The notes under the pieces: generated by a model | Seen by the model: the letters and a program-made list of their open reading frames with translations, nothing else | What the model was told of the DNA's origin: nothing | Database searches by the model: none | From: Flavobacteriales bacterium | Lineage (GTDB): Bacteria; Bacteroidota; Bacteroidia; Flavobacteriales_D; Sanyastnellaceae | DNA: 64,000 nucleotides | Assembly: GCA_018402085.1 (NCBI GenBank) | Contig: JAGYJM010000002.1 | Coordinates: 2,805,501 to 2,869,500 of the forward strand | Direction of reading: 5' to 3' | In this document: piece by piece, positions 1 to 64,000 of the stretch | Layout of the letters: every line of letters starts with the position of its first letter | Numbering within the stretch: position 1 is the first letter of the stretch | Position numbers and translations under genes: made by a program

Positions 1-1274
1 ATTTCCACTATGCAAGACTCATGCACCGTCAAATGCGCTTTGATGAAGCCTTGGGCTGGTACGACCGATACGCCTCTTCCGGTGATCAATCTGTTATCGC
101 TGAAGAGGTACAACGCAATATTGACATTACCCGTCGGGCTAAAGTTGCCGTTGCCAATCCTGCAGATGTCCGCATTTCAAATCTCGGCCCTGTAGTGAAC
201 ACCGAAGCGAAAGAATACGTGCCGCTCGTAACTCCTGACAACAACATCCTCTATTTCACCAGCCGCCGAGATGACAGCACGGCGCAGTTGAAAGACCCGA
301 ACGGCGAGTACTATGAAGACATTTACAAAAGTGTGCGTGATTCGGCCGGATGGAGGATACCTGTCAATATAGGCCAACCTGTGAACAGCGAAACCCACGA
401 TGCGACCGTAAGCATCTCCGCAGATGGTAAAACGATGCTACTCTACCGCACCAACCGCAACCTTACTGGAGGTGATATTTACATCACGAACTACCGTAAA
501 GGAAGCTGGTCAGCACCCACAAAACTTTCGGAAAGCATCAACAGCGACTACCAGGAAGCCTCCGCAACCATCTCTCCTGAGAAAGACATGATCATCTTCA
601 GCAGCAACCGTCCGGGAGGTTACGGAGGAAAAGACCTCTACCGCGTTCGCAAGCTACCTAACGGAGAGTGGAGCCTGCCCCGAAATCTAGGGCCGTCAAT
701 CAACACCTCTTATGACGAAGACGCTCCGCACCTCGATATCGACGGTAAGACGATGTACTTTGCTTCGCAAGGACATAACACGATCGGAGGCTACGACCTT
801 TTCGTAACTGAACAAACCGAACGCGATGTATGGTCAACCCCTATCAACCTGGGCTACCCGGCAAATACGGTAGATGACGACATCTTTTTATCTGTTGACG
901 CAGGTGGACGAAACGGCTACTTCTCAAGCGCCCGTGAAGGAGGCTTCGGTCAGCAGGATCTCTACGGTATTGACTTTATTTACCGAAAAGAGAAGCTGAT
1001 TGTCATCAAGAGTGAAACGCTCGACCTAGGCACGGCCCCGATAGCTGCGAAAATCACCGTGATCGACAAGACAACTCGTGATATACAGGGCATCTACAGA
1101 AGCCATCCTGAAACAGGCCGATTCATTCTGGTACTCAATCCACTCACAGAATACCAACTCATTCTTGAGGCAGAAGGCTTTCAGGCGATGGCTGAAGACC
1201 TTTATTTTCCCTTCCCGAAAACTGAAGAAGAATCTGAATTGAGCCTTGCTCCGTACATACTGCAGAAGAAGTGA
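1..1274 (+). CDS. TPR/PD40 repeat protein, T9SS-associated (5' end cut by window)
   Basis: The frame is open from base 3, so the true N-terminus lies outside the window; the first visible ATG is at 21. The first visible residues look like the end of a TPR helix pair (RLMHRQMRFDEALGWYDRY). A long stretch of PD40/WD40-like beta-propeller repeats follows, with the repeated signatures LYFTSRRD, IIFSSNRPGGYGGKDLY, MYFASQGHNTIGGYDLF and GYFSSAREGGFGQQDLY. The last 80 residues resemble a carboxypeptidase-regulatory-like beta sandwich. Many Bacteroidota relatives (PorE type) end in an OmpA peptidoglycan-binding domain; none is present here. The gene overlaps the next one, a PorP/SprF homolog, by four bases (GTGA), so the two are probably translated together. 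By family association it should be a periplasmic or outer-membrane accessory of T9SS or gliding; that role is inferred. Confidence 0.8.
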   Translation, partial: FHYARLMHRQMRFDEALGWYDRYASSGDQSVIAEEVQRNIDITRRAKVAVANPADVRISNLGPVVNTEAKEYVPLVTPDNNILYFTSRRDDSTAQLKDPNGEYYEDIYKSVRDSAGWRIPVNIGQPVNSETHDATVSISADGKTMLLYRTNRNLTGGDIYITNYRKGSWSAPTKLSESINSDYQEASATISPEKDMIIFSSNRPGGYGGKDLYRVRKLPNGEWSLPRNLGPSINTSYDEDAPHLDIDGKTMYFASQGHNTIGGYDLFVTEQTERDVWSTPINLGYPANTVDDDIFLSVDAGGRNGYFSSAREGGFGQQDLYGIDFIYRKEKLIVIKSETLDLGTAPIAAKITVIDKTTRDIQGIYRSHPETGRFILVLNPLTEYQLILEAEGFQAMAEDLYFPFPKTEEESELSLAPYILQKK

Positions 1275-2305
1275 AGTTCTGGCTCAACATAGCACCCCTT
1301 TACAAGCGGCTCCTCTTCGTGTCTGCTTTTGTTGTGATGGCGTTTTCTGCAGCGGCCCAAGACAGCCAATTCACGCAGTTCTATGCGGCTCCGACTTACC
1401 TCAACCCCGCATTTGCCGGCACAAGCATTCAAAGCCGTCTGAGCGCGAATTACCGCAACCAATGGCCGGCCATCCCCGGCGCATGGGTATCGTACAATTT
1501 TGCATTTGATCATTACGAACCTACCATTAACAGCGGTTTCGGATTGATTGCCACTCATGAACGGGCCGGTGCCGGCGCGTTAAGATCGAATACCGTGGCT
1601 GTGCAGTACGCCTACGAGCTTCGCGTCGCCAGAGAGACCTACTTCAGGCCTGCACTCCAATTCGGCTATAGCAACAGAAACATCAATTTCAGTGACCTCA
1701 CTTTCGGCGATCAGCTTATCCGGAACAATGACCCTTTAACGCTTGAAGAAAACGTCTTTGAACCCATCAACTTCTTTGATATCGCTGCGGGCGGCTTACT
1801 ATACAACCCGAATTACTGGTTGGGGGTATCCGTACATCACCTCAATGAACCAAACGAAAGCTTATATCCCGAAACCCTGTCGCTCGTACCCCGCAAGCTT
1901 TCGATGCATGGCGGTATTCGTGTCACAGCCGGGGGCAACCGTATGTATCGCCGCTCGGGAAAAGAGCTCCTGCTCGCATTCAATTACCGCCAACAAGAAA
2001 ATTTCAGCCAACTTGACCTCGGTGCGTACATTGAACTCGAGCCCATCGTTGTCGGGGTGTGGTACCGCGGCCTGCCCGGACTCAAAAGCAACGGCTATGG
2101 GTATATGAATCATGATGCGATCGCGTTAATGGTTGGTTACGGCACACCCAATTTCCGTATCGGATACAGCTATGACATCACCATTTCACAACTAAGCCTG
2201 GGAGCATCGGCCGGCGCACATGAAATCTCTATCGTATACGAATGGGCCAACAAGCGCAACGCCAAACTCGGCAAGCGCCGCATCGTACCTTGTGCGAAAT
2301 TCTGA
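1271..2305 (+). CDS. PorP/SprF family type IX secretion outer-membrane protein
   Basis: A 344-residue protein starting with GTG inside the stop of the upstream gene. It has an N-terminal signal peptide (hydrophobic core LLFVSAFVVMAFSAAA, cleavage probably before QDSQF). The mature N-terminus QFTQFYAAPTYLNPAFAGT is the hallmark of the PorP/SprF family, and the rest alternates short beta strands as expected for an outer-membrane barrel. PorP/SprF proteins sit in the outer membrane and in several species anchor T9SS cargo or adhesins. Pairing with an upstream PD40 protein is the usual arrangement for paralogs outside the core por cluster. No other T9SS machinery is visible, so which cargo it serves is unknown. 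Confidence 0.9.
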   Translation: MKFWLNIAPLYKRLLFVSAFVVMAFSAAAQDSQFTQFYAAPTYLNPAFAGTSIQSRLSANYRNQWPAIPGAWVSYNFAFDHYEPTINSGFGLIATHERAGAGALRSNTVAVQYAYELRVARETYFRPALQFGYSNRNINFSDLTFGDQLIRNNDPLTLEENVFEPINFFDIAAGGLLYNPNYWLGVSVHHLNEPNESLYPETLSLVPRKLSMHGGIRVTAGGNRMYRRSGKELLLAFNYRQQENFSQLDLGAYIELEPIVVGVWYRGLPGLKSNGYGYMNHDAIALMVGYGTPNFRIGYSYDITISQLSLGASAGAHEISIVYEWANKRNAKLGKRRIVPCAKF

Positions 2306-2321
2306 TGTAACGATGGCAGAC

Positions 2322-2340
2322 CCCGGGCTGTCGGCCCGGG
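2322..2340. repeat. GC-rich hairpin after the PorP/SprF gene
   Basis: CCCGGGC, loop TGTCG, GCCCGGG lies 17 bases after the stop codon. No T-run follows, so this is a stable hairpin but not a classic intrinsic terminator. A second small palindrome, CGCCGCTTTCGCGGCG, lies at 2391-2406; copies of it recur at 16054-16069 and, with one change, inside a gene at 7612-7627. The rest of 2306-2595 holds nothing I recognise apart from the promoter region of the next gene. Confidence 0.6.
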
Positions 2341-2595
2341 AAAACAGTGTGACCAGGAGCTATTTCTTTAACACCGAGCGTGTATCCATCCGCCGCTTTC
2401 GCGGCGAAACCTCATCGCTGATTTAGGCGAAAAGCGCGTAAGCACACTCACAGCACCTTACACACCATCTTCAGCGACTCGATGTCGACCGGAGCCCAAC
2501 CCACAATCTCCGATCATTTGGGTCAACCATTAACAATATGCTCATATCGGTAAACAGTTAAATTTCTGTACTTTACCAACCCAATTCTTACCGGT

Positions 2596-5500
2596 ATGAA
2601 AGCCCTAACCACCCTATTCACCATGGCTCCGGTGCTCTTTGCTTTGCTTGCCCAGGCGCAGCACTATTGCGGATTCGACCCGTTCCTGGAGCACACGCAC
2701 AACCATCCTTCACTTATTGACGAGCGCCACACCACCAACGTCCGGATTCTTGAAAAAATGCACCAGCTGACGCCTGAATCCCGCGCAAATGAATACGCGA
2801 TACCTGTGGTAGTGCATATCATTCACGACGAAGGAGCGGAAAACATCCCGGATGCACAGGTCGAAGAGGCCATAGAGCAATTAAACGATGCTTTCGCGAA
2901 TGAGGGCGACTACTTCAACCCCGACGGTGTGAACATCCCCATTCGTTTCTGCCTGGCCGGCACTGACCCTGATGGCGAACTGACGAACGGCATTGTTCGC
3001 GTGCAAGACCCACTGACCGATATGAACGTGCCCTCAGAAGATCTTGACCTTAAAGATCTCAGCCGCTGGAATCCGGAATTGTACCTCAATATGTGGGTCG
3101 TAAGATCCATCACACGTGACCCTAATAGCCCTGGTGTGGTGGGCTATGCGACATTCCCGACGATGCACGGAAGTGAGAGTGACGGACTCGTCATGGAGGC
3201 ACAGTTCTTCGGCACCACAGATGGCTACAGCACCGTTCATGTGCACGAGGTGGGTCACTATCTCGGGCTTTTCCACACCTTTCAGGATGGCTGCCCGAAC
3301 GACGATTGTGAAACCTCGGGCGACTGGGTTTGCGACACCCCTCCTGACAACCACGTATTTACACAATTCTGCTATGACGGCACCAACAGTTGTGCCACCG
3401 ATGACGATGACCTGAGCGAGAACAACCCTTTTCGCCCCACTGAACTCGGCGGCATGGGTGATCAGGTAGATGAGCAGGATAACTACATGGATTACTCCAA
3501 CCTGATCTGCTTCAACCAGTTTACTCCCCTTCAAGGTGACCGCATGATCGCTGCTTTGCTTTCTGAACGGGCCAGCCTGCTTGAGGGTGATCGCTGCAGC
3601 ACGCCGTGTGATGATCCTTTCACAGTTGATTTCAGCGCAGAAGCGCTGGATGCGTTTGTGGGTGAACCCTTAACCTTCTCTGCGGAAGGTGAGGGTTTCA
3701 GCCTGACCGAGTGGTTCATTGATGGCGAATTCGAGACCTCAGGTAACACCGTTGACCTCAGTTTCGATAACGAAGGAACTTTTGAAGTAGAAGGCGTCGC
3801 ATCCGACAGCGTCCCCGGTTGCGAGCAAAGTGTACTCTTCGAGATCACAGTCACCTGTGAAGCAGTAGCCTTTTTTGAGACGAATGGAAGCCAGTTCCCG
3901 GTGAATACCGAAACAACCTACAACTACTCAGGAACAGGGGCTGCATCGTTTTCATGGTCGGTTAATGGTGCGGTTGAAAGCAGCTCTGAAACCCTAACCT
4001 TTATTTACGACGAAGCAGGTATCTATACGGTTCAACTCACCGTATCCAATAACTTCTGCAGCGACACCTATACCTACTACGTCGCCATCGGAAACTGCCT
4101 TACCGGACGTGAAGCCAATTACTGGTCGTTCAACAATGTACAAGGCAATTTCTATGCGCTCGACTTTAACCAGAGCGGCGAAGACGTGTTGGTGGAAGAA
4201 AATCCCGAACTGCCAGTACCTTTCGGACACAACAAGGGAGCGTTTTGCGATGCCGCAGGTAACCTGCGCTACATTTCCACAGGTGTGAAAGTGTGTGACC
4301 CAACTGGTACCCCGCTTCAAAATGGAGAAGATATAATGTCACACCCCTCTGCCCATTACGGCTCCATTTTCGTGCGTAAACCCGGTAGCGATCACGAGGT
4401 ATACCTGTTCACTTGTGATGCTGAAGAGAACGACTTCGAAGGTGGACTGCGCTACCATCTGATTGACGACAACTTGAATGGCGGACTAGGCGGCGTGGTA
4501 GAAGGGGAGAAAAACATATTTATTGATTTTGTAGGCATCGAAAATGCCGTTGTCATTCGCCATTGTAACCTGGTTGACTTTTGGTTGGTACATTACAACA
4601 CCAATGAAGGCGTTATGAAGGCGCATCTGTTCACTGAAGAAGGTCTCACCGGTGACCCCGTGATTTCTGACATTCCTGATCTCAATGTAGACAACCCGGC
4701 TTACTCCAATCCTTTTGTGGTGAACGGACCGGGCAATATGATTCACCGCCGAAACACCACTTTTTCTTTTGACCCCGCGACAGGAACTGTCGAGACCATC
4801 CACGAAACCAATCAGGAGTTCGCCTACACCTCTGCATGGTCAATCAGCAGCCGCTACATCTATTTCTGGGAAGGCGAGTTCATCCCGAGTATTTACCGTA
4901 TAGATACCCACCTCCCTGTTGACGAATGGACAGATAACATTGAATTGATCTACGAGGCAGACATTACCGAATTCGGACTCGGGATCAACCTTACTCCTAC
5001 CGGTAAAATCTATGTTGAATCGGGCTTCAATGGGTGGGTTGGTGAAATCCCTGATCCTGATGCTCCTTCTGACGAGGTCTCCTACAACCCGAACAGCATA
5101 TTTACAGAAACCTTCATCAATGGCTGGCAGAACAACTACCACGGCTATATATACGGCCCGTCACTCTTTGTTGAGGGTGAAACCGAAATCTGCACCGGAG
5201 GAACCCACATTTACTCCGTATTTCGCTCAGACTGTATCACTGCACCCGTTGACTGGTCAGTAGATGGTGACGCTGCTTTGACCAATCTCTCAAATGGTGA
5301 AATTGAACTGACCTTTGAATCGGCAGGCAACGTATACCTGATCGCTGAAGCCGAGTTGGCATGCGGCAGTATCGTTGACACCTTGATGATCAACGTCAAT
5401 GGCCCGCTGAATCTCGATCTTGGAGAAGACCAGTCACTCTGCGCAGGCGATGAGATCGTACTGAATGCCGGCGACGGATTTGACAGCTACTCCTGGCAAG

Positions 5501-6078
5501 ATGGCTCAAGCGACAGTACCTTCATAGCAAGCACTCCCGGCACTTACACCGTGACGGTGACCTCGGGGCCCTGCAATGCCACCGACTCCTTTACGATTGA
5601 TGACGTCATCAACCCCGTGATCGATCTCGGTCCTGACTTTGAAGTCTGCAACGAGCCCATCACCCTCAACGCGGGTGATGCTTTCACAGACCCGGTCTGG
5701 CAGGATGGCTTTTCAAACCAGACCTACACTGTATTCGACGCAGGCGTCTACTATGTTACTGCTACAACCCCCTGCTTCGCGACAGACTCTGTAACGGTTA
5801 CTGACTGCGGTGATATAATTAACTCGATTGATGAGCTGTCATCTGAAGGCATGGTACTCTGGCCCAACCCGGCTAAAGAAGAAATCAATGTACAGGCACC
5901 TACACCGATTCGCGAAGTAATCGTAACAGATATTCGCGGAAGAGAAGTCATGCGCAAGGTCAATGCGAACCGTCTACAACTGCGGATACCCGTGAACATG
6001 CTCGGAAGTGGCGTTTACACGGTTGAAGTTGTAACCGAAAAAGCGCGCTACCGCGAACGGCTTCGCGTGCAACCCTGA
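2596..6078 (+). CDS. Secreted M43-type (pappalysin-like) metalloprotease with T9SS sorting domain
   Basis: An 1160-residue secreted protein. Residues 1-21 form a signal peptide ending LLAQA. The metzincin zinc motif HEVGHYLGLFH occupies residues 217-227 and the Met-turn YMDYS is at 297-301, as in the M43 (cytophagalysin/pappalysin) family. Two PKD-like domains follow at about 345-505. A middle region (about 512-880, beginning ANYWSFNNVQGNFYALDF) resembles the propeller-like module of large Bacteroidota adhesion proteins. Two Ig-like repeats follow (LDLGEDQSLCAGDEIVLNAG and IDLGPDFEVCNEPITLNAG). The C-terminus is a type A T9SS sorting domain (LWPNPAKEEINV near the start, GVYTVEVVTEKARYRERL near the end). 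It is predicted to be exported through T9SS as a cell-surface or extracellular protease. The substrate is unknown. Confidence 0.9.
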   Translation: MKALTTLFTMAPVLFALLAQAQHYCGFDPFLEHTHNHPSLIDERHTTNVRILEKMHQLTPESRANEYAIPVVVHIIHDEGAENIPDAQVEEAIEQLNDAFANEGDYFNPDGVNIPIRFCLAGTDPDGELTNGIVRVQDPLTDMNVPSEDLDLKDLSRWNPELYLNMWVVRSITRDPNSPGVVGYATFPTMHGSESDGLVMEAQFFGTTDGYSTVHVHEVGHYLGLFHTFQDGCPNDDCETSGDWVCDTPPDNHVFTQFCYDGTNSCATDDDDLSENNPFRPTELGGMGDQVDEQDNYMDYSNLICFNQFTPLQGDRMIAALLSERASLLEGDRCSTPCDDPFTVDFSAEALDAFVGEPLTFSAEGEGFSLTEWFIDGEFETSGNTVDLSFDNEGTFEVEGVASDSVPGCEQSVLFEITVTCEAVAFFETNGSQFPVNTETTYNYSGTGAASFSWSVNGAVESSSETLTFIYDEAGIYTVQLTVSNNFCSDTYTYYVAIGNCLTGREANYWSFNNVQGNFYALDFNQSGEDVLVEENPELPVPFGHNKGAFCDAAGNLRYISTGVKVCDPTGTPLQNGEDIMSHPSAHYGSIFVRKPGSDHEVYLFTCDAEENDFEGGLRYHLIDDNLNGGLGGVVEGEKNIFIDFVGIENAVVIRHCNLVDFWLVHYNTNEGVMKAHLFTEEGLTGDPVISDIPDLNVDNPAYSNPFVVNGPGNMIHRRNTTFSFDPATGTVETIHETNQEFAYTSAWSISSRYIYFWEGEFIPSIYRIDTHLPVDEWTDNIELIYEADITEFGLGINLTPTGKIYVESGFNGWVGEIPDPDAPSDEVSYNPNSIFTETFINGWQNNYHGYIYGPSLFVEGETEICTGGTHIYSVFRSDCITAPVDWSVDGDAALTNLSNGEIELTFESAGNVYLIAEAELACGSIVDTLMINVNGPLNLDLGEDQSLCAGDEIVLNAGDGFDSYSWQDGSSDSTFIASTPGTYTVTVTSGPCNATDSFTIDDVINPVIDLGPDFEVCNEPITLNAGDAFTDPVWQDGFSNQTYTVFDAGVYYVTATTPCFATDSVTVTDCGDIINSIDELSSEGMVLWPNPAKEEINVQAPTPIREVIVTDIRGREVMRKVNANRLQLRIPVNMLGSGVYTVEVVTEKARYRERLRVQP

Positions 6079-6167
6079 CCATACTCATCTGCCTACTCGA
6101 GCCAACGTGTGTGACGAGAGCTTGAACGAGTGATTAGAAATCAGAACATGCCGCACAAAGTGCGTCA

Positions 6168-6728
6168 CTATGGCTGAGATCTCCCGGGATTGTCTCGGAG
6201 GAAGGCTTTCCAGCCAGAATAGCTCTTGCCCAACGCCGGAGTACTGCTTTGGAAATGATGACAAAGTGCTGCCGCAAGTCCGTCAGTCGCATCCAGTTCT
6301 TTGGGAAGGTCATGTGGCGCAATTTTCAGTACACTGCAGAGCATCTTCGCCACTTGTTCTTTGGATGCATTTCCGTTGCCTGTGATCGATTGCTTAATTT
6401 TTCGGGGTGCATATTCGGTTACGGGTATCTGCCGGCTCAACGCGGCTGCCAGCGCCACTCCCTGGGCGCGACCAAGCTTCAACATCGACTGAACGTTTTG
6501 TCCGTAAAACGGTGCCTCCGCAGCCATCTCATCCGGGTGGTACTCATCGATAAGTTGCACGCAACGGTCAAAAATGCGCTGTAATTTCAAGGCATGATCG
6601 CTGATCTTATTTAGCCGGATCACCCCCATAGCAAGCATCTCCGGCTGCTTGCCAACCACCTTCACCAGTCCGTAACCCATAATGCTCGTGCCCGGGTCTA
6701 TGCCCAGAATTATCTTTTCCCGCTCCAA
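6168..6728 (-). CDS. ruvC: Crossover junction endodeoxyribonuclease RuvC
   Basis: RuvC resolves Holliday junctions together with RuvAB during recombination and repair. The RNase H-like fold is marked by [14 protein letters not shown] with the first catalytic Asp, the Glu in [11 protein letters not shown], and the C-terminal acidic motif [34 protein letters not shown] matches the DNA-contacting region. The frame can be extended to a TTG at 6770, but a good -7 box (6750-6757) lies inside that extension. I therefore prefer the TTG at 6728, giving 186 residues beginning [11 protein letters not shown] and close to the family length. The gene is divergent from the flippase-like gene. The longer start would overlap that gene's TTG start by seven bases. 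Confidence 0.93.
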
Positions 6729-6749
6729 TCCGATACTTTTACCTTCTTT

Positions 6750-6757
6750 CAAAGGTA
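6750..6757 (-). promoter_or_regulatory. -7 promoter box upstream of ruvC
   Basis: On the minus strand this reads TACCTTTG, an exact match to the Bacteroidota -7 consensus TAnnTTTG. It lies 21 bases before the preferred ruvC start and within 15 bases of the divergent start at 6764, so the two promoters must interleave. No convincing -33 TTTG is seen at the expected distance. Confidence 0.5.
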
Positions 6758-6763
6758 AACCAA

Positions 6764-7717
6764 TTGACAAGAGGTCGAAATCGCCTGTTCAAACTCTTCC
6801 AGATCGCGGTCATTGCATTTGCAGTGAGCTTTCTGTACGACCGCTTGTCAGCGAGCTGGACATGGGAAGCGTTCCGCTTTCGTGGCGAGGTGCATCTGCT
6901 CTTGCTCGCAATGGCGCTGATGCCTCTGAATTGGTCACTCGAAACAGCCAAGTGGATGCTACTGAGCAAAAAGGCACAGCCGTTGTCATTTACAAAGGCT
7001 GCACGCGCAGTGCTGACCGGTTGTTTTTACGGGCTTTTCACACCGAACAGGGCCGGAGAACTCGCCGGAAGGCTGCACTTCGCCGGGAAGGGGCAAAACA
7101 CCCGTACTTCATACGCCTTCTTCAACGGCAGTGTCGCACAGACCTTGGCTACGCTGCTTGCAGGTAGCGTGGCACTGGCGTTGATCCCTGACTTCATCAC
7201 CGAAGGTGACCGCCACTGGTGGGTGATGCTCAACCCGTTGAAATGGCTTGTATGGATACTGACCGCGGCACTTGTACTCATTTACACCGAACCCGGCTGG
7301 CTGACGTTGCTCAAGGGCGCCTTCCCGCCATCGGGTTTCATTGGCCGTCGGTTGCAGATGTTGCAGGAGAGTAAGCGTTCGTCGCTTTATGTGATCCTGC
7401 TGATCAGTATCCTTCGCTACGCTATATTTTCAATTCAGTTCTTTTTGCTGCTGCTATTGTTCGGTTATGACGGCTCCGCGTTGGAAGCCTTCCTGCGCAT
7501 CGGTATTCTCTACCTTGCCAGCACACTGATCCCAACCGTTGCGCTGGCTGAACTGGGCCTTCGCGAATCGCTGGCTCTGATGCTCTTTCTGCCACCGCTG
7601 ATGTCGCCATCCGCCGCTTTTGCGGCGACCTTTATCTTATGGGTCATTAACCTGTTGCTACCTGCAGTCATCGGAGGCTTCATCTTCGCACAACTGCGCA
7701 ACCTTCAGGAAACATGA
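6764..7717 (+). CDS. Lysylphosphatidylglycerol synthase TM/UPF0104-type membrane protein
   Basis: A 317-residue multi-pass membrane protein with about eight hydrophobic segments. It has the signatures of the UPF0104/LPG-synthase transmembrane family: [12 protein letters not shown] near residue 60, [19 protein letters not shown] near 90, and the C-terminal [12 protein letters not shown] followed by [14 protein letters not shown]. Members of this family without the aminoacyl-transfer domain are thought to be lipid flippase-like. The start is a TTG that overlaps the possible long form of ruvC. It overlaps the following glycosyltransferase by ATGA, so the pair probably acts on the same lipid-linked substrate; the substrate is not known. 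Codons 283-288 encode the palindrome CGCCGCTTTTGCGGCG, which also occurs in intergenic DNA of this genome. Confidence 0.82.
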
Positions 7718-8802
7718 TGAATCTTGCCGCCATCGCCGCGATTGTTTTGCAGATTTACGCGCTGATGATGCTGTGGATTTCGCTGCAGACGCTGCGGAGG
7801 CGAAGACCCGTAAAGCCGTCAACAGAACCGCCCACTTTCAGCGTAATTGTGCCCTTTCGCAATGAAGCAGAACACTTGCCCGGGCTTCTTGAACAGGTTG
7901 AAAATAGCGGCGCGAAAGAGTGGATCTTCGTGGATGACGGCAGTAGCGATCAGGGGAGCAGGCTTCTGCAGGTTCCGGCTACAAAGCGCCGGGATGTTAC
8001 GGTGATCCCTGCTGAAGGAAAGGGAAAGAAAGCCGCGCTCGCCACCGGGTCTCGAAGAGCAACAAGCGATGTTATTCTAACCCTGGATGCCGATGTCTTG
8101 CTACCGGACGCCTGGTTCGTATACTTCAGTGACTGCCTCAAAGAGAATCCATCAACCATCTGGCTGTTCCCTCTATTGATCCGTAAACCCCGATCATTCT
8201 TTCAATACTTCGAAGCGCTTGACGTGCTTTCACTTACCGCTGCAACTCAAGCATTTGCAAAAGCGGGGACCCCGGTTATGGCCAATGGTGCCGCCCTCGC
8301 TGTGCGACGTGATTTTTACCTGCGTGCCCTGCCGCGATTGAAAACGGAAGTGGCCTCAGGTGACGATGTATTTCTTGTTCATTACGCAAGCGAGCGTAAA
8401 GAAATTGTTCACATTGCCGATGACCCCGAAGCCCTCGTTGAGGTAGAAGCGCAACCTCGCTTGAGTGACTTTCTGAAGCAACGCATTCGGTGGGGAAGCA
8501 AAGCGAGGCAATACAAAGGACTCCTCGCTCCTTTGGTGGCGTGGCTCGTGCTGCTCACCAACCTGCTGTTTCTGACGTTGTTCATCTTCGCCCTTACCCA
8601 CAGTCACCCACTCCCCTGGGTCTTAATGGGCTTTAAGGTTACCGTAGACATTGTAGCCTTATTCCCGACTGCATTGCGTTTCAAAAAGGCCAAACTCTTG
8701 CTTATGGCCATTCCTGCCGCCATTCTTTACCCGATATACATCGTAGTGACCGGCATTGGAGGTTTCTTTTACCGCCCCGATTGGAAAGGTCGTCCGACTT
8801 GA
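7714..8802 (+). CDS. Glycosyltransferase family 2, membrane-bound
   Basis: A 362-residue protein with one N-terminal membrane segment, a GT-A catalytic domain and three C-terminal membrane segments. The catalytic part shows FSVIVPFRNEAEHLPGLL, the nucleotide-sugar motif WIFVDDGSSDQGS, the DxD-like motif ILTLDADVLLPDAW, the acceptor motif ASGDDVFLVHYA and the QRIRWGSKARQY motif (QxxRW type) of processive family 2 enzymes. The layout resembles lipid- or polysaccharide-building transferases. It is translationally coupled to the upstream flippase-like gene by a four-base overlap. The acceptor and sugar cannot be told from sequence. Confidence 0.88.
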   Translation: MMNLAAIAAIVLQIYALMMLWISLQTLRRRRPVKPSTEPPTFSVIVPFRNEAEHLPGLLEQVENSGAKEWIFVDDGSSDQGSRLLQVPATKRRDVTVIPAEGKGKKAALATGSRRATSDVILTLDADVLLPDAWFVYFSDCLKENPSTIWLFPLLIRKPRSFFQYFEALDVLSLTAATQAFAKAGTPVMANGAALAVRRDFYLRALPRLKTEVASGDDVFLVHYASERKEIVHIADDPEALVEVEAQPRLSDFLKQRIRWGSKARQYKGLLAPLVAWLVLLTNLLFLTLFIFALTHSHPLPWVLMGFKVTVDIVALFPTALRFKKAKLLLMAIPAAILYPIYIVVTGIGGFFYRPDWKGRPT

Positions 8803-8829
8803 TCTTTCCGCAACTTGCTGCTGATTGCA

Positions 8830-8837
8830 TAGCTTTG
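8830..8837 (+). promoter_or_regulatory. -7 promoter box upstream of the ABC permease gene
   Basis: TAGCTTTG matches TAnnTTTG and lies 16 bases before the GTG start at 8854. A weak TTTC lies about 21 bases upstream. It suggests that the permease gene is transcribed separately from the glycosyltransferase. Confidence 0.5.
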
Positions 8838-8853
8838 AACCTTCAAATAGACC

Positions 8854-9864
8854 GTGTTGAACAAATTCAAGCGTAATCCACTCGCTGTGGCCGGTACGGT
8901 GATCATCCTGATCATGACCATCGTCGCACTTGGCGGCAGGTCGTTGCGCCCTGACAGCACACCCGACGCGAACGACCAACACCTGTCGATCTCAAATCAG
9001 CCACCAGGTTTCACGGTCAACATGTTGCACATTCCGCGCACAGACACCCCCTCACCTGATCAAACAACCGAGGCATGGCAGACCATTCCTGTCGAAAGCT
9101 GGCAGCAAACCGAATCAACGATCGCGTACGTCCCCTTCGGAGAAACCGATACGGAAACCTTACCTGAAGCTTCAGGAGCTTTTGTAGAAGAGCGCACCTA
9201 CCTCCTCGGCACTGACAAATACGGTCGTGACCTATTGAGCCGCCTCATGGCCGGCACCTCTATCTCGCTCAGCGTGGGCTTTATTGCTGTTTTGATTAGC
9301 TTATTGCTCGGGGTTGTACTGGGAGCACTGGCCGGTTATTTTGGCGGACGAACTGACGCGGTGGTATCATGGCTGATCAATGTGGTATGGAGCATCCCGA
9401 CGCTGTTGATGGTTATCGCGATCACGCTTGCCTTCGGAAAGGGGTTCTGGCAGGTTTTCGTTGCGGTGGGTCTCACGATGTGGGTCGAGGTTGCGCGGAT
9501 TGTGCGTGGGCAGTTCCTGAGTATTCGCGAGAAAGAGTATGTGGAAGCGGCGCGCGCCCTCGGTTTCGGTAACTGGCGGATCATCACACGACATATTCTC
9601 CCGAATGCCTGGGGTCCGGTAATCGTGATCTCTGCAGCGAACTTCGCGAGTGCGATCCTGATTGAGGCCGGCCTCAGCTTTTTGGGCATCGGAGCGCAGA
9701 TACCCACGCCGAGCTGGGGCAACATGATCAAAGAGCACTACGCCCTGATTACCACGGACCTCGCTTATCTCGCGCTACTTCCGGGCCTGCTCATCATGTT
9801 GCTCGTATTGAGTTTCATGATGCTGGGCAATGGTTTGCGCGATGCCCTCGATGTGCGGCGGTAG
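8854..9864 (+). CDS. ABC transporter permease, dipeptide/oligopeptide (DppC/OppC) type
   Basis: A 336-residue inner-membrane protein. An N-terminal membrane helix (MLNKFKRNPLAVAGTVIILI) is followed by a periplasmic loop of roughly 80 residues. The permease core then begins at LLGTDKYGRDLLSRLMAGT. The EAA loop that contacts the ATPase is clear: EAARALGFGNWRIITRHILPN. The C-terminus SFMMLGNGLRDALDVRR is typical of DppC/OppC. These proteins normally work with a DppB-type partner, ATPases and a solute-binding protein; none is adjacent here, so the partners must be elsewhere. The loop after helix 1 is longer than in enteric DppC. Confidence 0.9.
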   Translation: MLNKFKRNPLAVAGTVIILIMTIVALGGRSLRPDSTPDANDQHLSISNQPPGFTVNMLHIPRTDTPSPDQTTEAWQTIPVESWQQTESTIAYVPFGETDTETLPEASGAFVEERTYLLGTDKYGRDLLSRLMAGTSISLSVGFIAVLISLLLGVVLGALAGYFGGRTDAVVSWLINVVWSIPTLLMVIAITLAFGKGFWQVFVAVGLTMWVEVARIVRGQFLSIREKEYVEAARALGFGNWRIITRHILPNAWGPVIVISAANFASAILIEAGLSFLGIGAQIPTPSWGNMIKEHYALITTDLAYLALLPGLLIMLLVLSFMMLGNGLRDALDVRR

Positions 9865-10009
9865 CAGCCGCAGCGCTGTCACCCGGTCTTATTCTCCACC
9901 CACCTACCTTCCTTCCTGCCTGCCTTCGACTTAAGCGAACAAAGCAAATCTCCGCCTGTTACTCCGTTCGCCGAACAAGCGGCAAGTGAAAAAATCTTCG
10001 CCTTTCAGC

Positions 10010-10017
10010 TATCTTTG
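10010..10017 (+). promoter_or_regulatory. -7 promoter box of the proline dehydrogenase gene
   Basis: TATCTTTG matches the Bacteroidota -7 consensus and lies 12 bases before the ATG at 10030. Upstream, 9865-10009 holds no gene. Confidence 0.55.
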
Positions 10018-10029
10018 AGGGATTGATGT

Positions 10030-11232
10030 ATGGAGATCCGTTTTGAGAATACCGAAATCGCTTTTGCGCACAAAAGTGACCGCGAACTGCGTAAAGCCTG
10101 GTGGCTGTTCAAACTCGTCGGAAGTCGGGCGATGGTGAAGCTGGGTAAGTTTAGCGTGACCCTGGCCAAAGGCCTGCACATTCCGATTGGATGGGCGTTA
10201 AAAGGCAATATCTTCGATCAATTCTGCGGCGGTGAAACCATCGACGATTGTGCGAAAACCACGCGCATTCTTGATGCCTACAAGATTGGCACCATTCTCG
10301 ATTACAGCGTAGAAGGGAAAAGCACCCCCAAGGAGTTTGAAGAAACAACCGCTGAGATCTTGCATACCATTGAAACTTCGAAAGGCAATCAGCACATTCC
10401 GTTCTGCGTCTTCAAAGTGAGTGGTATCGCTCGTTTTGAACTGCTTGCCAAAGTGAACAAGCAGGCGCCGCTCACCGAGCTTGAAGCCGATGAATTTGAC
10501 CTTATCAAAGACCGAATGGAGCGCATTGCCCGTCGTGCCTGGGAAAACGACACCCCGATTTTCATTGACGCGGAAGAGAGCTGGATCCAAGACACCATCG
10601 ATAACCTGGTACATGAGCTGATGACGCGCTACAACCGCGAGAAGGCGATTGTTTTTAACACCTTTCAAATGTACCTCCATGACCGACTGGCTTACCTCAA
10701 TGAAAGCATCGCTGAAGCGAAAGATGCCGGTTATTACTATGGCGTGAAGATTGTGCGCGGGGCTTATATGGAGAAAGAACGCGCCCGTGCCGAAGAAATG
10801 GGATACCCCTCCCCTGTTCAGCCCGATAAACTGGCCACTGATCGCGATTTTAATGCTGCATTGGAAGTTTGCCTTGATAATCTGCAACACGTCGCCATCT
10901 GCGCAGGTACACATAATGAAGAAAGCTCGTTATTGCTCACGAGGCTGATGAATGAACGCGGACTAGAGCGCGATGACCCTCGCATTTATTTCGCTCAGCT
11001 CTACGGAATGAGCGATCACATCAGCTTCAACCTGAGCTACCATGGCTTCAACGTGGCCAAATATGTACCGTACGGACCTGTGGGCGAGGTGATTCCTTAC
11101 CTCATCCGCCGTGCTGAAGAAAACACTTCGGTAAAAGGGCAATCCGGGCGTGAGCTCATGCTGATTGAACGTGAGCGCGAACGCCGCCGCCTCATCAAAC
11201 AACAACAACGCAATCAAGCAACGGCTGTTTGA
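10030..11232 (+). CDS. putA: Proline dehydrogenase (monofunctional)
   Basis: A 400-residue FAD enzyme that oxidises proline to pyrroline-5-carboxylate and passes electrons to quinones. The barrel signatures are present: GTILDYSVEGK (strand with the conserved Asp), PIFIDAEESWIQDTID, VFNTFQMYLHDRLAYL, GVKIVRGAYMEKERARAEEMG, ICAGTHNEES, FAQLYGMSDHISF and the terminal PYGPVGEVIPYLIRRAEEN with the paired Arg residues that bind proline. It lacks the aldehyde dehydrogenase half of bifunctional PutA, so the second step needs a separate enzyme. Together with gdhA further along, it indicates proline use as carbon and nitrogen source. The symbol is used in the broad sense. Confidence 0.93.
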   Translation: MEIRFENTEIAFAHKSDRELRKAWWLFKLVGSRAMVKLGKFSVTLAKGLHIPIGWALKGNIFDQFCGGETIDDCAKTTRILDAYKIGTILDYSVEGKSTPKEFEETTAEILHTIETSKGNQHIPFCVFKVSGIARFELLAKVNKQAPLTELEADEFDLIKDRMERIARRAWENDTPIFIDAEESWIQDTIDNLVHELMTRYNREKAIVFNTFQMYLHDRLAYLNESIAEAKDAGYYYGVKIVRGAYMEKERARAEEMGYPSPVQPDKLATDRDFNAALEVCLDNLQHVAICAGTHNEESSLLLTRLMNERGLERDDPRIYFAQLYGMSDHISFNLSYHGFNVAKYVPYGPVGEVIPYLIRRAEENTSVKGQSGRELMLIERERERRRLIKQQQRNQATAV

Positions 11233-11253
11233 TGGCAGATCGCCTTTTTACGT

Positions 11254-11646
11254 CTATTCTAAACCAGCGCAATTGCAGGATGTGAAAGCGTCTCCTGATA
11301 ATTCCACAATGACAGAAGCTGTATCACGCAATTCTACGATCGATTGCACCTCCATTTCGCTGAAATCTACCACATAGCGCCGCACCGATGCTCGCGTATC
11401 ACTCTCCGAAAAGCGCACACTGCCGTATTTCAGCCCGTCAATCACCAGGCTGTCACTAAGACCGGAGCAGACTTTCATGCACTCTGCATAAGACGTATAG
11501 CGCACAGGCTTCTGCAAAATCTGTTCCTTCACCCGGTTTTCAGGCATCCAGCCTGTACAATTGCGCTGCCCGAAAAGCACAAATGACAGCAGCACTCCGA
11601 TAAAGATACCAACGAGGTAGCGCGAAAGACGTTGTTTGAAATTCAT
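11254..11646 (-). CDS. Small membrane-anchored protein of unknown function
   Basis: A 130-residue protein with one N-terminal membrane helix (YLVGIFIGVLLSFVLF) followed by GQRNCTGWMPENRVKEQIL. The soluble remainder contains Cys residues in RNCTGW, YAECMKVCSG and the C-terminal SCNCAGLE. I recognise it only as a type of hypothetical protein seen in other Bacteroidota. It is convergent with the proline dehydrogenase gene. A -7 box ends five bases before the ATG, so the mRNA is probably leaderless. No function can be assigned; the Cys pattern could bind metal or form disulfides. Confidence 0.7.
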   Translation of the reverse strand: MNFKQRLSRYLVGIFIGVLLSFVLFGQRNCTGWMPENRVKEQILQKPVRYTSYAECMKVCSGLSDSLVIDGLKYGSVRFSESDTRASVRRYVVDFSEMEVQSIVELRDTASVIVELSGDAFTSCNCAGLE

Positions 11647-11651
11647 GTCGA

Positions 11652-11659
11652 CAAAGATA
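11652..11659 (-). promoter_or_regulatory. -7 promoter box, 5 nt before the start codon
   Basis: The minus strand reads TATCTTTG, then TCGAC, then ATG. Bacteroidota transcription starts about 5-8 nt after this box, so the transcript would begin at or next to the start codon. Confidence 0.6.
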
Positions 11660-11805
11660 GGACGCAGGCAGCTGTCTACCGTCAGTTGTCAGTGGGCTGC
11701 GGGCTGTTTACGATTGGTGTAATGATAATGAAACAGCGCGGCCTGCGATTTGATCAACCCCACGCTACACAAAAGGGATAAAAACCTAGCTGCCCTCAAT
11801 ACAGG

Positions 11806-11848
11806 TTGAGAATGAGAATGAGAATGAGAGGGAAAGGGAAAGGGAAAG
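11806..11848. repeat. Polypurine hexamer microsatellite
   Basis: Repeats of GAGAAT followed by GGGAAA sit directly in front of the 119-bp array. Similar polypurine/polypyrimidine hexamers occur at 30603-30630, 36735-36770 and 49068-49090. Confidence 0.75.
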
Positions 11849-11857
11849 TGCCCCATA

Positions 11858-12540
11858 GCGCCGCATCCTTGCGGCGCTATGGTTTTACGGTGGCATTGGA
11901 CAGGGACGCCATCTTGGCGTCCGAGAATCTTCGGGCTACGATAACACTTGTTTCCACGAATCGTGAAGCCATCTTAGCGCCGCATCCTTGCGGCGCTTTG
12001 GTTTTACGGTGGCATTGGACAGGGACGCCATCTTGGCGTCCGAGCATCTTCGGGCTACGATAATACTTGTTTCCACGAATCGTGAAGCCATCTTAGCGCC
12101 GCATCCTTGCGGCGCTTTGGTTTTACGGTGGCATTGGACAGGGACGCCATCTTGGCGTCCGAGCATCTTCGGGCTACGATAACACTTGTTTCCACGAATC
12201 GTGAAGCCATCTTGCATCCGCATCCTTGCGGCGCTCTTGATCACTGTGAGACCCCAGAGAGGGATGCCTCACAGGCATCCGAGAATCTTCGGGCTACGAT
12301 AATACTTGTTTCCACGAATCGTGAAGCCATCTTGCATCCGCATCCTTGCGGCGCTCTTGATCACTGTGAGACCCCAGAGAGGGATGCCTCACAGGCATCC
12401 GAGAATCTTCGGGCTACGATAACACTTGTTTCCACGAATCGTGAAGCCATCTTGCATCCGCATCCTTGCGGCGCTCTTGATCACTGTGAGACCCCAGAGA
12501 GGGATGCCTCACAGGCATCCGAGAATCTTCGGGCTACGAC
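11858..12540. repeat. Tandem array of 119/120-bp units with two hairpins per unit
   Basis: Six units start at 11858, 11977, 12096, 12215, 12335 and 12455; the last is partial. Each unit has a first palindrome and a second palindrome separated by about 25-30 bases. A constant half follows, running from TTCGGGCTACGATAA to CGTGAAGCCATCTT. Units 1-3 carry GCGCCGCATCCTTGCGGCGC and GGACGCCATCTTGGCGTCC. Units 4-6 carry a different first half, with GGATGCCTCACAGGCATCC in place of the second palindrome, so both arms changed together. Reading frames across the array are by-products of the period. Nothing suggests CRISPR: there are no unique spacers. The stretch 11660-11805 before it holds no gene. Confidence 0.92.
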
Positions 12541-12648
12541 GATTTTCACAAAACGGGTCAACACGCCGCGAAATCACCCCGGATCCCCGCCCGCCGATCA
12601 TTCAATCGTCAATCCAAAACCCCTACCTTAGTCACACAAACCAACACC

Positions 12649-13191
12649 ATGAGCATCCGCAGACCATTCAACCTTTTTCGATGGATTGAAGACAATCGCG
12701 CCCTGCTGAAACCACCGGTAGGTAACAAAAATCTCTATGTAGAAAGCGAAGACTATATCGTCATGATCGTCGGAGGCCCTAACGCACGAAAAGATTACCA
12801 TTACAACGAAACGGAAGAGCTGTTTTTTCAGCTCGAAGGCGACATCAATGTGCGCATTCAAGAAGACGGCAAAGCAGTCGATATCCCTATAAAAGCAGGT
12901 GAAATGTACCTGCACCCGGCCAAAGTGCCGCACTCACCTATGCGCTCTGAAGGATCAATAGGTCTTGTCATCGAACGCAAGCGGGCAACCTCCGAAGGTC
13001 AAGACGGACTCCTTTGGTTCTGCGACAAATGCAACCACAAGCTGCACGAAACGTATTTCCCGCTGTCAAATATCGAGCAAGACTTTCTGCCCCGCTTCAA
13101 AGAATTCTACAACTCACTTGAGCTGCGCACCTGTGACAATTGCGGTCACGTGATGGAGACCGATGAGCGCTTCACCGAGCAGGATATCTGA
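12649..13191 (+). CDS. nbaC: 3-hydroxyanthranilate 3,4-dioxygenase
   Basis: A 180-residue cupin enzyme that opens the ring of 3-hydroxyanthranilate, giving the precursor of quinolinate (NAD synthesis) or of 2-aminomuconate (tryptophan degradation). The Fe(II) ligands are visible as His51, Glu57 and His95 ([13 protein letters not shown] and [12 protein letters not shown]), with Arg99 nearby. The bacterial second metal site is intact: Cys125/Cys128 in CDKC and Cys162/Cys165 in CDNC. This spacing is the same as in the characterised bacterial enzyme. Kynurenine 3-monooxygenase, which works two steps earlier, lies 34 kb away in this window. A degenerate -7 box (TACCTTAG, 12624-12631) precedes the start. 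Confidence 0.95.
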
Positions 13192-13245
13192 GCTGCAACT
13201 GTTTCGGTCATGTAAACGTCTTTACAGCACCAAAACATTAACCTC

Positions 13246-15966
13246 ATGCTCAGATTAACACCCCTTGCGCTCGTCCTTTCTCTTTTTATTCCCTCTGCAA
13301 CGCTGTTTGCACAAGATTGTTTCCCCACCTTCATTACGCTTGACAGCGAAATGACTGACGGGGGTCCGTCATGGGTAGAATGGGGATTGTCAGACGATCA
13401 GGGCAATCTCTTGCAAGACGGCATCGCCCAGTATACGCCAGATGACCCGTTTTATGAAGAAGCGCTTTGCCTCGGTGCAGGCTGCTACTCTCTGACCGTG
13501 GCCGCCCAGGAGCCGATCGATCCGCTGGCGGTATTCTTCTGGATCAACGTCGAAGAAGGATTCATCAATGAATTTGAGAACGGATTCGATGGCACCCAGG
13601 CCTTCATCGATTTCTGCATCGCAGCTCCCCAGCCTTGTGAGCTCGAGGTCGTGGCAGATCCGCTTGATTGCAGTTCGTGGGTCTTCAACGTAACGGAGAT
13701 CAACCCAAATGCAACCTCGGTGCAGTGGTTTGTGAACGATGAATTCACGAACCAGGGCGAAGCTTTCACTTTCGTGGCCGAGTCTGCCGGCTCTTACCAG
13801 ATCTGCGCCGGCTATGAAACCCCTGACTGCCCGGATGGCGTTTTCTGGTGCGAGACTTTCACCGTAAGCGAAGATTGTTTCGGGCAAGAATGCCCGGATG
13901 AGATTATCGCCGAAAACCCGGTGGAGAACTGTTTCAACTACATCTTCGAAATTCCGGGTATTCCTAATGAATACATTGTGACCTGGACCATCGGCAACAA
14001 CGAAAGCTATACCGACGGCACCTTCACTGATCACATCTTCGAAGAAAACGGAGTGTACGAGATCTGCGCGTTCATCGAGACGCCGGATTGTCCGAATGGA
14101 GTTGAAATCTGCACCGAGCTCGTGGTGAACTGCAGTGACGATTGCGAACTCGACGTCTCCGTAACCCAACTTGATTGCTCGCCGGTCATCCTTGATGCCT
14201 CTAATTACCCCGACGGCGCGATCATTGAGTGGTTCGTAGATGGCGCTTTCTTCTCCACAGGCGATCTCTTCACTTTTGAACCAAATGAGGCCGGCAGCTA
14301 CCAGATCTGCGCCGGCTATGAAACCCCTGACTGCCCGGATGGCGTTTTCTGGTGCGAGACTTTCACCGTAAGCGAAGATTGTTTCGGGCAAGAATGCCCG
14401 GATGAGATTATCGCCGAAAACCCGGTGGAGAACTGTTTCAACTACATCTTCGAAATTCCGGGTATTCCTAATGAATACATTGTGACCTGGACCATCGGCA
14501 ACAACGAAAGCTATACCGACGGCACCTTCACTGATCACATCTTCGAAGAAAACGGAGTGTACGAGATCTGCGCGTTCATCGAGACGCCGGATTGTCCGAA
14601 TGGAGTTGAAATCTGCACCGAGCTCGTGGTGAACTGCAGTGACGATTGCGAACTCGACGTCTCCGTAACCCAACTTGATTGCTCGCCGGTCATCCTTGAT
14701 GCCTCTAATTATCCCGATGGCGCGATCATTGAGTGGTTCGTAGATGGCGCTTTCTTCTCCACAGGCGATCTCTTCACTTTTGAAGCAAATGAGGCCGGTA
14801 GCTACCAGATTTGCGCTCAGTACAACCTCCCTGATTGCGGTGGAGAAGTCGATTGGTGCGAGACTTTCACCGTAAGCGAAGATTGTTTCGGGCAAGAATG
14901 CCCGGATGATATTGTCGCGGAGAACCCGACAGAGAACTGCTACAATTACATCTTCGAAATTCCGGGTATTCCTAATGAATACATTGTGACCTGGACCATC
15001 GGCAACAACGAAAGCTATACCGACGGCACCTTCACTGATCACATCTTCGAAGAAAACGGAGTGTACGAGATCTGCGCGTTCATCGAGACGCCGGATTGTC
15101 CGAATGGAGTTGAAATCTGCACCGAGCTCGTGGTGAACTGCAGTGACGATCAAGAATGCTTCCTCGAGGCGGATGCAGAGATGATGTTCTCTAACATTTA
15201 TGTCTTCGGCGCAGAAGCGCCGGATGATGCCACGGTCTTCTGGGCCGTAAATGGTGAGCCGGCCGGACAAGGCTACGTGTTGACCTACGAATTTGAGGAT
15301 GCAGGAACCTATGAAGTGTGTGCCTCCTACGAGACACCGGACTGCCCACTCGGAGCCATCGATTGTTTCAACATTTTCGTTCTCGATGCCGATTTCGAGG
15401 ATTGCACAAATGTGGAACTCATCATCGAGAGCAACGACGACCTGATGAGTAACCTGGACATAGACTACTTCCTGGAGGGGCTTGAACTATTCTTTGGTGG
15501 AGAGTTCACCTATTACTCTGACGACGAAAGCACATCACTCGAGGCTTGCATTCCTGACGGTTGCTGGAGCATAACGATGAACATGGATGAGTTTGAATCG
15601 GCCGCGCTATACCTGGCGTTGATCATTGACGGGGGTCTTGCGGTTAACTACGAGGTGAATCCCGATGAATCAGAAGTTTATGTAGAGTTCGGTGTCAACG
15701 CTGATTGCTCAAAGGGCGTCAGCGAATCCGCTTCAGCGGTAAGCATCTTCCCGAATCCGGCTTCTGACTACCTCGTCATCAGCGCCAACATCGCCGCAGG
15801 CACACCTTATCAGTTGACAGACATGGCCGGTAGAGCCGTACTCAGCGGAAACACCCAAGGCACCGTGACCACGCTTGACATTGCAGCACTTCCTGCAGGC
15901 ATGTACCTGCTCCGCTGGCCGCATAACGACCAGCTAACGGTACAGAAACTGCAGGTAAATCGATAG
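13246..15966 (+). CDS. Secreted Cys-rich repeat protein with T9SS sorting domain
   Basis: A 906-residue protein with a signal peptide (ALVLSLFIPSATLFA, then QDCFP). The centre is built of PKD/Ig-like modules rich in Cys, Asp and Glu. Each repeat contains EDCFGQECPDEIIAENP, FEIPGIPNEYIVTWTIGNN and YEICAFIETPDCPNGVEIC. Three copies start at 13870, 14374 and 14878, exactly 504 bp (168 residues) apart, and are nearly identical even at silent positions. A related but diverged module follows. The C-terminus (VSIFPNPASDYLVIS to YLLRWPHNDQLTVQKLQV) is a type A T9SS sorting domain. The protein is very acidic. It is predicted to be displayed on the cell surface or released, probably as an adhesin; that role is inferred. 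Upstream and downstream genes are unrelated. Confidence 0.85.
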   Translation: MLRLTPLALVLSLFIPSATLFAQDCFPTFITLDSEMTDGGPSWVEWGLSDDQGNLLQDGIAQYTPDDPFYEEALCLGAGCYSLTVAAQEPIDPLAVFFWINVEEGFINEFENGFDGTQAFIDFCIAAPQPCELEVVADPLDCSSWVFNVTEINPNATSVQWFVNDEFTNQGEAFTFVAESAGSYQICAGYETPDCPDGVFWCETFTVSEDCFGQECPDEIIAENPVENCFNYIFEIPGIPNEYIVTWTIGNNESYTDGTFTDHIFEENGVYEICAFIETPDCPNGVEICTELVVNCSDDCELDVSVTQLDCSPVILDASNYPDGAIIEWFVDGAFFSTGDLFTFEPNEAGSYQICAGYETPDCPDGVFWCETFTVSEDCFGQECPDEIIAENPVENCFNYIFEIPGIPNEYIVTWTIGNNESYTDGTFTDHIFEENGVYEICAFIETPDCPNGVEICTELVVNCSDDCELDVSVTQLDCSPVILDASNYPDGAIIEWFVDGAFFSTGDLFTFEANEAGSYQICAQYNLPDCGGEVDWCETFTVSEDCFGQECPDDIVAENPTENCYNYIFEIPGIPNEYIVTWTIGNNESYTDGTFTDHIFEENGVYEICAFIETPDCPNGVEICTELVVNCSDDQECFLEADAEMMFSNIYVFGAEAPDDATVFWAVNGEPAGQGYVLTYEFEDAGTYEVCASYETPDCPLGAIDCFNIFVLDADFEDCTNVELIIESNDDLMSNLDIDYFLEGLELFFGGEFTYYSDDESTSLEACIPDGCWSITMNMDEFESAALYLALIIDGGLAVNYEVNPDESEVYVEFGVNADCSKGVSESASAVSIFPNPASDYLVISANIAAGTPYQLTDMAGRAVLSGNTQGTVTTLDIAALPAGMYLLRWPHNDQLTVQKLQVNR
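13870..15380. repeat. Three 504-bp near-identical in-frame repeats
   Basis: The sequence starting GAAGATTGTTTCGGGCAAGA recurs at 13870, 14374 and 14878. The repeats keep the reading frame and long blocks are identical at the nucleotide level, which implies recent duplication or gene conversion. The third copy diverges after about 15150. Confidence 0.95.
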
Positions 15967-15975
15967 GAAAATCCG

Positions 15976-16069
15976 TTGTAGGCGCACACTGTTGTAGGCG
16001 CACACTGCAGTGTGCGCCCACTTAACCATCGGTATTCGGCAGAACATTACATCCGCCGCTTTCGCGGCG
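15976..16069. repeat. Two dispersed palindromes between genes
   Basis: A 22-bp perfect palindrome with core GCGCACACTGCAGTGTGCGC lies at 15997-16018, preceded by a direct half copy at 15976-15991. The same core recurs at 54388-54407. A second palindrome, CGCCGCTTTCGCGGCG, lies at 16054-16069 and matches the one at 2391-2406. Confidence 0.8.
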
Positions 16070-16209
16070 CATCTCAACAAAAGAGCAGCATCCGGAAGCG
16101 TGTGCTGTTTTTGTAAACACAGGCTCCGGACGTTAGAATTCTTTAGGGGTGAGACCTGCCATTGATTTCCTAACTTCGCCGTTCAGCAAATTGCACTCAC
16201 GCAGGCGCT

Positions 16210-19200
16210 ATGACTTACCAAAAGACCAACATTATCACCGGGTGGGCCGTTTGGCTCGTTGCCTCGATCGTTTACCTCGTCACCATTGAGCCCACAGCAA
16301 GCTTCTGGGATTGTGGAGAATTCATTGCCTCAGCTTACAAGCTTGAAGTAGGCCACCCTCCGGGCGCTCCTTTCTTCATGCTTGTGGCTCGCCTTTTCTC
16401 TATGATGGCTCCTGCCGGCTACGAAGCGGCCAGCGTTAACGCGATGAGTGCCTTGTGCTCATCTTTCACCATCCTTTTCCTCTTCTGGAGTATCACCCAC
16501 TTTGCCCGGAAAATCGCAGTGAAGTCAGGAGAGATGACCACTTCAAAAACCTTTGCCGTTATGGCATCCGGTGTGGTGGGCGGTCTCGCTTACACTTTTT
16601 CTGATTCATTCTGGTTCTCGGCGGTTGAAGGCGAAGTATATGCGATGTCATCCCTTTTCACTGCGCTGGTTTTCTGGACCATTCTGAAATGGGAGAGCCT
16701 GGCAGACCAGCGAGCTGAATTGCGCTGGATCATTCTCATCGCCTACCTGATGGGGCTCTCGATCGGAGTCCACCTCCTTAACCTTCTTGCGATTCCGGCG
16801 ATCGCCTATGTCTTTTACTTCAAGCGATTCAAGGTCAACATTACCGGTCTTCTCCTCACGGGCGTCATCGGCCTTGCTATTCTTTTATTCGTACAATACG
16901 GTATCGTGCAGGGCTTCCTCAAGGTAGCTGCCAGCGTTGAGCTCTTCTTCGTAAACGACCTCGGTTTAGGATTCAACACCGGTGTTGTGGTCTATGCCCT
17001 CCTTGTGATAGGGCTCATCATAGCGCTGCTTGTGATCTCGCACAAAAAGAACTGGCCGTTGGTCAACATTTCTACACTTGGGGTGCTGATGGTGCTGATC
17101 GGCTACTCGACCTTTGCCATGATTGTGATTCGCTCATCGGCGAACCCACCGATGGATGAAAACAACCCTGAAAACCTCTTTACCCTTCTCTCATACCTCA
17201 ATCGCGAGCAGTACGGGAACCGTCCGCTTGCCGTTGGTCAATACTGGAACACTCCTACAGACCCTGAGAATTCTTACACAGACGGCAGGCCCACCTGGGT
17301 GAAGAGCTATAGCGTAAAGCAAAAGAGAGGGCTTCGCGAAGATCAGGTAAAGTCATTTCGCTGGGAGTATGAAGCCGAAAAGTTCGTAGCAGAAAATCAG
17401 GGCGATTATTTCATTGTTGAAGAGTACGTAGACAGTGGGGAGAAGAAAGGAAGCATTCCGAACTATGACGATCGCTTCACCACGGTTTTTCCCAGAATGT
17501 ATTCTTCTCAGGGCAACCATGTGCGGGAATATAAACGCTGGAGCAACTACCAAAACTGGAATACCGAAGCTGTTTACCCCGCCCCCACATTAGGGGAAGG
17601 CGTAAACTTAACAGCTGAAGAGTTGGCCTTTCACATTGAGCAAGATGTGCTGAACCCCGCTGACGAGCGTCAATTGCAGCGTTCACTCACTCAGTTATTT
17701 GGCGCCTATCGCCTGAAGGCCAACAAGTTCATTCAAGTTCGATCTGAAAAAGAGCTGCTGATCTACAACGACGAAACCAAGCAATTCGATCAGCTTGCTG
17801 CACTTGACCAGCCACAGATGAAAGGTGCATTGTCGCAATACCTCGTTGACATCTTCTCCAGCTCAGTAAATACCGGTCCGGAATATGTCGGTAGACTTGA
17901 AGACCGTCAGCGACTGCTTGAACGGCAGCTTCAGCAATTGACCCGCGAAGCCAATGCGGGCAACAATGAAGCCTATCAGATGGCCGTGCAACTGCAAGGC
18001 GAGTTGGACGCTCTCTACGAAAAGCTCACGCCTCAATTCAGTGAAAACATCCGCTTCTTCAATGATTTCCAAATGAACTGGATGTACTGGAGGTACTTCA
18101 TGTGGAACTTCAGCGGTAAGCAGAATGACCTGCAAGGACATGGCGACTTCATAGACGGCAACTGGATTACCGGTCTCGACTTCATTGATGAAGAACGACT
18201 GGGCAACCGCGATGAGCTGCCCATCAACACCCTTAAGAACCGTGGGTTCAATAAGTTCTACTTACTGCCGCTCTTGCTGGGCGTAATCGGATTGATCTTT
18301 CAACTGGTGCGGTCTCCCAAAGAATTCTTTGTGGTTGCGCTGCTCTTCATCATGACCGGACTGGCCATTGTGATCTACCTCAACCAGACCCCTATGCAAC
18401 CGCGCGAGCGTGATTATGCGTATGTGGGCAGTTTCTACGCCTTCGCGATGTGGATCGGAATGGGGGTATATGCCCTCTTCTGGGCAACCCGACAGATGAA
18501 ATGGAAAGACCTCGGAACGGTAGCCGGGCTCAGCATTGGGGCCGGATTTATCTTTCTCATTGTCGAAAACCTGTCTGGCGGCAGCAATGCCTTCTCTTAC
18601 GCAGTCTTGTATATGGCCGGCATTGCATCGGGGCTTTTCGCGCTTTCAATGCTCTTACAGTCTGCCCCGGTCAGCAACTTCATCCGGGCATTTCTGCCCG
18701 CAATCATCTGCCTGAGTGTACCAGTGATGATGGCTGCTGACGGATGGGACGACCACACACGTGCCGGAAGAAGAACGGGTGTTGATTTTGCAAAAAATTA
18801 CCTCGACTCACTCGAGCCCAATGCCATCCTCTTCACCAATGGCGACAACGACACTTTTCCGCTCTGGTATGCGCAAGAAGTTGAAGGCTACCGCACCGAT
18901 GTGCGCATCGTAAATCTCAGCCTCCTGAATACCGATTGGTACATCGATCAAATGAAGCGTAAAGCTTACGAATCAGATCCGGTGCAGTTCAAAATGGCCG
19001 AAGAAAAGTACCGCCAGGGAACGCGAGATATTGTGTTGATGGATCGCCCGGCTAACCCACAGAATCCATACGTCGATCTCGAGGAGGCTATGCAAATAGC
19101 CCTGAGTGAGGAAAGCTTTGTTGACTACGGCGACGGAAAGGGCTACCACTCGCTGCCATCCAACGCGTTCAGCATGCCGGTTGACTCCGCCCGCGTTATG

Positions 19201-20097
19201 GCTCAAGGAGTGCTCACTCCGGAAGAGGCGGCAAACATGGTCAAAACCATTGAATGGAAGATCACCGATGAGGGTGGGCGACCAAAGCCCTACCTCTTAA
19301 AGAACCACTTCATGGTACTTGAGCTTCTTCGAAACAATGACTGGACCCGTCCGATATACTTCGCTGTAACCACCGGTCCTGACAGCTACATCGGACTCCA
19401 AGACTACTTCCGTCTTGAAGGGCTGGCCTATCGTTTTGTACCGGTGAAGTACCCGAAGAGTGATAATCCGAATGTGCTGGGCGGCTTCTATACTGACAAG
19501 ATGTACACCAACGTAATGGAAACCTTTCAGTGGGGCAATATGGACGACACCACCGGAAGCGGCATTTACATGGATGAGAACAACCGGCGGATGACCACCA
19601 ACCTGCGCCTGCAATTCACCAACCTTGCCGATGAGTTAATCAAGACCGGAGACGAAAAACGTGCACTGGATGTGCTCTTGCGCACCCTTGAAGTGACACC
19701 GGAAAAGAACGTACCGTATGACCGTGTGCTGCTGCCGGTGGCTGAGTCTTTGATCAGTTTGTCAGTGAGCGATACCAGCCGACAGCTCAGCAATCCGCTT
19801 TCACCGGAAGGACGTTTGATCGCCCTCAAAGAAGGTAAGCAACTCAATAACCGCCTCTTCACCCTTTTCGAAGATGAAATTGAGTACTACCTGAGCCTTG
19901 ACGCCAGTCACTTTGATGCGGTCACTGACGACCTTTCATTGATGTACCAGGTAAATCAGCGGATTTACCAAATGATGCGCATCTACCAACCGGACGATCC
20001 AATGACTGAAGAGCTGCAGTTGCGTATTGACAGCATCGATCAGGCCATCGACCGCAAAGAACGGTCTTTGATCGAATTAGGCTCTGTAAACTTCTAA
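16210..20097 (+). CDS. DUF2723 family membrane protein (GT-C type, protein O-mannosyltransferase-like)
   Basis: A 1295-residue multi-pass protein. The DUF2723 domain fills the N-terminus, with YLVTIEPTASFWDCGEFIAS holding the Asp-Cys-Gly-Glu motif in the first periplasmic loop and EVGHPPGAPFFMLVARLF after it, as in GT-C fold glycosyltransferases. At least ten membrane helices follow, with a second cluster at about 680-850, then a soluble region containing FTNGDNDTFPLWYAQEVEGY and a helical C-terminus that may be TPR-like. In Bacteroidota such proteins have been linked to O-glycosylation of exported proteins, which would fit the many secreted proteins here; that link is inferred. It appears to be transcribed alone. 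A weak -7 box (TAACTTCG, 16171-16178) lies 31 bases upstream. Confidence 0.88.
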   Translation: MTYQKTNIITGWAVWLVASIVYLVTIEPTASFWDCGEFIASAYKLEVGHPPGAPFFMLVARLFSMMAPAGYEAASVNAMSALCSSFTILFLFWSITHFARKIAVKSGEMTTSKTFAVMASGVVGGLAYTFSDSFWFSAVEGEVYAMSSLFTALVFWTILKWESLADQRAELRWIILIAYLMGLSIGVHLLNLLAIPAIAYVFYFKRFKVNITGLLLTGVIGLAILLFVQYGIVQGFLKVAASVELFFVNDLGLGFNTGVVVYALLVIGLIIALLVISHKKNWPLVNISTLGVLMVLIGYSTFAMIVIRSSANPPMDENNPENLFTLLSYLNREQYGNRPLAVGQYWNTPTDPENSYTDGRPTWVKSYSVKQKRGLREDQVKSFRWEYEAEKFVAENQGDYFIVEEYVDSGEKKGSIPNYDDRFTTVFPRMYSSQGNHVREYKRWSNYQNWNTEAVYPAPTLGEGVNLTAEELAFHIEQDVLNPADERQLQRSLTQLFGAYRLKANKFIQVRSEKELLIYNDETKQFDQLAALDQPQMKGALSQYLVDIFSSSVNTGPEYVGRLEDRQRLLERQLQQLTREANAGNNEAYQMAVQLQGELDALYEKLTPQFSENIRFFNDFQMNWMYWRYFMWNFSGKQNDLQGHGDFIDGNWITGLDFIDEERLGNRDELPINTLKNRGFNKFYLLPLLLGVIGLIFQLVRSPKEFFVVALLFIMTGLAIVIYLNQTPMQPRERDYAYVGSFYAFAMWIGMGVYALFWATRQMKWKDLGTVAGLSIGAGFIFLIVENLSGGSNAFSYAVLYMAGIASGLFALSMLLQSAPVSNFIRAFLPAIICLSVPVMMAADGWDDHTRAGRRTGVDFAKNYLDSLEPNAILFTNGDNDTFPLWYAQEVEGYRTDVRIVNLSLLNTDWYIDQMKRKAYESDPVQFKMAEEKYRQGTRDIVLMDRPANPQNPYVDLEEAMQIALSEESFVDYGDGKGYHSLPSNAFSMPVDSARVMAQGVLTPEEAANMVKTIEWKITDEGGRPKPYLLKNHFMVLELLRNNDWTRPIYFAVTTGPDSYIGLQDYFRLEGLAYRFVPVKYPKSDNPNVLGGFYTDKMYTNVMETFQWGNMDDTTGSGIYMDENNRRMTTNLRLQFTNLADELIKTGDEKRALDVLLRTLEVTPEKNVPYDRVLLPVAESLISLSVSDTSRQLSNPLSPEGRLIALKEGKQLNNRLFTLFEDEIEYYLSLDASHFDAVTDDLSLMYQVNQRIYQMMRIYQPDDPMTEELQLRIDSIDQAIDRKERSLIELGSVNF

Positions 20098-20125
20098 GGT
20101 AGGATTACAAGAATAAAGACACGCA

Positions 20126-20275
20126 TTATTCGAAAATGGTAACTTCTTTGTAGCCCCGCGGGAACCTCGCCTTGCGGCGCACTTCTTTGTGGTACTTCTC
20201 CCACAAAGGGCCGGTAAAATCGTACACATCGTGCTCGCGGCGTTGATTTCCGCTGGCGTGGGTTTTGAGTTTCAT
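20126..20275 (-). CDS. Possible small protein, 49 residues
   Basis: An ATG-started frame of 49 codons lies in the 300-bp gap between two plus-strand genes. It reads MKLKTHASGNQRREHDVYDF, continues TGPLWEKYHKEVRRKARF and ends PRGYKEVTIFE. The composition is strongly basic and aromatic, with none of the repeat vocabulary found in other gaps, and it looks more protein-like than random frames. The frame continues 13 codons upstream of the ATG to a stop. I do not recognise the family; it could also be the remnant of a longer gene. The rest of 20276-20403 holds only the promoter region of the next gene. Confidence 0.4.
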   Translation of the reverse strand: MKLKTHASGNQRREHDVYDFTGPLWEKYHKEVRRKARFPRGYKEVTIFE

Positions 20276-20427
20276 TCGGAAAGAAGGTTTGGTTTCAATG
20301 AATAGACTGCGATTGATTCAATTCAGTTGCACCATTCAACGAAACAATCGCATCTGATTAGACGTGTCGCCGGTGCTTTTTCTACCTTTCGTCTTCCGCA
20401 CGAGTGAAACAACTTGCTGGTCTTGCC

Positions 20428-21789
20428 ATGGAACATGAATACCGAATATTCGTTGTTGAAGACGACCCCTGGTTCAGTGACGTACTCGAATATATGCTTA
20501 CCCGAGAAGCCGGTTGCCGGGTAGATGTCTTTCGTTCAGGACAAGCCTGCCTTGACAGCCTGCACCAACGTCCGGCATTGATCACTCTTGATCACAACCT
20601 CAAAGGCATCAACGGCTTGGAAGTACTTCGTCAGGTGAAAGCCTACGACGCGTCAATACCTGTTGTAATGATCTCCGGACAAAAAAACGTAAGTCTGGCT
20701 TTACAGCTTCTCCGTGCCGGCGCCAGTGACTATATCGTCAAGGGGGAAGAAGGTAACGAACGACTGCTGGGCCTTGTGCGAAGCGTGCTCGAGAAAGAAG
20801 CCTTGCGCAAAGAGGTGGAGGGCTTACGCAAAGAAGTGACCCAACGCTATGACTTCGCCAACCTCATCGGAACCAGTGCGCAGATACAAACGGTCAAGCA
20901 ACTTATGGCCAAGGCCCTCGATAACAACATCACGGTTTCTATCAGTGGAGAAACCGGAACCGGTAAAGAAGTAGTTGCAAAAGGGATTCATTATAACTCA
21001 AAGAGAAAAAAGAAGCCTTTTGTAGCGGTGAATGTGGCCGCGATCCCTGGTGAATTGATTGAAAGTGAGCTCTTCGGCTTTGAGAAAGGTGCTTTTACAG
21101 GTGCTGAAGCAGCCCGCAAAGGCCGTTTTGAAGAGGCCAATGGCGGAACCCTCTTTCTCGATGAGATCGGAGAAATGGAGTTACCGACGCAGGCGAAAAT
21201 ACTTCGAGCCATTCAAGAACGCGAAATCACTCCCATCGGAAGCAATGAAACGCGACAGGTGAACGTGCGACTGCTTGTTTCTACCCACCGAAATCTGGCG
21301 GAGGAAGTCAAAAAAGGCAACTTCAGAGAAGACCTCTACTACCGCTTACTCGGCCTGCCTATTGAGATGCCGCCGCTGCGCGAACGAGGAAATGACATTC
21401 TGATGCTGGCAAAACACTTCGTTTCTGAATTCGCCAAAGCCAATGAACTCGGAACAATCACCATTTCTGAGGGCGCCCGGAAAAAGCTCTTCAAGCATTC
21501 TTTTCCGGGCAACGTGCGAGAACTAAAAGCCCACATGGAACTCGCTGCCGTGATGTGCACCCATAAAGTCATTGAGCCGCATGACCTCAATTTCGTGACT
21601 TCAGTCGACGCTTCAAGCTTTCTGGTGAACGAGAAAACCCTTCGTGAGTACAACGATGAAATTATCATGCACTTTCTGCGCAAGTATGACCACAACGTAT
21701 TGCTGGTCGCAGATAAGCTCGACATCGGAAAGTCTACCATTTACCGAATGTTGAACCGTATGAAAACAGATTCAGAGCGTTTCGGTTAA
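20428..21789 (+). CDS. Sigma-54-dependent response regulator, NtrC family
   Basis: A 453-residue regulator. The receiver domain has the acidic pair in [10 protein letters not shown], phospho-acceptor Asp55 in [10 protein letters not shown] and the conserved Lys in DYIVKGEEG. The AAA+ domain has Walker A GETGTGKE (174-181), the sigma-54 contact loop GAFTGA (221-226) and Walker [13 protein letters not shown]. The C-terminus is a short Fis-type helix-turn-helix ([20 protein letters not shown]). The frame also opens at a GTG eight codons earlier, but ATG 20428 fits the domain edge better. It should activate sigma-54 promoters on phosphorylation. No histidine kinase is adjacent. The next gene starts directly after the stop and encodes an Hpt-like protein, a likely phosphorelay partner. 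Confidence 0.93.
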
Positions 21790-21810
21790 TTGTATGCAAC
21801 ACACCATCAG

Positions 21811-22431
21811 ATGAACCATGTATTACACCGGGCGGTGGTCGCGCTTGAGGAAATCGAAGAGAAGTATCTGACACCTCTTGTTGAAGTCGCTCATGTTCGC
21901 ATCCGGCCTTTTCAGGCCGCTAAAGAAACACCGGAAGGCACCTACGATGTTGTACTGACCACCCTGCAGAATCGCGAGCCGGTGCATCCTCACCTGCCCC
22001 TGCTGGTGATCCCCGGGCAGCCCGATGCCGAATACCTCACCCGTGACCTCCCGGAGGTGATGCAACGATCGCTGACCGTCAATTTCTCTTTTCCGGTTGA
22101 TTTCACTCATTCACAGGTGGCCCAGGTAGCAAAGGCTTCCGGTAAACCGATGGGCGAAATGATGCAATTTATAGCGCCGAACCTTGATGAAAACCTTCGC
22201 AGCATAGAAGAGGCTCTCCACGCAGAAGCGTGGGATGCCCTGGCAAATCGCATTCACGCTATTCGCCCCGCCGTTCGCATGCTCGGTGCATTTGAACTCT
22301 CCTACCTCATGCAAACAGCCGAACTTAAGTTAAAGCAACACAATTATATGTGGACGCGCCTGAACGGTGCGCCAATGACTGGTGCCATGAAAGTATTGAT
22401 CGATCAGGTGAGGGCCTTCGATCAATGTTAA
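21811..22431 (+). CDS. Hpt-like phosphotransfer domain protein
   Basis: About 206 residues. The first 90 residues are of unknown type. The C-terminal half is a helical bundle resembling a histidine phosphotransfer domain: NLDENLRSIEEALHAEAWDALANRIHAIRP followed by AVRMLG, where His149 sits where Hpt proteins carry the phospho-histidine, although Arg-Pro replaces the usual Lys-Gly/Ser after it. A TTG in the same frame immediately follows the response-regulator stop (21790) and could be the start; ATG 21811 is preferred. Position and domain suggest that it feeds or drains phosphate from the upstream regulator. The Hpt assignment rests on pattern only. Confidence 0.6.
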   Translation: MNHVLHRAVVALEEIEEKYLTPLVEVAHVRIRPFQAAKETPEGTYDVVLTTLQNREPVHPHLPLLVIPGQPDAEYLTRDLPEVMQRSLTVNFSFPVDFTHSQVAQVAKASGKPMGEMMQFIAPNLDENLRSIEEALHAEAWDALANRIHAIRPAVRMLGAFELSYLMQTAELKLKQHNYMWTRLNGAPMTGAMKVLIDQVRAFDQC

Positions 22432-22434
22432 CTT

Positions 22435-24321
22435 TCAGTTTTGTGCCTTGATGAAGCGATGGCTTTCACGTGTGTAAGGCGTCATCAGCATCAGTTGATA
22501 AGTTCCGGGCGACAAATCAGAAACATCAATATCTACCACTTGCGTGTTGACAATGAAGCGCTTGCTCAGCATCCGGCCATCTGAACCATAGATGCGGCAT
22601 TCACCAATAAAATCTTGTGCCAATCGCAGTTGAATCTGCTCAACAGCGGGGTTCGGAAACATCTTAACCAATAGTTTTTCTGCCGTTTGAGCCTGGTGCA
22701 TGAGGTGAGCAGACTCTACCGTGCGGCCCGGATGAGGATAGGCAACTACCCGATAATACCACTCTCCCTGCTGGTTATGGTCTTCGCACGAATTGAGCCA
22801 CCCGGTCATTGTGCTGCCTTCACACACTACCTGCCAATTCGCGCGATCACGTGACCGCTGCACTTTGTATGCGCATTGCACGGGCTCTCCGGTAAGTTGC
22901 CATTCAAGGCGCACTTGTTCATTCGTTGAGGCAATGGATGCACCAATGGCATAATCAGCAAGCAGCGAAGGCATGCCTGTGAGAATTCCGATATCATCGC
23001 TGCCACTGCCATCGTCTGCCTGCGAATCGCAACCAGTGTTGTCGCATCCTCCTGTGCCATTCAGGGTATGCGCAGTCACATTGGTTGTGGGTTGCGGACT
23101 TGAGAACAAGATGCTTCCCTGGCCGCCACCACCCCCGCCGGCGTGAACGCTTCCTGAATTGACATCTCCACCGTCACCACCATTCGCTTGAATGACCAAT
23201 GGACAACTCGCTGAAACGTCGTAGCCATTTACTTCCAGGATGATGCTGCCGCCGCCACCGCCACCTCCGGCGCCGTCATTTCCGGCGTTGGCTGCACTGT
23301 CACCATTCGCTGAAAGGGTCAGGTTGCAGGTCGAAGAAGTCAGAATGCTGTCTGCTTTGATGAAAATCAATCCTCCACCGTTACCACCTCCTGTGCCCGC
23401 GCTGTTATTCATTTGTCCGCCGCCGCCGCCGCCGCCCATAAAAACTCGGGTCGGACTGATATATCCTGACAGAGCGATTCCACCAATTCCACTTGTTGAA
23501 GGATTGCACCCCGAACTACCATTCCACCCGGCACCGCCAAGACCACCAGCCGTATAGTTTGATCCGCCACCGCCACCACCGTTGTGACTGCCGCCGCCGC
23601 CGCCGCCGTTGAGCATCCGTCCACGGGCATAGCGATAGTTAGCGTTGGTGCGAAAGTGAATCCCTTCGCCTTTCTCTCCAAAACTATCATCGCTATCTCG
23701 GTATACCGTGTTATTGCAGTCATCAGGCTGATACTGATTAGCAGAGTGGTCTCCGGCCCTGAACCCGGCCCCGTCAGCTGAAATACTGTGCTCGAGGTAC
23801 AGATTGTTCTCTACCTGAAATGCGATTACTCCGCCCGTATGACCATTCCACGAGGGAGCTGAAAGTGAAGATGCTGTTGTGTAATGCGGTGAGCCGAGCT
23901 GTGGGTAGGTCACCACCATCAGTCGGGCATTACTACCGGTGCTGAATGCTATTGATGGGTTCACTGCTAAAATGAGCGTATCCGGAATACCGTCCGTTTC
24001 GCGCACCTCATCAACCTCCATTACTTCGAAGAGACCGGCGGCACCAATACTGCCCAAACCACCGAAAGCAGCAGAATTCGAGGTTGACCCGAGGGTGTTG
24101 TCTTGTACCTGAATCAGAATGACCTGCTCATCAGCTTCAAATGTATCATGCGTTTCATCTACATTGCTGATAACGAGCAGCGAATCATCCTGAAGCGTCA
24201 CACGGGCGTAAGCATTCACGCTCTGTGCCCGAACTAGATGCGTTTGAAGAAGAGTCATTATGAACGGCAGAAAGACGAGAAAACACGACCTTCGCCAGAA
24301 GAATTTAGGGTGCAGCAACAT
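22435..24321 (-). CDS. Glycine-rich secreted protein with T9SS sorting domain
   Basis: A 628-residue protein with a signal peptide (FLVFLPFIMTLLQTHLVRA, then QSVNA). Residues about 230-420 contain blocks of poly-Gly such as GGGGGGSHNGGGGGGSN and MGGGGGGGQMNNSAGTGGGN, separated by conserved hydrophobic strands (LIFIKADSIL, SIILEVNGYDV). This pattern recalls glycine-rich beta-solenoid surface proteins. A fibronectin-like domain follows (VRLEWQLTGEPVQCAYKVQR). The C-terminal 80 residues (KMFPNPAVEQIQLRL to GTYQLMLMTPYTRES) form a type A T9SS sorting domain. It is convergent with the Hpt-like gene, with only three bases between stops. An adhesive or matrix role is likely but inferred. Confidence 0.83.
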   Translation of the reverse strand: MLLHPKFFWRRSCFLVFLPFIMTLLQTHLVRAQSVNAYARVTLQDDSLLVISNVDETHDTFEADEQVILIQVQDNTLGSTSNSAAFGGLGSIGAAGLFEVMEVDEVRETDGIPDTLILAVNPSIAFSTGSNARLMVVTYPQLGSPHYTTASSLSAPSWNGHTGGVIAFQVENNLYLEHSISADGAGFRAGDHSANQYQPDDCNNTVYRDSDDSFGEKGEGIHFRTNANYRYARGRMLNGGGGGGSHNGGGGGGSNYTAGGLGGAGWNGSSGCNPSTSGIGGIALSGYISPTRVFMGGGGGGGQMNNSAGTGGGNGGGLIFIKADSILTSSTCNLTLSANGDSAANAGNDGAGGGGGGGSIILEVNGYDVSASCPLVIQANGGDGGDVNSGSVHAGGGGGGQGSILFSSPQPTTNVTAHTLNGTGGCDNTGCDSQADDGSGSDDIGILTGMPSLLADYAIGASIASTNEQVRLEWQLTGEPVQCAYKVQRSRDRANWQVVCEGSTMTGWLNSCEDHNQQGEWYYRVVAYPHPGRTVESAHLMHQAQTAEKLLVKMFPNPAVEQIQLRLAQDFIGECRIYGSDGRMLSKRFIVNTQVVDIDVSDLSPGTYQLMLMTPYTRESHRFIKAQN

Positions 24322-24401
24322 AAATCGACGAGAGTTTCAGCAGTAGTTGAATCTTTTGTATTTTGTTCATTATACGGGAAACGTGAACCTTTGTTTCACC
24401 G

Positions 24402-24431
24402 TTGATCGCTTCATTCATTCGTTTACCTTTG
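24402..24431 (+). promoter_or_regulatory. Two-part promoter of purN, leaderless
   Basis: TTG (24402-24404) and TACCTTTG (24424-24431) are separated by 19 bases, the best -33/-7 pair in the window. Only four bases separate the -7 box from the GTG start, so the transcript is predicted to be leaderless. Confidence 0.7.
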
Positions 24432-24435
24432 TACC

Positions 24436-25014
24436 GTGAAGTCATCGTCAAGCGTCATCATCTTTGCCTCCGGGAGCGGCACCAATGCTGAAAAGATTAT
24501 CGATTTTCTAAACGAAAGTCCTTGCGGCGCTGTCGCTGCTGTTTTCACCAATAATGAGAATGCTGGCGTGATTGACCGCGCAAAAGCGCGGGATGTAGAA
24601 GTTTTCACATTCACCAGGTCTGAATTCAACGAGACCGACGTCGTACTTCAGAAACTCAAAGATCTCAAAGCCGAAGTCATCGCGCTGGCTGGATTTCTGC
24701 TCAAAGTACCTGACACTATTATACAGGAATACCAGGGCCGGATCGTAAACCTTCACCCTGCCCTGCTGCCTAAGTTTGGAGGAGAAGGCATGTATGGCAT
24801 GAAGGTACACCAAGCCGTGCTGGATGCTGGTGAACAAGTCTCAGGAATCACGATTCACCTCGTTGACAAAGATTATGACACCGGTAAAAAGCTCTTTCAG
24901 GCTCGCGTTGCCGTAGAAGCCTCTGACACGCCTAAAAGCCTTGCACAGAAAGTGCAGGAACTCGAACACCGCTATTATCCGCGGGTCGTTGAAGCACTGT
25001 GTAATCAGAAATAA
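24436..25014 (+). CDS. purN: Phosphoribosylglycinamide formyltransferase
   Basis: A 192-residue cytosolic enzyme that transfers a formyl group from 10-formyltetrahydrofolate to GAR, the third step of purine synthesis. It shows the phosphate-binding FASGSGTNAEKII, the catalytic His in NLHPALLPKFGG, and the Asp region HLVDKDYDTGKKLFQARV; the catalytic Asn lies upstream of the His. Length matches the family. The start is GTG directly after a strong -7 box. It is followed after five bases by a marC homolog and then rnhA, likely one transcript, although the three functions are unrelated. Confidence 0.95.
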   Translation: MKSSSSVIIFASGSGTNAEKIIDFLNESPCGAVAAVFTNNENAGVIDRAKARDVEVFTFTRSEFNETDVVLQKLKDLKAEVIALAGFLLKVPDTIIQEYQGRIVNLHPALLPKFGGEGMYGMKVHQAVLDAGEQVSGITIHLVDKDYDTGKKLFQARVAVEASDTPKSLAQKVQELEHRYYPRVVEALCNQK

Positions 25015-25019
25015 ATTCT

Positions 25020-25598
25020 ATGGAGTTCAACTGGACGGATTTTCTATCCGCCGCGCTGGTATTGTTCGCGGTAATTGACATTATTGGATCGATACCGATC
25101 ATACTTGACATTAAAAAGAAAGTCGGAAACATCAATGAATTCAGGGCTTCACTGATTTCACTGCTCATCATGCTTGCCTTTCTCGTGATCGGTGAAAAAC
25201 TGATCACTTTTCTCGGCATTGATGTGAATTCGTTTGCTGTTGCGGGTTCATTCATCTTGTTCTTTCTTGCGCTTGAGATGGTGCTCGGCGTAGAGTTGTT
25301 CAAGCACGATGACACATCGTATCGCACAGCTACGGTGGTGCCGATTGCCTTTCCGCTGATTGCCGGGGCAGGAAGCATGACCACTATTATTTCACTTCGT
25401 GCTGAGTTCAGCCAACTCAACATTGCTCTCGCGATTGTAGCCAATCTGATCCTGGTGTACGTGGTCTTAAAGCTCACCAACCGCATCGGCAGAGCTCTCG
25501 GTGAAGGCGGCATTGCTGTGCTTCGAAAGGTGTTTGGCATCATCTTGCTCGCCATCGCGATCAAACTTTTCTCCACCAATGCCAAAGAATTGTTCTGA
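25020..25598 (+). CDS. MarC family integral membrane protein
   Basis: A 192-residue protein with six predicted membrane segments. Family signatures are LFAVIDIIGSIPIIL near residue 20, GVNSFAV-type segments in the third helix (DVNSFAVAGSFILF), the central VPIAFPLIAGAGSMTTIISL, and the C-terminal RKVFGIILLAIAIKLF. MarC proteins (also called UPF0056/NAAT) are inner-membrane proteins of uncertain function. One archaeal homolog was reported to transport neutral amino acids, and the old link to antibiotic resistance was withdrawn. It lies between purN and rnhA in a tight plus-strand cluster. Confidence 0.9.
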   Translation: MEFNWTDFLSAALVLFAVIDIIGSIPIILDIKKKVGNINEFRASLISLLIMLAFLVIGEKLITFLGIDVNSFAVAGSFILFFLALEMVLGVELFKHDDTSYRTATVVPIAFPLIAGAGSMTTIISLRAEFSQLNIALAIVANLILVYVVLKLTNRIGRALGEGGIAVLRKVFGIILLAIAIKLFSTNAKELF

Positions 25599-26063
25599 AT
25601 GAAACTAGTGGAGGTCTACACTGACGGTGGCGCAAGCGGCAACCCTGGTCCGGGTGGCTACGGCGCACTCCTGATGTACAAGCAGCACCGCAAAGAAATG
25701 AGCCAGGGCTACCGACTCACAACCAACAATCGGATGGAGCTGCTCGCGGTGATTGTGGCACTCGAAACGCTCAAAGAAGAAGGGCTTCAGGTCACCGTTT
25801 ATTCAGACAGCAAGTATGTGGTTGACGCTGTGGCAAAGGGCTGGGTCTTCGGATGGGAGAAAAAGGGCTTCAAAGGCAAAAAAAATCCGGACCTCTGGCA
25901 GCGTTTTCTGAAAATCTACCGCAAACACAAGGTCACTTTCCGCTGGGTGAAAGGCCACGCCGGACATCCCCTGAACGAACGGGCTGATGAGCTCGCGGTC
26001 AAGGCCTACCAAGAGGGCAACTTGCTGGTGGATGAGGGGTATGAGGCGATACATAATGCATAA
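25599..26063 (+). CDS. rnhA: Ribonuclease HI
   Basis: A 154-residue enzyme that cuts RNA in RNA:DNA hybrids, removing primers and R-loops. The four catalytic acidic residues are Asp9 (VYTDGG), Glu47 (NNRMEL), Asp70 (VYSDSKYV) and Asp130 (NERADELA), and the loop His is in VKGHAGHP. The substrate-binding handle region GWEKKGFKGKKNPDLW is present. The ATG follows the marC stop with no gap, so translation is probably coupled. Confidence 0.96.
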   Translation: MKLVEVYTDGGASGNPGPGGYGALLMYKQHRKEMSQGYRLTTNNRMELLAVIVALETLKEEGLQVTVYSDSKYVVDAVAKGWVFGWEKKGFKGKKNPDLWQRFLKIYRKHKVTFRWVKGHAGHPLNERADELAVKAYQEGNLLVDEGYEAIHNA

Positions 26064-26459
26064 TTTAAAATGCACAATGCATAATTCATGACGCAGGATG
26101 CTTGATGCCGGACGTATGATGTTGATTGGCCTGGGCAATCCAGAGCGGTGAAAAGACAAAAAGCTGCTCCCCTTCAAGGGGAGCTCCAAAACGGCATGCT
26201 ACGCATGCCGTTTTGGTGAGGGGTGGTCGAACACCTGCAAAAGCACTACCACATCAATCCCAGGAGAGACCCCTTACTTTCACTTGACCAAATCCCTATC
26301 CGCCGCTTCCCGACAAGTCGGGACAAGTTGTGCGGCGAAATCACAAATGTTGCATTGAGAAACTCAAAGATCGAACACCGAACTCTGAACTCCCAACCCA
26401 AAAATTTGTCGTTTAGACACCCCAAGCGAACTCTAAGAAGAAAAACGTGTTCGATTGAC
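26064..26459. repeat. Intergenic region with strong hairpins, no gene
   Basis: It begins with direct repeats of an ATGCATAATT type. CTCCCCTTCAAGGGGAG (26167-26183) is followed at once by a perfect 14-bp stem with a 3-base loop (arms 26186-26199 and 26203-26216, left arm CCAAAACGGCATGC), the longest perfect palindrome in the window. A CCGCCGC/GCGGCG pair interrupted by CCCGACAAGTCGGG lies at 26300-26337. Elements of the CTCCCCT type recur at 37903, 42560, 48669, 48887 and 54561. No protein-like frame is convincing. Confidence 0.75.
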
Positions 26460-26467
26460 TAAATTTG
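26460..26467 (+). promoter_or_regulatory. -7 promoter box of the acyl-CoA dehydrogenase gene
   Basis: TAAATTTG matches TAnnTTTG. It overlaps the TTG that would otherwise extend the downstream frame, which supports ATG 26486 as the start. Confidence 0.5.
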
Positions 26468-26485
26468 CAGCCCAAATCACGCGCA

Positions 26486-27664
26486 ATGAGAACGGATCTA
26501 TACCAAGGACACGACTACTACAACATGGACGACCTCCTGACGGATGAGCACAAGCTGATTCGTGATACCGCCCGCGCTTGGGTGAAGAAAGAAGTGTCTC
26601 CAATTATTGAGGAAGCCTTTGAAAAAGGTGCCTTTCCACGTCACCTGATTAAAGGAATCGCTGAGATCGGTGGTTTTGGTCCTTACATCCCGACTGAATA
26701 CGGCGGGGCCGGACTTGATCAGATCTCTTACGGACTGATCATGCAGGAGCTTGAGCGCTGTGACTCCGGACTTCGTTCTACTTCTTCTGTACAGAGTTCG
26801 CTCGTGATGTACCCGATCTGGAAGTACGGCACCGAAGAGCAAAAGCAGAAGTTCCTTCCTAAACTCGCTGCAGGTGAGATGGTCGGCTGCTTTGGTTTGA
26901 CCGAACCCGATCACGGTTCTAACCCTGGTGGAATGACCACCAACTTCAAAGATGCCGGTGACCACTACCTCCTGAACGGAGCCAAACTTTGGATCTCAAA
27001 CGCACCGTTTGCTGATGTAGCAGTGGTATGGGCGAAGAATGAAGAAGGCCGTATTCACGGAATCATCGTTGAGCGCGGAATGGAGGGCTTCTCAACCCCA
27101 ACCATGCACGGAAAATGGTCGCTTCGCGCATCGGATACCGGCGAGCTGGTCTTCGAAGACGTGAAAGTGCCTAAAGAAAACCTGTTGCCGGGCCGCAGCG
27201 GACTGGGTGCTCCGTTGAGCTGCCTTGACTCTGCGCGTTACGGTATTGCCTGGGGCGCCATTGGTGCCGGTCTCGACTGCTACGATACCGCGCTTCGCTA
27301 CGCGAAAGAGCGCAAGCAGTTTGGCCGTCCGATCGCCGGATTCCAACTGCAGCAAAAGAAACTCGCTGAGATGATCACCGAGATCACGAAGGCACAGTTG
27401 CTGACCCTTCGTCTCGGCCAGCTTCGCAATGAAGGACGTGCGACTTCAGCACAAATCTCAATGGCGAAGCGTAACAACGTGAATATGGCGTTGGAAATCG
27501 CTCGCGAAGCACGTCAGATTCTCGGTGGCATGGGTATTACCAACGAGTACCCGATCATGCGCCACATGATGAACCTCGAGTCGGTAGTGACCTATGAGGG
27601 CACTCACGACATCCACCTGCTGATCACCGGTCTCGACATTACCGGCGAGAATGCTTTTACTTGA
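26486..27664 (+). CDS. gcdH: Acyl-CoA dehydrogenase, glutaryl-CoA dehydrogenase-like
   Basis: A 392-residue FAD flavoprotein. The signatures are those of the glutaryl-CoA dehydrogenase branch: IAEIGGFGPYIPTEYGGAGL, the flavin motif GCFGLTEPDHGSNPGGM, WISNAPFADVAVVWAK, the Arg-containing GKWSLRASDTGELVFEDV, and the active-site Glu in VVTYEGTHDIHLL. This enzyme oxidatively decarboxylates glutaryl-CoA to crotonyl-CoA in lysine and tryptophan breakdown, and the kynurenine-pathway genes in this window fit. Other short-chain acyl-CoA dehydrogenases cannot be excluded. An intrinsic terminator follows about 20 bases after the stop. Confidence 0.82.
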   Translation: MRTDLYQGHDYYNMDDLLTDEHKLIRDTARAWVKKEVSPIIEEAFEKGAFPRHLIKGIAEIGGFGPYIPTEYGGAGLDQISYGLIMQELERCDSGLRSTSSVQSSLVMYPIWKYGTEEQKQKFLPKLAAGEMVGCFGLTEPDHGSNPGGMTTNFKDAGDHYLLNGAKLWISNAPFADVAVVWAKNEEGRIHGIIVERGMEGFSTPTMHGKWSLRASDTGELVFEDVKVPKENLLPGRSGLGAPLSCLDSARYGIAWGAIGAGLDCYDTALRYAKERKQFGRPIAGFQLQQKKLAEMITEITKAQLLTLRLGQLRNEGRATSAQISMAKRNNVNMALEIAREARQILGGMGITNEYPIMRHMMNLESVVTYEGTHDIHLLITGLDITGENAFT

Positions 27665-27682
27665 TATAACCCTCCCGAAATA

Positions 27683-27710
27683 GAGAAAGGCGCCTGTTGG
27701 GCGTCTTTTT
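27683..27710 (+). terminator. Intrinsic terminator after the acyl-CoA dehydrogenase gene
   Basis: AAAGGCGCC, loop TGTTG, GGCGTCTTTTT: a six-pair GC stem with one G-T wobble, extended by A-T pairs and a T-run. It reaches the stop codon of the convergent gene. Confidence 0.7.
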
Positions 27711-28492
27711 CATTCGATAATATCCTGTAATACGGGAAATTTCTCCCTGAACGACTGCAGCTCATCATACGAGCAACTTGCGGTGATCACCTGATCTTTA
27801 CCCGGTGTGGCTTCGTTGAGGGGTACACCCTTGGGGTCGATGATCGCACTATCGCCTGTGTACTCAATACCTTTACCGTCTTGTCCGACGCGGTTCACAC
27901 CCACGAGGTAACACTGGTTCTCGATGGCGCGTGCACGCAAGAGGGCCTTCCATGGGGCGGCGCGCACACCCGGCCAATTGGCTACGTAGAGGGCAACATC
28001 GTAGCGCGCCCGGCCGTCTTCATAACGGTTGCGCGCCTGCTCAGGAAAGCGCAGGTCATAACACACCTGCAACAGGATGCGCCAGCCGCGAAACTCAACC
28101 ACGACCTGGCGTTTGCCCGGACTGTAATGGTGGTGTTCATCGGCAAAGGTGAAGAGGTGTTGCTTGTCGTACCACGTGGTTGCTCCAGCGGGACTGACCC
28201 AATACATGCGGTTGAAGTAGTCTTCGCCATCCTTTACAGAGACGCTTCCGGTGACAGCGGCGTTCAGGCGCTTCGCGTGGGTTCGCATCCACTGCAGGGT
28301 CGCCATGTCGTCGCTGTGTGTTTCGGCTGCTGTTTCGGGCGACATCGTAAAGCCGGTGGTGAACATCTCGGGCAACACCACCACGTCGCATTCCGACAAG
28401 GCGTCCAATCGTTGTCCGATGGCTTCACGGTTCGCTTCAGGCTCTTCCCATTTCAACGGGCATTGTACTCCGGAGATGATCAGGTCTTTCAT
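27710..28492 (-). CDS. Omega-amidase, nitrilase superfamily (YafV/NIT2-like)
   Basis: A 260-residue carbon-nitrogen hydrolase. The Glu-Lys-Cys triad is visible: Glu in VVLPEMFTTGF, Lys in WYDKQHLFTFADE and Cys in LLQVCYDLRFPEQAR. The TTGF and HLF motifs are typical of omega-amidases, which hydrolyse 2-oxoglutaramate or 2-oxosuccinamate left by glutamine or asparagine transaminases. Two genes upstream on the same strand is a methionine/glutamine-type aminotransferase, the enzyme this activity normally partners, so the functional link is strong. It has its own -7 box ending five bases before the ATG. Confidence 0.88.
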   Translation of the reverse strand: MKDLIISGVQCPLKWEEPEANREAIGQRLDALSECDVVVLPEMFTTGFTMSPETAAETHSDDMATLQWMRTHAKRLNAAVTGSVSVKDGEDYFNRMYWVSPAGATTWYDKQHLFTFADEHHHYSPGKRQVVVEFRGWRILLQVCYDLRFPEQARNRYEDGRARYDVALYVANWPGVRAAPWKALLRARAIENQCYLVGVNRVGQDGKGIEYTGDSAIIDPKGVPLNEATPGKDQVITASCSYDELQSFREKFPVLQDIIE

Positions 28493-28497
28493 GGTAT

Positions 28498-28505
28498 CGA
28501 AAGTA
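28498..28505 (-). promoter_or_regulatory. -7-like box, 5 nt before the omega-amidase start
   Basis: The minus strand reads TACTTTCG, then five bases, then ATG. It matches the TAnnTTCG variant seen in front of other genes here. Confidence 0.45.
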
Positions 28506-28559
28506 ACGGTTGTACCTCATTTCTAATAGCGCAACCTCATTGATCAGCAGAAAAATGCA

Positions 28560-29408
28560 TCATCCGGCCTTTTCAGGCCGTAAAAAAAGCAAGTCAAAAT
28601 ACTGCTGAACCTCACCTTCAGGATCGAATGGTTGTGCCTCGCCAGTCGCAAACGTGTAGGGCTTGAAGCCGCGCGGCGCGAGAAGGTCAGTCACAGCTTT
28701 GTAACTGTTCGGATTGCGGTCAGAAGATGGCCCGCGGACCTCGCACCAAACAGACTCAACCTGATTTTTCTCAAAAAGGCCCGAAGCACCACGCACGACG
28801 GCCTCTTCATGTCCCTCTACATCAATCTTCAGCAATTTGATGGGCGCATTGTCAGTGATTAAGGCGTCAAGCCGTTCAGTAGGCACCTGCACCTCAGCGC
28901 TGTAGCCCGAAAACTGCCAACCCTTCTCGCTCATCACGAGTGAGTTGCCGCCAATGTTCTTGCGACTCAGAAAGAAGTTCGCCGTACCGGCCTCATCAGA
29001 AAGCGCACAAGCGTGAACCGTACCAAAAACCTCCGAGTTGTCACTTAGAAAATCTGCGATGCCCGGAGCCGCTTCAATAAGAATGGTTTCGGCTCCATAC
29101 TGACGCGCCAAGAGACTATAACCACCGAGGTTGGCTCCGGCATCTACGAATCGATCGCCGATCTTCAGGTGCGCTTTCATGTAACGCCCCAACGGCGAAT
29201 GGCTGAAGCTGCGCATGAAGTTGCCTCCTGCATAAGCGATGATGGCTGCGGGTGCATGCTCGCCAATCTTGAGTTCATGTCCGGCAACGAGCGTGCGCTC
29301 GGGACGTCCACCCAGCAAATTCCCCACGGCCACGATGGCATCGTGTTTCTTTCCGGAAACATTCACGGTAAAATCAAATCGCGCAAGAAAGCGGGCCAGA
29401 GGTGTCAT
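28560..29408 (-). CDS. FkbM family methyltransferase
   Basis: A 282-residue SAM-dependent methyltransferase. The SAM-binding motif is DRFVDAGANLGGYSLLA, followed by TILIEAAPGIADFL. The family-defining motif IKLLKIDVEGHEEAVVRGA is near residue 195. FkbM enzymes O-methylate sugars or secondary-metabolite hydroxyls. The start codon shares one base with the stop of the upstream aminotransferase (TAATG), so they are cotranscribed. The link to amino-acid metabolism is not obvious, and its place between aminotransferase and omega-amidase is odd. Confidence 0.9.
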   Translation of the reverse strand: MTPLARFLARFDFTVNVSGKKHDAIVAVGNLLGGRPERTLVAGHELKIGEHAPAAIIAYAGGNFMRSFSHSPLGRYMKAHLKIGDRFVDAGANLGGYSLLARQYGAETILIEAAPGIADFLSDNSEVFGTVHACALSDEAGTANFFLSRKNIGGNSLVMSEKGWQFSGYSAEVQVPTERLDALITDNAPIKLLKIDVEGHEEAVVRGASGLFEKNQVESVWCEVRGPSSDRNPNSYKAVTDLLAPRGFKPYTFATGEAQPFDPEGEVQQYFDLLFLRPEKAG

Positions 29409-30568
29409 TACAAGGTTTTGAGACGTTCGGCAGCCTCTATCAAGGTAGCATCATCTTTGGCGAAACAAAAACGTAGCACATGTTCGTGCACCGGGTTATG
29501 GTAAAACACCGAGACCGGAATGGAGGCAACACCAGGCGAAGCGGTCCATTTTCGCGCCACCTCTGTGTCTTCTTCCTTGCTAATGTTGCCGAAGCGAAGC
29601 AATTGAAAATAGGTGCCCGGGGTGGGATCGTACTCAAATCGACTGCCTTCAAGCGCTTTGAGGAAGACATCCCGTTTCTGCTGGTAGAACGCTGACAGCT
29701 CTGCAGCGTGCTCAGGATGTTCATTCATAAAATCAGCAAGCGCCAACTGTACCGGATGATTCACACAGAACACATTGTACTGATGCACCTTGCGGAACTC
29801 CGCCATCAAGGCGGCAGGACCTGCAATGTAGCCAACCTTCCACCCCGTGGCGTGGTAGGTCTTTCCGAAAGACCCCACGATCATACTGCTCGCCGCCAGG
29901 GCTTCGCGCGAAGCACAGCTGTGGTGTTTCTTGCCGTCAAACACCATGTGCTCGTACACCTCATCGCTCAATACGATGATGTCGTTTCCGGTGACGATCT
30001 TTTCGAGCTCGTCGAGGTCATCGCTACCGAGCACGGCTCCGGTTGGGTTGTGCGGTGTGTTCACGAGGATCATCCGCGTTTTGCGGTTCATCACCTTGCG
30101 TACCTCATCCCAGTCGACGCTGTAATCGGGTGCTTTGAGCTGGACGTAAATCGGTTTACCACCCGCGAGTTCAATCGCCGGGGCATAGCAATCGTAGGCC
30201 GGAGTAAAAAGGATCACTTCGTCATCTTCGCGCACCAGTGCCATCGCCGCGGTGAACAACGCCTGGGTGGCACCGGCCGTGATCGTAACTTCTGTATCGG
30301 CATCGTAACCCGCATCATAGCGCTTGTTGAGGTCTGCAGCGACCGCCTCGCGGAGCTCCGGCACACCTGCCATTGGGGCATACTGGTTACGCTCATCATT
30401 AAGGTAGTGGGCGTAGCGCTCCCTGAGAGCGTCAGGCGCGTCAAAGCCTGGGTAACCTTGTGACAAATTGAGTGCTTGCTTCTCTTTGGCCAGGGCTGAC
30501 ATTACCGTGAAAATGGTGGTGCCGGTCCGCGGTAGCTTAGAGGCAATGGAAGACGAGTATTCAGGCAT
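29408..30568 (-). CDS. PLP-dependent aminotransferase class I/II, methionine/glutamine type (YbdL-like)
   Basis: A 386-residue fold-type I aminotransferase. It shows NLSQGYPGFDAPDALRERY, NQYAPMAGVPELREA, the Asn in VNTPHNPTGAVL, the Asp-Tyr pair in VLSDEVYEHMVFDG, the PLP Lys in GSFGKTYHATGWKVGY and the terminal Arg in HVLRFCFAKDD. The pattern fits methionine aminotransferases (YbdL/KAT-like) that use glutamine or methionine as amino donor. Together with the omega-amidase it would form the glutamine transaminase-omega-amidase route, which makes transamination irreversible and helps salvage methionine. Activity on kynurenine is also possible in this family. Confidence 0.87.
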   Translation of the reverse strand: MPEYSSSIASKLPRTGTTIFTVMSALAKEKQALNLSQGYPGFDAPDALRERYAHYLNDERNQYAPMAGVPELREAVAADLNKRYDAGYDADTEVTITAGATQALFTAAMALVREDDEVILFTPAYDCYAPAIELAGGKPIYVQLKAPDYSVDWDEVRKVMNRKTRMILVNTPHNPTGAVLGSDDLDELEKIVTGNDIIVLSDEVYEHMVFDGKKHHSCASREALAASSMIVGSFGKTYHATGWKVGYIAGPAALMAEFRKVHQYNVFCVNHPVQLALADFMNEHPEHAAELSAFYQQKRDVFLKALEGSRFEYDPTPGTYFQLLRFGNISKEEDTEVARKWTASPGVASIPVSVFYHNPVHEHVLRFCFAKDDATLIEAAERLKTL

Positions 30569-30590
30569 GGAAATTTTCAGTTCAGAACAG

Positions 30591-30598
30591 CGAAGATA
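30591..30598 (-). promoter_or_regulatory. -7-like box of the aminotransferase operon
   Basis: The minus strand reads TATCTTCG, 22 bases before the ATG at 30568. Confidence 0.45.
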
Positions 30599-30602
30599 CT
30601 TA

Positions 30603-31564
30603 GAATGGAAGTGGAAATGGAAATGGAGGTCCGGAGACTTATGGACGCATCGACTTATGGACTTATGGACCTATGGACAATTCGGGGAACGGGGAACTGG
30701 GTATACGGACACGCGAGGCGCGTCCCTACGTGATGCACCTTGCACGTAAAAGCGCCACAAGAATGTGGCGCACTGCAATCCCGTTCTCGGGATTGCTCTT
30801 TCATCCTGTAGCGGTTTGTAGGGACGCATTTAATGCGTCCTAAGACCCATCGACTTATGGACCTATGGACAATTCGGGGAACGGGGAACTGGGTATACGG
30901 ACACGCGAGGCGCGTCCCTACGTGATGCACCTTGTACGTAAAAGCGCCACAAGAATGTGGCGCACTGCAATCCCGTTCTCGGGATTGCTCTTTCATCCTG
31001 TAGCGGTTTGTAGGGACGCATTTAATGCGTCCTAAGACCCATCGACTTATGTACCTGTAGACAATTCGGGGAACGGGGAACTGGGTATACGGACACGCGA
31101 GGCGCGTCCCTACGTGATGCACCTTGCACGTAAAAGCGCCACAAGAATGTGGCGCACCGCAATCCCGTTCTCGGGATTGCTCTTTCATCCTGTAGCGGTT
31201 TGTAGGGACGCATTTAATGCGTCCTAAGACCCATCGACTTATGGACCTATGGACAATTCGGGGAACGGGGAACTGGGTATACGGACACGCGAGGCGCGTC
31301 CCTACGTGATGCACCTTGCACGTAAAAGCGCCACAAGAATGTGGCGCACTGCAATCCCGTTCTCGGGATTGCTCTTTCATCCTGTAGCGGTTTGTAGGGA
31401 CGCATTTAATGCGTCCTAAGACCCATCGACTTATGTACCTGTAGACAATTCGGGGAACGGGGAACGTAGTTTGCAGACGGCTTTCAGCCATTGGTCCTCC
31501 GAGCGAAGCCGTCTCTTCCCCCAACCCCCGACTCCAGACCGCAGACCGCAGACTGCAGACTGCT
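30603..31564. repeat. 192-bp tandem array with flanking low-complexity DNA
   Basis: After a polypurine hexamer run (30603-30630) and an 8-bp-phased tract (30635-30675) comes an array with period exactly 192 bp; the same TTCGGGGAACGGGGAAC block starts at 30681, 30873, 31065, 31257 and 31449. Each unit holds four palindromes, located in unit 1 as follows: a CGCGAGGCGCG element near 30710, GCGCCACAAGAATGTGGCGC (30752-30771), a GCAATCCCG/CGGGATTGC hairpin (30775-30796) and GGACGCATTTAATGCGTCC (30822-30840). Because 192 is a multiple of three, a long minus-strand frame stays open; I do not regard it as a gene. The array ends in AGACCGC/AGACTGC 7-mers (31535-31562), directly against the next promoter. 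Confidence 0.92.
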
Positions 31565-31572
31565 TATCTTTG
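31565..31572 (+). promoter_or_regulatory. -7 promoter box, 4 nt before the start codon
   Basis: TATCTTTG then CCCC then ATG. The region where a -33 element would lie is occupied by the CAGACTG microsatellite. Confidence 0.6.
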
Positions 31573-31576
31573 CCCC

Positions 31577-32155
31577 ATGCTTCAAATCGGAAAAACACTT
31601 CTGACCACTGAGCTCTTCGATGAGCAATTTACCTGCGACCTCTCGGCCTGCAAAGGAGCCTGTTGCGTAGAAGGCAGTAGCGGTGCGCCACTTGAAGAAG
31701 ACGAACTCGAAAAGCTCGAGGAAGTCTACGATGACGTGAAGCCCTACATGCGCGAAGAGGGCATTGCTGCGATTGAAGATCAGGGCTTCTTCGTGGTGGA
31801 TCAAGATGGCGACTACACCACGCCGCTGGTGAACGGTGAAGAGTGTGCGTATGTGAACTTCGATGCCGATGGTACGGCAAAATGCGCCATTGATCAGGCT
31901 TACCGCGACGGGAAAGTTAAATGGCAAAAGCCGATTTCATGCCACCTCTACCCGATCCGTGTGAAATCACTTGACGATTTTGACGCGCTCAATTACCACA
32001 AATGGCACATCTGCAAGCCCGCCTGTGAGTGCGGTGCCCGATTCAAAATGCCGGTCTTCCGCTTCTGCAAGGATGCCATCATTCGCAAATACGGTGAAGA
32101 CTATTACAACGAGCTGGAAGAGGTCTACACTGCCTGGCAGCAACAACACGGATGA
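31577..32155 (+). CDS. DUF3109 family Cys-rich protein
   Basis: A 192-residue soluble protein widespread in Bacteroidota. Conserved Cys clusters are FTCDLSACKGACCVEG near the start, EECAYVNF and KCAID in the middle, SCHLYPIRV, and HICKPACECGARF with FRFCKDA near the end. The pattern resembles the YkgJ/UPF0153 zinc- or iron-chelating proteins, so metal binding is likely; the biochemical role is unknown. The -7 box four bases upstream fixes the start and predicts a leaderless mRNA. It is convergent with the next gene, with the two stop codons directly adjacent. Confidence 0.88.
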   Translation: MLQIGKTLLTTELFDEQFTCDLSACKGACCVEGSSGAPLEEDELEKLEEVYDDVKPYMREEGIAAIEDQGFFVVDQDGDYTTPLVNGEECAYVNFDADGTAKCAIDQAYRDGKVKWQKPISCHLYPIRVKSLDDFDALNYHKWHICKPACECGARFKMPVFRFCKDAIIRKYGEDYYNELEEVYTAWQQQHG

Positions 32156-34600
32156 TCAGAAAGTGAAGCCAATCGTGATCTTGAGCATCAGGTCTTCATC
32201 GATGTTGCCCGTTTGTGCGGCGCCATAGCGATAAAAAGCACCTACCCCCACGCCACTGAATCCGCTGGTCAGCAGATTCTGCAACTCTATACCCGATTCG
32301 ATGTAGGGTTGATTCGGACTGTTTCCTACGGCATAAAACTGCTCGCTTTCGGGCTCATGATGGAAGTCGAAACCGCTGCTCTCGCCGATCGCCATGCTGT
32401 GCACGAGTACGATGTGCGGCGCGAAGTTCTTCGTCCGGAAAAGCAGGTCTTTGAAATTGTGACGGATGTGCACTGCCGCGTAGCGATCAAGCAGAGTGCT
32501 TCCTGGCGCGAGGGTTTCAAAAGTCATCGGTGCGGCCACCGCAAAGCGCTGCGCCGAGCCCCGAAGGTTAAACCAGCGCATGCCCGGAGCATCACCGATA
32601 AGCTCACCACCATGCGCCATCACCGTGAGATCGCCGAGCATCGTAAACTTGAAGGTGTGCTGCACGCTCGCACTCAGCCGCAGATACTCGAGTGACGCTG
32701 TTTCCGATACCGCCTCACCCATGATGGCCTGCACTCCCACCACAGGAAAAGGCGTACCTGCCGAAAATCGACGTGTGGGCGTTTGCACGAGCTTTTCACG
32801 ATATGACCAGCGAAGATGCAGCTCTGCCTCTTCAAGGTTAACCACGTCATCGTAGAGGGTCAATTGCTCACCGCCGGATACTGCAAGGCGATAGTCATCA
32901 CTAAAGCCCAATTGTCCGAAGCGGTAAGACAGGTCAACCGTCAGGTATCCGGGAAGCTGCGAACTGAAGGTCGCCTCTGCCACGCTCAGCCGATCCATTC
33001 GGTTAACATAAAGCTCATAAAAACCGCTCGGTGAAAGCAGTCCGCCCTGTCCCGGAAACCACACTCCACCGCGTTCAAACACATCTTCAAAGACCGCCAG
33101 CTTCAGCGTTGTTGCACTTTGTTGTCGCAAGGTAAACCTTAGGTCTCCCCCGCCCTTCCAAGCGCGGTCACCGAAGCCATAGGCAGCGTAGCCGCCGAGA
33201 GAGACATTCTTGAGCAGCCGGTCATTGGTGCGCAATCCTCCTCCGAGCCTGAAACCTTCGTAGGCATTGAATCCCAGAAGGTGATTCAAGTCGATATCCA
33301 CCACGCCAAGCCGCACATATCCCGAAGCCAGCGCGCTGAACCACTTCAGACGCTGCTCAACTCCTTCAGCCTTAGAGATACTGTCAATGAAGGTGTAGGT
33401 GCGCAACTCTTTGGCATCAAGCGAATCTGAGCGATACCGATCCAGCATAGCGTCAGGCTGCCGTATTGCCGCCTCTTCCATACGCAGGCGCAGCGGACCA
33501 ATATCTCGGCTGCGAAACTCCGGGTTGAGTCGCACGTCACTAATGTAAGATCGCCCAATGCCTACCACCTTCATCTTATTCATCTCGATGTTATTGAAGA
33601 TGAGATCGGTATTGAGCTGCCTCGGAAACCACTGCTTGCCGTCTACCAGGGTGTACTTCTGTCGGATGTTCACACCGATGTCAGGATTGGCCGCAGCGGG
33701 CTCAGCCAGCGCACTCATCAAGGCATAGCCGTTACTATTGATATACAGCAGCCCCTTCATCGCATCGAAGTTCTTGCCTCTGCGCGGTTGATACGACAAG
33801 ATGAAAACGGTATCGGCTTCCTGGTAAGTGGTGTCTTCGATGACAAAGAGATACTTATTGATCGCCCGGTTATGCAGCGGACTCAAGTAATCTGTGTCTA
33901 ACAGGCTGATCTCGTCTCGGTAAAAGCTGAAGCTCTGCAATTGTGTTCCCAACAGCGCAAAATCCGGAGAAGATAGTCCGCTCACGCGTGACGCTTTCAC
34001 GTTTTCTGTGTCTTTATACTTGCCTGCAAAGCGGCGTTCACTGACAGACTCCATCAGCAGCAAATGCTTCTCCTCAAAATACTCAATGTAACTCTGTTCT
34101 GAGCTGTCAAGCGCTGCGATCCCTTCAGGATTGTTGACCAGGGTAGAATCAAGCAACCCGGTAATAATAAGCTTATTGTAACTGTCATAAGCGAATGACT
34201 CCATGGCCTCTGGGTCATTCTTCGGCTTGTTGTCGATCACTTTTTGCATCAATGCTTCTGCAGGATTCACCCCCGGGAAGACTACTGCTTCTTCCAGTTC
34301 TACAGCTTTGGCCTTCATTTCGATGCGCCACCCTCCGGCGGGCATTCTGTCGGGCACGGTCTGCACGAGCGGTCGATAGCCCACGAAGGTGAAGCGCAGC
34401 TCGTCTCCGGCTTCAGCGGCGATGCTGAATTTCCCGTCGATGTCGCTCGATGTCCCGGCTTGATTTCCGCCTTTGACCACGTTCACGAAGGGCATAGGCA
34501 CGCCGGTGTCAGCGTCGAAGATGCGTCCTGTGATCTGCGCAAAAGCGCAGGATGCGAACACGCACAGTAAAAACGTCAGTTGGAGTTGCTTCGCTCGCAT
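32156..34600 (-). CDS. DUF5686 outer-membrane protein with carboxypeptidase-regulatory-like domain
   Basis: An 814-residue protein with a signal peptide (LTFLLCVFASCAFA, then QITGR). Residues about 22-100 are a carboxypeptidase-like beta sandwich (ITGRIFDADTGVPMPFVNVV, SDIDGKFSI, FTFVGYRPL), as found in many Bacteroidota outer-membrane proteins. The remainder is the DUF5686 region, rich in alternating aromatic strands, ending with the C-terminal strand LMLKITIGFTF typical of outer-membrane barrels. The middle contains the conserved AEALMQKVIDNKPKNDPEAM segment. Function is unknown; by analogy it may export or receive something at the outer membrane. A -7-like box (TATATTCG, 34607-34614 minus) ends six bases before the ATG. 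Confidence 0.86.
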   Translation of the reverse strand: MRAKQLQLTFLLCVFASCAFAQITGRIFDADTGVPMPFVNVVKGGNQAGTSSDIDGKFSIAAEAGDELRFTFVGYRPLVQTVPDRMPAGGWRIEMKAKAVELEEAVVFPGVNPAEALMQKVIDNKPKNDPEAMESFAYDSYNKLIITGLLDSTLVNNPEGIAALDSSEQSYIEYFEEKHLLLMESVSERRFAGKYKDTENVKASRVSGLSSPDFALLGTQLQSFSFYRDEISLLDTDYLSPLHNRAINKYLFVIEDTTYQEADTVFILSYQPRRGKNFDAMKGLLYINSNGYALMSALAEPAAANPDIGVNIRQKYTLVDGKQWFPRQLNTDLIFNNIEMNKMKVVGIGRSYISDVRLNPEFRSRDIGPLRLRMEEAAIRQPDAMLDRYRSDSLDAKELRTYTFIDSISKAEGVEQRLKWFSALASGYVRLGVVDIDLNHLLGFNAYEGFRLGGGLRTNDRLLKNVSLGGYAAYGFGDRAWKGGGDLRFTLRQQSATTLKLAVFEDVFERGGVWFPGQGGLLSPSGFYELYVNRMDRLSVAEATFSSQLPGYLTVDLSYRFGQLGFSDDYRLAVSGGEQLTLYDDVVNLEEAELHLRWSYREKLVQTPTRRFSAGTPFPVVGVQAIMGEAVSETASLEYLRLSASVQHTFKFTMLGDLTVMAHGGELIGDAPGMRWFNLRGSAQRFAVAAPMTFETLAPGSTLLDRYAAVHIRHNFKDLLFRTKNFAPHIVLVHSMAIGESSGFDFHHEPESEQFYAVGNSPNQPYIESGIELQNLLTSGFSGVGVGAFYRYGAAQTGNIDEDLMLKITIGFTF

Positions 34601-34606
34601 GATGCA

Positions 34607-34614
34607 CGAATATA
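34607..34614 (-). promoter_or_regulatory. -7-like box, 6 nt before the DUF5686 start
   Basis: The minus strand reads TATATTCG, then six bases, then ATG. Confidence 0.4.
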
Positions 34615-34722
34615 CGGCGGTGTTTGGAGATCGGGGATCATGGATGGAGGATTGGTGGGATTTTGGGATGAGTGGTGCTATCGACCTATGGTTAAAATTC
34701 GAAATTTCCTATTAAGCTCAAT

Positions 34723-34880
34723 AATCTGCAATCCCGTTTACGGGATTGCTCTTTTACACAGTGGTATTTGTAGGGACGCATTTAATGCGTCCTGAAATGA
34801 GTGCGTGTCGCATCGGGCACAATACGATATCCTCCTATGGGTCAACACATCGCAATCCGGACGCGCGAGGCGCGTCCCTA
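34723..34880. repeat. Partial copy of the 192-bp unit's palindrome cassettes
   Basis: A GCAATCCCG/CGGGATTGC hairpin (34728-34749), GGACGCATTTAATGCGTCC (34774-34792) and GGACGCGCGAGGCGCGTCC (34859-34877) occur in that order. They share flanking words (GATTGCTCTTT, TTTGTAGGGACGC, GTCCCTACG) with the array at 30.7-31.4 kb. The first two are spaced as in that array. The rest of 34615-34966 holds no gene. Confidence 0.85.
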
Positions 34881-34966
34881 CGGTTTTCCGTAAATAAACA
34901 GGAGCAGCGCAATAATGCGCTCACCGCTATCCAGTGTCCACTACCCGCCATCCATCGCGATACCCT

Positions 34967-34974
34967 TACCTTTG
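34967..34974 (+). promoter_or_regulatory. -7 promoter box, 4 nt before the radical SAM start
   Basis: TACCTTTG then TCTT then ATG at 34979. It rules out the longer frame that opens at 34934. Confidence 0.65.
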
Positions 34975-34978
34975 TCTT

Positions 34979-36016
34979 ATGCGCATCCTGACCGCTGACG
35001 TTCGTAATCAATTGCGTGTGCTCACGCCCTACAAGGTGTGGAACATGCTCTTGCTCGTCAGCAGCTACCATTTGTCGCGCTGGTTCAAACGCCCCATGCA
35101 CCGGGGGATGCCCTTCTCGGTCAGCGTAGAACCCACCACGGCCTGCAATTTGGGTTGCCCTGAATGTCCGTCTGGATTGAAGAAGTTTACCCGTCCGACC
35201 GGACGCCTCGCGCCCGAGACTCTGAACCGCCTCCTCGATCAACTGGCGCCCTCGCTCGGCAATATGATCTTCTACTTTCAGGGTGAGCCGTATTTGCATC
35301 CGCAGTTTACGGAGTTGGTCAAGAGCGCATCCGAGCGCGGCATTTACACGGTGACCTCTACCAATGCGCATTTTCTGAACGAAGCCAATGCGAAGAAAAC
35401 CGTCGAAAGCGGACTCTCGCGTCTGATCATCTCCATCGACGGTACCACGCAAGAGAGTTACGAGTCATACCGTATCCATGGCAAACTCGATAAAGTGATT
35501 GAGGGCACCCATAACATCCTTCGCTTTCGCGAAGAAATGAACTCAAAAACCCCGCACGTCATCTTTCAATTCTTAGTTGTGCGTCACAACGAGCATCAGA
35601 TTGACGACGTCAAACGGCTCGCCGATGAGCTGGGCGTGGATGAGGTGCGGCTGAAGACGGCGCAGATTTACGATTATGAAAATGGCAGCGAACTGATACC
35701 GAATGACCAGCAATACAGCCGCTACCGGCAACTGCCGAACGGTAAATGGGCGATCAAGAATAAGCTGCTCAATCAATGCTGGCGGATGTGGCAGGGCTGC
35801 GTCTTCACGTGGGATGGCCAGGTGGTGCCGTGCTGCTTTGACAAAGACGCGACCTACCAACTCGGCGACGCCTCCACAATGGATTTCAAACAGATCTGGC
35901 AAGGTGACCAATACACACAGTTCAGGGGTGCCATCTTAAAATCGCGCAGTGAGATCGACATCTGCAAGAACTGCACAGAGGGCACAAAGGTGTGGGCGGA
36001 GGTAGACGCGGGGTGA
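34979..36016 (+). CDS. Radical SAM protein with SPASM domain
   Basis: A 345-residue enzyme. The radical SAM cluster motif CxxxCxxC is CNLGCPEC inside SVEPTTACNLGCPECPSG, followed by the barrel signatures FYFQGEPYLHPQF and LIISIDGTTQESYESYR. A C-terminal SPASM-type auxiliary cluster region is marked by LLNQCWRMWQGCVFTW, VPCCFDKDA, and CKNCTEG at the end. SPASM radical SAM enzymes modify peptides or act in cofactor and cell-wall chemistry. No short precursor peptide gene is recognisable next to it, so the substrate is unknown. The N-terminal extension in the same frame lies upstream of the promoter and is not coding. Confidence 0.9.
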   Translation: MRILTADVRNQLRVLTPYKVWNMLLLVSSYHLSRWFKRPMHRGMPFSVSVEPTTACNLGCPECPSGLKKFTRPTGRLAPETLNRLLDQLAPSLGNMIFYFQGEPYLHPQFTELVKSASERGIYTVTSTNAHFLNEANAKKTVESGLSRLIISIDGTTQESYESYRIHGKLDKVIEGTHNILRFREEMNSKTPHVIFQFLVVRHNEHQIDDVKRLADELGVDEVRLKTAQIYDYENGSELIPNDQQYSRYRQLPNGKWAIKNKLLNQCWRMWQGCVFTWDGQVVPCCFDKDATYQLGDASTMDFKQIWQGDQYTQFRGAILKSRSEIDICKNCTEGTKVWAEVDAG

Positions 36017-36060
36017 CAGTCTTACGGTCTGATGGTCTGATGGTTGGACGGGCTGACAGG

Positions 36061-36104
36061 GAAACTGGGAAACTGGGAAACTGGGAAACTGGGAAACTGG
36101 GAAA
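36061..36104 (+). repeat. GAAACTGG octamer tandem repeat
   Basis: Five perfect copies of GAAACTGG are followed by GAAA. The complement CCAGTTTC is the word that opens most of the octamer-phased tracts in other intergenic regions. Confidence 0.92.
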
Positions 36105-36862
36105 AGTTCTTGCATCCTGCTGAATTGTTCTAATTCAGCAATCGACAGCTCTGCAATCTGCGATACAGCCGTCGCTGTCCTCCTGAGTGCTCCCGCACAG
36201 CGGGAGTGTATCGAAGGGGGACACGGCGACCATCATCTGCTCCTTTCTCACCAAAACTTCCTAAATTCAGCGTGACATTAGATAGAACACAGATGGACAA
36301 ACGCAATAACCAATACTCTCCAAATAGCCCGGTAAAGTGCACTCGAGTTAACTTTATCCACCCAAAAGGGTGGGATGAAGAGTACTCTCGTTATTGATTA
36401 TTGCGCTTATAGCCTAGTTCCCAACCATAAAGTTGTTTGGTGTTTCTTTCGTTGCGTAAAGCATTTCTCCTTATCTCGGGTCTTCAAGCACCTAGTTCTC
36501 ATCGCAACCTCCCTACCTCCCTTTCTTGCTACCTCTCTATACGACCATAGGTCTACTTGTCGATAGGTCGATGCGTCTGTGTGTCCATGGACGGCCTGGG
36601 AGATGTCTCTATCTCTATAAAATGTATTTATCGTCATACCAATATTCTCGGACGCCTGGGAGGCGCCCCTATCTACGAACCACCAAAAACCAAAAGCGCC
36701 GCAAGGATGCGGCGCCAACACCCTCAACATCTTTCCATTCTCATTCTTACTCTTATTCTAATTCTCCGGTTTCCCGGTTCACCATGCTCCCCACCTCCCT
36801 TTCTAGCTACCTCCCTTCACGACCATAGCTCGATGCGTCCATCGGTCCACACGCCCACCCAT
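36105..36862. repeat. Gene-free region with hairpins and octamer tracts
   Basis: CTCCCGCACAGCGGGAG (36190-36206) comes first. Then a low-GC block has 14-base inverted arms (36302-36315 and 36392-36405, one mismatch) around the hairpin CCACCCAAAAGGGTGG (36358-36373). After that there are two octamer tracts (36548-36600 and 36833-36860), the near-palindrome GGACGCCTGGGAGGCGCCC (36650-36668), GCGCCGCAAGGATGCGGCGC (36696-36715) and a polypyrimidine hexamer run (36725-36770). Frames here are short and made of repeat words. I see no gene. Confidence 0.75.
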
Positions 36863-37534
36863 CTAATCCGAACACCCATACACCACCACTACCCGTTCGT
36901 GTTTGATGTAGCGCTGCAGCAACCCATCTAAGCGCGCCAGCAACTCATCTTCAAAGGCCAGGGATTCGTCTTCTGCATACCACTTTTCGAAGTCAGCTTG
37001 CAGTTGTTTGCGCTCTGCGTTGAGTGACGGCAGTTCATCTAAGGCGCGGTAGATATTGATGCGCGCTGAGCAGCGTCCGGCACCGAGGTCGTACACTTCA
37101 AGCGGGATGTTGTGCAGCCAGGTGGTATCTGCAAGGGTGTGGTGCGAGACGATGCCGGTCCACGAATCGAGAGAGGTGAGGTCTGCCAGGCGAATTTGCT
37201 GTACCTGCTCTACCGCGATGCTGTCTTCATTGAAATACAGGAACTCTGGTATACGCTCGTCATCCGGACAATCGGCTTCGGGGAGGGTGCAGTACGTGTA
37301 CTCGATGCGGTCTGTGAAGTAGTAGAGTTTTCCGTCTTGGCTGAGTATTTGAAGCAGGTAGCCGTCCACCGCGACCGAGTCAAGGTTCAGATCACACGCG
37401 CTCACTTCAAGGTAACCCACGAACTGATCTTTATCGGTGTGCACCTCAAGTGTCAGGGCGTGGGTGGTGTAGTAGCACTCGGCCTGCAGGGCGCCGGTGA
37501 TGAGGATGAAGAGAATGAGGAGCGGGGTGTGCAT
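36863..37534 (-). CDS. Secreted protein of unknown function
   Basis: A 223-residue protein with a signal peptide (LLILFILITGALQA, then ECYYTT). The mature part has scattered Cys (CYYT, SACDLN, TYCTLPEADCPDDE, AGRCSAR) and several short beta segments. The last 50 residues are predicted helical and charged (LNAERKQLQADFEKWYAEDE), ending VVVVYGCSD. I do not recognise the family. It stands alone between two repeat-rich regions. A -7-like box ends three bases before the ATG. Confidence 0.65.
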   Translation of the reverse strand: MHTPLLILFILITGALQAECYYTTHALTLEVHTDKDQFVGYLEVSACDLNLDSVAVDGYLLQILSQDGKLYYFTDRIEYTYCTLPEADCPDDERIPEFLYFNEDSIAVEQVQQIRLADLTSLDSWTGIVSHHTLADTTWLHNIPLEVYDLGAGRCSARINIYRALDELPSLNAERKQLQADFEKWYAEDESLAFEDELLARLDGLLQRYIKHERVVVVYGCSD

Positions 37535-37537
37535 GGT

Positions 37538-37545
37538 GCAAGATA
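37538..37545 (-). promoter_or_regulatory. -7-like box, 3 nt before the start codon
   Basis: The minus strand reads TATCTTGC, then ACC, then ATG. It is a TAnnTTGC variant, weaker than TAnnTTTG. Confidence 0.4.
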
Positions 37546-37569
37546 GCGCTATCGCTCCACGACCTCTCT

Positions 37570-37585
37570 CCCGATAGCTATCGGG
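37570..37585. repeat. Perfect palindrome CCCGATAGCTATCGGG
   Basis: A 16-bp perfect palindrome upstream of the secreted-protein gene at 36863-37534. A related word, CCCGATACATCGGG, lies at 40578-40591. Confidence 0.75.
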
Positions 37586-37690
37586 ACCGCATTCGCGGGA
37601 CAGCCCCTATTCAATTGCTGATTTAGCATTCACTACTCATTCTTCACTATTTACTATTCTCCTGGTTATCCAGTTTCCCAGCTTACCCGT

Positions 37691-37930
37691 TTCCAAAATC
37701 GTCCATAGGTCCATAGGTCGATGCGTCGACATGTCTTCGGACGCATAAAATGCGTCCCTACAAAATGCTATTGGATCAAAAGGTAGGGACGCGCCTCGTG
37801 CGTCCACAGTTCCGCAGCTGAAGGGTCTGAGAGGTTGATGGTGATGATTTTCGGAGATGCTCCACTAAACCCCTCTGTCGTCCCGACATGTCGGGGCGAC
37901 CTCTCCCCTAATTTTAGGGGAGACTTTTAT
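37691..37930 (+). repeat. 240-bp dispersed composite repeat, copy 1
   Basis: Order: TTTCCAAAATC, an octamer tract (GTCCATAG twice, GTCGATGC, GTCGACAT, GTCTTCGG), GGACGCATAAAATGCGTCC (37739-37757), an ACAAAATGCTATTGGAT spacer, a GGACGCGC/GTGCGTCC near-palindrome (37787-37805), a TCTGAGAGGTTGATGGTGAT segment, CCCGACATGTCGGG (37882-37895) and CTCCCCTAATTTTAGGGGAG (37903-37922). Copy 2 at 42352-42588 has the same order and orientation. The remaining parts of 37586-38180 contain a further degenerate octamer tract at 38049-38100 and no gene. Confidence 0.88.
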
Positions 37931-38211
37931 TTTGGTAGACCAACTAAGGCCCTCCTAAGCAGAGAAAGCAGTTTTTGAATTGCTCAATGCTGATTCATTA
38001 TTTACTACTCATTATTCACTACTTACTATTCTTCCCGTTTCCCAAATCGACCTTAGGTTGATGCTTCCTCGAGTCTCAGAACGCCTGGAAGGCCGTCCTT
38101 TAGTTTGAATTCCGGTACTTTGGTTGAAGCAAAATGATTGTTGAACCAGCTTCCGAAAGAAACAAAGTGAATCATTAGATTGTGAGCATACCATCGAATC
38201 TCATCCGCTCC

Positions 38212-38730
38212 ATGAAGGTACATCTGTTTGTGCTCACTGCATTTCTCATGACAGCATGTGCCCACCTCAGCAATACGGATTCGCTCAATGCAGAAAATCT
38301 CAGACCCGGACTTGCAGGCGTATATGTCCTGGCAGACGATTCATCAAGCGCAGAAGACTCTGCTGACCTTCCCCTTGAAATGCTGGGACTGCCAGGTGAG
38401 TACGATCCGTTTGAGGTTTTATTCACTGAAGACAACACGCTGGTGCTGCGGTCTGCGAATCAGCCCAAAGCCCAAGATGTCTACTTCAATGGAGAATTCA
38501 AGTCCGACGGTACGTACACCTATTTCAAGAAAGAGACGGAGGGCTTCCCTCTCATCAATAGATCTGCCAGATCATTTCAAGTCACGCTCCGGAAGTCTAT
38601 CGAAACCGGTCAACTGCACATCGCGTGTACCCATCAATCATCAGCACTGCTCTTTTTATTTTTTGCCAACGGAACCGAGACCACCCGTTTCGGCATCTAC
38701 AATCAAGTCGCCGAAGCGCCTGTAGATTAG
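38212..38730 (+). CDS. Putative lipoprotein of unknown function
   Basis: About 172 residues. ATG 38212 gives a typical lipoprotein signal, MKVHLFVLTAFLMTAC, with the lipobox Cys at residue 16; an in-frame ATG ten codons earlier would put extra polar residues in front. The mature part is acidic at first (ADDSSSAEDSADLPLE) and then beta-rich (FEVLFTEDNTLVLRSAN, FKSDGTYTYFKKETE, FQVTLRKSIETGQLHIAC). It may be a small beta-sandwich of the kind seen in Bacteroidota lipoproteins. I do not recognise the family. It is flanked by repeats on both sides. Confidence 0.68.
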   Translation: MKVHLFVLTAFLMTACAHLSNTDSLNAENLRPGLAGVYVLADDSSSAEDSADLPLEMLGLPGEYDPFEVLFTEDNTLVLRSANQPKAQDVYFNGEFKSDGTYTYFKKETEGFPLINRSARSFQVTLRKSIETGQLHIACTHQSSALLFLFFANGTETTRFGIYNQVAEAPVD

Positions 38731-39030
38731 CGCAAGGGTGTGCTGCCCGCACCTTTGACCCAAGAGCTTCCCAAGCCGTCCATCGGTCGATGCGTCTGTG
38801 TGTCGATGGACGCCTGGGAGGCGCCCCTATCTAGGCTACCGTGTACACAACCGCGCCACAAGGATGTGGCGCCATCCAGGACTGCCCGCTGCATTCTGCG
38901 TCCCGATAAATCCTGCGCTTTCGCGCAGATAAACAACCTCGCTATCTACCTATCTAGCTACCTGGCTTCTTCTTATTCTCCCAGTTTACCATGCTCCCGG
39001 TTTCTCGAATCGTCCATAGGTCTTCCCATT
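38731..39030. repeat. Octamer tract and palindromes, no gene
   Basis: An octamer tract (GTCCATCG, GTCGATGC, GTCTGTGT, GTCGATGG; 38779-38810) runs directly into the near-palindrome GGACGCCTGGGAGGCGCCC (38808-38826). GCGCCACAAGGATGTGGCGC (38853-38872) and CTGCGCTTTCGCGCAG (38913-38928) follow. The region ends in TCCCAGTTTACC and GTCCATAG words before the convergent symporter gene. Confidence 0.85.
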
Positions 39031-40362
39031 TCACCGTTCCCCAGTTGTACTTGCCTCCACCGCCATCTCACTCCCATAGAACTTATTGAACACCATGCTG
39101 GCCGTAAGATCGCCGGTGACGTTGACGGCCGTCCTGAACATTCCAAGAATACGGTCAATGCCAATAATAACGATCAGTCCGTCTGCCGGAATACCCGCGC
39201 CACTCAAGACCGAAGCCAAAATCAACACACCGCCGCCCGGAATCGCCGGAGTACCAATCGACGCAGCTACGACCGTGACGGTGAGCAGCAGAATGCTCGG
39301 CATATTCAGCTCTATTCCGTAGGCCTGGGCCATAAAGACCGTGGTCGCACACTGGAACAAAGCCGTGCCGTCCATATTGATGGTCGCGCCGACCGGGATC
39401 ACGAAATCGCTTATGTTCGATGACACCCCGAGTTTTTCATCCGCAGTTTTCATCGAAAGCGGCATGACCGCCGCCGAACTAGCCGTTGAGAATGCCAGTA
39501 ATTGAGGTTCGCGTATGTCTTTCAGAAATGTGAGCGGATTGTAACGAACCAACAGCCCAACGATCAGTAAATAAAACACCATTAAAACGAGCAGCCCAAT
39601 CACGACTACTAGCATGTAGTAACCCAGTCCAACAAACACCCCGAGTCCGGTACGCGAAAGCAGAGCAGCCATCATTCCGAATACCGCGTACGGTACCAGC
39701 ATCATTGCCCATGACACCACGATCATACAAATTTTCTGAACCGCTTCAGCCATGCGAATGATGGGGCGCACCAGGTCTTCTCGAAGCTGCGTGATGGCCA
39801 CCCCAATAATGATGGTGAAGACCACCACCCCGAGCATCTCCCCGGTCAGGATCGCCTCAAGCGGATTGTCGGGAATCAGATTCGAGATGGCACCGGGAAT
39901 ATCTTCAAGCAGATCGCTTGCAGCCGGCGGAACCGTCGACGGATCTCCGCTATTTGGCAAGCCGCCCTTTAACAACACGTATTTCCCGGGCTTGAAAATC
40001 ATCGTCACCACAACACCAATAAATATGGCCACGCCTGTGGTAAAAAGAAAGTAGAGCAACAAGCGAAGGCCGAACGATTTCAGATTATCGGAGGTGTTGC
40101 TCACAATACCCGAGATGATTGACGTGAAGATGAGCGGGATCATAATCATCTGCACGAGCTTCATGAAGACCTGCCCGGGCAGATCCAGCCAATTGGCGAG
40201 CTCACTACTGAGTTTTTCAGTCACCCAGCCGGTTGATGGATTTAGGAGAATCCCCAGGCCTGCGCCAAGTAAAAGACCGATGATCACTTTCAACCACAAA
40301 CGCCCTTTGACGAGTCGATCAAGGTAAACGGACAATCTGTTGAGTGACTTAAATTCGATCAT
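39031..40362 (-). CDS. gltP: Dicarboxylate/amino acid:cation symporter (DAACS family)
   Basis: A 443-residue inner-membrane transporter of the GltP/DctA/GltPh fold that takes up glutamate, aspartate or C4-dicarboxylates with protons or sodium. Hairpin 1 has the serine-rich FSTASSAAVMPLSM; helix 7 has the cation-binding NMDGTALFQ; hairpin 2 has PAIPGGGVLILASVL; helix 8 has IIGIDRILGMFRTAVNVTGD, where the Asp and Arg bind the substrate amino and side-chain carboxyl groups. A short periplasmic loop after helix 3 contains GGLPNSGDPSTVPPAASD. The Arg in FRTAVN is compatible with acidic amino-acid transport, hence the tentative symbol. Confidence 0.9.
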   Translation of the reverse strand: MIEFKSLNRLSVYLDRLVKGRLWLKVIIGLLLGAGLGILLNPSTGWVTEKLSSELANWLDLPGQVFMKLVQMIMIPLIFTSIISGIVSNTSDNLKSFGLRLLLYFLFTTGVAIFIGVVVTMIFKPGKYVLLKGGLPNSGDPSTVPPAASDLLEDIPGAISNLIPDNPLEAILTGEMLGVVVFTIIIGVAITQLREDLVRPIIRMAEAVQKICMIVVSWAMMLVPYAVFGMMAALLSRTGLGVFVGLGYYMLVVVIGLLVLMVFYLLIVGLLVRYNPLTFLKDIREPQLLAFSTASSAAVMPLSMKTADEKLGVSSNISDFVIPVGATINMDGTALFQCATTVFMAQAYGIELNMPSILLLTVTVVAASIGTPAIPGGGVLILASVLSGAGIPADGLIVIIGIDRILGMFRTAVNVTGDLTASMVFNKFYGSEMAVEASTTGER

Positions 40363-40933
40363 AGCATGTCAAGTAAGGGTTATTCCACCTCGAATATACG
40401 TCCATGCAATCGGTTAAGAATGTAAAATTGTCTCTATCTGACGCCTGGGAGGCGTCTTCATCTGCATAAAACGAACCTTCTGGTCACCCCCTCTATTCTC
40501 GGACGCCTGGGAGGCGTCCCTCTCGAATTGTCTCAAGACATAACTGCGCCGCAAGGATGCGGCGGCAGACAGCGCTGCCCGATACATCGGGACAAGTTTC
40601 GCGCTGCAAAAGTCTACCTCGCTAGCGGAACTGCCTGGCGGCAGACAGGCGCGATGAATCCGGCGGACGCGATGAATCCGGCGGACGCGATGAATCCGGC
40701 GGACGCGATAAATCGCGTCCCTACGGCGACCTATTTCCAACAGTGACCCTATCTCCCAGTTTCCAAAATCGTCCATGCGTCTATGCGTCCATAAGTCCAT
40801 AGATCCACGCGTCGATATGTCTAAGGTTTCCCATGCTCCCAGCTTACCGGTTTCCCTAATCGTCCATAGGTCGATGCGTCTATGCGTCGATAGGTCTGTC
40901 GGCCTCCATCGAACTAATCCCCCACTCAATCGT
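40363..40933. repeat. Palindromes, 18-bp tandem array and octamer tracts
   Basis: GACGCCTGGGAGGCGTC (40440-40456), GGACGCCTGGGAGGCGTCC (40501-40519), CGCCGCAAGGATGCGGCG (40547-40564) and CCCGATACATCGGG (40578-40591) come in succession. Three units of the 18-mer GCGATGAATCCGGCGGAC (40651-40704) end in the palindrome GGACGCGATAAATCGCGTCC (40701-40720). Two octamer tracts follow (40772-40830 and 40868-40905). No gene is visible. Confidence 0.9.
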
Positions 40934-40951
40934 TATTTTTCCGATTGAAAT

Positions 40952-42181
40952 ATGGAGCAAAACAAAACAGTCTATGTCATCGGCGCCGGGGTGAGCGGAC
41001 TTATCGCTGCTTACGAACTTGAGCAAGCCGGATACCGTCCTGTAGTACTTGAGAAATCAGGTGAAGTGGGCGGACGTATTAAAACCGTTGATATGAATGG
41101 AGTTGCGCTGGACCTCGGGTTTCAGGTGCTGCTCAGCGCCTATCCAATGGCGAAGCACTACCTCGACATGGAGGCACTGCACTTGCGGAAACTCGAATCG
41201 GGTGCGCTGATTTATGCAGGCGGTAAACACTACCGCATCGGTGACCCGCTGCGCGACCTCAGCGTGTTATTCCCCACCCTGCTAGCCGACATTGGTTCGA
41301 TGGGTGACAAATTCAAGATCCTGAAGCTGAACCGTAAGCTGAAGGCGAAGTCGCTCGATGCCATTTTCGCGTCGCCGGAGACCACCACGCTTGAATACCT
41401 GCAAGACTTTGGCTTTTCATCCAAAATCATCGAGCGCTTCTTTCGTCCGTTCTTCGCGGGCATCTTTCTCGAGCCCGACCTGTGCACCTCCAGCCGGATG
41501 TTTGAGTTCGTTTACAAGATGTTTGGCGAGGGCTATGCGACCATTCCGCAAGACGGCATCGGCGCGATCAGCGCGCAGTTAAAAGACAAGCTCAAGCAGA
41601 CTGAATTCCGCTTCAACTGCGCGGTGCAGCAGGTGACGCAGAATTCGATTATGCTCGAATCAGGCGAAGAACTCTCCCACGACGGCGTCATCGTAGCGAG
41701 CAACACACCGTCAGCCTTGTTGGGCGAAACCGATCACAAAGTGAGGTGGAAATCGTGCATGTGCCTGTACTTCGCGGTTGATCAAACGAATATCCCCGGC
41801 GAAACCATCGCCCTGATTGCAGACCGCAGCAAGTTGTCGAACAACCTCTACGCTTACATGGATGCGGCCAGTGGGAAAACCATCTTATCGGCGACTGTGC
41901 TAGATTACAAAGGACGTTCAGACGAAGAAGTCACTGCTGCAGTAACGAGCGAGATCAAATCATTCACCGGAGCGCTGCAGGTAGAGCACCTGCACAGTTT
42001 CAGAATCGACCAGGCCCTGCCTGACATCACGAACCTGAGCAAGACCGCCCACCCAAGTGATCACCGTCCGTACGACAACGTCTTCCTCGCCGGTGATTAC
42101 CTCCTGAACAGCTCGCTCAACGCGGCCATGGAATCGGGACGGATCGCTGCGAAAGGGTTGATTGGGGAGTTAAAGTCGTGA
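40952..42181 (+). CDS. FAD-dependent amine oxidase/protoporphyrinogen oxidase-like protein
   Basis: A 409-residue flavoprotein. The Rossmann motif is VYVIGAGVSGLIAAYELEQAG, and PVVLEKSGEVGGRIKT carries the conserved GGRxxT motif of the amine oxidase/phytoene desaturase superfamily. A second conserved stretch is YATIPQDGIGAISAQL. The C-terminal FAD motif is VFLAGDYLLNSSLNAAMESGRIAAKG. Members include desaturases, amine oxidases and haem-synthesis enzymes; the substrate cannot be told. A -7-like TATTTTTC lies ten bases before the ATG. It has no functional neighbour. Confidence 0.85.
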   Translation: MEQNKTVYVIGAGVSGLIAAYELEQAGYRPVVLEKSGEVGGRIKTVDMNGVALDLGFQVLLSAYPMAKHYLDMEALHLRKLESGALIYAGGKHYRIGDPLRDLSVLFPTLLADIGSMGDKFKILKLNRKLKAKSLDAIFASPETTTLEYLQDFGFSSKIIERFFRPFFAGIFLEPDLCTSSRMFEFVYKMFGEGYATIPQDGIGAISAQLKDKLKQTEFRFNCAVQQVTQNSIMLESGEELSHDGVIVASNTPSALLGETDHKVRWKSCMCLYFAVDQTNIPGETIALIADRSKLSNNLYAYMDAASGKTILSATVLDYKGRSDEEVTAAVTSEIKSFTGALQVEHLHSFRIDQALPDITNLSKTAHPSDHRPYDNVFLAGDYLLNSSLNAAMESGRIAAKGLIGELKS

Positions 42182-42293
42182 TTGACGAATCGGCGGTCGC
42201 CGATTCAAATTGAAAATGAAAAGTGAAAAATGGAAAATTGGAGGGGGCTCTTCCGGACCTACCTGACGGCAAACGGAACGTGATAAATCCAGC

Positions 42294-42348
42294 GGACGCA
42301 TTAAATGCGTCCCTACGGCAACCCATTTATAATAGTGTCCCTACCTCC
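42294..42348 (+). repeat. GGACGC palindrome with the CTACGGC-type trailer
   Basis: GGACGCATTAAATGCGTCC (42294-42312) is followed by CCTACGGCAACCCATTTATA and AGTGTCCCTACCTCCC. The same trailer words follow palindromes at 40701, 42691 and 44560, so palindrome and trailer move together. Confidence 0.8.
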
Positions 42349-42351
42349 CAA

Positions 42352-42588
42352 TTTCCAAAATCGTCCATAAGTCCATAGGTCGATGCGTCGACATGTCTTC
42401 GGACGCATTAAATGCGTCCCTACAAAATGCTATTGGATAAAAGGTAGGGACGCGCCTCGCGCGTCCACAGCCCCGAGGCAACGGGGTCTGAGAGGTTGAT
42501 GGTGATGATTTTCGGAGATTCTCCACACCCCCCCCTGTCGAGCGCTTTACGGTCGGCATCTCCCCTAATTTTAGGGGAGACTTTTAAT
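42352..42588 (+). repeat. 240-bp dispersed composite repeat, copy 2
   Basis: It has the same order as copy 1 at 37691-37930. It contains GGACGCATTAAATGCGTCC (42401-42419), a perfect GGACGCGCCTCGCGCGTCC (42448-42466; copy 1 has a mismatch here) and CTCCCCTAATTTTAGGGGAG (42560-42579). The CCCGACATGTCGGG element of copy 1 is replaced by unrelated bases. Confidence 0.88.
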
Positions 42589-42622
42589 AAGGGAGAGCTG
42601 ACCTGCCCGGCGGCAGGCAGGC

Positions 42623-42710
42623 GCGATGAATCCGGCGGACGCGATAAATCCGGCGGACGCGATGAATCCAGCGGACGCGATAAATCCGGCGGACGCGATA
42701 AATCGCGTCC
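42623..42710 (+). repeat. 18-bp tandem array ending in a complete palindrome
   Basis: Four units alternate GCGATGAATCCGGCGGAC and GCGATAAATCCGGCGGAC (one with CCAGC). They end in GGACGCGATAAATCGCGTCC. Each unit is the left half of the terminal palindrome plus CC and GGC. An octamer tract follows at 42764-42815. Confidence 0.9.
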
Positions 42711-42904
42711 CTACGGCGACCTATTTCCAATAGTATCCCTAACTCCCAGTTTCTAAAATCGTCCATAAGTCTACAGGTCCATGCGTCCATGCGTCTATAT
42801 GTCTTCCGGTTTCCCAGTTTCCCAAAAAGACCGCAGACGGCTGACAGTTGAAAGCTGACGGCACATAACGACCTCTTTAATGATCATTTGTTGAATAATT
42901 CGCA

Positions 42905-43009
42905 TATTTTGACCATTCTTATGGTCACCCTCTCATTTACCATTCATGACCATTTTACCATTCATTTTCACAGAAAATTCGCTATATTGGCTAATCTATT
43001 GGTCATTAT
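42905..43009 (+). promoter_or_regulatory. Probable HipB operator region
   Basis: This AT-rich stretch contains the perfect inverted repeat TGACCATTCTTATGGTCA (42910-42927), a further TGACCAT half site (42947-42953) and an ATTGGTCAT half site (42998-43006) just before the hipB ATG. TTTACCATTCAT occurs twice (about 42937 and 42954). HipB-type antitoxins bind repeated palindromic operators in front of their own gene, so this is the likely autoregulatory site. The assignment is inferred from position and symmetry. Confidence 0.6.
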
Positions 43010-43276
43010 ATGTTTGAAGTAGTCGAAATAAAAGATGTAAAGCGCGAACTGGGGGAGCTAGTAAAAGCCCTGCGAAAACAGCGCAACCTTTCAGAAACCC
43101 AGTTAGCCGAGCGATTGGATGTCTCCCGAACGACCATTCAAAACCTGGAAATGGGTAAGAACTTCACGGTGGATACCTTTCTGAAGGTCATGAAAGAGAT
43201 GGATCTGCTCACACAGATTCACCAGGAGGTCATTCAGACCAAGAACCATGTGGTGAATACCAAATCCTTGTACTGA
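43010..43276 (+). CDS. hipB: HipB-like antitoxin, XRE family regulator
   Basis: An 88-residue DNA-binding protein. A helix-turn-helix of the XRE/Cro type spans residues about 16-65: LVKALRKQRNLSETQLAERL, then VSRTTIQNLEMGKNFTVDTF. The C-terminal tail QEVIQTKNHVVNTKSLY is unstructured-looking and could reach into the toxin. Its TGA stop overlaps the ATG of hipA by one base (TGATG). HipB represses the operon and neutralises HipA. The upstream operator-like repeats support autoregulation. Confidence 0.88.
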   Translation: MFEVVEIKDVKRELGELVKALRKQRNLSETQLAERLDVSRTTIQNLEMGKNFTVDTFLKVMKEMDLLTQIHQEVIQTKNHVVNTKSLY

Positions 43277-44541
43277 TGGCCGAAAATAAGATCATCAATG
43301 TGCACTTGTTTGGCGAAGAAGTGGGAAGAATCGGACTTGAAAGCGACGGTAAACGTTCATCTTTTCAATTCAACCCAACCTTTCTCGAACGATCTACCTT
43401 TAGGAATGCTTTCCCTGAAACAGGTATTCTGAAGCGAACCCGATACGTTCAAATGTTCAGTCAGTTCGATAACGAGACCTTCAAGGGAATTCCACCGCAG
43501 TTTGCCGATTCATTGCCTGATCTGTTCGGCTCTATAGTGTTCAAGGCATGGCTTGAAACCAACGAAATCAACAACATCAGCGTACTCGAGCAACTGGCCT
43601 ACATGGGCAACCGGGGCATGGGTGCCCTTGAATACCGTCAGAGCAAACAATTCCCCAAAGACGCAACCATCAACCTTGACGAAATCGTTCAGGTGCTCAA
43701 AGAAGTGCTCAATCTTAAGAAGACCACAGCGCAGAAGAACCTTAATAGCGAAGCACTCATCAACATCTTTAAGATTGGCACTTCCGCCGGAGGCGCGCGT
43801 CCGAAAATCCTCATCTCTGAGCACAAAGCAAGCGGCAAAGTGATTCCCGGGGATTTGGAAACCTCAAATACCTACAATCATTTCCTGGTAAAACTTGCCA
43901 TCGATGATGAAGTAGGCTACCCCCGGGAGGTTGTCGAATACTGCTACGCCCGGCTCTTGCGAAAGTCCGGCATTCGCATGATGGAGTCAAAGCTGATCGA
44001 TGACAAGCACTTTGCTACGCTTCGCTTTGATCGTCAAGACGGTGAAAAGAAGCATGTGCTCACCGCTACCGGGCTGACAGGATGGGACTTCAAAGACCCG
44101 GTCAACTCATCGTACGAAAACCTGTTCCGACTTTGCTCGTTCTTGAAAGTTCCGCACGCACAAAGCGAAGAACTCTTCAGGCGTATGGTGTTCAATGTCG
44201 TTTACGGCAACCTCGACGATCACCTGAAGAACCACTCTTTCATTTACGACCAGCACACCGACAGCTGGGAATTGTCTCCGGTTTACGATGTGACCTTCTC
44301 CCTCAATCCGCTGCTCAACTTCAAAAACCTGCAACGCGCACTGTCGATCAACGGCAAACGCGCCAACATCACGAAAGCAGACCTCCTGAAAGTAGCCGAT
44401 GAGTTCACCATCAAAAATCCTGAAGGTGTGATCAACGAAATCCGGTCGCTTAAAGATGAACTCATTGCACTATTCGAAGAACACGACATCCCTGAGCCGG
44501 CCATCCAGGGCATCGCTAAACACCTTGTTGCTTTAGAATGA
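43276..44541 (+). CDS. hipA: HipA-like serine/threonine kinase toxin
   Basis: A 421-residue protein of the HipA family. The N-terminal domain has LFGEEVGRIGLESDGKRSSF; the kinase domain has GTSAGGARPKILIS (P-loop-like segment), the catalytic segment VVYGNLDDHLKNHSFIYD with Asp and Asn, and LSPVYDVTFSLNP, the metal-binding Asp motif. E. coli HipA phosphorylates glutamyl-tRNA synthetase and causes persistence; here the target is unknown. The length fits full HipA rather than the split HipS/HipT forms. All recognisable active-site motifs are present, so it is probably functional. Confidence 0.9.
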   Translation: MAENKIINVHLFGEEVGRIGLESDGKRSSFQFNPTFLERSTFRNAFPETGILKRTRYVQMFSQFDNETFKGIPPQFADSLPDLFGSIVFKAWLETNEINNISVLEQLAYMGNRGMGALEYRQSKQFPKDATINLDEIVQVLKEVLNLKKTTAQKNLNSEALINIFKIGTSAGGARPKILISEHKASGKVIPGDLETSNTYNHFLVKLAIDDEVGYPREVVEYCYARLLRKSGIRMMESKLIDDKHFATLRFDRQDGEKKHVLTATGLTGWDFKDPVNSSYENLFRLCSFLKVPHAQSEELFRRMVFNVVYGNLDDHLKNHSFIYDQHTDSWELSPVYDVTFSLNPLLNFKNLQRALSINGKRANITKADLLKVADEFTIKNPEGVINEIRSLKDELIALFEEHDIPEPAIQGIAKHLVALE

Positions 44542-44755
44542 TCTTCTCGGCAAACCGGCGGACGCGATGAATCGCGTCCCTACGACGACCTATTTCCAAC
44601 AGTGTCCTTACCTCCCAGTTTCCAAAATCGTCCATAGGTCCATGCGTCGATATATCTTCGGTTTCCCGGTTTCCCAAAAAGACCGCAGACCGCAGACCGC
44701 AGACGGCTGACGGCAGACAGCTGACGGATATCATCTCCCGCCCCACGTCAATCAT
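44542..44755. repeat. Palindrome, octamer tract and AGACCGC microsatellite
   Basis: GGACGCGATGAATCGCGTCC (44560-44579) is followed by its CTACGACGACCTATTTCC trailer. A CAGTTTCCAAAATC start and octamers GTCCATAG, GTCCATGC and GTCGATAT (44610-44660) come next, then AGACCGC 7-mers and CTGACGG words (44680-44730). No gene is present. Confidence 0.85.
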
Positions 44756-44763
44756 TACCTTTG
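44756..44763 (+). promoter_or_regulatory. -7 promoter box of the flippase-like gene
   Basis: TACCTTTG lies 20 bases before the GTG start at 44784. Confidence 0.55.
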
Positions 44764-44783
44764 CACCTCCTACACCCCCAAAC

Positions 44784-46019
44784 GTGGCCGAGAACGAAGA
44801 AGACATCAAACGAAAACTGGGATGGCGGCGCATCCTGATTCCGGTATTGTTGGGTGCTGTGGTCGCGGGCGGACTGCTCTGGTGGAACCTCGAACAGGAA
44901 ACCTTTGTGGAGGTGGTCGTTGGGCAAGAACCCACACACAGATGGGTGGATACCAACGGCAACGGCTACCCGGATACTTCTGACCCCGAAGAATTTGTTG
45001 AAGACCCGAACGGTAATTACCGCATCACAGATGCGGCTGAATTGCTCGGTTCATACACCTGGAAAATGCAAGCCATCTGGGCACTTATCGGCGCCCTGCT
45101 CATGGTGGTGCTGCGAGATGTAGGCTACATCTACCGCATCCGACTTCTCTCAGATAAGATGCTCTCCTGGCGCAAAAGCTTTGATGTCATCATGCTCTGG
45201 GAGTTCGCCAGCGCACTCACCCCTTCTGTTGTTGGTGGCTCCGGCATCGCCATCTTTGTGATCAACCGCGAAGGTGTGAATGTCGGGCGATCCACCGCGA
45301 TTGTCATGGTCACCGCGATGATGGATGAAATTTTCTACATCATCATGGTGCCATTGGTCTTCCTATTGATTGGCCCTGATCGGCTCTTCCCGGAAGAAGG
45401 TCTCTTTAATGTTGTGACCCCCGAGCTGCTCGAAACGCTCTTTTACATCGGCTACCTTTTCATCGTCTCCCTCACTACGATCATTTTACTCGGTATTTTC
45501 TTTTACCCCCTGCAGACCAAGCTCTTCCTCGTGCGCCTCTTCTCCTTTGGCTTTCTGCGCCGCTGGCAGCATAATATGGTGCGCATCGGTGATGAAATCA
45601 TCATGAGCAGCAAGAGTTTCCGCGGAAAGGGATTTGGCTACTGGGCAAAAGCCTTTGTGGCAACGGTGATAAGCTGGACCGCCCGCTTCTTCACGCTGAA
45701 CTTTGTCTTTCTCGCCTTCACCAGCGGATTTGACCAGATCGAAGTCTATGGCAGGCAACTCATCATGTGGGTCATTATGCTCATCTCATTTACCCCGGGC
45801 TCAAGCGGCGTTGCCGAGCTGTTACTTCCGGCCTTTTTCAACTACCTCCCCTGGGAAGACCCTGCACTCGCACCGGTTTTACTCGTACTCGTGGCCGTCA
45901 TCTGGCGTCTGCTGACCTATTTCCCCTACCTCTTTGTTGGTGCAGCAGTGTTACCCGGATGGCTTAGGCGCACGGGGCGAAAGCCCCGGATGGCAGAAGA
46001 TGCCCCCGCTGCCTCTTGA
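44784..46019 (+). CDS. Lysylphosphatidylglycerol synthase TM/UPF0104-type membrane protein, second copy
   Basis: A 411-residue multi-pass protein starting with GTG. After the first helix there is a periplasmic segment with HRWVDTNGNGYPDTSDPEEF, whose DTNGNGYPDTSD looks like a calcium-binding loop. The family core follows: LRDVGYIYRIRLLSD, ASALTPSVVGGSGIAIFVIN and the C-terminal SFTPGSSGVAELLLP. The last helix is followed by a polar tail. It is only distantly similar to the other UPF0104-type protein at 6764-7717. Lipid flipping is suggested by the family but not shown. It stands alone. Confidence 0.82.
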   Translation: MAENEEDIKRKLGWRRILIPVLLGAVVAGGLLWWNLEQETFVEVVVGQEPTHRWVDTNGNGYPDTSDPEEFVEDPNGNYRITDAAELLGSYTWKMQAIWALIGALLMVVLRDVGYIYRIRLLSDKMLSWRKSFDVIMLWEFASALTPSVVGGSGIAIFVINREGVNVGRSTAIVMVTAMMDEIFYIIMVPLVFLLIGPDRLFPEEGLFNVVTPELLETLFYIGYLFIVSLTTIILLGIFFYPLQTKLFLVRLFSFGFLRRWQHNMVRIGDEIIMSSKSFRGKGFGYWAKAFVATVISWTARFFTLNFVFLAFTSGFDQIEVYGRQLIMWVIMLISFTPGSSGVAELLLPAFFNYLPWEDPALAPVLLVLVAVIWRLLTYFPYLFVGAAVLPGWLRRTGRKPRMAEDAPAAS

Positions 46020-46091
46020 TAGGGCACTTCCGAAATCTTACCTTGCACGACCTTTAAACCTGATCTACGAATTTAAAATTGATCCCCTTTC

Positions 46092-47246
46092 ATGGATACA
46101 ACGAAGATGAAATTCGGCACCAAAGCCGTTCACGCAGGAGTAGAACCGGATCCGGGCACCGGCGCCATCATGACACCCATTTTCCAAACCTCAACCTATG
46201 TCCAGGAAGGTGTCGGAAAACATAAAGGCTACGAATACTCTCGCACCCAAAACCCTACACGTCACGCCCTCGAAAAGAGTCTCGCAGCGCTGGAGAACGG
46301 TACGTACGGACTCGCTTTTGCGAGCGGACTTGCGGCTATTGACGCAGTCATTAAAATGCTCAAGCCCGGCGATGAAGTCATCTCGGTGAACGACCTCTAC
46401 GGAGGCACCTACCGCATCTTTAAAACCGTATTCGAAGATTACGGTATCAAATTTCACTTCGCTGACCTGCGCAACGCTGACAGTGTTGACCAACTCATCA
46501 ACAAGAACACGAAACTGATCTGGGTTGAAACACCCACAAACCCGGTGCTCCAGATTGTTGATATTGCCGCCATTGCCGAGCGCACCAAAGGTAAAGGCAT
46601 CTTGCTGGGCGTTGACAACACCTTCTGCTCCCCTGCACTCCAAAACCCACTCGAACTCGGTGCTGACATTGTGATGCACTCGGTAACAAAGTTCATCGGC
46701 GGACATTCAGACGTGGTGATGGGTGCCCTCGTTACCAACGACGAACACATTGCTCAGAAGCTTTACACCTTGCAAAATTCATGCGGTGCCGTTCCCGGCC
46801 CAATGGATTCATTCCTGGTGCTTCGGGGCATCAAAACCCTCGGCCTTCGAATGGCCCAACACAGCAAAAACGGCATGGCCGTGGCCCGGTCCCTTCAGGA
46901 TCACCCGGCTGTGGGAGACGTCTATTACCCCGGACTAGAAACACACAGAAACCACGAGATCGCAAAACGTCAGATGAAAGATTTCGGTGGAATGCTCAGC
47001 TTCAACCTTAAAACCGACACCACTGAAGCTGCCATGGATACCGTTGCGAAATTCAAGCTCTTCACCCTCGCTGAATCTCTTGGAGGAGTCGAATCTCTGG
47101 TCGGACACCCCTCGATGATGACACATGCAGCCATTCCCCGTGAAGAACGCGTGAAGTCAGGCGTCGTGGATTCTCTCATCCGCCTGAGTGTGGGGATCGA
47201 AGACATCGATGACCTCCTCGCCGATCTCCAACAAGCATTGAAATAA
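46092..47246 (+). CDS. Cystathionine gamma-synthase/lyase-type PLP enzyme
   Basis: A 384-residue transsulfuration enzyme. Signatures: TKAVHAGVEPDPGTGAIMTP, YEYSRTQNPTRHALE (Tyr and Arg that bind PLP phosphate from the neighbouring subunit), FASGLAAIDAVI, WVETPTNPVLQIVDI, the Asp in LLGVDNTFCSPALQNPL, the PLP Lys in MHSVTKFIGGHSDVVMG and SLGGVESLVGHPSMMTHA. It interconverts cysteine and methionine precursors; synthase and lyase cannot be separated safely, although the C-terminal motif fits either. A second Met five codons in (MKFGT) may be the true start. Its stop shares a base with the next start (TAATG), so kmo is cotranscribed. A PLP lyase next to kynurenine hydroxylase is noteworthy. Confidence 0.9.
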   Translation: MDTTKMKFGTKAVHAGVEPDPGTGAIMTPIFQTSTYVQEGVGKHKGYEYSRTQNPTRHALEKSLAALENGTYGLAFASGLAAIDAVIKMLKPGDEVISVNDLYGGTYRIFKTVFEDYGIKFHFADLRNADSVDQLINKNTKLIWVETPTNPVLQIVDIAAIAERTKGKGILLGVDNTFCSPALQNPLELGADIVMHSVTKFIGGHSDVVMGALVTNDEHIAQKLYTLQNSCGAVPGPMDSFLVLRGIKTLGLRMAQHSKNGMAVARSLQDHPAVGDVYYPGLETHRNHEIAKRQMKDFGGMLSFNLKTDTTEAAMDTVAKFKLFTLAESLGGVESLVGHPSMMTHAAIPREERVKSGVVDSLIRLSVGIEDIDDLLADLQQALK

Positions 47247-48592
47247 TGAATCAGAACGAACGTATCGCCATCGCCGGAGGCGGCCTGGTCGGGTCGCTTT
47301 TCGCCCTTTACCTCGCCAAACGCGGATTTCAGGTAGATGTTTACGAACGACGGGGCGACCCGCGTCGCGCCGATTACGTAGGCGGACGTTCAATCAATCT
47401 CGCCCTCTCTGATCGCGGGTGGAAAGCCCTCGAGCGGGTGGGCGTAGCCGACGAGGTACGCAAGGAGGCCATCCCGATGTACCGTCGGGTCATGCATGAT
47501 AAAGCCGGCGAGTTGACGTTTCAAGCTTACGGCAAAGAGCAGGAGGCCATTTACTCGGTGTCGCGCGGCGGACTCAACAAACTTTTGCTCGAGCAGGCAG
47601 ACCTTAATGACAATGTCACCCTGCACTTCAACATGGGCGTGAGCGGACTCGATCTCGAGACGAATACGCTCCATCTTGAAGGTGATGACGGGCAGAAGGT
47701 AGCCGCGCAGTACGACCGCATTTTCGGTACCGACGGTGCCTTCTCGCGTGTGCGCAACCGTTTAATGAAGCAAGATCGCTTTGATTACGAGCAGCGTTAC
47801 CTTGATCACGGCTACAAAGAGCTGACCATTCCGGCCGGTGCTGACGGCAAGCACATCATCGAGACCAATGCCCTGCACATCTGGCCGCGCGGTGAGTACA
47901 TGATGATCGCCCTCCCGAATCCGGATGGCAGTTTCACATGTACGTTGTTCTTCCCGTTTGAAGGTGATCCTTCTTTTAGCTCGCTGAAAAGCGAGGATGC
48001 GGTCATGAAGTTTTTCAAAGAAGAATTTGGCGACGCCGTTCCACTCATGCCTACCCTCGCCGAAGATTACAAGGAGAACCCTACCTCATCACTCGTGATG
48101 ATTCGCTGCTACCCGTGGCACTATGAAGATAAGGTATGCCTGATGGGTGACTCATCCCACGCCATCGTACCTTTCTACGGACAGGGCATGAACAGTGGCT
48201 TTGAAGACTGCACCGTCTTTGACGACCTCTTTGAAGCCAACAACGGCGACTGGGCCAAAACCTTCGCCGCCTTCAGCAAGAAGCGCAAACCGGAGGCCGA
48301 CGCCATCCTCGAGTTGGCGCTGCGCAACTACATCGAAATGCGCGATAAAACCGCCGATCCCGATTTCTTGCTGCAGAAGAAAATCGAAAAGCGCTTCGCT
48401 GAGCGCCACCCCGAGAAGTGGATTCCACTCTACTCACAGGTCACTTTCTCACACATCCCCTACGACAAAGCCCTGCGCAACGGTGAAGCACAAGACGCCA
48501 TCATGAAACGCGTGATGAACCGCCCTGATATCGAGCAGGTCTGGGACAGCGAAGAGGTTGAAAAGGCCATTCTCGCTGAGTTGGATGCATAA
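47246..48592 (+). CDS. kmo: Kynurenine 3-monooxygenase
   Basis: A 448-residue flavoprotein monooxygenase that hydroxylates kynurenine to 3-hydroxykynurenine using NADPH and oxygen. FAD motifs are IAIAGGGLVGSLFALYLAKRG, VYERRGDPR (the family-typical ERR), GGRSINLALSDRGWKAL, and CLMGDSSHAIVPFYGQGMNSGFEDC. The C-terminal region FSHIPYDKALRNGEAQ matches the KMO family. Length is normal. With 3-hydroxyanthranilate dioxygenase at 12649-13191 it gives two of the three steps from kynurenine to the NAD precursor; kynureninase and tryptophan dioxygenase are not in the window. Confidence 0.94.
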   Translation: MNQNERIAIAGGGLVGSLFALYLAKRGFQVDVYERRGDPRRADYVGGRSINLALSDRGWKALERVGVADEVRKEAIPMYRRVMHDKAGELTFQAYGKEQEAIYSVSRGGLNKLLLEQADLNDNVTLHFNMGVSGLDLETNTLHLEGDDGQKVAAQYDRIFGTDGAFSRVRNRLMKQDRFDYEQRYLDHGYKELTIPAGADGKHIIETNALHIWPRGEYMMIALPNPDGSFTCTLFFPFEGDPSFSSLKSEDAVMKFFKEEFGDAVPLMPTLAEDYKENPTSSLVMIRCYPWHYEDKVCLMGDSSHAIVPFYGQGMNSGFEDCTVFDDLFEANNGDWAKTFAAFSKKRKPEADAILELALRNYIEMRDKTADPDFLLQKKIEKRFAERHPEKWIPLYSQVTFSHIPYDKALRNGEAQDAIMKRVMNRPDIEQVWDSEEVEKAILAELDA

Positions 48593-49130
48593 TTCGGAAT
48601 GCACAATGCAGAATTTGTTGGGGTTGTGCGCTAACAGTTCTCCTCCTGAAATCATCAATTAACTGCTGCTCCCCTCCGCTGAGGGGAGCTGTCGATTTTC
48701 ACGAAGTGAAACATCGACTGAGGGGTGTGGCGACAGAGGGGTTTTTCGAGCGTCTTCGGAGATGCTCCCACTCAACCTCTCAGCCCCGCAGTTGCGGGGC
48801 AGCTCTCCTGATCTCAGGAGAGCCTTGGGTGCCCTTAAATAAATAATCAATCTGAAATCGCTAATCGGCATTGATCAATATTAAGTCTCCCCTCAAATGA
48901 GGGGAGATGTCCCGCAGGTGCGGGACAGAGGGGTTTTTCGAGCGTCTTCGGAAACACAACCCTGCTCAAAGAATGACTGCAATGTTGCGGATTCTCGGAC
49001 GCATGGGAGGCGTCCCTATCTGCGATTCACCTTAATCCTAAAGCGCCGCAAGGATGCGGCGGCTTTCCATTTCCACTTCCATTTCCATGCGCGCACTGAC
49101 GTACGCGCTCACAAACTTTCTGTCCGTTTT
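48593..49130. repeat. Gene-free region with a series of CTCCCCT-type and GGACGC palindromes
   Basis: Palindromes in order are CTCCCCTCCGCTGAGGGGAG (48669-48688), CCCCGCAGTTGCGGGG (48784-48799), CTCTCCTGATCTCAGGAGAG (48803-48822), CTCCCCTCAAATGAGGGGAG (48887-48906), TCCCGCAGGTGCGGGA (48910-48925), GGACGCATGGGAGGCGTCC (48997-49015, one mismatch) and CGCCGCAAGGATGCGGCG (49044-49061). The segment AGAGGGGTTTTTCGAGCGTC occurs twice (48736 and 48928). A polypyrimidine hexamer run is at 49068-49090. No gene is visible. Confidence 0.88.
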
Positions 49131-49135
49131 TCCGT

Positions 49136-49143
49136 TACATTCG
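49136..49143 (+). promoter_or_regulatory. -7-like box, 3 nt before the start codon
   Basis: TACATTCG then TAT then ATG at 49147. It excludes the longer frame beginning at 49054. Confidence 0.5.
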
Positions 49144-49146
49144 TAT

Positions 49147-49989
49147 ATGCGCACTGCACTCCTACTTCTTTTCACTGTTTTAGTGTCGTTGACAGCCGAT
49201 GCCCAGCGTGGCAGACAGTTGCGTCCGTTGTATCAGCTCGGGGGCAAATGGTCACCGAATGGCTGGCACTTTGGCGTAGGCGGCACACACATGATTCCCA
49301 ACGCCTACGAGCGTGATGAAACCCGACTGATCAACGCTGAGCAAGGTGTTGACACGCTCTATTCAGGTACGTTTAATGTGGCAGGACGTATCGGGTTGTA
49401 CCTTGAAGTCGGACGACAACACTTCTTTGAAGATCCGATTTTTGTGCACTACATCGACTTCGGTGCGCACTTCAAGATGCTGCGCGGACAAGAAGAATTT
49501 GCGGGTATGGTGCGCGACGCCGCATCCGGCGCTTTGGCGCCGACAACCAACAACGGCACCTTCAGCGACAGCTACGCCGGATTGTACTTCAACGCGAACC
49601 ACATTCACCAGATCACCGATGCCAGCTTTCTGCAATACACCATTGGCGCGAATGCCGATTACCGAGTGATTGAGCGTCGCAGCTTTGAAGGCATTGCCCC
49701 TGATCAAGAATTTGCTGATCCGCTGCAAATTCAACTGCATGCGAAACTGGGTTACGGCTTCCGCTTAGAATCAGGGGTCTTTCTGATTCCGTCCATTGAA
49801 ACGCCCATTCTGAATTTGTCTCCTTTCTACGACGGCAAAAGCACGCTGCCCATGTTCAGCACTCGCTACCGTCCGCTGATTTTCTCACTGCGCATCTTGC
49901 TCTTCAGCCACCAGAAGGTGGGCGACTGCGTGGGCAAAGGCACCGAAAAGCGCGGCCACCATTTGTGGGGAAAAGACATGCGGCGCTGA
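49147..49989 (+). CDS. Exported protein of unknown function, probably outer-membrane barrel
   Basis: About 280 residues starting MRTALLLLFTVLVSLTADAQ, a signal peptide that ends before RGRQL. The mature protein has regularly spaced amphipathic strands with aromatic ends (WHFGVGGTHMIPNAY, IGLYLEVGRQHFF, YIDFGAHFKML, YAGLYFNANHIHQI, FLQYTIGANADYRVI, LHAKLGYGFRL, RPLIFSLRILLFS), which suggests a small beta-barrel. The last 25 residues are a basic tail after the final strand. I do not recognise the family. The upstream extension of the frame is made of repeat DNA and is not coding. It is convergent with the epimerase gene, the stop codons being directly adjacent. Confidence 0.75.
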   Translation: MRTALLLLFTVLVSLTADAQRGRQLRPLYQLGGKWSPNGWHFGVGGTHMIPNAYERDETRLINAEQGVDTLYSGTFNVAGRIGLYLEVGRQHFFEDPIFVHYIDFGAHFKMLRGQEEFAGMVRDAASGALAPTTNNGTFSDSYAGLYFNANHIHQITDASFLQYTIGANADYRVIERRSFEGIAPDQEFADPLQIQLHAKLGYGFRLESGVFLIPSIETPILNLSPFYDGKSTLPMFSTRYRPLIFSLRILLFSHQKVGDCVGKGTEKRGHHLWGKDMRR

Positions 49990-50388
49990 TTACTTGTCAG
50001 CGCAGAGCTCTACCAATACCTTATTAGATGCTTTCGGATGCAGAAAAGCGATGCGCTTTCCATCTGCACCATCTTTGGGCGTCTCGTGAATCATCTGGTA
50101 GCCCTTATCCATCAAGCGCTTGATCTCCGCCTCGATGTCGTCAACGGCAAAAGCCACATGGTGAATGCCTTCGCCTTTCTTCTCAATGAATTTCGCAATC
50201 GGACTGTCAGGATGGGTGGCTTGCAACAATTCGATTTTGTTTTCACCCACCTTGAAGAAACTCGTGATAACGCCTTCGCTCTCCACCTCTTCGCGTTTGT
50301 AAGGCGGCGTACCGAGAACATCGGTAAAAATCTGTTCTGAAGTTTCGAGATCGCTGACGGCAATCCCCAGGTGTTCGATGCGCTTCAT
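49990..50388 (-). CDS. mce: Methylmalonyl-CoA epimerase
   Basis: A 132-residue VOC-fold enzyme that interconverts (R)- and (S)-methylmalonyl-CoA on the route between propionyl-CoA and succinyl-CoA. Metal ligands are in RIEHLGIAVSDLE (His), NKIELLQAT (Glu/Gln strand), GIHHVAFAVDDIEAEI (His) and KVLVELCADK (Glu). Length is exactly typical. Its partner mutase is not in the window. A -7-like box (TAACTTGC, 50408-50415, minus) is 19 bases upstream. Confidence 0.93.
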   Translation of the reverse strand: MKRIEHLGIAVSDLETSEQIFTDVLGTPPYKREEVESEGVITSFFKVGENKIELLQATHPDSPIAKFIEKKGEGIHHVAFAVDDIEAEIKRLMDKGYQMIHETPKDGADGKRIAFLHPKASNKVLVELCADK

Positions 50389-50468
50389 AGTCGGATTGAA
50401 TTTGACCGCAAGTTACAGCGGATCACCGACGCATCCTGAGCTTCCCAAATTTCTCGGGACAGGTTCGC

Positions 50469-51257
50469 TCAGCGCTTACGCACCGCGACTCCGAAGTCAT
50501 CATCGAAGTTCACGTAGTAATCGCCGCGAGGCCACTCGCTCGTATCGATTTCTTGTCCGACGCCCTTGGCATAGAGTATGCCATAAGCATCAAACACCTC
50601 GTAAGATGCAGGTGCACTGAACTTCAGTTTCTCATAGAAGCGTGTATCGCGGAGGGTGACCGGCTGACGATCTGAAGTCACCTCGAAACGCTCAGAATAG
50701 CGCGCGCCTGAGGCATCATTCTGTCGTAAGCGGAAGGTATTGGTGCCGCTGTGCAGAGGCACTTCTACGCGGTACTCATTGGGCACACCTGTTTCTCCTT
50801 GACCTGCGGCAGTTGCCACCTGCACCCATTTATTCCACTTGAATTGTTCAATCACAAAAGGCAGTGCACCTCCTTCGCCGCTGGTACGAAAGACAATGGC
50901 ACCTGCATCAGCGAGTGCAAGAGACTCGACAGTGAAAGTACTTTTAGGAGCAATGTCTTCAGTATTAATAACCCGGGGTTCGCAATTATCTTTGGTACGG
51001 ATAACTACCTCAACCGGGTCGCCGGGCTCAAGATTGAACAGGGTGAGATCAATGGCAAATGCACTTGAGTTGATCTCATCAGAGGTCACCTCCCCGTTCA
51101 CGGCCACCTCAAAAACGCAAAAACCGACCCCTTCAGAGGAGAACGGATTTTTCACATAAAGATCTTTGCCCTGGTACACGCCATTGAAAACGTATACCCC
51201 TGCCAAAGAGGGCAGGGTAACGATGGCGAAAAGAAGAAATGTACTCATTCTCAACAT
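50469..51257 (-). CDS. Secreted protein of unknown function with short C-terminal sorting-like domain
   Basis: About 262 residues from ATG 51257, giving the signal peptide MLRMSTFLLFAIVTLPSLAG. The frame extends 12 codons further upstream, but a -7-like box (51262-51269) lies in that extension. The mature part begins VYVFNGVYQGKDLYVKNPFS and contains Cys in VGFCVFEV and DNCEPRV. It is otherwise predicted beta-rich with a domain RVEVPLHSGTNTFRLRQND. The last 60 residues (YEVFDAYGILYAKG, WPRGDYYVNFDD) look like a compact T9SS-type sorting domain, although the usual PNP motif is absent. Function unknown. It is followed on the same strand by nothing obvious. Confidence 0.68.
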   Translation of the reverse strand: MLRMSTFLLFAIVTLPSLAGVYVFNGVYQGKDLYVKNPFSSEGVGFCVFEVAVNGEVTSDEINSSAFAIDLTLFNLEPGDPVEVVIRTKDNCEPRVINTEDIAPKSTFTVESLALADAGAIVFRTSGEGGALPFVIEQFKWNKWVQVATAAGQGETGVPNEYRVEVPLHSGTNTFRLRQNDASGARYSERFEVTSDRQPVTLRDTRFYEKLKFSAPASYEVFDAYGILYAKGVGQEIDTSEWPRGDYYVNFDDDFGVAVRKR

Positions 51258-51261
51258 ATTG

Positions 51262-51269
51262 TAAAGATA
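51262..51269 (-). promoter_or_regulatory. -7-like box, 4 nt before the start codon
   Basis: The minus strand reads TATCTTTA, then CAAT, then ATG. It moves the preferred start of the secreted-protein gene from 51293 to 51257. Confidence 0.5.
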
Positions 51270-51306
51270 CGCTGACTTATTCAAGTGATGCAAATCTGCC
51301 CGACGA

Positions 51307-51852
51307 TTAATGAACTGCTGTCAGTGAATTGATCACGGAAGCTGCTCTTCGTGCCTCGTAATGGCTCAGGTCAAGCTGATCATCCGTTGCCACGAGATAC
51401 CGTTCACCCCCTGCCAGCAGCGATCTCATATAATAATGCCCCACGACTTTGCCCGTAGGTAATTTAGCCTGGTACATCAAGCGATCTTCTCCCTCATCGA
51501 AGAAGATATACTCGAAGACTTCATTCTGTTGCAATTCACGTTTGACCTCCTCAATCTCTCGCATGTCATTCACAATACTGAACGTCAGATCCTCATCCAT
51601 TCGCACTTCAACGCGACCGGAATTTCCGTTCAGGTTCACCTTCGCGTCAGGAAATGACTCATCAACGACTTCTATTTTCAGCGGCATTCCAAATTCTTCA
51701 AAAGAAGTGACCCATGTCGACTCTTTTTCTTCTTTTCCGCCTTTCGGCGGGATGTCGCCTGCATCTGAACCTCCGTCAGTTCTGCCATCTGTGTTGCAAG
51801 AGTATACGATCAAAGTGGCGGAGGCAAAAACGAAGCGTAGCGTTTTATTCAT
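51307..51852 (-). CDS. Putative lipoprotein of unknown function
   Basis: A 181-residue protein with a lipoprotein signal, MNKTLRFVFASATLIVYSC, the Cys being residue 19. A low-complexity linker rich in Gly, Asp, Lys and Glu follows (DGRTDGGSDAGDIPPKGGKE). The remainder is a charged, probably mixed alpha/beta domain (FGMPLKIEVVDESF, VRMDEDLTFSIVNDM, EYIFFDEGEDRLMYQAKL, GHYYMRSLLAGGERYLVAT). I do not recognise the family. It lies just upstream of the secreted-protein gene on the same strand, 50 bases apart, but that gene seems to have its own promoter. Confidence 0.72.
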   Translation of the reverse strand: MNKTLRFVFASATLIVYSCNTDGRTDGGSDAGDIPPKGGKEEKESTWVTSFEEFGMPLKIEVVDESFPDAKVNLNGNSGRVEVRMDEDLTFSIVNDMREIEEVKRELQQNEVFEYIFFDEGEDRLMYQAKLPTGKVVGHYYMRSLLAGGERYLVATDDQLDLSHYEARRAASVINSLTAVH

Positions 51853-51952
51853 GGTATAGATTATGATAGTAGAGTATACGACACAAAGCCGGCTTCGGTT
51901 TCATTGCGTGTTTGCCTGTCAATCATGACCTTCGCGTTCAACTTGAAAACAA

Positions 51953-52738
51953 ATGAATCTTGATTTATCCCCCTATGCTGCCGTTGTTTGTGGCAGCACC
52001 CAAGGTATCGGCTTTGCCACTGCGCAAGAACTTGCTTCTATGGGTGCAAATGTGGTGCTCTTGGCGCGTAATGAAAAGCGATTGCAAGAAGCCTGTGCAG
52101 CCCTGGAGCAAATTCATCCGGGTGAGCACAGCTACCTCGTGGCAGATTTTGACCATCCGGAGCAGGTAAAAGCCGCCATCGAAGGCTTCACTGCCAACAA
52201 CCGGGCGCAAATTCTGGTAAACAATACAGGCGGACCGCCTCCGGGTTCGGCCTCCGGAGCTGAAATAGATTCCTTCCGCATTGCCTTCAACCAGCACTTA
52301 ATCTGCAACCACATCCTGGTACAGGCATTGCTTCCGGGCATGCGAGAGAGTGGCTACGGACGTATTATCAATGTCATCAGCACTTCCGTCAAACAGCCAT
52401 TGCCTAACCTCGGGGTATCCAACACGGTGCGCGGCGCTGTGGCCAACTGGGCAAAGACCCTTGCCAATGAACTCGGTGTAGACGGCATTACCGTGAACAA
52501 CGTACTTCCCGGCGCCACAGACACTGCCCGGTTGAAAGGCATCGTAGAGCGAAAGGCTACAAACCTTGGTATTTCTGAAGAGGAGGCCATGCAGAAAATG
52601 GCTGCACAAGTGCCGCTGAACCGCGTAGCTCAGCCGCAGGAAGTTGCCGATGCTATTGCATTTTTAGCCTCACCGAGCGCAGGCTACATCTCCGGCATTA
52701 ACCTCCCGGTTGACGGTGGCAGACTTGCCTGCCTGTGA
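51953..52738 (+). CDS. Short-chain dehydrogenase/reductase (SDR)
   Basis: A 261-residue NAD(P)-dependent oxidoreductase. The cofactor motif is VVCGSTQGIGFATAQEL (TGxxxGIG type with Ser/Thr replaced), NNTGGPPPGSAS replaces the usual NNAG, and the catalytic residues are in INVISTSVKQPLPNLGVSN: the Ser of STS is present, but the YxxxK motif is not in its standard form (VSNTVRGAVANWAK). The terminal VNNVLPGATDTARLKG and GYISGINLPVDGG are typical. The altered YxxxK, with Ser-Asn-Thr where Tyr is expected, places it with the atypical FabG-like SDRs common in bacteria. Substrate unknown. Confidence 0.85.
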   Translation: MNLDLSPYAAVVCGSTQGIGFATAQELASMGANVVLLARNEKRLQEACAALEQIHPGEHSYLVADFDHPEQVKAAIEGFTANNRAQILVNNTGGPPPGSASGAEIDSFRIAFNQHLICNHILVQALLPGMRESGYGRIINVISTSVKQPLPNLGVSNTVRGAVANWAKTLANELGVDGITVNNVLPGATDTARLKGIVERKATNLGISEEEAMQKMAAQVPLNRVAQPQEVADAIAFLASPSAGYISGINLPVDGGRLACL

Positions 52739-52795
52739 CACCGCGAAACAAGCGGGCTTATTATGAGTTATAGACCTTAATATTCTGGCGGCTAA

Positions 52796-54199
<1,404 letters not shown>

Positions 54200-54223
54200 G
54201 ACGGCTAACCATATTGACTGCAG

Positions 54224-54250
54224 AAAGCCGACCTTGAGGTCGGCTTTTTT
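54224..54250 (+). terminator. Intrinsic terminator of gdhA
   Basis: AAAGCCGACC, loop TTGA, GGTCGGCTTT and a T-run: a ten-pair perfect stem 25 bases after the stop codon. Confidence 0.9.
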
Positions 54251-54640
54251 TGTGTGGGCTGCGGATAACCGTCTGCTGTCAGCGGTCTGCGGTACGAGCC
54301 CCCTCAACAAACGGCTGCTGGTAGCAGCCTCCCAGCCCTGATGCCCTGCGCTTCAACTGACCGGCGGCCATAGCCGCTCACCAGTGCGCGCACACTGCAG
54401 TGTGCGCCTGCAATAGTCCGGCGGCAATAGCCGCCGCCACACAAATTTAGCCTTGTATAAAAAGCAGCGCAAGGATGCGCTGCCCACCTAACTTCTAACC
54501 CGAAAGCACCCTGAAAGACCCCTCACCCGAGAATCCCGCAGGTGCGCGGGATCTCGGGAGCTCCCCTGATTCCAGGGGAGCCTTTGAGTATTTGCACGTC
54601 CAGAAAGAGCCGCTCTCGCTGAAGCTATCCAATTCTGTCG
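54251..54640. repeat. Gene-free region with palindromes
   Basis: CTGCGG/GTCTGC words come first. The palindrome GCGCACACTGCAGTGTGCGC (54388-54407) has its other copy near 15998. CCGGCGGCCATAGCCG and CCGGCGGCAATAGCCG words flank it. GCAGCGCAAGGATGCGCTGC (54464-54483) has the AGGA loop shared with other palindromes but a different stem. CTCCCCTGATTCCAGGGGAG lies at 54561-54580. No gene is visible. Confidence 0.85.
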
Positions 54641-54648
54641 TATCTTTA
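54641..54648 (+). promoter_or_regulatory. -7-like box of the dockerin-like gene
   Basis: TATCTTTA lies 15 bases before the first ATG (54664). Confidence 0.45.
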
Positions 54649-54663
54649 GATCATTGACCAAAA

Positions 54664-55554
54664 ATGACTGAGATGAATAAACTGCTTGTGCTGCTTGTGC
54701 TTGGGTGCCTTTCTGTGCCGCTTAATGCGCAAATTGAATTGTGGACTGAAGATTTTGGTACGGGTTGTGACCAGGGGCAACTGGTTTCAGCCTATAGCTC
54801 ACCGAACGGTACCTGGACGGTCACCGAAACCGGATTAAATGAAACCGCCTCCAGCCAATGGTACGTAAGTGCCACAGAGAACAATACCGGTGAAGGAAAC
54901 TGCGGTGCCGGCTGCGGTGAGAACCGCACCTTACACGTGAGCAGCGTGACGGTGCTGGGCATTCCTGCTGACCAGGGCGCTCTTTACTATGAAGGGATCA
55001 CCGGCTTCTGTGGACTATTCCCTTGCGGCAGCACAAACCGCCGGGTGGAGTCTCCTCCCATCGATTGCAGCAACGCCACCGATATCACCCTTGATTTTCT
55101 TTACCTCGAAGGGGGAAACACCTTTGATAACGCTACGGTTTGGTATTTTGACGGCAGCAACTGGTCACAAATTGACGATCCCGACAAGACCTTCAGCGGA
55201 GCGTGTAGTCCGCAAGGACAATGGACCGCCCGTTCACTCAATCTGCCTGCCTCAGCAGAGAATAACCCGGATGTGAGAATTGGTTTTGAATGGACTAACA
55301 ACGATGACGGAGACGCTACAGACCCCTCGTTCGCTGTAGACGACATTGTCATCAGCGGCGTGGTTGCTGACGACCCCACCCCTTGTCCCGGAGACTTCAA
55401 TTCTGACGGCATTATCAATTCAGCAGACCTGCTGCTGTTCTTATCAGAATTCGGCTGTAACGAGAACTGCCTTTACGACATGGATGGAGACGGTCTCTCG
55501 AACGTAGCTGATTTGCTTGCCTTCCTGGAGGTTTACGCTACTGAATGTCCGTAA
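54664..55554 (+). CDS. Secreted protein with dockerin-like calcium-binding repeats
   Basis: A 296-residue protein. The signal peptide is MNKLLVLLVLGCLSVPLNA (start at 54664 or, four codons later, 54676), before QIELW. The middle is a Cys-rich beta-sandwich (WTEDFGTGCDQGQ, NTGEGNCGAGCGENRTLHV, DITLDFLYLEGGNTFDNATV, DVRIGFEWTNNDDG, FAVDDIVISG), as in MAM/jelly-roll-type surface proteins. The C-terminus carries two EF-hand-like loops typical of dockerin type I, DFNSDGIINSADLLLFL and DMDGDGLSNVADLLAFL. No T9SS sorting domain follows, so export may be by Sec with surface attachment through other proteins. Function inferred only. Confidence 0.78.
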   Translation: MTEMNKLLVLLVLGCLSVPLNAQIELWTEDFGTGCDQGQLVSAYSSPNGTWTVTETGLNETASSQWYVSATENNTGEGNCGAGCGENRTLHVSSVTVLGIPADQGALYYEGITGFCGLFPCGSTNRRVESPPIDCSNATDITLDFLYLEGGNTFDNATVWYFDGSNWSQIDDPDKTFSGACSPQGQWTARSLNLPASAENNPDVRIGFEWTNNDDGDATDPSFAVDDIVISGVVADDPTPCPGDFNSDGIINSADLLLFLSEFGCNENCLYDMDGDGLSNVADLLAFLEVYATECP

Positions 55555-55603
55555 CCCCCCACACTTTCATGCTTCCGATTAGCTAAGGATACACTTCTTG
55601 TGC

Positions 55604-55611
55604 TACCTTTG
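55604..55611 (+). promoter_or_regulatory. -7 promoter box, 5 nt before the start codon
   Basis: TACCTTTG then ACCTC then ATG at 55617; a leaderless transcript is predicted. Confidence 0.65.
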
Positions 55612-55616
55612 ACCTC

Positions 55617-56063
55617 ATGGAAACCGGACTGATACACCTTCATTCGACCCTGCGTTGGGTTGTTCTGATTCTCATGATTGTAGCCATTGCGAAAGCGTTC
55701 TCTGCATGGCGGAGTAAACAGGCTTTTGGCGGCACCAGAAAGCTTGCCCTGTATGCCATGATCACGCTGCACTTGCAATTGGTGTTAGGGCTTGTATTAT
55801 ATTTTTCACGTGGGTGGCACCAGAAATGGGGCCAGGAGAACATGATGTCAGACACATTGACTCGCTTCTTTACCATGGAGCACCTTGTGGTGATGATCCT
55901 CGCAATTGCACTCGCGACCATCGGTTATTCCGGTGCGAAGCGCATGAGCGATGCGATCAAACAAAACCGTCGGGTTTTCATTTACTATATCATTGCTTTG
56001 ATTCTCATTCTATCGAGCATTCCATGGCCCTTCCGTGAGGCGCTCGGAAGAGATTGGTTTTAA
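55617..56063 (+). CDS. Four-helix membrane protein, possible cytochrome b-like
   Basis: A 148-residue inner-membrane protein with four hydrophobic helices (RWVVLILMIVAIAKAF, YAMITLHLQLVLGLVLYF, HLVVMILAIALATIGY, FIYYIIALILILSSI). His residues sit at GLIHLHSTLRW, ITLHLQL and FTMEHLVV, positions that could ligate haem. It is a type common in Bacteroidota but without a known function. The next gene, starting right after its stop, encodes a c-type cytochrome, so a joint redox role is plausible. Haem binding is inferred. Confidence 0.72.
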   Translation: METGLIHLHSTLRWVVLILMIVAIAKAFSAWRSKQAFGGTRKLALYAMITLHLQLVLGLVLYFSRGWHQKWGQENMMSDTLTRFFTMEHLVVMILAIALATIGYSGAKRMSDAIKQNRRVFIYYIIALILILSSIPWPFREALGRDWF

Positions 56064-56066
56064 TTG

Positions 56067-56399
56067 ATGCGCAAGATCCTCATCCCGGCACTTCTGTTTT
56101 CTCTTGCCGCCTGCGGCGGGAATGATGCGCCTGCGCCAAAAAACGGAGGAGGCAGTTCGGCAAGGTTGAGCATGCCGGAAGCCAAACGACTGTACACGAA
56201 GAAATGCGCATTGTGCCATGGAACTGACGGCAAGATGATGATTGGCGGAGCTCCCGACCTCAGCGTATCTGAGATGACACTCGAAGAACGCGTTGCCATC
56301 ATTACGTACGGTAAAGGACAAATGCCTCCTCACAACGAGGTGCTTTCAGCAGCCGAAATTCGCGGGATTGCGACATATATCGAAAGTTTTGTAGAATAA
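56067..56399 (+). CDS. c-type cytochrome lipoprotein
   Basis: A 110-residue protein. The N-terminus MRKILIPALLFSLAAC is a lipoprotein signal with Cys at residue 16, followed by a Gly/Pro-rich linker (GGNDAPAPKNGGGSSARL). The single haem motif is CALCH in YTKKCALCHGTDGKMMIG, and the distal Met is probably in GQMPPHNEVLSAAEIRGIATYI, as in small cytochrome c domains. A TTG one codon earlier is also possible. It is coupled to the upstream membrane protein. It is probably periplasmic, tethered to a membrane, and carries electrons. Confidence 0.9.
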   Translation: MRKILIPALLFSLAACGGNDAPAPKNGGGSSARLSMPEAKRLYTKKCALCHGTDGKMMIGGAPDLSVSEMTLEERVAIITYGKGQMPPHNEVLSAAEIRGIATYIESFVE

Positions 56400-56403
56400 C
56401 CCT

Positions 56404-57648
56404 ATGGGTCACATGATAGAAACCCGCAAGGAACAGGAAACCTGTGTCCTGGTCGGTATTGCCACACGTAAGCAAGACAAAGAACTACTCGAGGAGTACC
56501 TCGACGAGCTTGAATTTCTCGCCCAAACGGCTGATGCCATCTGTGTCAAGCGGTTTACCCAATCGCTGGATCATCCTGACGTTCGCACCTTCGTAGGAAG
56601 CGGAAAAATTCAGGAAATCAAAGATTATGTTGATTCGAACGGTATTGACATGGTCATCTTTGACGATGAACTGAGCCCGACTCAACTCCGCAACATCGAG
56701 CAATTGGTCAGTGATGTGAAAATCCTCGATCGAAGCAACCTCATCCTCGACATCTTCGCAAGTCGTGCACGAACAGCGCACGCAAAAACCCAGGTTGAAC
56801 TCGCTCAATACCAATACCTCCTCCCACGACTCACCAATATGTGGACGCACTTGCAGAAGCAAAAAGGTGGCATTGGCATGAAGGGGCCCGGTGAGAAAGA
56901 GATCGAAACTGACCGAAGAATCATTCGCGATAAAATTGCCGCTCTTAAAAAAGATCTTCAACAGATCGATAAGCAAAAAGCCACACAACGCGGTAACCGG
57001 GGAGCTATGGTACGGGTCGCGCTGGTCGGATACACCAACGTGGGTAAATCAACCCTGATGAACCTCCTGTCAAAAAGCGAGGTAAAGGCAGAAAACAAAC
57101 TCTTTGCAACGCTTGACACTACCGTGCGCAAAGTGGTGCTGTACAACGTTCCCTTTCTCTTATCAGATACAGTAGGGTTCATCAGAAAACTCCCTCACCA
57201 GTTGATCGAGTCGTTTAAGTCAACACTCGATGAAACCAGAGAATCTGACATCCTGTTGCACATTGTGGATGTTGCGCACCCCAGTTTTGAAGACCATATG
57301 CAGGTGGTGAATGACACCCTGAATGAAATCGGCTCTGGCGACACCCCTACCATTGTCGTGTTCAACAAAATGGATAAGCTCCTCTTTCCCTCAGATGAAC
57401 CGCTTGAAATAGATGAACTCACAGCCGCCGATCAGGTAGAAGAAACTGATAGCTTCGGCATTGAATCGTCTGCCCCGCGATCTCTCGAAGACCTTCGACA
57501 CACATGGATGGCCCAACTCGAAGGACAGGATGTTGTATTCATCAGTGCACACGAAAAAACCAACATCCAGGAATTTCGCGACCTCCTTTATGAGCGAGTC
57601 ATAGCCATTCATAAAGAGCGCTATCCCTACAACGATTTTTTATACTGA
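56404..57648 (+). CDS. hflX: Ribosome-associated GTPase HflX
   Basis: A 414-residue GTPase that splits or rescues stalled ribosomes. The N-terminal HflX domain shows VKRFTQSLDHPDVRTFVGSG and MVIFDDELSPTQLRNIEQ, then the helical linker with TAHAKTQVELAQYQYLLPRL and GGIGMKGPGEKEIETDRR. The G domain has G1 GYTNVGKSTLMN, G3 DTVGFIRKLPHQL, G4 NKMD and G5 ISAHEKTN. An acidic insert (DELTAADQVEETDSFG) lies between G4 and G5. Length is normal. A second ATG four codons in (MIETRKE) could be the start. Confidence 0.95.
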   Translation: MGHMIETRKEQETCVLVGIATRKQDKELLEEYLDELEFLAQTADAICVKRFTQSLDHPDVRTFVGSGKIQEIKDYVDSNGIDMVIFDDELSPTQLRNIEQLVSDVKILDRSNLILDIFASRARTAHAKTQVELAQYQYLLPRLTNMWTHLQKQKGGIGMKGPGEKEIETDRRIIRDKIAALKKDLQQIDKQKATQRGNRGAMVRVALVGYTNVGKSTLMNLLSKSEVKAENKLFATLDTTVRKVVLYNVPFLLSDTVGFIRKLPHQLIESFKSTLDETRESDILLHIVDVAHPSFEDHMQVVNDTLNEIGSGDTPTIVVFNKMDKLLFPSDEPLEIDELTAADQVEETDSFGIESSAPRSLEDLRHTWMAQLEGQDVVFISAHEKTNIQEFRDLLYERVIAIHKERYPYNDFLY

Positions 57649-57843
57649 GCTGCCGGCAATCTGATGCATGCTTTTTGCTGCAAATCTATTCAGCCACGGC
57701 CATTAGCCATTACGTGAAGCTAGATGCAGGTAAAGCTAGAACTTCTTCAATTGATTCATAAACTGCTACAGACTTCACGTCGAAAAGTACCCGACCTCAG
57801 CAATATCAGGTATGGAGAGACGGGGAGAGGTGGATCTTCTCGC

Positions 57844-57851
57844 TATCTTTG
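57844..57851 (+). promoter_or_regulatory. -7 promoter box, 5 nt before the rbfA start
   Basis: TATCTTTG then TACCC then ATG at 57857. It shows that the longer frame from 57812 is not the gene start. The rest of 57649-57843 holds nothing I recognise. Confidence 0.65.
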
Positions 57852-57856
57852 TACCC

Positions 57857-58195
57857 ATGTCAGAAATACGACAAGAAAAATTAGCCAGTCTGCTGAAACG
57901 GGAGTTGGCGGTGTTATTTCAGCGAGAAAGTCACACCTTCTTTGGCGGTCGCTTCATTACCGTTACGACAGTACGGGTCACTTCAGACTTTTCAGTAGCA
58001 AGGGTGTACCTGAGCATCATGGTCTCTGACGACAAAGAAAAAGACCTGAAAATGGTGCGCGAGCAAGACTGGATGATTCGGAAGCGACTGGCTGAAACTG
58101 CAGGCAAGCATTTGCGTAAAATGCCTGAGCTGCATTTCTACCTCGATGACAGCCTTGACTATTACGAGGAGATCGATCGGCGATTGAAAGAGTAA
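57857..58195 (+). CDS. rbfA: Ribosome-binding factor A
   Basis: A 112-residue KH-fold protein needed for 30S maturation and 16S 5'-end processing. It starts MSEIRQEKLASLLKRELAVL, then FFGGRFITVTTVRVTSDFSVARVYLS, and ends RKMPELHFYLDDSLDYYEEIDR, the family signature. The start is fixed by the -7 box five bases upstream. The next gene starts one base after the stop. Confidence 0.93.
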   Translation: MSEIRQEKLASLLKRELAVLFQRESHTFFGGRFITVTTVRVTSDFSVARVYLSIMVSDDKEKDLKMVREQDWMIRKRLAETAGKHLRKMPELHFYLDDSLDYYEEIDRRLKE

Positions 58196-58196
58196 G

Positions 58197-58982
58197 ATGC
58201 ATCGGGAAGAAATCAAACGGTCTTTGGCGTCAGTGTGCGGACATTCACCGCTGCTGCGCATGGGGCTTTTCAAAGTAATGGATTGGCTCACGGTGAAGAG
58301 TTGGCACGTGCGCCGGGAACTGAGAAAGTGGATGCGAACTGCACCTCAAAACGCCCATATTCTTGATGCCGGCACAGGCTTCGGCCACAATGCTTATTGG
58401 TTGAGCTGCCAACGCGAACGCTTCAGTGTACTCGCCATAGATGACCAAAAAGAGCGTGTTTGTTCAGGAAATTCATTTGTGCGCGATAGCAATCAAAGTA
58501 ACTTGCTCTTCCGCACTATGAAGCTGACTGAAATCAATGAACCTGGTGCGTTCGACCTTATCTTATGCACTGAAACTCTCGAATGTATTGAAGACGATAC
58601 ACACGCACTAGACAATCTTCATGAGTCGCTCAGGGAAGGTGGTCTTATGATTACCACGGTGAACCGCAAATACAGCGAAGACATACCCGCAGAAGGCGAT
58701 GTAAAACGCTGCGGATACCTTATGAACGAGCTGAAAGAAAAGTTTCGGACAAGTGGCTTTCACCATGTCAAAGCTCATTATACAGGAGGCAAAGCCGGGC
58801 GGCTTGCTCAGCAACTCGGGGTTACCATACCCTTGAGATTACTTAAGCTAACAAGGCTTTTCATACTGCTCCTGCCCTTTTACTTCATACTCGCGATACC
58901 AGCCACCGTCGTGCTCAACTGGCTTGACAGTCACACCGCACACGGCAGCGGGCAGGGCATCCTCGTATTGGCTCGGAAATAG
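58197..58982 (+). CDS. Class I SAM-dependent methyltransferase with C-terminal membrane segment
   Basis: A 261-residue protein. The SAM motif is HILDAGTGFGHNAYWL, then FSVLAIDDQKERV, and the post-I motifs FDLILCTETLECIEDDTHAL and LREGGLMITTVNRKYSED. Residues about 215-245 (LLKLTRLFILLLPFYFILAI) are hydrophobic and likely anchor the protein in the inner membrane. This layout occurs in methyltransferases of polysaccharide or lipid synthesis. It is one base after rbfA and is probably cotranscribed; the substrate is unknown. Confidence 0.83.
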   Translation: MHREEIKRSLASVCGHSPLLRMGLFKVMDWLTVKSWHVRRELRKWMRTAPQNAHILDAGTGFGHNAYWLSCQRERFSVLAIDDQKERVCSGNSFVRDSNQSNLLFRTMKLTEINEPGAFDLILCTETLECIEDDTHALDNLHESLREGGLMITTVNRKYSEDIPAEGDVKRCGYLMNELKEKFRTSGFHHVKAHYTGGKAGRLAQQLGVTIPLRLLKLTRLFILLLPFYFILAIPATVVLNWLDSHTAHGSGQGILVLARK

Positions 58983-58985
58983 GAT

Positions 58986-58993
58986 TACCTTCG
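58986..58993 (+). promoter_or_regulatory. -7-like box, 4 nt before the start codon
   Basis: TACCTTCG then CTCT then GTG at 58998. Confidence 0.5.
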
Positions 58994-58997
58994 CTCT

Positions 58998-60209
58998 GTG
59001 AACGTACCTTTTTACATTTCGAGGCGGTACCTCTTCTCGCGTAAATCGAGAAATATTATCAATGTCATTTCAGGCATCTCCATGTTTGTGGTTGCCTGTG
59101 TCACGGCGGCAATGATCACGATTCTCTCAGCCTTCAACGGCATCGAAAGCCTCGTTTCTGAACTCTTCTCCACTTTTGATGCTGAACTTACGGTTACGCC
59201 GGCTGAAGGAAAGGTCTTCGTTCCTGACAGCACTTTTTATGCAGAACTTAGCCAAATTCCTGAAATCACAGCCGTTTCTGCATCACTCGAAGATGATGTG
59301 ATCGTGCGCTTCGATGGCCAGCCCACAGTAGCGACACTGCGGGGAATTGACACCACCTTCGCTCAACTCACAGATATTGACGAAGTAATGCGGTACGGTG
59401 ATTTCCAGCTGAGCCGAAACGGCTACGAATGTGCTATTCCCGGTTTGGGAATACAAAATGAACTGGGCATTCCATTTCACCCTGAAGAATTTGCCGTCAT
59501 CAGCGTCAGTGCTCCGATGCGAGGCAAGAAACTGAGCCGGTACCGTGAAAAGGCGCTCAACACCTTACCATTACTCGTTAGTGGCGTCTTTAGTGTAAAT
59601 GCCGAAATGGATGTCAAGTATATTTTGACTCCGCTCAGCTTTGCTCGTGAGCTTTTTCAATATGACAACGAAGTCAGTCAGATATCCATTGGCTTGCATG
59701 ATGGTGTGCGACCGGAGCGTGTCAAAAAAACAGTTCAGCGTGTTATTGGCAAGTCTTATCTTGTAGAGACACGCTATGATAAAAACATCCTCGTGCATCA
59801 AACCAATCGCTCCGAAAAATGGGCGACCTTTCTAATTCTAGCCTTCATTATGGTCATTGCCGCTTTCAACATCATGGCTTCTCTGACCATGCTCATCATT
59901 GAAAAAAGGAAAGACATCTTCATATTGCAGAGTATGGGGTTTACCGCCGTACATATTCGAAAAGTCTTCAGTAATCAAGGAGTACTCATCAATGTGATTG
60001 GGGCTTTCAGCGGACTTTTCATCGGACTAGTCCTGTGCTATCTCCAAGATAGCGTTGGGTTAATTCGCCTCCAGGGTTCAATTGTCTCGCACTACCCTAT
60101 TCAGGTGCGCTGGCTGGATGTTTTGGGGGTATTGGTCACTGTGATTACCATTGGCACCCTCTTCTCAACGGCAATGGTGCGCTACCTGATCAGGCGCTTT
60201 GCGCTGTAA
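58998..60209 (+). CDS. FtsX-type ABC permease, LolC/LolE-like
   Basis: A 403-residue inner-membrane protein of the lipoprotein-releasing family. One N-terminal helix (VISGISMFVVACVTAAMITI) is preceded by FYISRRYLFSRKSRNIINV, typical of LolC/E. A large periplasmic domain follows (about 45-265, with FSTFDAELTVTPAEGKVF and RGIDTTFAQL). Three C-terminal helices carry FILAFIMVIAAFNIMASLTM, IEKRKDIFILQSMGF and the final LDVLGVLVTVITIGTLFS. It would move lipoproteins out of the inner membrane together with an LolD ATPase, which is not in the window. The GTG start is four bases after a -7-like box. Its end overlaps the convergent dusB by 20 bases. Confidence 0.9.
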   Translation: MNVPFYISRRYLFSRKSRNIINVISGISMFVVACVTAAMITILSAFNGIESLVSELFSTFDAELTVTPAEGKVFVPDSTFYAELSQIPEITAVSASLEDDVIVRFDGQPTVATLRGIDTTFAQLTDIDEVMRYGDFQLSRNGYECAIPGLGIQNELGIPFHPEEFAVISVSAPMRGKKLSRYREKALNTLPLLVSGVFSVNAEMDVKYILTPLSFARELFQYDNEVSQISIGLHDGVRPERVKKTVQRVIGKSYLVETRYDKNILVHQTNRSEKWATFLILAFIMVIAAFNIMASLTMLIIEKRKDIFILQSMGFTAVHIRKVFSNQGVLINVIGAFSGLFIGLVLCYLQDSVGLIRLQGSIVSHYPIQVRWLDVLGVLVTVITIGTLFSTAMVRYLIRRFAL

Positions 60210-61194
60210 AGATGAAGTCTCCGAATTCCTCCCTAATTGCTTCAAGTTTCTGCATCACTGCCGCTTCCGAGTCAAGGGTGACCAAGGCGAGACGATGATC
60301 CTTGAAATGAGGAATACCTTTGAAGTAATTGGCATAATGCCGGCGCATTTCTACGATACCCAGGCGCTCACCTTTCCACTTCACTGACATGCTAAGGTGA
60401 CTCGCTGCGGCATCTATACGCTCTGACAAAGTTGGTGGTGGCAAAATTTCGCCCGTAGCGAAATAATGCTTAATCTTTCTGAAAACCCAGGGGTTGCCGA
60501 TACTTGCCCGACCGATCATGATACCGTCAACACCGTATTTATTCCGGTATTCAAGCGCGCGCTGCGGAGAATCGATATCTCCATTACCAAACACCGGAAT
60601 ATGAATTCGCGGATTGCTCTTCACCTCAGCTATCAATGACCAGTCAGCGTCACCCTTGTACATCTGTTTGCGTGTACGTCCATGTATCGAAATCGCCTGA
60701 ATACCCACATCCTGCAAACGCTCAGCGACTTCAACAATGTACTTGGTGTTATCATCCCACCCGAGGCGTGTTTTAACGGTTACCGGTAAGTGGGTCGAGT
60801 TGACAATTTCTTTGGTCATCTCCACCATCTTCGGCACGTCTTGCAAAATGCCGGCACCTGCGCCTTTGCAAGCAACTTTCTTCACCGGACAACCATAATT
60901 GATGTCAATGATGTCAGGACCGGCTTCTTCAGTAATTTCAGTTGCCTGTCGCATCGATTCGATTTCCGAACCGAAAATCTGGATGCCAATCGGGCGCTCG
61001 TACTCGAAAATATCCAGCTTCTGCCTGCTTTTCGCCGCATCGCGGATAAGCCCTTCAGAGCTGATGAACTCCGTGTACATCATATCAGCACCGTGCTGCT
61101 TGCAGAGCGCACGAAATGGCGGGTCGCTCACATCTTCCATTGGAGCGAGCAAAAGCGGGAATTCTCCCAATTCTACCGTGCCGATTTTCACCAT
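60190..61194 (-). CDS. dusB: tRNA-dihydrouridine synthase, DusB type
   Basis: A 334-residue FMN enzyme that reduces uridines in tRNA. ATG 61194 begins MVKIGTVELGEFPLLLAPME, the family start; the frame extends 63 codons upstream, but that part is polar, unlike the family, and antisense to the next gene. Motifs: APMEDVSDPPFRALC, the catalytic Cys in DINYGCPVKKVACKGAG, the FMN Lys in LPVTVKTRLGW, AISIHGRTRKQMYKGDADW, VFGNGDIDSP and GIMIGRASIGNPWVF. The start is divergent from the CPBP protease gene with 75 bases between. Confidence 0.93.
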   Translation of the reverse strand: MVKIGTVELGEFPLLLAPMEDVSDPPFRALCKQHGADMMYTEFISSEGLIRDAAKSRQKLDIFEYERPIGIQIFGSEIESMRQATEITEEAGPDIIDINYGCPVKKVACKGAGAGILQDVPKMVEMTKEIVNSTHLPVTVKTRLGWDDNTKYIVEVAERLQDVGIQAISIHGRTRKQMYKGDADWSLIAEVKSNPRIHIPVFGNGDIDSPQRALEYRNKYGVDGIMIGRASIGNPWVFRKIKHYFATGEILPPPTLSERIDAAASHLSMSVKWKGERLGIVEMRRHYANYFKGIPHFKDHRLALVTLDSEAAVMQKLEAIREEFGDFIFTAQSA

Positions 61195-61269
61195 CTGCGT
61201 AACTTGGTCTTTTCGTTTGACAAATTTACGAAAACCCACACGGCTGTGTTTCGTCTTGTTCTTCAGCAC

Positions 61270-62238
61270 ATGAACCCCTGGTTCAAGGTGGTCTTTCTGA
61301 CCCTCTTGTTCATCGTAACGCTTTCGATCGCCGCCGGGCTTGGCGTGGCGCTCGCTGCTCAGTTTTGTGGTGTTTCGTTGCAAGACATTCAGAACGCAAG
61401 CTCATCTGCCGGAATGGCTGCTTTGGGCGGCTGCGTGTTGCGCTGGCTGAACAGCAGCAGCCAGATTTTCGGCTTCCTCGGAGCTTCGGTGCTTTTTGTT
61501 GTCTTGATGGGAGTAAAAAGCGTTGATCGCTTTTGGCTGCGTATGCCCTCTGCGACCATTTGGCTTCTTCCGTTGCTGACCTTGTTCAGCCTGCCGCTCA
61601 TTCAGGCAAGCTTCGAGGTGAATCAGTGGTTAATTCCTGAAGGCGGCGCCATTGAATCGTTGGTCAAGCCGCGCGAAGAGAACGCCGGGCAAATGCTTGA
61701 GGCTATGCTCGGAGGAGGAGGATACCCGAAGCTGCTACTAAACTTATTCATTGTGGCAGTGCTGCCTGCCATTTGCGAAGAAGTGCTCTTCAGAGGAACC
61801 TTACAGCCACTTTTGGCGAAAGCTACAGGAAATATTCACGTGGCCATTTGGTCGTCGGCATTCCTGTTCAGTTTCATTCACTTCCAGTTTTACGGCTTTT
61901 TACCCCGTCTTTTGCTTGGCGTCTATTTTGGTTACCTCGTGGTTCATGTCGGCAGCTTATGGCCGGCGATTCTGGCACACTTTCTGAACAATGCATGGGG
62001 TGTTTCAGCCTACTTTTTTTCGTCACAACGCGATGATCTTGATCTGACTGAGCTTGAATCGCAAAGCACTGCTTTGATTCCTTTGTTGATAGCTGCCGCC
62101 TTATTTACGCTCCTCTACTGGGTCATTTTGCAGCATTCCCGCTGGCCCGCCACCAAAACCGTCTATTTGCACATCACGCAGGATTCTCCTTCAGCAGGTG
62201 CTCAGCAAGCATCAGATCCTGCGGAGACGTCACCTTAA
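61270..62238 (+). CDS. CPBP family intramembrane metalloprotease
   Basis: A 322-residue membrane protein. ATG 61270 gives MNPWFKVVFLTLLFIVTLSI, a first helix; the frame is open much further upstream only because it runs antisense to dusB. The CPBP/Abi motifs are PAICEEVLFRGTLQP (EExxxR), SFIHFQFYGFLPRLLLGVYF (FxxxH) and PAILAHFLNNAW (HxxxN), which together form the metal site of the Rce1-like proteases. Bacterial members have been implicated in bacteriocin immunity or processing of peptides; the role here is unknown. Its 3' end overlaps ispD on the other strand by 65 bases. Confidence 0.9.
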   Translation: MNPWFKVVFLTLLFIVTLSIAAGLGVALAAQFCGVSLQDIQNASSSAGMAALGGCVLRWLNSSSQIFGFLGASVLFVVLMGVKSVDRFWLRMPSATIWLLPLLTLFSLPLIQASFEVNQWLIPEGGAIESLVKPREENAGQMLEAMLGGGGYPKLLLNLFIVAVLPAICEEVLFRGTLQPLLAKATGNIHVAIWSSAFLFSFIHFQFYGFLPRLLLGVYFGYLVVHVGSLWPAILAHFLNNAWGVSAYFFSSQRDDLDLTELESQSTALIPLLIAAALFTLLYWVILQHSRWPATKTVYLHITQDSPSAGAQQASDPAETSP

Positions 62239-62845
62239 TGTTTTCAGGGTTTCCGTCAACCAGCCTGATGGCATGTCCTGCGGCTTCAAACACGCTGGCA
62301 TCATCCGTAAAGAAAGGCTTATAGCCCTGTTGGTATGCATCCAGCAGATCTCTTCGATGAAAGCATTGTGGTGTTTGCACGATCCTGTAAGCATCCCGCG
62401 CTTCTGCGCGGTTAAAACCACCCTCAATACGGCGCAAACTCTCGGTCACAGGCACCACCGGCACAGCATTGCCTTGTATGGCAGCCGTATCAAAACACCG
62501 CTGAAGCGTTTCAATGCTTACCAGGGGGCGCACAGCGTCATGCACGCCCACCACCTCGGCACTCAGCAGCTCAAGTCCGGCCTGCACCGAATGAAAGCGC
62601 TCTGCACCACCCGGCACTACCGCATAGGCTTGAAAGTCGTATTGCATAGCGAGTTCATTCCAGTAAGCGATCCAGTCAGGGTGCATCGCAATCGTCATTT
62701 CGATATCGCCGTGAAAACGGCGGATGCGACGAAGCGTATGCACGATCAACGGAATTCCGTTGACCTCGATGAACTGCTTCGGCAGTTGACTTTTCATGCG
62801 ACTGCCACGTCCGCCCGCGACAATAACCATACCCCGTGTACTCAT
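62174..62845 (-). CDS. ispD: 2-C-methyl-D-erythritol 4-phosphate cytidylyltransferase
   Basis: A 223-residue enzyme of the non-mevalonate isoprenoid pathway. The CTP-binding loop is VIVAGGRGSRMKSQLPKQF with the Arg and Lys residues of the family. GGAERFHSVQAGLELL, VGVHDAVRPLVS, VPVVPVTESLR, QTPQCFHRRDL, and FTDDASVFEAAGHAIRLVDG follow in order. The C-terminus KVTSPQDLMLAEHLL is typical. A -7-like box (TATCTTTC, 62850-62857 minus) ends four bases before ATG. Confidence 0.95.
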   Translation of the reverse strand: MSTRGMVIVAGGRGSRMKSQLPKQFIEVNGIPLIVHTLRRIRRFHGDIEMTIAMHPDWIAYWNELAMQYDFQAYAVVPGGAERFHSVQAGLELLSAEVVGVHDAVRPLVSIETLQRCFDTAAIQGNAVPVVPVTESLRRIEGGFNRAEARDAYRIVQTPQCFHRRDLLDAYQQGYKPFFTDDASVFEAAGHAIRLVDGNPENIKVTSPQDLMLAEHLLKENPA

Positions 62846-62849
62846 AGCC

Positions 62850-62857
62850 GAAAGATA
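62850..62857 (-). promoter_or_regulatory. -7-like box, 4 nt before the ispD start
   Basis: The minus strand reads TATCTTTC, then GGCT, then ATG. It lies against the T-run of the upstream terminator, so termination and initiation are only a few bases apart. Confidence 0.5.
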
Positions 62858-62884
62858 AAAAAGGCCGCTCGGAGCGGCCTTTTA
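62857..62884 (-). terminator. Terminator of the superoxide dismutase gene
   Basis: GGCCGC, five-base loop, GCGGCC, flanked by A-runs and T-runs on both sides so that it can act in either direction. On the minus strand it ends in a run of six T. Confidence 0.85.
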
Positions 62885-62907
62885 ATTCGATTATTTCAAA
62901 GAAACGG

Positions 62908-63510
62908 TTATTTCGCCTCGTTATACCGACGTGCCACCTCATCCCAGTTGACCACTGCAAAGAAAGCGTTGATGTAATCAGGACGACGGTTCTGGTACTT
63001 GAGGTAGTAGGCGTGCTCCCACACGTCAAGGCCAAGAATCGGCGTGCCTTCACAACCGGCATCCGGCATAAGTGGATTATCCTGGTTTGGCGTTGAGCAA
63101 ACTTCAAGCTTTCCATTGTTCACGCACAGCCATGCCCAGCCTGAACCAAAACGGGTTGCCGCCGCATTGGAAAATTCATCCTGAAACTTCTCATAAGAAC
63201 CAAATGCGCTGTTGATTGCGTCAGCAAGTTCTCCTGAAGGCTGTCCACCTCCGTTCGGGCCCATAACCGTCCAGAACAGATTGTGGTTGTAAAAGCCGCC
63301 GCCGTTGTTGCGAATCGCCTTGTTATCGCTCGCCGTTCTGAGCAGCTCTTCAATGCTTTTGTTCGCATGGTCAGTGCCTTCGATTGCAGCGTTCAACTTA
63401 GTGGTGTAGCCCTGGTGGTGCTTCCCGTGGTGAATCTCCATCGTAGTCTTGTCGATGTGAGGTTCAAGTGCGTCAGTTGCGTAAGGTAAAGCGGGTAGTT
63501 CAAATGCCAT
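62908..63510 (-). CDS. sodA: Superoxide dismutase, Mn-type (Fe/Mn family)
   Basis: A 200-residue enzyme that dismutates superoxide. Metal ligands are in [15 protein letters not shown] (first His), GFYNHNLFW (second His) and [20 protein letters not shown] (Asp and His). The [11 protein letters not shown] stretch and Gln in [10 protein letters not shown] follow the Mn rather than Fe pattern, although members in Bacteroidota can be cambialistic. Length is normal. A -7 box (TACCTTTG, 63549-63556 minus) gives a leader of about 30 bases. Confidence 0.93.
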
Positions 63511-63548
63511 AACTCATATTTTTGGGTGAATAGATCGGTTTAAGTGTT

Positions 63549-63556
63549 CAAAGGTA
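63549..63556 (-). promoter_or_regulatory. -7 promoter box of the superoxide dismutase gene
   Basis: The minus strand reads TACCTTTG, 38 bases before the ATG at 63510. Unlike many promoters here, it leaves a true 5' leader. Confidence 0.55.
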
Positions 63557-63560
63557 CAAT

Positions 63561-64000
63561 TCAATTTGTGTCATTCACAGTGGCCTGTTGTTGTGCGCCC
63601 GGCTGTAACCTGAGCACGCCGTCAACGACCCTGTAATTATTGTATTCACGTGCAACGTTCAGCGCTTCTTCAAACACCGGGTCGTCTTCGAGCAAGATCC
63701 GGTAGTAGCTTTCTTCATCGAATACACTGCGCGCGATGTGGGCTTTCAAACGCACTTCAATGACTTCTCTGCTTTCACGGAGACCAAATTCGTCTCGGGC
63801 AACACCTTCTTCTGCCGCCAATGCTGCCAGTTCACTAATCATCTCATCACTCACCTCAAAAAGCTCCAGAAAGTTCTCTGCATTCTCATAGGCCTCGAGG
63901 CGCTCGCGCTCACGGTTTGCAAAGGCAAAACCGTATTCACGCATGATCCCGTTGTAGCTGAGTTCAGTGAGATAGAAGGAAGCGCCAACCGTATCGAGTG
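63561..64000 (-). CDS. C-terminal part of an S41-family C-terminal processing protease (cut by window)
   Basis: The frame is open to the window end, so only the last 145 or so residues are visible. They begin DTVGASFYLTELSYNGIMRE and continue YGFAFANRERERLEAYENAE. The helical segment EVIEVRLKAHIARSVFDEES, followed by YYRILLEDDPVFEEALNVAR, is typical of the extra C-terminal domain of Bacteroidota tail-specific (CtpA/Prc-like) proteases. The catalytic Ser-Lys dyad and PDZ domain would be upstream of the visible part. The short tail QPGAQQQATVNDTN is low complexity. Assignment rests on the C-terminal domain only. Confidence 0.65.
   Translation of the reverse strand, partial: LDTVGASFYLTELSYNGIMREYGFAFANRERERLEAYENAENFLELFEVSDEMISELAALAAEEGVARDEFGLRESREVIEVRLKAHIARSVFDEESYYRILLEDDPVFEEALNVAREYNNYRVVDGVLRLQPGAQQQATVNDTN

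Follow-up and report, generated by a model that had tools for sequence, protein, structure and literature searches.

The window analyzed here (the whole stretch of 64,000 nucleotides) contains, in front of a gene for 3-hydroxyanthranilate 3,4-dioxygenase (3-HAO), tandem units with very similar spacers and two versions of a hairpin that differ in both arms of the stem. How did both arms come to change together in the middle of an array, and does the array act on the gene that follows? The most probable answer is a tandem cluster of REP-like elements, with a module akin to the ends of RAYT genes and with two lineages (A and B) that have multiplied. Such a block of mixed type bears on how REP-like arrays grow and trade parts; the multiplication of REP-like elements, their clustering in tandem and the matching of both stem arms are unsettled. 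The genus allows spread, amplification, and exchange to be compared side by side, since it offers several RAYT-type genes with differing hairpins, many arrays and two same-genus genomes with other stems.

Anatomy of the array

The array (11854–12539) consists of six units of 119/120 bp in the order AAABBB, with anchors at steps of 119–120 bp, and it is detected by TRF with scores of 870 and 893, periods of 119 and 120, and 94% matches. Both agree with the initial annotation, which had described six units in two versions (units 1–3 and 4–6). Each unit contains one copy of a module of ~75 nt, made of a first hairpin H1 (core CGCA-TNNT-TGCG), a linker of 27–33 nt ending in a short xAG tag, and a second hairpin H2 (GGGAxGxx...TCC). 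In type A (u1–u3), the modules A1, A2, and A3 occupy 11854–11928, 11973–12047, and 12092–12166 on the + strand (82.4, 81.3, and 81.3 bits); in A1, H1 is formed by GCGCCGCA/TGCGGCGC and the GACAG-tagged H2 has the stem GGACGCC/GGCGTCC. In type B (u4–u6), the modules B1, B2, and B3 occupy 12211–12286, 12331–12406, and 12451–12526 on the + strand (64.4 bits each), with a different linker and a GAGAG-tagged H2 with the stem GGATGCC/GGCATCC. Between u3 and u4, both arms of H2 are thus altered, exactly as had been read from the sequence at first. The canonical GTAG tag is absent from this array. The covariance-model E values of the six units in the window search (4e-18 to 8e-14) are partly circular; the model comprises 46 module copies, 3 of them taken from the array itself.

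The left arm of the first palindrome was also said to be lost in type B. The loss is partial: AGCG is replaced by GCAT in the left arm, and a 5-bp stem CCGCA/TGCGG remains. The full perfect 13-bp first palindrome is found only in u1, which has on its left a purine-rich hexamer tract, (GAGAAT)n(GGGAAA)n (11808–11848, +), rather than the spacer; a flank of this hexamer type also precedes H1 at several single module copies elsewhere. Folded as single-stranded DNA, one type A unit gives z values of -4.9 (+) and -5.4 (-) and type B values of -1.7 (+) and -2.1 (-). The hairpin folding of type A exceeds chance and that of type B is weaker.

The five 53-nt spacers (11923–11975 on the + strand, then 12042–12094, 12161–12213, 12281–12333, and 12401–12453) are pairwise identical at 51–53 of 53 positions (96–100%), with two variable sites, GAG[A/C]ATC and TAA[C/T]AC. 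The half common to all units, first taken to be exact, is therefore near-identical. After B3, the first 19 nt of the spacer sequence (12521–12539, +) close the array, and this tail is identical to the tail after A. Phage and plasmid records gave no match.

The module family and the RAYT-like genes

In its own genome, 360 bp of the array have 94 matches, the array itself counted. Of 35 stretches read from this genome, 30 contain a total of 135 modules in 54 clusters (the stretches were picked for holding matches, and the counts carry no information on genome-wide density). The H1-to-H2 spacing is 27–33 nt in 81/81 modules of a first search, which allowed about 13–60 nt, and in 135/135 modules of a second one with a slightly wider motif, which allowed about 18–53 nt. 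Thirty clusters are single modules and 24 hold from two to nine modules, with one strand throughout in 17 of these 24.

High copy number and extragenic position, both features of REPs, are found. The type A hairpin pattern has 169+144 matches in the genome (1+2 for a reversed-pattern control) and the type B pattern 23+20 (0+0 for the control). No overlap of >20 bp with a gene call occurs for 121/135 modules and 45/54 clusters, counting all calls of a home-made gene finder; one or more of the calls that overlap are reading frames running across a 60-bp array. In the loci read, A stands directly before GGG in 258 of 270 H2-type hairpins, and the foot sequences include GATA (142), GAGA (68), GTA (34), and GACA (6). 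The GTAG tag is present in 34/270 hairpins (also in some arrays and at RAYT ends), the tags GATAG, GAGAG, or GACAG in 216/270, and AG in 258/270.

Tandem arrays with such hairpins have periods that include 60, 109, 113, 165, 169, 180, and 211 bp (20 stretches) and, in further stretches, 45, 83, 100, 133–157, 167, 214, 230, 247, and 258 bp. The repeated part is H2 by itself in some arrays (45 and 60 bp) and the complete two-hairpin module in most others. At L023 (7088–9105) and L021 (6873–8070), 60-bp arrays of 33.6 and 20 units are built on the tagged hairpin; long ORFs run through the array of L023, and automatic annotation may yield false genes there. In the window, a second module array (30701–31351, -) has a 192-bp period and four copies on the - strand, with weaker modules on the + strand between them (TRF: 30660–31465, 4.2 copies, 97% matches). 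Besides the two arrays, the window holds at least eight single matches to the covariance model of the module: one at 34853–34927 (-), others on the same strand at 36644–36719, 38802–38876, 40495–40569, 48991–49066, and 54413–54487, and two on the + strand at 37734–37811 and 42396–42472 (38 to 81 bits for these eight).

With the NCBIfam model NF047646 (curated cut-off 80 bits), seven RAYT/IS200-like genes appear in this genome, all below the cut-off. Five genes score 32 to 63 bits (the best 63.2), C2:2965269 comes in two pieces (28.8 and 21.9), and a Y1_Tnp gene scores 25.9. Among 14 control genomes, 8 give matches with the same model, 1 of them above the cut-off. At five of the seven genes (C1:84971, C2:2496526, C2:2518950, C2:2965269, and C2:3455622), modules are present on both sides in inverted arrangement (left module -, right module +), with H1 nearest to the gene. 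The downstream module starts at most 6 bases from the end of the stop codon in four of the five; at C2:2496526, it begins about 50 bases before that end and the frame runs into the module. The upstream module ends 67–77 bp before the start codon in the five genes (start codons chosen by the analyst). At C2:2965269, the module in front is weak (18.5 bits) and that behind has 34.8 bits.

The arrangement of a REPtron, a RAYT gene flanked by the same hairpins, is thus found at 5/7 genes for the module family, and not for the exact A or B type. No module at the RAYT genes is close to the linker of A or B (at best 0.70, for B, at C2:2496526), so none of these genes stands out as the cognate gene of the array. 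On either side of the RAYT-like gene at C2:2496526 lies a 60-bp array of the hairpin type that belongs to this gene (L035 655–2621). As for the two other genes, C2:1643187 has GTAG-tagged palindromes of another kind behind it and the module on neither side, and C2:1309048 has no flanking modules. Pfam Y1_Tnp alone was rejected as a link: one gene here has it, with no tagged hairpin within the 3.3 kb read around it, and the distribution of Y1_Tnp over 40 genomes does not track the hairpins.

Twelve RAYT-like proteins, 6 from this genome (C2:1309048 left out) and 6 from relatives, have in common MPDHxH, WQ, and a late Tyr. Residues H73, H75, and Y146, which compose the H-x-H of the HUH motif and the late Tyr, are invariant in 12/12, and Y146 would be the catalytic Tyr. 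Against the PDB, the profile of these proteins has TnpArep (4er8) as its only match at E 0.01 (E 2.2e-5), with no single stretch significant by itself. In the two same-genus genomes (G001 and G002), NF047646 has nine matches, of which eight were read; tagged hairpins are close by in 4/8 (on both sides in three) and absent in the other 4/8. On the 12-protein tree, the tag labels require 7 changes for a shuffled mean of 7.3 (as low in 115/200 shuffles), and no association of tags with RAYT phylogeny appears.

Enterobacterial BIMEs contain palindromic units with linkers, often in tandem and in alternating orientation. The family described here similarly has palindromic units and linkers that are often in tandem; however, the orientation in the 3-HAO array is single (for the definition of BIMEs, see PMC2817692 and PMC8266576). 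Two inverted REPs forming the unit of a REPIN or BIME are not observed here, all six modules being on the + strand with an H1 that is not an inverted H2. In Pseudomonas fluorescens SBW25, 16 ordered tandem REPIN clusters are described, the largest with four REPINs (PMC3116915). As there, near-identical hairpin elements and their flanks are repeated head to tail at many places of the genome, some of them beside RAYT genes (PMC3116915). On the other hand, REPINs are inverted REP doublets (PMC3116915), whereas the two hairpins of the present module differ from each other and have the same orientation; the clusters here reach nine modules, and an H2-only array ~33 units of 60 bp. GTAG REPs are known from P. 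putida and P. fluorescens, as are RAYT genes with double-hairpin TIRs (PMC3733652); the phylum and the stems are different here, and the tags include GATAG, GAGAG, and GACAG. The Bacteroidetes subclasses 2.4 and 2.6 of TnpAREP have hairpin-flanked RAYT genes (without GT[AG]G in 2.6) and, as here, more than one REP type per genome (PMC6006769). The literature thus already contains tandem REPIN clusters that take in flanking DNA, REP types specific to a RAYT, and RAYT ends with double hairpins (PMC3116915, PMC3733652, PMC6006769, PMC12306157); in the passages of PMC12306157, the word "tandem" is absent.

Both ends of RAYT-like gene units in this genome are formed by modules of this kind. RAYTs recognize tagged hairpins as single-stranded DNA (PMC8266576), and such an action would account, we infer, for the spread of modules through intergenic DNA. 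At the 3-HAO locus, modules of two lineages would have come to share one spacer, and A and B would each have given three copies, most likely by unequal recombination or replication slippage via the spacer, the conserved H1 core, and the H2 tail. The paired change of arms between u3 and u4 would then reflect either a whole module brought in by recombination or A and B being neighbors from the start.

Two lineages and one spacer

Over linker plus H2, A and B are 0.596 (60%) identical. When 1500 random pairs from a set of 77 distinct modules are compared in the same region, 69% of them are at least as alike (median 0.625). At other loci, the closest relative of A reaches 0.83 (C2:1508692) and that of B 0.787 (C2:1641667). 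Since A and B are only as similar as random members and have closer relatives elsewhere, they are not drifted copies of one sequence; they are two different members of the family, belonging to separate lineages. A search for isolated cassettes, proposed at the outset, does find bare hairpins: the exact B hairpin at three other places (C2:487085, 2045503, and 2307083) and the exact A hairpin at two others in the loci read (C2:1508692 and L035:2560). The simplest reading of the concerted stem change is that family members already differ in this way, rather than that it was made twice within the array.

The cassettes A and B are identical in 50 of 74 aligned columns and the spacer pair in 52 of 53 (Fisher p 7e-6, a guide value, the alignment columns not being independent). 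Ordinary point-mutation drift of one unit into A and B can invoke the two drifting sites that do occur in the spacers, but it would have to place 24 differences in 74 cassette columns against 1 in 53 of the spacer pair tested, and to bring A and B down to the similarity of random family members; it is scarcely credible. The modular reading of the initial annotation, opposed to drift, therefore stands (60% over linker and H2 vs. 96–100% in the spacers), with exchange inside the array as one of two histories.

The whole family provides a background for these two histories. Among 118 neighboring module pairs on the same strand, 92 are alike in upstream flank and cassette, 14 are intermediate, and 12 are unlike in linker plus H2 (<0.8). 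Within those 12, both flanks agree only in the inner A/B pairs of the 3-HAO array (upstream 0.95–0.97, downstream 0.95–0.97, linker plus H2 0.60). This agreement favors replacement of an A module by a B module within an existing tandem array (gene conversion or RAYT strand exchange, from H1 to the tail of H2) followed by copying, a history which comes close to an even chance. The 19-nt tail after B3 is what would be expected for B placed into an A context, and the disparity between cassette and spacer points the same way. However, no donor with the B linker is present in the loci read (at best 79%), and the block order AAABBB requires no exchange.

That order, with the full palindrome of A and the purine flank confined to u1 and with B at the right end, suits a second history, a serious one that we place short of even: A and B would have been unlike neighbors with a common spacer from the start, each multiplied by unequal crossing-over via the H1 core and the tail. 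Unlike modules with a common upstream flank do occur at four other loci, L027, L029, L032, and L036 (1.00, 0.82, 0.76, and 0.88; random median 0.48, 95% 0.57), H1 being also common at the first three. At all four, linker, H2, and downstream flank differ (the latter at 0.40–0.49), unlike in the 3-HAO array, and the equal 19-nt tails behind A and B would then be a coincidence or due to later homogenization. The unlike pair at L215 has nothing in common. These loci suggest that H1 is a frequent junction, a pattern that fits both the replacement of a module and the separate amplification of two neighbors.

Gene conversion of REPs was reportedly raised as a question by Higgins et al. in 1988. In open-licence PMC titles and abstracts, nothing was found that deals with this genus or with REP arrays combining two types of cassette. 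The pentanucleotide ATCTT flanks the putatively exchanged segment on both sides. Within it is CT, the dinucleotide at which E. coli TnpAREP cuts (PMC8266576); the presence of ATCTT on both sides is a lead only, chance occurrence being not unlikely. A broader proposal, unlikely in our estimate, is that the RAYTs themselves act on single-stranded DNA, cutting at each of the two hairpins and exchanging the segment from H1 to H2 among units of the array and copies at a distance. Arrays would then serve as a stock of tagged hairpin cassettes for trading, with stems and tags (GTAG, GATAG, GAGAG) diversifying along with their RAYTs.

Paired changes of the stems extend beyond the array. A selection of 46 from the 81 modules, with each locus represented once or a few times, has 96.2% of its cells paired. 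Both sides are changed in 9/16 stem pairs, and covariation scores 0.272 (0.074 shuffled, at most 0.066 slid); the copies are related, so that the covariation counts lean upward. Further pair types (18 vs. 14.3 in shuffles, reached by 12/500 shuffles) are less telling. Pairing was the criterion for selecting H2, and sequence that for the H1 core, which leaves the four outer H1 pairs as the only unbiased ones; all four show changes on both sides, the outermost being unpaired in 15/46. The paired change from C:G to T:A recurs in G001 and G002, where a pattern allowing mixed arms gives 72 matches, 46 of CG type, 26 of TA type, and 0 mixed (related copies, hence not 72 events). Selection on the hairpin could give rise to such paired changes, and so could template-switch repair that makes the arms match.

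The 3-HAO gene and the relatives

The 3-HAO gene (12649–13191, +) is recognized by NF009763 with 266.9 bits (cut-off 220), and its closest named relative, from a Flavobacteriales MAG, is 86% identical. It starts 109 bp past the end of the array, in agreement with the earlier statement that the array stands in front of it. On the other side is a divergent ORF of 130 aa without a family hit (11254–11646, -). Downstream from the array and 17 nt before the 3-HAO start, TACCTTAG (12624–12631, +) is a possible promoter element, presumably of the Bacteroidota -7 type (by eye). In G001 and G002, TACCTTAC occurs 16 nt before the 3-HAO start, and the gene lies 47 bp after an unrelated gene (by eye, an EamA-type transporter), without an array. 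The gene order differs in both of these genomes, and an empty site is not readable there.

An effect of the array on 3-HAO expression, as initially suggested, finds no support in these data: both same-genus genomes have the gene without the array, and the probable promoter, recognized by eye, is between array and gene. The same two points weigh against the array acting as a leader or terminator RNA that regulates 3-HAO or the divergent gene, a quite improbable reading despite the intergenic position between divergent genes and two terminator-like sites (H1 of A2 and of A3; 2 found vs. 1.0 expected). No Rfam family reaches its gathering score in the window. Moreover, the 51 classed clusters have no clear orientation bias (co-directional same 9, opposite 17, divergent 14, convergent 11), the gaps of at least 100 bp in the same stretches being 54 co-directional, 23 divergent, and 14 convergent; both sets of classes rest on home-made heuristic gene calls. 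The lack of a clear orientation or gene-end preference, with the presence of 3-HAO without the array in relatives, points to the array as a by-product of REP spread and recombination. It is likely to be neutral or selfish DNA and not to switch 3-HAO, absence of function being what these comparisons suggest.

In a set of 60 genomes, the module model has at least 80 matches in the genome of the array, and elsewhere 4 in G001, 2 in G002, 1 in G004, and 1 in G018. Over 395 genomes of the phylum (the own genome included), scanned with stricter filters and with 12 candidates scored per genome among those listed, two further single matches come from G132 and G179. By eye, the matches of G001 and G002 resemble two-hairpin modules with other stems, and those of G004, G018, G132, and G179 resemble ordinary terminator-type hairpins. 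Nothing comparable is found by the module model in the other 59/60 relatives and 394/395 phylum genomes (with stricter filters and few candidates scored). Because REP stems change fast, this negative speaks of these stems and not of RAYT hairpins generally.

Further repeats are present. Just before H1, there is often another palindrome, of the GTAGGCGCACACTGCAGTGTGCGC type and with (ATGGAA)n after it (L209 1819–2186, L016, L037, and the window near 49066), so that the module may belong to a longer mosaic. Many 7-bp repeats (GGGATCG, CGATCCC) occur near modules (L025 1665–3305, L022 4022–4075, and others), a hint that tandem expansion may come easily to this genome in general. The 18-bp repeats CGCGATGAATCCGGCGGA and CGCGATAAATCCGGCGGA are found in the window at 40650–40714 and 42622–42704, two places 2 kb apart. 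At L213 about 254–1299 (C2:2063753–2064798), an array that is CRISPR-like by its look has 36-nt direct repeats, GCTGGACTAAAATACGATCTGAAAGCCAATCACAAC, every ~66 bp with differing spacers.
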